Assembly: GCA_013152845.1 (NCBI GenBank)
Contig: JAADFM010000056.1
Coordinates: forward strand, 1 to 15,715
Direction of reading: 5' to 3'
Length of the DNA: 15,715 nt
Source: Methanobacteriota archaeon
GTDB taxonomy: Archaea > Hydrothermarchaeota > Hydrothermarchaeia > Hydrothermarchaeales > JAADFM01
This document shows, piece by piece, positions 1-15,715 of this stretch; positions within the stretch are counted from its first letter, which is position 1, and every line of letters starts with the position of its first letter. Made by a program: the position numbers and the translations under genes. Below the pieces are notes generated by a model. It was not told where the DNA came from and did no database searches. It saw only the letters and a list, made by a program, of their open reading frames with translations.

Positions 1-1535
1 TCCCCGTTTTCCATCATCTCTTCCACCCTTTTCCACTCGTGCTCATGCCTGTATTTCGTGCCGGTCATCTCCCTGATGAGCTTGTCTATGGACGAGAAAT
101 AGGTGGTGAGGATGCCGAGCCTCTTGGTGAGGTGAAGGGATTCCTGCTTCCAGCCAAGGCCGAACATTATGGGGAAGACTATCCGGCGGTCTCCGAAGAC
201 GCTTTTTATCTTGTCGTCAAAGGCCGTGACATGCTCCGGCTGGACCATCCGGTACTTGGACTCTATGGGTATCACGAAATCTAGAAAGGGCTTGTTGTCT
301 GCCATGACGTTGAAGGCCGTGAAAGTTCCACGGATCAGGACATCAAATTCCCCCCGTCTCCCGGATTCCATGGTTATCCAGACGTTTGTGACTTTTTCGT
401 CCCTGAAGACGAAGGGTATCATGTATTTTGCCAGTTCGGAATTCTGGAGTTCTTCTGATGTGCAGAGCATGCTGAAGAGCCTGGCCACCAGCTTTTCGTA
501 GAACGAGCCTACGACCGCCCTCTTGCTTATGCCCTGGAGGGATTTCTTTATCTGCCTTTTGAGTTCCTCCTCCCAGTCTGATTCCAGGTAGACGAGCATG
601 GTTTCGTAGCCGTAGCCGTCCTTTTTCGGGATGACGATGCCGAGCCAGTCGATGAATGAGTCTCTTTTGTATTCCTTTATCTCTAGAGAAACCCTGGTGT
701 CGTTGTCTGTTGTGGCCTTCTCTATTTTGACGGGTATGAACTTGGCCACCCTCCTGAGCCTTGCCCTTGCCTCTTCTGGCGTCACCTGGGCTTCAGAGAG
801 TATCCTGGTGAGGGGTACGCATTTGAGGCTCCTGACCTCATCCGCCACGGCCCTCAGGAGCGAGTCCTTCCTTATGTATTCTTCCTTGTACTTTTCAAGC
901 TGTTCTTCTGTGAAGTACCATATCCACCTGTAGCCATGCCTCACGCCTTTGAGCCCTTCCTTCCGTAGGGGCTTCATGACCCCTCTGGTCAAAGAAGATG
1001 CGGCGGTATACAGCTTTTGCTTGTCGGAAACGTCATACGCATCATATTTCTGGTTTATCAGTTTGAGGATGTCCATGGTGGTCAGGGCGATGTCAGATTC
1101 CTTGAGTATGGGCAGGACCATCTCTTTCTTGGTCAGCCTCTTACCGCCATTGTCCATGTCAAAGGTGACGAATTTTTCATGGATCTCCTGGGAGCCATGT
1201 TCGAAAAATGCATATCTGCCGGCATACTCGGCCGGGGCATAGAAGTAGACGTTGGTGGTGGTCTCCTTCTTGACTGCGGAGTATGGTGAGACAGGGTAGT
1301 TCTCCACCCTGATCAGGCTCTCGGTCCTCGATATCCGGCCTTCCTTGAAGAGCCGTGTGATAGACCTTGCGATCCTGTCTATTCTCCCGTTGTTCTTGGT
1401 TATCTGGAAGGAGTCCCGCTTCTCAAGGACCTTCAGCCGGTTCTTCAGGTCTGCTATGTGGACCGGCCTCCCAAGCTCGGCGTTCAGTTCTATGATGGTT
1501 TCGTAAACCTTTTCCTTGGTAATTACCCTAGTCAA
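1..1535 (-). CDS. Unrecognised protein with winged-helix-like segments and PD-(D/E)XK-like motif (partial, runs off left edge)
   Basis: Translating the minus strand from a TTG at 1535 gives 511 codons without a stop up to the window edge, so the C-terminus is missing. The TTG follows a GAGGT ribosome-binding site (minus strand, 1542-1546). I do not recognise the family. Residues about 1-70 and 150-210 look like helix-rich winged-helix segments (for example an ARSITRLFKEGRISR stretch), and a charged helical region (about 215-290) follows. Around residues 395-430 there is GEFDVLI, then 27 residues later IPIESKYR: Asp398 with Glu425-x-Lys427 fits the D...ExK core of PD-(D/E)XK nucleases, each on a predicted hydrophobic strand. 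Codon use is richer in AAA, GAA and ATA than in hemL next door, which hints at transfer. A DNA-binding or defence nuclease is an inference; a conserved archaeal hypothetical without nuclease activity is the alternative. The reading frame itself is secure. Confidence 0.75.
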   Translation of the reverse strand, partial: MTRVITKEKVYETIIELNAELGRPVHIADLKNRLKVLEKRDSFQITKNNGRIDRIARSITRLFKEGRISRTESLIRVENYPVSPYSAVKKETTTNVYFYAPAEYAGRYAFFEHGSQEIHEKFVTFDMDNGGKRLTKKEMVLPILKESDIALTTMDILKLINQKYDAYDVSDKQKLYTAASSLTRGVMKPLRKEGLKGVRHGYRWIWYFTEEQLEKYKEEYIRKDSLLRAVADEVRSLKCVPLTRILSEAQVTPEEARARLRRVAKFIPVKIEKATTDNDTRVSLEIKEYKRDSFIDWLGIVIPKKDGYGYETMLVYLESDWEEELKRQIKKSLQGISKRAVVGSFYEKLVARLFSMLCTSEELQNSELAKYMIPFVFRDEKVTNVWITMESGRRGEFDVLIRGTFTAFNVMADNKPFLDFVIPIESKYRMVQPEHVTAFDDKIKSVFGDRRIVFPIMFGLGWKQESLHLTKRLGILTTYFSSIDKLIREMTGTKYRHEHEWKRVEEMMENG

Positions 1536-1607
1536 CTCTATACCTCGAGAACAAGATTGTAAAAAGAGATTCTTCTGGAATCTGGAGACACGGGGGGAGA
1601 CATGAAA

Positions 1608-1615
1608 GTTTAAAG
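1608..1615 (-). promoter_or_regulatory. Possible TATA box for the left-edge gene
   Basis: On the minus strand this reads CTTTAAAC. A start of transcription about 26 bases downstream would give a leader of roughly 50 nt that contains the GAGGT site before the TTG. It lies in the 206-bp divergent spacer with hemL. Assigned by eye only. Confidence 0.35.
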
Positions 1616-1700
1616 AAAGGGTTCAAATACATCAATGGTGTTTATGTGCCCCCACTTGCCCTCATTTCGCCCCCGGCCCTGGAGGAATCCACATCCAAAA

Positions 1701-1709
1701 CCTTTAAAA
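1701..1709 (+). promoter_or_regulatory. TATA box for hemL
   Basis: CCTTTAAAA lies about 40 bases before the hemL ATG at 1742, predicting transcription from about 1730 and a short leader carrying GGTGAT (1732-1737) as ribosome-binding site. This supports the start at 1742 over the in-frame ATG at 1646, which would lie upstream of the promoter. Confidence 0.6.
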
Positions 1710-1741
1710 CCCTCATCACCCATCTCTTTTCGGTGATTCTC

Positions 1742-2998
1742 ATGACGAAATCCGAGGAACTGTTCGAGGAGTCCAAGGCGGTCCTGGTGGGCGGGGTGGA
1801 CTCCCCGGTCCGGGCCATGAAACCCTACCCCTTCTTCACCGCCAGGGGCGAAGGCTCGAGGATATATGACGTTGACGGGAACTCCTACATCGACTACTGC
1901 CTGGCCTACGGGCCGCTGATACTGGGCCACGCCCATCCCGAGGTCATGGCCGCTGTGAGGGAGCAGCTTGAGAGGGGCACCGCCTACGGCACCCCCACGG
2001 AGCTGGAACTGCAGTTCGCCGAGAAGATCGCCAGGCACGTCCCTTCCATCGAGATGGTGCGCTTCGTCAACACCGGCACCGAGGCCACCATGGGCGCCAT
2101 CCGCCTGGCCCGGGGCTGGACCGGCAGGGACAAGATTATCAAGTTCGAGGGGGCCTTCCACGGCGCCCACGACTACGTGCTGGTGAAGGCGGGCTCCGGG
2201 GCCACCACACACGGGGTCCCCACCTCGGCCGGGGTCCCGGTGGACACCACAAAGAACACCCTGCTGTGCCCCTTCAACGACCGGGAGGCGGTGGAGGGAC
2301 TTGTCAAGGCCCACGACGACATCGCCGCCGTCATCCTGGAGCCCGTCATCGGTAACATGGGCTGCATCATGCCGGAGGAGGGCTACCTGAAATTCCTCAG
2401 GGAGGTCACCGAGGAAAACGGCATCGCCCTCATCTTCGACGAGGTCATCACAGGCTTCCGGCTGGGACTGGGGGGCGCCCAGGAGTACTTCGGCGTGAAA
2501 CCGGACATCACCACCCTGGGCAAGATAGCGGGAGGAGGCCTCCCTATAGGAATCATCGGGGCCTCAAGGGAGATTATGGAGAACATGTCTCCGGTGGGCC
2601 CGGTCTACCAGGCCGGGACCTTCAACGGCAACCCCCTGTCCATGACCGCGGGATACACCGCTGTGAGCATCCTGGAGAAGGGGGACGTCTACGAGCATAC
2701 CCGGGGCCTGGCCGAGAAGCTCCGCTCCGGCCTTGCCGACATCACATCAGACCTGGGGATAGCGACCAAAATCTACGGGCTGGAGTCCATGTACCAGATG
2801 TACTTCACCGACACCGACGTGGTGGACAGTGCGACAGCCCTGGCCGCGGACAAGGACCTCTTCCTGCGCTACCAGCAGGGTCTCCTGAAGGAGGGCCCGT
2901 CCCAGTACGAGTGCAACTTCATATCCGCGGCCCATTCGGAGGAGGACATCGACTATACCCTGGAGAAGGCCGAGGATGTTTTGAAGTCCCTCAACTAG
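1742..2998 (+). CDS. hemL: Glutamate-1-semialdehyde 2,1-aminomutase
   Basis: HemL converts glutamate-1-semialdehyde to 5-aminolevulinate in the C5 tetrapyrrole pathway; it is a cytosolic PLP enzyme of fold type I. The 418-residue product has the usual family length. The N-terminal GGVDSPVRA motif, the glycine-rich NTGTEATMGAIRLAR cofactor-phosphate region, the FDEVITGFR segment (PLP-pyridine aspartate) and the TTLGKIAGGGLPIG motif, with Lys261 as Schiff-base lysine, are all present. The ATG at 1742 was chosen because a TATA box and GGTGAT site precede it and homologues begin with a similar SEELFEESK helix; the longer frame from 1646 adds a proline-rich, unconserved extension. It ends in TAG followed immediately by TAA, and its last 8 bases overlap the convergent HgcAB-like gene. 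hemC lies 1.8 kb downstream on the same strand. Confidence 0.96.
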   Translation: MTKSEELFEESKAVLVGGVDSPVRAMKPYPFFTARGEGSRIYDVDGNSYIDYCLAYGPLILGHAHPEVMAAVREQLERGTAYGTPTELELQFAEKIARHVPSIEMVRFVNTGTEATMGAIRLARGWTGRDKIIKFEGAFHGAHDYVLVKAGSGATTHGVPTSAGVPVDTTKNTLLCPFNDREAVEGLVKAHDDIAAVILEPVIGNMGCIMPEEGYLKFLREVTEENGIALIFDEVITGFRLGLGGAQEYFGVKPDITTLGKIAGGGLPIGIIGASREIMENMSPVGPVYQAGTFNGNPLSMTAGYTAVSILEKGDVYEHTRGLAEKLRSGLADITSDLGIATKIYGLESMYQMYFTDTDVVDSATALAADKDLFLRYQQGLLKEGPSQYECNFISAAHSEEDIDYTLEKAEDVLKSLN

Positions 2999-4034
2999 TA
3001 AGGGATATCGCTTCCACCGGGCACTGGGTTATACAGGCCCTGCACACTACACATTCCTCGCCCCTGGCCATCACCGCCTTTTTCCCCTCCATGGCATAGA
3101 CCCCTTTGGGGCAGACGTCGTGGCACAGGGCGCATCCGATGCACTTCTCGGGGTCGAGGACGACCTTCCCTCCGATGGCCCCCCTGCCCTCGAAGACCAC
3201 CGGGCCGATGCCGCGGACCCCGAGCCTGTCCAGGATTGGGTCCAGGTCGCTCTTGTAGATGGGGGAAATCCCCCCGAAATCTATGCCGATCATGGCGGCG
3301 ATGACCATGGCTCCAATGAAGGTCCCGTACCCAGAACCCCCGGTCATGACATGGACCAGAAGGCCCGCCCCGAGGAAGACCTCCGTGGACAGGAGTTTGG
3401 CATAACCGGACCTCCCCGGGAGATAGGGGTATAGGGCGAGCATCAGCACTACGAGGACGCCCCCCAGGACGGCCGCCTCCTGGAACCAGGCCCGCTTGAA
3501 GACGAAGAGGAGGGCGGCTATAATGAGATAGAAGGGGAAGATGCTGCCGATCCCGGCATCAAGCCGGTCCATTAGGTCGAATTTCACCCTCCTCATCTCA
3601 TCTGTCTTTTTGAAATCTCTCCTGATGTATTCCGGGATGTCCCTGGCATAGACCGGCCCGAACCTGCACCTCCAGCCCGTCTCCTTTTTTATCATCTCGG
3701 TATCCATCCCGGGGGCCGAGAGCTGGGGCAGGATGAGGGTCCTGTGCTTCACCTTCTCGCCGATGCGGCTGGTCTTCAGGACCGAGATGACGGAATGGGC
3801 GCTGAAGTGGCCCGCCTCGGCGGCACACCAGACGTTTATCCCGTGGGAGGGAGCCACCAGGAGATAGCAGTCCAGGTCTTTGAGATGCTTGGACACCCGC
3901 TTCACCGTGAGGTCGAAGTTGGAGGTCACCAGCACCGGGCTTGTCTCGTCCGGGCTTCCGAAGACCCTCAGGCCCGTCTCTGTCTCCAGGGGGAAGAGCC
4001 GGAAGAGGGTGCCTATCAGGGTTCTGATGGCCGT
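2991..4034 (-). CDS. HgcA-HgcB-like fusion protein (corrinoid domain, membrane segments, 2x[4Fe-4S] ferredoxin)
   Basis: The chain resembles HgcA, the corrinoid protein of mercury methylation, fused to HgcB, its ferredoxin. Numbering from the first conventional start (GTG at 3935, 314 residues), the PVLVTSNF-like strand precedes a cap-helix motif GINVWCAA with Cys37, the position of the cobalt-ligating cysteine of HgcA; a LILPQLSAPGMD segment and GPVYARDIP follow. Hydrophobic segments lie at about 129-146, 153-170, 184-200 and 203-218. Two CxxCxxCxxxC clusters (Cys265-275 and Cys295-305) form the ferredoxin end; the C-terminal cysteines usual in HgcB are absent. The frame is open up to 4082, and homology seems to continue upstream of the GTG (GLRVFGSPDETSP), so I place the start tentatively at an ACG at 4034, seven bases after a GGAGG. 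It overlaps the upstream methyltransferase by 19 bp. Corrinoid-dependent methyl transfer at the membrane is inferred; fused forms are known in other archaea, and to my knowledge mercury methylation by them is not established. Confidence 0.85.
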   Translation of the reverse strand, partial: TAIRTLIGTLFRLFPLETETGLRVFGSPDETSPVLVTSNFDLTVKRVSKHLKDLDCYLLVAPSHGINVWCAAEAGHFSAHSVISVLKTSRIGEKVKHRTLILPQLSAPGMDTEMIKKETGWRCRFGPVYARDIPEYIRRDFKKTDEMRRVKFDLMDRLDAGIGSIFPFYLIIAALLFVFKRAWFQEAAVLGGVLVVLMLALYPYLPGRSGYAKLLSTEVFLGAGLLVHVMTGGSGYGTFIGAMVIAAMIGIDFGGISPIYKSDLDPILDRLGVRGIGPVVFEGRGAIGGKVVLDPEKCIGCALCHDVCPKGVYAMEGKKAVMARGEECVVCRACITQCPVEAISLTS

Positions 4035-4717
4035 ATCAATCCCTCCTTTTCCGCTATGACCGTCTCCAGAGAGAAGGCCCGCTTAGTGGAGATTATCCTG
4101 AAGCCTGCTTCCCTCATCTTTTCCTTCAAGCCCTTGACAGGTCTGGTAGAGGTCTGGGTGAGGACGAAGGTTAAAATGAGGAGGGGAATCCTGGTGAGGT
4201 GATAGAAGGTCTTCTTCAGGGCGGACAGCAGGAGACAGGAAAGGCAGCATGAATCGATTTCGGGCACCACCTCGTCGGCGATTATCAAAAGCCCCCCATC
4301 TTTCAGGAGCCTGTGGGCCTCCCTCAGGGCGTACTCTTGTTCATCCCGGGAAAGTTCGCTGAAGACCAGGGTGGCGGTCACCTTGTCGAAGCTTCCGTCC
4401 TCAAGGGAATCCATCTCCGCCACCCCCATCTCTCTGAACTCTATCCGGTCATTCAGCCCCCTGGCGGCAGCCTTCTCTATCGCAACTTCAAGCATGGCAG
4501 TGGAGATAATACCTGTGACTTTTGCGCCCCTATCAGCCATCAACACGGCAAGGGTGCCGGTGCCGCAGCCCATGTCCAGGACCCTGTCACCTTCCTCGAC
4601 CATTGAGGCCATGTCCCCTTTGACCTTCCCCACCATGCCAAGGGACAGGAGGTTTATCCCCAGGTCATATCTCCTGGGCACGGTCTCCAGGACCTTCATG
4701 TAGACATAGCTGAACAT
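4016..4717 (-). CDS. cpaM: Class I SAM-dependent methyltransferase, CpaM-like (corrinoid-protein-associated)
   Basis: This 233-residue Rossmann-fold methyltransferase has motif I VLDMGCGTG at about residues 46-54, an acidic post-I strand, and a later GGLLIIADEVVP strand typical of UbiE/MenG-like enzymes. A hydrophobic stretch (about 165-185, CCLSCLLLSALKK...LILTFVL) may be membrane-associated. The family next to HgcAB-like fusions in archaea is named corrinoid protein-associated methyltransferase; I apply that name from recalled context and N-terminal style (FSYVYMKVLE...RRYDLG), not from a search. The ATG at 4717 was chosen over a TTG at 4741 because the divergent TATA element (4743-4751) predicts transcription starting near 4720, making the mRNA practically leaderless and placing 4741 outside it. 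TGA is followed in frame by TAG. The gene overlaps the HgcAB-like frame, which implies translational coupling. Its substrate could be the corrinoid protein or a lipid quinone; this is undetermined. Confidence 0.75.
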   Translation of the reverse strand: MFSYVYMKVLETVPRRYDLGINLLSLGMVGKVKGDMASMVEEGDRVLDMGCGTGTLAVLMADRGAKVTGIISTAMLEVAIEKAAARGLNDRIEFREMGVAEMDSLEDGSFDKVTATLVFSELSRDEQEYALREAHRLLKDGGLLIIADEVVPEIDSCCLSCLLLSALKKTFYHLTRIPLLILTFVLTQTSTRPVKGLKEKMREAGFRIISTKRAFSLETVIAEKEGLIRPSEP

Positions 4718-4742
4718 CTGGACATTATTTGTACGGGGCAAC

Positions 4743-4751
4743 CCTTAAATC
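4743..4751. promoter_or_regulatory. Shared TATA element of divergent cpaM-like gene and hemC
   Basis: The 66-bp spacer between the two start codons has one AT-rich element, CCTTAAATC on the plus strand and GATTTAAGG on the minus. Its position predicts starts near 4773 for hemC (with AGGCGAT before the ATG) and near 4720 for the methyltransferase. One element may therefore serve both directions. Confidence 0.5.
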
Positions 4752-4783
4752 CTATGGCCCTACAATGGGCAAAAGGCGATACC

Positions 4784-5716
4784 ATGAAACTCGTGATAGG
4801 CACCCGGGGCTCGAAACTCGCCCTGACCCAGGTGGACATCATCTCCGGGCTCTTGAAGGAGAGGTTCCCTGAGCTGGAGTTCGAGCGCAAGATCATAAAG
4901 ACCACCGGGGACAAGATAACCGACGTGCCCCTGGCAAAGATAGGGGGCAAGGGCCTCTTCGTCAAGGAGATAGACGAGGCCGTGGCCAGAGGGGAGGTGG
5001 ATTTCGCCGTCCACTCCATGAAGGACGTGCCGACTGACCTGCTGCCGGAGATTGAGATTGCCGCCACCCCCGAGCGGGAGGACGTCTCCGATGCCCTAAT
5101 CTCCAGGGAGGGGAAGTCCCTGGACGAGCTCCCCGAGGGGGCCGTTGTTGGCACATCGAGCCTGCGCCGGCGCGCCCAGCTCCACAACGCCCGGCCCGAC
5201 ATCGAGATAAGGGACCTCAGGGGCAACGTGGACACCCGGCTGCGCAAGCTCAACGAGGGACTCTACGACGCCATCATCATGGCCAGGGCTGGCCTGAGGC
5301 GCATGGGCTTCGAGGGCCGCATCACCCAGGTCCTGCCCGTGGACGTCTTCGCGCCCTCGGTGGGCCAGGGGGCCATCGCTGTTGTGGCCAGAAGGGATGG
5401 TGCGGTCCGGGACTACCTGGAGGCCATCAACCACCGGGACACCATGGTCAGGGTCACGGCTGAGCGGGCGCTCCTCAAACAGCTCGGCGGCGGCTGCCAG
5501 GTGCCCATTGGGACCTTCACTCGCGTGGATGGCGGGACCCTCCACATGGACGCCGTGGTCCTCTCCCCGGACGGGACCAGGAAGATAGCGGTCCGCGACT
5601 CAGGCCCCCGCGGAGAGGCAGGAGAGATAGGCGTGAGGGCAGGCAGGACGCTCCTTAAAAATGGTGCCGCCGAGATACTGGAGGAGGTCTACGGGGAGGT
5701 GCCGGAATACGGGTAA
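4784..5716 (+). CDS. hemC: Hydroxymethylbilane synthase (porphobilinogen deaminase)
   Basis: HemC polymerises four porphobilinogen units into hydroxymethylbilane, the linear precursor of uroporphyrinogen III and so of heme, siroheme, F430 and corrinoids. The 310-residue product has the normal length. It begins LVIGTRGSKLALTQ and contains KGLFVKEIDEA, the VHSMKDVP motif, GTSSLRRRAQL and LRGNVDTRLRKL, which contact the dipyrromethane cofactor and substrate carboxylates. Cys238 in LGGGCQVPIG is the cofactor-attachment cysteine. The ATG at 4784, preceded by AGGCGAT, was chosen; an in-frame ATG ten codons upstream gives residues not seen in the family. The stop is TAA, two bases before the stop of the convergent receiver gene. 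With hemL it makes a split hem cluster around the HgcAB-like pair. Confidence 0.97.
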   Translation: MKLVIGTRGSKLALTQVDIISGLLKERFPELEFERKIIKTTGDKITDVPLAKIGGKGLFVKEIDEAVARGEVDFAVHSMKDVPTDLLPEIEIAATPEREDVSDALISREGKSLDELPEGAVVGTSSLRRRAQLHNARPDIEIRDLRGNVDTRLRKLNEGLYDAIIMARAGLRRMGFEGRITQVLPVDVFAPSVGQGAIAVVARRDGAVRDYLEAINHRDTMVRVTAERALLKQLGGGCQVPIGTFTRVDGGTLHMDAVVLSPDGTRKIAVRDSGPRGEAGEIGVRAGRTLLKNGAAEILEEVYGEVPEYG

Positions 5717-5718
5717 AA

Positions 5719-6076
5719 TCAGCCCAGGCGCTTCGGTTTTTTCATCCCTTCCCTTATCACTTCAAGGAACTTCTTCCTGTTGAAACCCTTCCGCAGGACC
5801 GGGACTCCCAGCTGGTCCGTTGTGTAATTATAGGCCGTAACTGCGACGATGTTGGCCATGGGGTCGTAGTCGAGAATCTTGTTTATGGCCTCGTCCCCGG
5901 GCATGACCGGCATCTTTATGTCCATGAGGGTGAGGTCCGGCCCGGTACTCCCTGAACTTCTCCACCGCCTCCTGGCCGTTATAGGCCCTGATGATTTCAT
6001 ATTCCTTGCCCAGGAGCATCCCGTATAGGGTATGCAGCTCCTTTTCATCCTCGGCGATGAGTATCTTCTTCTTCAC
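5719..6076 (-). pseudogene. CheY-like response-regulator receiver domain, frameshifted
   Basis: Two reading frames together encode one receiver domain. The first half (GTG at 6076, KKKILIAEDEKELHTLYGMLL...EKFREYR) carries the acidic Asp/Glu pair after strand 1. The second half (PDLTLMDIKMPVMPGDEAI...VAVTAYN...VLRKGF) carries the phospho-acceptor Asp, the Thr and the Lys. They join at 5941-5943, where removing one C from the plus-strand CCC restores EYR-PDL, the usual junction. The total is about 119 residues, so this is a receiver with no output domain. A GGAGG site lies eight bases before the GTG; an ATG at 6124 is possible but sits at the predicted TATA box. No histidine kinase is in the window. 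Either the consensus has a one-base error or the gene is broken. Confidence 0.85.
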
Positions 6077-6121
6077 GCTCGCCCCTCCTTGGTGCTCATC
6101 TACCGACTCCCTGCCCGTGCC

Positions 6122-6130
6122 CATTTATAC
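6122..6130 (-). promoter_or_regulatory. TATA box for the receiver gene
   Basis: The minus strand reads GTATAAATG. Transcription about 26 bases on would leave a leader of roughly 25 nt with a GGAGG site before the GTG at 6076. It is part of an AT-rich 185-bp divergent spacer with S8e; a second AT-rich block (6150-6175) could be an alternative element. Confidence 0.45.
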
Positions 6131-6212
6131 TTTATTTTCGGATTTCTAGAAAAAAATTTTAATATATTCAATAAATCCTTGGAAGCTCCGGGACCTCCCC
6201 CGTCCTCCGTTA

Positions 6213-6223
6213 ACCTTTTATAT
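6213..6223 (+). promoter_or_regulatory. TATA box for ribosomal protein S8e
   Basis: CCTTTTATATG lies about 45 bases upstream of the S8e ATG. The predicted start near 6244 leaves a short leader with AGGTGAT (6252-6258). The CC-rich lead followed by a T-rich TATA box looks like a strong archaeal BRE/TATA pair, as expected for a ribosomal protein gene. Confidence 0.6.
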
Positions 6224-6261
6224 GGGTCCTGGCAAATCAATGGTGCTTTTAAGGTGATTTG

Positions 6262-6645
6262 ATGGTATTATGGCAGGGTAAATCCAAGAGGAAGATTACC
6301 GGCGGCAGGCTCAGGCTGCGCCGGGGCAAGCGCAAGTTCGAGATGGGCCGGGAGCAGACCGAGACCGGCCTGGGCGAGCGCAGGGCCAAGAAGATCAGGG
6401 TCAGGGGGGGCAACTACAAGGTCCGCCTCTTCACCGCCGAGTATGCCAACGTCTTCGACCCCGAGACCAAGGAGGCCAAAAAGGTCAAGATTCACGGCGT
6501 TGCCGGAAACCCGGCCAACCTTCACTTCGTCAGGAGGAACATCATCACCAAGGGGGCGGTCATCGACACCGAGCTCGGGCACGCCAGGGTCACCTCGCGG
6601 CCGGGCCAGGACGGCAACATCAACGCAGTCCTCCTGAAGGGATAG
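6262..6645 (+). CDS. rps8e: 30S ribosomal protein S8e
   Basis: The 127-residue basic protein matches archaeal/eukaryotic eS8 in length and pattern: [15 protein letters not shown] near the N-terminus, RGGNYKVRL in the middle, and [13 protein letters not shown] then [13 protein letters not shown] near the end. It is a small-subunit protein with no bacterial counterpart. ATG at 6262 is preferred over the adjacent TTG at 6259 because AGGTGAT sits three bases before the ATG. It is transcribed alone; the stop, TAG, lies nine bases from the stop of the convergent RNA ligase. No second in-frame stop follows closely, so TAG must terminate efficiently here. Confidence 0.96.
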
Positions 6646-6654
6646 CCCGCTCAG

Positions 6655-7776
6655 TCACCTCTCCAGGCCCAGATTCGCCCTGATTTTGTCAGAACTCCTG
6701 AACTTCTGCCGCCTGATTTCGGCCACGTAATCCTCCCCCTCCTCCCAGACCTCTCCCAGCACGCACTCCACCCCCATCTGGCGCAGGTGCTCCAGGAGGG
6801 CCTCCAGCTCCTCCAGGGACCCCACCCTCACCCTGTGTTCTTCCTCGGCGTTCTCCCCTGCCCTCACCCTCCTGATGGTCTCCACCATGGGCAGGAGGAT
6901 GGACTCCCCCAGGCGCCGGGCCCTCTCCCTGAGTGCAGCATCGTCCTCCTCCATCTCCACCGCCTGGTAGCCCTCCCTTATAATCCTGGAGAAGAAGAAG
7001 TCCCTCCCGTAATCATAGGGGAAGCGGAAGGCATAGCGCAGGTCCGAGGTATTGGTCCTGGAGGTGGTGTACTTGATAGGGGGAAGGGTCATCTCCGGGT
7101 CCTTGAGCACCACACCCTCCCGGTCCTCGGATGCCAGGTCCTCAAGGATGGCGAAGACCTCCCGGGCGCATACTTCCCTGGGGTAGATCCCGAAGAGGCG
7201 CACCGCGGGGATGCCGTAATCCTCCAGGAGGCGGTTCCTCTCCCTGACCGGCAGCGCCCTGCCCGTTGCCTTCTCCCTCAGGTCAAAGACGAAGAAGGCG
7301 AAACCCCCTGCCTCCGGGTATCTGTGGACGGCATAGGGGTTCTCGGTCCCCACCGCCTCCCCGCAGACCACGTAATCGTGCCCGGCGAGGAACTCCTCCA
7401 GGAGGGGTGCGAGCTTGGAGGTCGTGTAGGGGCAGACGTACCCGCCCCTGGTGACGGCCAGTACCCTGCCGTCCATACTGAATGCCCGGACGTTGTACCC
7501 GTTCATCTTCTCCTCCACCGCCACCTCCCGGCCGAAGGACGCCTCCACCATGGGCTCCAGGTAGAATGCCCGCCGAATCTTCGGGAAGCCCCTCACCGCT
7601 GTTATCCCCTCGCCGAGAAAGACGGCCGTCCCCCTCTCCACATGGCTTACGTCCTTCTTGAACACCAGGTACGGGGGCTGGAAGTCCCTGACATGGAAGA
7701 CGGTCTTCCGCTTCAGGGCACCCTCCAGGCGCCAGGGCTCAAGTCCCAGGGCCGCCGCTACCCCCGCGGTATCCAT
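6655..7776 (-). CDS. ATP-dependent RNA ligase, archaeal Rnl3 (Pab1020/MthRnl) family
   Basis: The 373-residue protein has the nucleotidyltransferase signature of covalent ligases in order: motif I EEKMNGYNVR with Lys90 as AMP acceptor, TRGG (motif Ia), GFAFFVFDL (motif III/IIIa), EGVVLK (motif IV) and IKYTTS (motif V). The all-helical C-terminal extension with FPYDYGRDFFFSRI and the basic RSSDKIRANLG end are typical of the Rnl3 family, whose characterised members join or circularise 5'-phosphate, 3'-OH RNA. The physiological substrate is unknown. The ATG at 7776 directly abuts the TGA of the four-CBS gene (TGAATG), so it is the last gene of a three-gene operon and probably translationally coupled to its CBS partner. 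Confidence 0.9.
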   Translation of the reverse strand: MDTAGVAAALGLEPWRLEGALKRKTVFHVRDFQPPYLVFKKDVSHVERGTAVFLGEGITAVRGFPKIRRAFYLEPMVEASFGREVAVEEKMNGYNVRAFSMDGRVLAVTRGGYVCPYTTSKLAPLLEEFLAGHDYVVCGEAVGTENPYAVHRYPEAGGFAFFVFDLREKATGRALPVRERNRLLEDYGIPAVRLFGIYPREVCAREVFAILEDLASEDREGVVLKDPEMTLPPIKYTTSRTNTSDLRYAFRFPYDYGRDFFFSRIIREGYQAVEMEEDDAALRERARRLGESILLPMVETIRRVRAGENAEEEHRVRVGSLEELEALLEHLRQMGVECVLGEVWEEGEDYVAEIRRQKFRSSDKIRANLGLER

Positions 7777-8559
7777 TCAAGACCCCTTCAGGAGCACCTT
7801 GGGCAGTTCCTTCTTGGTGACCATGCCCACCAGTTTCCCCTCCCTGGTCACGGGCACTCCCGAGATGCGTTTGTCCAGGAGGAGCTTGCAGAAATCGCCC
7901 ACCCTGGCGGATATGTCCAGGCTGACCACGTCCCGGGTCATGACGTCTCCTATCTTGAGCTGGCGTATCCTGGATGACTGGTACCTGTCGGCATCCTTCT
8001 TGAAGGCCTCAAGGGCCGCCCCCACGTCCCGCTCGGTCAATATACCCACTATCCTGCCCTCTTCCAGGACCACGACCCTGTCCACGTCGTTGTCGAGCAT
8101 GACCCTGCGGGCATGGACCACCCTGTCCTCCGGCCCCACGGGGTAGGGCTTGGTAACGATATCCTCGATGGGCTGCTGCGAATCGCGGAGGGTCCTGGCG
8201 AGGTCGGTGGTGGTCAGAATGCCCTTGAGCTGCCCGTCATCCACCACGGGAAGGGATGAGATGCCCTTGTTGTAGAGGAGCTTTGCCGCCTCCTTCAGGG
8301 AGGCGTCGCTTTCGATGGTCACAAGCTCTGAGCTTGCAACCGAGGATACCCGCAGGGTCGAAGGCAGCACGCTCCCATGGCTCAAAGACCCCATGTGCCT
8401 TACGATATCGGTCTTGGTGAGTATGCCGTAGAGATTACCGTTATCGGTCACGACCACCCGCGATATCCTGTTCTTCTTCATCAAACTGGTGGCGTCCGTC
8501 AGCTTCCTGCCCTTCTCCAGGGTAACCACATCTTTTACCATTATGTCCTTCACCTGCAT
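7777..8559 (-). CDS. Four-CBS-domain (double Bateman module) protein
   Basis: The 260-residue protein consists almost wholly of four CBS repeats: starting at about residues 1 (VKDIMVKDVVTLEKG), 65 (VSSVASSELVTIESD), 128 (IEDIVTKPYPVGPED) and 200 (IGDVMTRDVVSLDIS). Each ends in the GILTxxD-like strand, the usual adenosine-ligand contact. Such proteins sense ATP, AMP, SAM or similar ligands and lack their own catalytic domain. The ATG at 8559 has GGAGGTG six bases before it; the longer frame to 8658 runs into the preceding gene and has no CBS character. It follows the CBS/zinc-ribbon gene by 49 bp and abuts the RNA ligase, so it may regulate or scaffold that enzyme (inference from position only). 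Confidence 0.93.
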   Translation of the reverse strand: MQVKDIMVKDVVTLEKGRKLTDATSLMKKNRISRVVVTDNGNLYGILTKTDIVRHMGSLSHGSVLPSTLRVSSVASSELVTIESDASLKEAAKLLYNKGISSLPVVDDGQLKGILTTTDLARTLRDSQQPIEDIVTKPYPVGPEDRVVHARRVMLDNDVDRVVVLEEGRIVGILTERDVGAALEAFKKDADRYQSSRIRQLKIGDVMTRDVVSLDISARVGDFCKLLLDKRISGVPVTREGKLVGMVTKKELPKVLLKGS

Positions 8560-8608
8560 TGAAAACACCTCCGTGTTCGGGCCAGGGGAGACCGTGAATT
8601 CCTGGGCT

Positions 8609-9169
8609 CTATTCTCCTTCCCCACCCAGCATCTCGTCCTTGCAGCTGTCGCAGACAAACTTGCCGTTTACCTCCGATACCCGGACTCCATAGACACCGC
8701 AGGACTCGCATGTACCCCGCTCCGGGACCTCCTTCACCCCGCCGATTTCCATCTTCATCTTGGCGAGTTCTTCCAGGATTTCGATGGTCTCGGGGGCGAT
8801 GGCTATGACATCGGTGGTGGTCAGGATACCCACCAGTTTCGAGCCCTTTATCACAGGGAGCCGGCGGATGTTGTTCCTGGCCATCACCCGGGAGGCCTCG
8901 TTTATGGTAGTCTCCGGCTCAACCGAGATGATGGGGGAGTTCATTATCTCCCTGACGTCCACCTCGTTGGGGAGCCGGTTCTTTGCCACGACGCCAAAGG
9001 CCAGGTCCCTCTCGGTGATGATGCCCACTGGTTTGCCGTTGTCCACCACGATGATACTGCCTATGCCCTTCTCTGCCATCAGCCTGGCGGCCTCGTTGAC
9101 CGGCGTGTCCGATGGGACCGTGGTGACCCTGGTAGTCATTGCCTCCTTTACCCTGATTGTCGTGTCCAT
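8609..9169 (-). CDS. CBS-pair protein with C-terminal zinc ribbon
   Basis: The 186-residue protein has two CBS repeats, at about residues 5-65 (VKEAMTTRVTTVPSDTPVNEAARLM...GIITERD) and 70-130 (VREIMNSPIISVEPETTINEASRVM...GILTTTD), followed by a short helix and a zinc ribbon with Cys154, Cys157, Cys173 and Cys176 (CESC...CDSC). CBS pairs bind adenylates or SAM; the ribbon suggests contact with nucleic acid or a protein. The ATG at 9169 has GGAGGA eight bases upstream, with a TATA element at 9211-9220. It is the first gene of the operon with the four-CBS protein and the RNA ligase, divergent from the Mut7-C gene. It stops at TAG. Confidence 0.92.
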   Translation of the reverse strand: MDTTIRVKEAMTTRVTTVPSDTPVNEAARLMAEKGIGSIIVVDNGKPVGIITERDLAFGVVAKNRLPNEVDVREIMNSPIISVEPETTINEASRVMARNNIRRLPVIKGSKLVGILTTTDVIAIAPETIEILEELAKMKMEIGGVKEVPERGTCESCGVYGVRVSEVNGKFVCDSCKDEMLGGEGE

Positions 9170-9210
9170 TCCAGTCCTCCAAAACCTTTAAGGTCCCCTT
9201 GGTAATTTTG

Positions 9211-9220
9211 ATTTATAAAT
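9211..9220. promoter_or_regulatory. Palindromic TATA element shared by CBS operon and Mut7-C gene
   Basis: ATTTATAAAT is a perfect 10-bp palindrome in the 71-bp divergent spacer. On the plus strand it predicts transcription at about 9241, the first base of the Mut7-C GTG (leaderless). On the minus strand it predicts a start near 9190, leaving a leader of about 20 nt with GGAGGA for the CBS gene. Confidence 0.6.
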
Positions 9221-9240
9221 CTTTGGCAGAAGGGATTTCC

Positions 9241-9714
9241 GTGAGGTTTGTGGCAGACTCGATGCTCGGCAGGCTTGCCAGATGGCTGCGCATGAGCGGC
9301 CACGACACAGCATATCCCCTGGAGGCAGGGGACAGGGAGCTCCTGGAGCTGGCCGCGGGGGAGGGGAGGGTCCTCCTCACCAGGGACAGGGGGCTCCACA
9401 GGCGGGCCGCCGGGGCCGGGGTGGAGAGCATATTGATAGGCGACGACCACATCCACGGCCAGCTCAGGCAGCTGATGGAGGCCGGTGTGGAAATCAGGGA
9501 TACCCCGGTCTGCTCCAGGTGCCCGGCCTGCAACGGGGATATGGAAGCGGTGGAAAAAGGGGATGTGGAGGGCAGGGTCCCCGCCGGGGTCTTCCAGGGA
9601 GTAGAGGACTTCTGGAGGTGCCGGGACTGCGGCAAAGTCTACTGGGAGGGCGGGCACTGGGAGGATATCAGGAGGCAGGTCCGCCTCGTTAGGAAGGATT
9701 TAAATCCTAGATGA
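9241..9714 (+). CDS. Mut7-C RNase domain protein (DUF82, PIN-like) with zinc ribbon
   Basis: The 157-residue protein starts RFVADSMLGRLARWLRMSGHDTAY, the hallmark of Mut7-C/DUF82 proteins, whose PIN-like fold carries the acidic residues Asp5 and those of LLTRDRGLHRRA. A zinc ribbon follows at the C-terminus, CSRCPACNG and CRDCGKVYW. The family is predicted to be RNases, related to the C-terminal part of eukaryotic Mut-7. The GTG at 9241 matches the family N-terminus and sits at the predicted transcription start; longer forms from 9157 read through the promoter. The 3' end carries the TATA palindrome of the next gene. Confidence 0.9.
   Translation: MRFVADSMLGRLARWLRMSGHDTAYPLEAGDRELLELAAGEGRVLLTRDRGLHRRAAGAGVESILIGDDHIHGQLRQLMEAGVEIRDTPVCSRCPACNGDMEAVEKGDVEGRVPAGVFQGVEDFWRCRDCGKVYWEGGHWEDIRRQVRLVRKDLNPR
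9695..9708. promoter_or_regulatory. 14-bp palindrome containing a TATA box for the 9731 gene
   Basis: AGGATTTAAATCCT is a perfect palindrome inside the last codons of the Mut7-C gene. Its centre is about 29 bases before the ATG at 9731, the distance expected for a leaderless mRNA. It could serve as TATA box, operator, or both. Confidence 0.45.
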
Positions 9715-9730
9715 TAGATAGTTCTAGGAG

Positions 9731-10117
9731 ATGGGCGAGTATTCCATAGCCAGGGACGAGGCGGTGGAGGCCGCCATCCTGGACGTCCTGAAAAACTACG
9801 GCGAGGTCCATTCCCTCGAATCCCTCCACCAGCTGGTCACCCGGAACCTGAGGAGACACCATCCCCGGGCCGTGGTATCACCGGAGAGGGTCCGCCGCAG
9901 GGCCGCCCTCATGGAGGGGGTGAGGTTCCAGGTGGAGAAGCGGCGCTCCGGCAGGGAGGCAAGGAGGTGCTACGTGTGCGGGGGGCAGCTCGAGCCCTTC
10001 GAGACCATTGACGTGTATGGAAAGAGGACCCCCTCGGGCAGGAGGTGCCGGGACTGCGGTTTCAGGATAGAGAAGAGGGGCTATCTGCCCCGGAGGTACC
10101 GCTTCTACCTGGGGTGA
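9731..10117 (+). CDS. Winged-helix-like and zinc-ribbon protein, function unknown
   Basis: I do not recognise this 128-residue protein by name. Residues about 8-75 look like a helical winged-helix domain (AVEAAILDVLKNYGEVHSLESL...VSPERVRRRAALMEGV). A basic linker leads to a zinc ribbon made by CYVCGG and CRDCGF, ending in a very basic tail rich in Arg and Tyr. The design suggests a small nucleic-acid-binding protein, as a transcription factor or an RNA-associated factor. The upstream TATA palindrome predicts a leaderless mRNA; the nearby TAGGAG touches the ATG and is too close for a normal Shine-Dalgarno site. The AMMECR1 gene starts four bases after its TGA, so the two are co-transcribed. 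Confidence 0.8.
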   Translation: MGEYSIARDEAVEAAILDVLKNYGEVHSLESLHQLVTRNLRRHHPRAVVSPERVRRRAALMEGVRFQVEKRRSGREARRCYVCGGQLEPFETIDVYGKRTPSGRRCRDCGFRIEKRGYLPRRYRFYLG

Positions 10118-10121
10118 GGGC

Positions 10122-10742
10122 ATGGGTTTGACATATGACCTGGACGACGGCAGGTTCCTGGTCCGGCTGGCCAGGCAGACCATCGAGACCTATCTCGAGA
10201 CCGGCAGGAAACCCGCCCCCCCGGAGGATACGCCGGCTAAACTGAGGGAGGAGGCAGGGGTCTTCGTGACCCTGAAGACCTTCCCGTCACACGAGCTCAG
10301 GGGGTGCATCGGCTACCCGGAGCCCATCATGCCCCTGGTGGAGGCCGCCATGGATGCCGCCATCTCGGCCGCCACGCGGGACCCCAGGTTCCCCAATGTG
10401 GTGCGGGATGAGATGGAAAACATCACAGTGGAGGTGAGCATCCTGACACCGCCGGAGCCAATACGGGTGGCGGACCCCAGGGAGTATCCCCGGGAGGTCG
10501 AGGTGGGCCGGCACGGCCTCACGGTGGAGCGGGGGTTCAACAGGGGGTTGCTACTGCCCCAGGTCCCGGTGGAGTACGGCTGGGACGCCGAGGAGTTCCT
10601 CTCCCACGCCTGCATGAAGGCCGGGCTCCTTGCCGACTGCTGGCTGGATGAAGGTACGAGGATATGCCGGTTCGAGGGGAGGGTATTCCAGGAGAGGGAG
10701 CCGGGGGGCGAGGTGGTGGAGGTGAAGATGAAGACCTGCTAG
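10122..10742 (+). CDS. AMMECR1 domain protein
   Basis: The 206-residue protein carries the AMMECR1 signature: GVFVTLKT...HELRGCIGYPEP near residues 45-68, AAISAATRDPRFPNV, VEVSILTPPEPI, and the HGLTVERGFNRGLLLPQVPVEYGWDAEEFLSHACMKAGL block. The LRGCIG motif is nearly invariant, and its cysteine has been proposed to be catalytic or redox-related; the biochemical role is unsettled. The length fits archaeal members. It is co-oriented with the winged-helix/zinc-ribbon gene, with a four-base gap. Its stop, TAG, lies in a CTAG that would also contain the stop of the convergent small membrane gene in its likely ancestral frame. Confidence 0.94.
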   Translation: MGLTYDLDDGRFLVRLARQTIETYLETGRKPAPPEDTPAKLREEAGVFVTLKTFPSHELRGCIGYPEPIMPLVEAAMDAAISAATRDPRFPNVVRDEMENITVEVSILTPPEPIRVADPREYPREVEVGRHGLTVERGFNRGLLLPQVPVEYGWDAEEFLSHACMKAGLLADCWLDEGTRICRFEGRVFQEREPGGEVVEVKMKTC

Positions 10743-10956
10743 GAGGAGAGCTTGCGAAGACGGCGATGATGCTCAGGACCAGGACGAGGGTGGTGCCTAT
10801 GAGGAGGGCGAGGGCCAGCCGCATCCGCCATGCCTCGTCGTCCCCTCCCGGGGTGCCCTTCTTCTTGGCGGCGGCCAAGCCGACGACGAAGCCGGCCAGG
10901 ATGCCCGCCACCATCATGGCCATTACCGCAGCAGAGAAGACCTCGTTGAACTCCAT
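10739..10956 (-). CDS. Small two-helix membrane protein, stop apparently lost by frameshift
   Basis: From ATG 10956 the frame gives a plausible membrane protein: a hydrophobic helix (about residues 8-28, AVMAMMVAGILAGFVVGLAAA), a short basic/acidic loop (KKKGTPGGDDEAWRM), and a second helix (about 47-68, ALALLIGTTLVLVLSIIAVFA). It then turns into a serine/proline run that is merely the antisense of AMMECR1 and stops only at 10537. One extra base near 10750 would instead end the protein as VFAKLSS with TAG at 10739-10741, inside the CTAG that also ends AMMECR1. I therefore set the natural end there. GGTGGT precedes the ATG and a TATA element lies at 10977-10988. The function is unknown. Confidence 0.6.
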
Positions 10957-10976
10957 CCGGCACCACCTACATCTTC

Positions 10977-10988
10977 CTTATATAAAAA
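10977..10988. promoter_or_regulatory. Shared TATA element of small membrane gene and zinc-ribbon gene
   Basis: The plus strand reads CTTATATAAAAA, with a symmetric TTATATAA core. On the minus strand it is placed for transcription starting at about 10956, the membrane-protein ATG. On the plus strand the start would be near 11009, just before the ATG at 11022. The two start codons are only 65 bp apart. Confidence 0.55.
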
Positions 10989-11021
10989 ACCGGCGGACGT
11001 TAGCCCGGCCCCAGATGCCAT

Positions 11022-11228
11022 ATGGAAGAGAAGGCAAGATGCCCGGAATGCGGTTTCGTGGGAGAATTCCCGCACCGCTGGTCTGAGGGGGATTTCCTCC
11101 TCCTCTGCCCCAGCTGTGGAGCCGTCACCCACAGGGTGAGAAAGGATGATATCGATGCCATGGCAGCATCGGTCATGGAAGGGATTAAGGGGGCCCTGCC
11201 GGACAACATTTATAATAAAAGACCCTAA
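11022..11228 (+). CDS. Small zinc-ribbon protein
   Basis: The 68-residue protein contains a single ribbon, CPECGFVGEFPHRW...CPSCGAV, then a short amphipathic helix (DIDAMAASVMEGIKGAL). Such mini zinc ribbons are common in archaea and usually bind nucleic acid or a protein partner; no specific role can be read. The ATG at 11022 fits the shared TATA element, and no strong ribosome-binding site is visible. The last codons contain the TATA box of argG, and TAA ends it 12 bases before argG. Confidence 0.75.
   Translation: MEEKARCPECGFVGEFPHRWSEGDFLLLCPSCGAVTHRVRKDDIDAMAASVMEGIKGALPDNIYNKRP
11209..11217 (+). promoter_or_regulatory. TATA box for argG
   Basis: TTTATAATA lies with its centre about 28 bases before the argG ATG (11241), so the mRNA would be leaderless or nearly so. 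It lies within the end of the preceding zinc-ribbon coding region, which means argG can be expressed independently of it. Confidence 0.55.
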
Positions 11229-11240
11229 AACTTATCCACC

Positions 11241-12413
11241 ATGAAAGCGGTCCTTGCTTATTCGGGAGGTCTTGACACCTCGGTGTGCGTGCACATCCTG
11301 CAGGAGGAGTACGGCCTGGATGTTATCACCGTCACGGTGAACGTTGGTCTTGACAAGAATGAGCTCCGGGAGGCCGCCAGGAAGGCCAGGGGGCTCGGTG
11401 TAGTGAAGCATTACAGCATCGATGCCACCACCGAGTTCGCCAGGGAGTACATCTTCCGGGCTATCAGGGCCAACGGGAGCTACGAGGGCTATCCCCTTTC
11501 CACTGCCCTGGCCCGCCCACTCATCGCCGCCAAGGTGGTGGAAATCGCCAAGAAGGAGAGGGCCCAGGTCCTGGCACACGGGGCCACCGGCAAGGGCAAC
11601 GACCAGTTCAGGTTCGAGGCCGTATTCCGCTCCCAGGCCCCGGGCAGGAGGATTATCGCCCCCATCAGGGAGAAGAACATGACCCGCAGGGAGGCCGTGG
11701 CCTATGCCAGAAAGCACGGCATCCCCGTACCGGTGAAGAAGGGCAGGTCGTACTCCATCGACGAGAACCTCTGGGGCCGCTCCATCGAGGGAGAGGAGCT
11801 GGAAGACCCGGGTACCGTGCCCCCGGAGGACATCTTCGCCTGGACCAGGCTCCGCAGGAAGAAGCCCCAGGAGCTGGAGATAGGGTTCAGGAAGGGTGTG
11901 CCGGTCTCCCTGGGCGGCAGGTCCGTACCGCCGGTGAAACTCATCACCGAACTCAACAGGACCGCCGGCGCCCACGGGGTGGGGCGCATCGACATGATGG
12001 AGGACCGCATCCTGGGACTTAAGGCCAGGGAGAACTACGAGTGCCCTGCCGCGGCGGTGCTCCTTGCAGCCCACAGACAGCTGGAGAGCCTGGTCCTCTC
12101 CCGCCGGGAGCTGAGGTTCAAGGAGGCCGTGGACTCGGCATGGAGCGAGCTGGTCTATTCGGGCCTGTGGACCGAACCCCTGAGGTACGCCCTGGAGGCC
12201 TTCATAGACCGGACCCAGGAACGGGTGACGGGTACGGTGAGGGTGCGCCTCCACAACAGGTCCTGCGAGGTCATCGCCCGGGCTTCGCCATACGCCCTCT
12301 ACTCCCGGGAGGCGGTGTCCTTCGACGACAAGAGCCTGGACCAGAGGGAGGTGGAGGGGATGCTCAGGTACCATTCCCTGCAGGCAGAGCTCTTCGGCAG
12401 GTTAAAGAGGTAG
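11241..12413 (+). CDS. argG: Argininosuccinate synthase
   Basis: ArgG joins citrulline and aspartate using ATP in the penultimate step of arginine synthesis. The 390-residue product has family length. The N-terminal AYSGGLDTSV is the PP-loop of N-type ATP pyrophosphatases. AHGATGKGNDQFRFE contacts citrulline and aspartate, and YSIDENLWGRSIEGEELEDP is a strongly conserved block. The C-terminal helix mediates tetramer assembly in the family. It begins the run argG, XTP/dITP diphosphatase, rps15, recJ-like, pcc1, with nine bases to the next gene. No argH is in the window. It stops at TAG. Confidence 0.97.
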   Translation: MKAVLAYSGGLDTSVCVHILQEEYGLDVITVTVNVGLDKNELREAARKARGLGVVKHYSIDATTEFAREYIFRAIRANGSYEGYPLSTALARPLIAAKVVEIAKKERAQVLAHGATGKGNDQFRFEAVFRSQAPGRRIIAPIREKNMTRREAVAYARKHGIPVPVKKGRSYSIDENLWGRSIEGEELEDPGTVPPEDIFAWTRLRRKKPQELEIGFRKGVPVSLGGRSVPPVKLITELNRTAGAHGVGRIDMMEDRILGLKARENYECPAAAVLLAAHRQLESLVLSRRELRFKEAVDSAWSELVYSGLWTEPLRYALEAFIDRTQERVTGTVRVRLHNRSCEVIARASPYALYSREAVSFDDKSLDQREVEGMLRYHSLQAELFGRLKR

Positions 12414-12422
12414 GGTCGCTCC

Positions 12423-12950
12423 ATGCTCCGCTTTGTGACCTCCAACGAGAACAAGTTCAGGGAGGCCAGGGATATCATGGCCGCCCACGGCATCGAGATA
12501 GGCTGGATAAAGGAGGGCTATACCGAGGTCCAGGCGGATACCATCGAGGAGGTGGTCAGGGAGTCCCTCAAGATAATCCCCTACGAGGACGTGTTCATCG
12601 AGGATTCGGGGATATTCATCCGGGCCCTGGGAGGTTTCCCGGGGGTCTACTCGGCCTATGTGGAGAACACCATCAAGAACCCCGGCATCCTGAAGCTCAT
12701 GGAGGGGGTGGAGGACCGCAGGGCGGAATTCGTCTCGGTCATCGGGGTCTCGGGGGAGGATAAAGTTTTTAAAGGAGTAGTAAAAGGTAATATCGCCCAT
12801 TCCATAAGGGGTGAGGGGGGTTTCGGCTACGACCCCATCTTCATCCCGGAAGGGCGGGAAAAGACCTTCGCCGAGGATCCAGAATACAAAAGCCAGGTTT
12901 CCCACCGGCGGCGGGCCCTGGACGAGTTTGTAAGGTATTTATCGGAGTGA
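12423..12950 (+). CDS. XTP/dITP diphosphatase (RdgB/HAM1 family)
   Basis: The enzyme hydrolyses non-canonical purine nucleoside triphosphates (ITP, dITP, XTP) to monophosphates and pyrophosphate, keeping them out of nucleic acids. The 175-residue protein begins RFVTSNENKFREA (substrate and metal site), and has FIEDSGIFI with the catalytic acid, GFPGVYSAYV, and the GGFGYDPIFIP...SHRRRALDEF block for purine recognition. It is slightly shorter than bacterial forms but normal for archaea. An AT-rich patch at 12762-12789 breaks the GC-rich coding pattern. It stops at TGA, four bases before rps15, whose GGAGTGA ribosome-binding site overlaps that stop. Confidence 0.93.
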   Translation: MLRFVTSNENKFREARDIMAAHGIEIGWIKEGYTEVQADTIEEVVRESLKIIPYEDVFIEDSGIFIRALGGFPGVYSAYVENTIKNPGILKLMEGVEDRRAEFVSVIGVSGEDKVFKGVVKGNIAHSIRGEGGFGYDPIFIPEGREKTFAEDPEYKSQVSHRRRALDEFVRYLSE

Positions 12951-12954
12951 TTGA

Positions 12955-13410
12955 ATGGCCACAATGCATACGAGAAAGAGGGGCAAGTCCGGCTCTACAA
13001 GACCCTACCGGAGCAAGGCCCCGGACTGGGTGGAAATCAAAAAGGACGAGCTGGAGAAGCTCATAGTCAGTCTTGCCAAGAAGGGCACACCGCCCAGCGA
13101 GATTGGCATCATCCTCAGGGACCAGTACGGCGTCCCCCTGTCCAGGTACGTCACCGGGGAGAGGATCGTCCAGACCCTGGAGAGGCATGGAATAAAGCCG
13201 GAGATTCCAGAGGACCTGATGAACCTCATAAAGAAGGCGGTGAACCTCAAGAAGCACCTGGACGAGAACAAGGGGGATATGGTGTCCAAGCGGGGCCTCC
13301 AGCTCACGGAGGCCAAGATCAGGAGACTGGCGAAGTATTACATCAGGGAGAAGAGGCTCCCGGCCGACTGGAAGTACGACCTGAAGAAGGCCAAGCTCCT
13401 CGTGAAGTAG
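12955..13410 (+). CDS. rps15: 30S ribosomal protein S15 (uS15)
   Basis: The 151-residue protein matches archaeal uS15, longer than the bacterial form by an N-terminal extension that begins with MHTRKRGKSGSTRP and contains the DWVEIKKDELEKLIVSLAKKG region. The core RLAKYYIREKRLPADWKYD is diagnostic. It binds the central domain of 16S rRNA. The ATG at 12955 lies five bases after GGAGTGA. It sits in an archaeal neighbourhood seen elsewhere with RecJ and Pcc1 downstream. It stops at TAG, with a TAA ten codons further in frame. Confidence 0.96.
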   Translation: MATMHTRKRGKSGSTRPYRSKAPDWVEIKKDELEKLIVSLAKKGTPPSEIGIILRDQYGVPLSRYVTGERIVQTLERHGIKPEIPEDLMNLIKKAVNLKKHLDENKGDMVSKRGLQLTEAKIRRLAKYYIREKRLPADWKYDLKKAKLLVK

Positions 13411-13429
13411 AGGCCTTATCCTGGAGTTT

Positions 13430-14839
13430 ATGGGCTTTAAACATGAGTTCAAGGAGGCGGTGGACTGGGCCCGGGACCGGGTGGATGAGGGAGCGCCTGT
13501 CCTGGTGGTGGCCCACAACGATGCCGACGGCCTCACCTCCGGGAGCATTGTCCACCTAGCCCTCCTGAGGAGCGGGGCCCGGGTCCAGACACGGGGGATA
13601 AAACAGCTGGACGACGCCGTCATCCGGGAGCTGGCCGGGGAGAGGAGGCATGCCATCGTCTTCACCGACATGGGCAGCGGGCAGCTTGGCAGCATCGAGA
13701 GGCACCTCTCGAGGGATACCCATGTCCTGGTCCTGGACCACCACGAACCCGAGGACGGGGTGGTGGACGGCCCGGTCCACATGAACGCCCACCACCTGGG
13801 CCTTGACGGCTCCAGGGAGATAAGCGGCGCCGGTATGGCCTACCTCTTTGCCAAGGCCATGGACGGGAAAAACACCGACCTCTCGGCACTGGCCCTCATC
13901 GGTGCCCTGGGGGATAACCAGGGGGCACCGGGCTATATGCGGGGTGCAAACGTCGACATCCTCGAGGACGCCGTGGAGGCAGGGATGGTGCGGGTGGACA
14001 AGGACCTCAGGCTCTACGGCAGGCAGACCCGGCCCCTCTACAAGGCCATCGAGTACACCACCGAGCCCTTCATCCCCGGGCTGTCGGGGAGCGAGTCGAG
14101 GTAGTTCCTGAGCGACCTGGACATCCCCCTGAAGAGGGACGGCCGCTACACCATGCTGGCGGACCTGAGCCAGGAGGAGAGGCAGAGGCTCACCACCGCA
14201 CTGATACTGAAGATGATTGAGTACCGGGTGCCCCAGGAGGTGGCCGAGGGCATCGTGGGGGAGGTCTATACCCTCCTCAGGGAGGAGAAGCGCACGCCCC
14301 TGAGGGACGCCCGGGAGTTCGCCACGCTGCTGAACGCCTGCGGCAAGAACGAGAGGTACGGCCTGGGTTTTGCCATCTGCATGGGCGACCGGGGGAAGAG
14401 CCTGGAGGCCGCCATGGAGATGCTCAGCGAGCACAAGGGGCAGATGGTGTCCTACTACAAGTGGCTGACCGAGAACAGGGACCGGGTGGGGCGGATGGAG
14501 AACATCTACCACTTCCATGGGGGCACCGAGATTCACGAGGCCGTCCTTGGGACCGTGGCCGGGATGCTCCTGAGCTCCAGGATGCTGGAGCCCCCCATGC
14601 CGGTCATCGCCTTCATGGAGACCGGGGACGGGAGGATAAAGGTCTCGGGTAGGGGTACCCGGGAGATGGTGGAGAGGGGCCTGAACCTGGGCAGGGCCAT
14701 GGACCACGCCGCCGGGAAGTTGGGTGGAGAGGGCGGGGGCCACGACATCGCCGCCGGGGCCTATATCGAAAAGGGCAGGGAGGAGGAGTTCCTGGAAGTC
14801 ATCGACCTGGAGATAGGGAGGCAGATGGGTGAGAAGTGA
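13430..14839 (+). CDS. Archaeal RecJ-like DHH phosphoesterase (GAN type), interrupted by in-frame TAG
   Basis: Archaeal RecJ/GAN proteins are single-strand DNA exonucleases, some bound to the GINS-MCM replicative helicase. The first part has the DHH domain: VAHNDADG at residues 29-34, FTDMGSGQ, LDHHEPED, and IGALGDNQ. A TAG occurs at codon 225 (14102-14104), between GSESR and FLSDLDIPLK. The frame then continues open to TGA at 14837, ending in the DHHA1 domain with GGEGGGHDIAAGAYI. Total length is 469 codons, as in the family. The interruption is between domains, not at a random end. The ATG at 14153 is an internal start without a visible ribosome-binding site. Options are a base error, a true two-part gene, readthrough, or pyrrolysine. 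GGAG precedes the ATG at 13430; pcc1 overlaps the end. Confidence 0.85.
14102..14104 (+). other. In-frame TAG within the RecJ-like gene
   Basis: This TAG lies in the continuous frame 13430-14839. The next residues, FLSDLDIPLKRDGRYT, look like normal protein, and homologous sequence resumes at once. CAG, GAG, AAG or TAC would differ from it by one base. TAG also ends hemL, rps8e, AMMECR1, argG, rps15 and the CBS/zinc-ribbon gene, arguing against general readthrough. Confidence 0.85.
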
Positions 14840-15065
14840 GGCCACGGTGACCTATACCTACGGGGACGAGGAGACCGCAGGTCTTGTGGCCCGGCTCCTG
14901 GAACTGGACAACCGCATAGCGCCCCGGGGGCTGAAGGTCGAGACCCTCCAGAAGGGCAGAGAGGTGGTGACGGTGGTGAGACACCAAAACCTTAATACCC
15001 TCTTCGCCACCATAGACGACCTTGTGTTCTCTGAAAGGCTCATCACAAGCCTGCTGGAGGATTGA
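14829..15065 (+). CDS. pcc1: KEOPS complex subunit Pcc1
   Basis: Pcc1 is the small dimerising subunit of KEOPS, which adds threonylcarbamoyl to A37 of ANN-decoding tRNAs together with Kae1, Bud32 and Cgi121. The 78-residue protein has the two-strand, two-helix CTAG/Pcc1 pattern, with LVARLLELDNRIAPRGLKV and a final NLNTLFATIDDLVFSERLITSLLE helix region. The GTG at 14829 follows GGAGG (14817-14821) and overlaps the RecJ-like gene by 11 bp, so the two are translationally coupled. Other KEOPS genes are not in this window. TGA ends it five bases from the convergent protease stop. Confidence 0.9.
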   Translation: MRSEATVTYTYGDEETAGLVARLLELDNRIAPRGLKVETLQKGREVVTVVRHQNLNTLFATIDDLVFSERLITSLLED

Positions 15066-15070
15066 AATGC

Positions 15071-15463
15071 TTAATCCCGGATGGTCAGTTCCATTTTGAT
15101 GTAGTCAAAGAGAAGTCTGCATCTGCCCTCAAAGAAACTGTTACCAAGGACCACCTCTTCGCCCAAGTCATCGGCAACGAAGGCTTCCATATTATTTCGC
15201 TGGATGCTGCTTTTAAAATCCAGAGAGTAGAGGGATATCCTGTCCAAGTTTACTTTCCCTACATTGAGGGAACCGCCAGCAGCCCCCACCTCCAAGGTCT
15301 CCATACTCAAAAGGCCGAGATAGTCCCCGATAGTAGTGTCGATGAAAATGGAATCTGCTCCTGAATCGATGAGCGCTCGGACCATGAGGGTCTTTTCTCC
15401 ATGCTCCAGGATCACAGGTACCCTGATGAGATTGTCTTCATCAAAAGGGTACACAAAGGACAT
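15071..15463 (-). CDS. Retropepsin-like aspartic protease
   Basis: The 130-residue protein has the retroviral-type aspartic protease signature: RALIDSGADSIFID, with Asp33 in the Asp-Ser-Gly-Ala catalytic loop, followed by the LGLLS region, the flap-like stretch, and a terminal VLGNSFFEGRCRLLFDYIKMEL resembling the LLG-x-x-(F/L) part of clan AA. A single domain of this size must dimerise to form an active site. No signal peptide is visible, so it would be cytosolic. It starts nine bases after the DUF5678-like gene, probably co-transcribed. Codon use is AT-richer than in pcc1, suggesting later arrival. Substrates are unknown. Confidence 0.85.
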   Translation of the reverse strand: MSFVYPFDEDNLIRVPVILEHGEKTLMVRALIDSGADSIFIDTTIGDYLGLLSMETLEVGAAGGSLNVGKVNLDRISLYSLDFKSSIQRNNMEAFVADDLGEEVVLGNSFFEGRCRLLFDYIKMELTIRD

Positions 15464-15472
15464 GGAACCACG

Positions 15473-15679
15473 TCAGTATATGGAGTGTTTGTACCTGCTC
15501 CTGCCGTGGCTCACACAGCGAATCTCCCCTGCCCGTTTCTTGGCTATCTCAAAGAGGTCTTCCCTCGAATCTGCCAAGACGGTTTCCCCGTTATCCAGCA
15601 CCGCTACATACCTCTCGGGATTCTCCCTCACCGCCTTCTCCATGATTCCATACAGGACCTTGTCTTCCATTTGCCTCAT
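15473..15679 (-). CDS. Small DUF5678-like protein
   Basis: The 68-residue protein has the short beta-beta-alpha pattern of DUF5678: NPERYVAVLDNGETVLADSREDLFEIAKKRAG, an aromatic/valine strand, a turn with Asp-Asn-Gly, a second strand and a helix. The N-terminal helix (KVLYGIMEKAVRE) and the basic tail (HGRSRYKHSIY) are outside that core. The function is unknown. The ATG at 15679 fits the upstream TATA element; an ATG three codons later (15670) is possible. It is followed by the aspartic protease after nine bases. I recall such proteins beside retropepsin-like genes in other prokaryotes, but cannot verify it here. Confidence 0.7.
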   Translation of the reverse strand: MRQMEDKVLYGIMEKAVRENPERYVAVLDNGETVLADSREDLFEIAKKRAGEIRCVSHGRSRYKHSIY

Positions 15680-15703
15680 TTTTTATGCGGTTCTTCACAA
15701 AGG

Positions 15704-15715
15704 TAAATAATATTC
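15704..15715 (-). promoter_or_regulatory. Possible TATA box for the DUF5678/protease pair
   Basis: The minus strand reads GAATATTATTTA at the right edge of the window. A start about 26 bases on would fall near 15683, only a few bases before the ATG at 15679, so the mRNA would be almost leaderless. The window ends here, so upstream elements cannot be judged. Confidence 0.4.

What the first reader, a model, noticed from the sequence alone, without database searches (positions are those of the whole stretch)
2991..4717. HgcA-HgcB-like fusion and associated methyltransferase between hemL and hemC
Seen: one chain with an NVWCAA cap-helix cysteine, about four membrane segments and two 4Fe-4S motifs, preceded by an overlapping SAM methyltransferase, between two tetrapyrrole genes. 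Known: HgcA uses a cap-helix cysteine to ligate cobalt, and HgcB is its ferredoxin. Inferred: a corrinoid-dependent methyl-transfer system of unknown native substrate, with cofactor-precursor genes next door. Whether it methylates mercury or does something else is open.
Basis: partly seen in the sequence, partly recalled or inferred. Interest (0 to 1): 0.8.

Follow-up and report, generated by a model that had tools for sequence, protein, structure and literature searches.

The report
SAM methyltransferase paired with HgcAB-like fusion
Two adjacent genes of an uncultured archaeon encode a likely methyl-transfer machine related to, but distinct from, the enzymes that make methylmercury; its helper methyltransferase travels with it in bacteria and archaea and is sometimes fused to it, which makes its unknown job easier to test.

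Summary
Minus strand 2991-~4028 encodes a corrinoid domain with an NVWC cap cysteine, a membrane domain and two [4Fe-4S] motifs; 4016-4717 encodes a class I SAM methyltransferase upstream. Both are curated NCBI families: HgcAB_like NF043039 and its partner CpaM NF043040. So this is a new member of a known kind for which I found no assigned function. It fails tests for bona fide HgcA and HgcB: score cut-offs, NVWCAAGK motif, Cys73 equivalent, tail cysteines.

CpaM is upstream of or fused to HgcAB-like in 76 of 78 evaluable loci. Both families exceed their cut-offs in exactly the same 7 of 192 and the same 10 of 294 genomes. Single-chain CpaM-HgcA-HgcB proteins arose at least twice. CpaM is beside 0 of 35 bona fide HgcA loci. 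The hem neighbours recur in 0 of 131 other loci.

Best reading: CpaM loads a SAM methyl onto the corrinoid and the ferredoxin part keeps cobalt reduced; the acceptor is unknown, probably not mercury in the window's clade. This copy is odd: no standard start codon, and its CpaM lacks an otherwise invariant Asp.

The parts
2991..4028 (-). HgcAB-like fusion gene (corrinoid domain, membrane domain, 2x[4Fe-4S]); stop TAG 2991-2993; start uncertain, near 4028; first standard start is GTG 3935
   Evidence: NF043039 392.7 bits over cut-off 285, residues 4-344 of window:2994-4034:-; genome hit 3003-4025; translation
3612..3992 (-). corrinoid-binding (CFeSP/CdhD-type) domain, residues 15-141 of window:2994-4034:-
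3825..3836 (-). cap-helix NVWC, cysteine residue 70
   Evidence: invariant in 32 aligned rows; N[VI]WC in 80 of 80 loci
3285..3575 (-). membrane domain, four predicted helices (residues 154-179, 181-200, 210-230, 236-250)
   Evidence: AlphaFold2 secondary structure; hydropathy resolves three peaks, the first (166-198) wide enough for two helices
3000..3164 (-). HgcB-like 2[4Fe-4S] ferredoxin domain; the chain ends 9 residues after the last cluster Cys and has no Cys73 equivalent and no tail Cys
   Evidence: Fer4 families; fold match; translation
4016..4717 (-). cpaM, class I SAM methyltransferase (233 aa, ATG 4717), overlapping the start of the HgcAB-like frame
   Evidence: NF043040 257.7 bits over cut-off 180; PF13649/PF08241/PF01209
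4556..4570 (-). SAM-binding motif I GCGTG of CpaM
   Evidence: conserved in the 77-row alignment
4505..4510 (-). place where the Asp after strand 2 is missing in this copy (ATT|ATC)
   Evidence: Asp in the other 76 of 77 aligned CpaM rows, gap only in the window
4226..4258 (-). 11-residue insertion found only in this CpaM (about IDSCCLSCLLL)
   Evidence: gap in the other 76 of 77 rows
   Evidence: PF00202 242.7 bits
4754..5716 (+). context: hemC, porphobilinogen deaminase, divergent from cpaM
   Evidence: PF01379 277.3 bits

Best explanation
The pair is a two-protein methyl-transfer machine. CpaM binds SAM and delivers its methyl to the Co(I) corrinoid held, with the cap cysteine as lower ligand, in the HgcA-like domain. 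The tethered 2[4Fe-4S] domain supplies low-potential electrons to make or restore Co(I). The membrane domain anchors the complex; an even number of helices (four in the model) would put the ferredoxin on the same side as the corrinoid domain. The methyl-cobalt species then methylates an acceptor X. In the window's clade X is probably not Hg(II). Shown here by computation: domains, partnership, fusions, absence of the Hg-specific residues. Inferred: SAM-to-cobalt transfer by CpaM, electron flow, topology, non-mercury acceptor.
Against: Purified bona fide HgcAB takes methyl from SAM without CpaM (PMC11588087), so CpaM could do something else. No acceptor gene is conserved nearby. The window's CpaM lacks the Asp that 76 of 76 others have and the HgcAB-like frame has no standard start, so this copy may be impaired. 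CpaM was, by its name, defined from its neighbourhood, so part of the adjacency is built into the definition. Four genomes with an HgcAB-like gene showed no CpaM at E 1e-25.
Confidence: 0.5

Rival explanations
1. Sequential double methylation: the corrinoid is methylated directly by SAM as in HgcAB, or by a methyl-pterin, and CpaM separately methylates the same end substrate or a precursor with CH3+.
For: Bona fide HgcAB uses SAM without a helper (PMC11588087). CpaM resembles UbiE/Coq5-type small-molecule methyltransferases. G000 also has strong CdhD-family (PF03599) matches on contig C169, so methyl-pterins may be available (inference).
Against: No other widely conserved gene beside the pair. 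Tight 1:1 co-occurrence and fusion suit a dedicated loader at least as well.
Confidence: 0.25
2. Mercury methylation by a fused HgcAB.
For: Homology to HgcA and HgcB, and the cap Cys. A few deep-branching relatives have Cys-rich tails and an ArsR-type or related regulator.
Against: The NVWCAAGK cap motif is in 34 of 34 bona fide HgcA and 0 of 80 HgcAB-like loci; the GVGC (Cys73) motif is in 29 of 33 bona fide HgcB (the other 4 have TGA there) and in none of the 79 HgcAB-like loci with a readable tail, nor in the window. Cys73 to Ala abolished activity (PMC7305189). The fused-hgcAB organisms M. methylutens and P. [quoted passage not shown] Whether those two proteins belong to this clade was not tested.
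Confidence: 0.1
3. CpaM is a reactivase: as in the AdoMet domain of methionine synthase (recalled), it remethylates cobalt only after accidental oxidation, while the working methyl donor is another compound.
For: A SAM enzyme plus a low-potential ferredoxin domain is the equipment reductive reactivation needs (inference).
Against: Close co-occurrence and fusion suit a stoichiometric role. CpaM has the UbiE/Coq5-type fold; no comparison with the methionine synthase activation domain was made.
Confidence: 0.1
4. The window copy is decaying or damaged and does nothing, whatever the family does.
For: No ATG/GTG/TTG start in frame at the conserved N terminus. Codon-exact loss of an Asp present in 76 of 76 other CpaM rows, and an 11-residue insertion seen in none of them. 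The MAG is 62.7% complete.
Against: Both frames are open over their whole length, and the HgcAB half keeps all 42 columns that are invariant in the 31 other rows and 80 of the 81 that are at least 90% conserved there. Non-standard starts exist.
Confidence: 0.2

Closest known systems
HgcAB-like fusion protein, NCBIfam NF043039 (fused HgcAB of Pyrococcus, Methanococcoides, Kosmotoga and Atribacteria are named in PMC7438021)
   Same: Corrinoid domain, membrane domain and 2[4Fe-4S] domain in one chain; score well over the curated cut-off
   Different: Nothing essential. The window's copy lacks a standard start codon. Membership of the cultured fused proteins in the same clade was not tested.
CpaM, corrinoid protein-associated methyltransferase, NCBIfam NF043040
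   Same: Score over cut-off, position directly upstream, GCGTG motif
   Different: This copy lacks the Asp after strand 2 and has an 11-residue insertion
Bona fide HgcA + HgcB (NF040863, NF040864)
   Same: Cap-helix NVWC, CFeSP-type domain, membrane domain, dicluster ferredoxin
   Different: Below both cut-offs (171.3 vs 275; 52.4 vs 99); AEA instead of AGK after NVWCA; no Cys73 or tail Cys; separate clade; CpaM partner; probably one TM helix fewer
CFeSP large subunit / CdhD-type subunit of CODH-ACS
   Different: Membrane and ferredoxin domains instead of the rest of the CFeSP large subunit (its TIM barrel is recalled); NF003195 88.8 vs 306 bits

Membership tests
HgcAB_like NF043039 | whole-protein score over curated cut-off 285 | tested here: met
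   392.7 bits
HgcAB_like NF043039 | corrinoid, membrane and 2[4Fe-4S] parts in one chain | tested here: met
CpaM NF043040 | score over curated cut-off 180 and adjacency to a corrinoid protein | tested here: met
   257.7 bits; overlapping genes
CpaM NF043040 | Asp after strand 2 (SAM ribose contact, role recalled), in 76 of 76 other rows | tested here: not met
   gap in the window only; an alignment feature, not part of the curated cut-off
bona fide HgcA NF040863 | score over cut-off 275 | tested here: not met
   171.3 bits
bona fide HgcA NF040863 | NVWCAAGK cap motif (34 of 34 bona fide loci here) | tested here: not met
   NVWCAAEA; 0 of 80 HgcAB-like loci have GK
bona fide HgcA NF040863 | five TM helices (as described in PMC7305189) | tested here: inconclusive
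   four helices in the model; by hydropathy three peaks here against four in bona fide HgcA, so the method undercounts in both
bona fide HgcB NF040864 | score over cut-off 99 | tested here: not met
   52.4 bits
bona fide HgcB NF040864 | Cys73 equivalent and C-terminal cysteines | tested here: not met
   chain ends PVEAISLTS; GVGC in 29 of 33 bona fide HgcB, TGA in its place in 4
CODH/ACS gamma subunit NF003195 | score over cut-off 306 | tested here: not met
   88.8 bits
Hg methylation | forms MeHg | not testable with these tools
   needs biochemistry
corrinoid methyltransferase | binds cobamide, Cys-on ligation, SAM to Co transfer | not testable with these tools
   only fold and motif evidence

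The most novel reading that the evidence does not exclude
CpaM-HgcAB is a self-contained SAM-to-corrinoid-to-acceptor methylation machine, found in bacteria and archaea, whose native substrate is not mercury. Mercury methylation by HgcAB is a related specialisation marked by the AGK cap motif, Cys73 and tail cysteines. The deep-branching Cys-tailed, ArsR-linked HgcAB-like proteins mark a metal-handling state between the two.
Probability: 0.4. Interest if true: 0.78.

Novelty: new member of a known kind. Interest (0 to 1): 0.55.

Why it matters
What HgcAB-type proteins do natively, and how SAM reaches their buried cobalt, are open. In 2024 SAM was shown to be the methyl donor (PMC11588087); its title calls this unexpected, and the parts I saw describe SAM binding to the complex and name no separate SAM enzyme. 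A sister family in which a SAM methyltransferase is a near-constant partner, and in over a hundred database proteins (117 of the 120 listed, by their precomputed Pfam domains) part of the same chain, gives a one-polypeptide test object for the first half-reaction that needs no mercury. It also gives a residue-level way to keep fused, CpaM-linked sequences out of environmental counts of mercury methylators.

Tried and rejected
Cysteines in the window's CpaM (CCxxC) as a metal site: rejected, the segment is an insertion found in no other of 77 rows. Tetrapyrrole link: rejected for lack of conservation; tblastn with the window's hemL and hemC products hits only the window's own copy among 132 HgcAB-like loci, and among 80 loci nothing but CpaM recurs widely (next cluster 8 loci; ORF calling there was crude and dropped the HgcAB-like ORF in 12 loci). 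Cobalamin riboswitch: no Rfam match in the window at gathering scores. Independence of the Asgard fusion L257: not shown, one clade with the other fusions is not rejected (AU p 0.787). L217+L257 clade test: not finished. Searches for print: in the open-access library found papers on fused HgcAB, but no listed title or abstract start concerned a CpaM-HgcAB chain; subscription papers are mostly not held, and Haft and Gwadz 2023 could not be read.
Full report
WHAT IS THERE. On the minus strand two frames overlap. cpaM runs from ATG 4717 to TGA 4016. The HgcAB-like frame follows and ends at TAG 2991. The HgcAB-like match begins at about nt 4025. No ATG, GTG or TTG lies in frame between the upstream stop and GTG 3935, and a start at 3935 would remove conserved residues (G26, P33). 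ATT at about 4028, next to a GGAGG stretch, is a possible start; a base error is possible too. The flanking aminotransferase and hemC genes lie on the plus strand, convergent and divergent, so the pair is not in an operon with them. With tblastn neither is found in 131 other HgcAB-like loci; those loci have flanks of 0-8 kb and some come from the same genomes.

HOST. The window is contig C56 of a 1.17 Mb, 62.7% complete MAG. Its order holds MAGs whose HgcAB-like genes equal those of SZUA-158 (L033; equal coordinates of G002 and G029) and BMS3Abin16 (L048); the tree rows are identical. Both are described as Ca. Hydrothermarchaeota (PMC6946796 and PMC6759336 passages). HgcAB-like is over cut-off in 5 of 20 genomes of the order, the window's included; bona fide HgcA in 0 of 23 of the phylum. 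The window's sequence groups with rows that are mostly Dehalococcoidia, with one Desulfobacteraceae and three Bathyarchaeota rows (support 89; 97 in the thinner set), not with its own order-mates, which suggests lateral transfer.

PARTNERSHIP. A genome scan gave 276 relatives; the best 80 became loci. A CpaM profile finds CpaM upstream on the same strand in 64 (62 within 56 nt of the match; L063 at 310, L033 at 501), in the same ORF in 12, and not in 4. Of these four, L055 and L091 start at contig ends; no CpaM was found beside L070 and L090. A whole-genome search found none at E 1e-25 in the genomes of L070, L090, L096 and L097; that call had no positive control. In 192 genomes of the class of a Desulfobacterales MAG, HgcAB-like and CpaM exceed their cut-offs in the same 7 genomes, while bona fide HgcA does so in 76. 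In 294 genomes of the class of a Dehalococcoidales MAG both exceed them in the same 10. In all 17 genomes the two matches lie side by side on one contig. In the phylum of a Heimdallarchaeota MAG 33 of 227 have HgcAB-like; 30 of those loci were fetched and all 30 have CpaM. These sets overlap with the 80 loci. Near 35 bona fide HgcA loci (about 1-1.5 kb each side) no CpaM-level match is found; L149 and L163 have weak methyltransferase matches of 27 and 46 bits. The name of the CpaM family says that it was defined by its neighbourhood, so adjacency is partly circular; the lack of any CpaM over cut-off without HgcAB-like in 486 genomes is less so. Only the best candidates per genome were scored in those calls, and related genomes are not independent draws.

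MERCURY RESIDUES. In bona fide loci the cap reads NVWCAAGK in 34 of 34 examined, and HgcB has GVGC in 29 of 33. The other 4 have TGA exactly there with the frame continuing, which fits selenocysteine (possible HgcA/HgcB selenoproteins are cited in PMC11588087). In the HgcAB-like loci GK follows in 0 of 80, GVGC occurs in 0 of 79 with a readable tail (L034 is broken), and 3 have a Cys at tail positions 8-20. The window's chain ends in PVEAISLTS. Cys73Ala abolished methylation, and loss of both tail Cys cut it by 95% (PMC7305189). Two organisms with fused hgcAB did not produce MeHg as tested (PMC5893877). Results that go the other way: L078, L090, L092, L096 and L097 have Cys-rich tails, and four of these five have an ArsR-type or related HTH gene upstream, in L092 fused to CpaM. 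They branch outside the main clade, although long branches meet there. CpaM is present in 2 of these 5. Several Heimdallarchaeota have a CC pair in a tail extension together with CpaM. L037, of the main clade, has an ArsR-type gene nearby on the other strand, and three bona fide HgcA loci gave weak ArsR-type matches (about 22 bits). Only two ArsR-type queries were used. Bona fide hgcAB is linked to ArsR-like regulators in the literature (PMC7438021 passages).

THE WINDOW'S COPY. Its CpaM is the only one of 77 aligned rows without the Asp after strand 2 (a contact to the SAM ribose in class I methyltransferases, recalled), through a codon-exact gap, and the only one with an 11-residue insertion. 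With the missing start codon this raises the possibility that this copy is impaired. The HgcAB half keeps 42 of 42 columns invariant in the 31 other aligned rows and 80 of 81 that are at least 90% conserved.

MECHANISM. Shown by computation: domain make-up, partnership, fusions, absence of the mercury-specific residues. From published biochemistry of the sister family: SAM methylates Co(I), Cys-ligated methylcobalamin forms, the ferredoxin is the proposed electron source (PMC11588087). Inferred: CpaM is the SAM-binding loader here, and the acceptor is a small molecule or metal(loid) other than mercury in the main clade. The lack of a third widely conserved gene argues for a self-contained reaction.

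VERDICT. A real, well-supported pair, and a new member of a family pair that NCBI has already named but for which I found no assigned function. The single-chain forms, the exact co-occurrence and the residue contrast with HgcAB are the useful additions, which covered open-access papers only, listed nothing on them.

Noticed in passing
L161, L164, L166, L169 (bona fide hgcB): TGA at the exact Cys73 codon with the frame continuing in all four, which fits a selenocysteine HgcB; 29 of 33 HgcB examined have Cys there.
   Followed up: partly
L092:1-1245: A metalloregulator ArsR/SmtB-type HTH domain and CpaM in one ORF (NF033788 74.8 bits, NF043040 265.8 bits), upstream of a Cys-tailed HgcAB-like gene.
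   Followed up: partly
L090, L096, L097: HgcAB-like genes with Cys-rich tails and no CpaM found; L090 and L097 have an ArsR-type gene upstream.
   Followed up: partly
L033, L036, L048 and other loci of that subclade: A subclade with a conserved C-terminal extension of about 35 residues (PFDALxFxxPxGxxIxPETIRxFKLNLxGKR) after the ferredoxin domain; role unknown.
   Followed up: no
L123 (G036): Bona fide-scoring HgcA match within an open frame of 842 aa; not examined.
   Followed up: no
window 5719-6124 (-): A response-regulator receiver domain appears split over two overlapping frames, either a frameshifted gene or a sequence error.
   Followed up: no
window 6655-7776 (-): Pab1020-type RNA ligase (PF09414, PF18330), next to ribosomal protein S8e at 6259-6645; fits an archaeal contig.
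   Followed up: no
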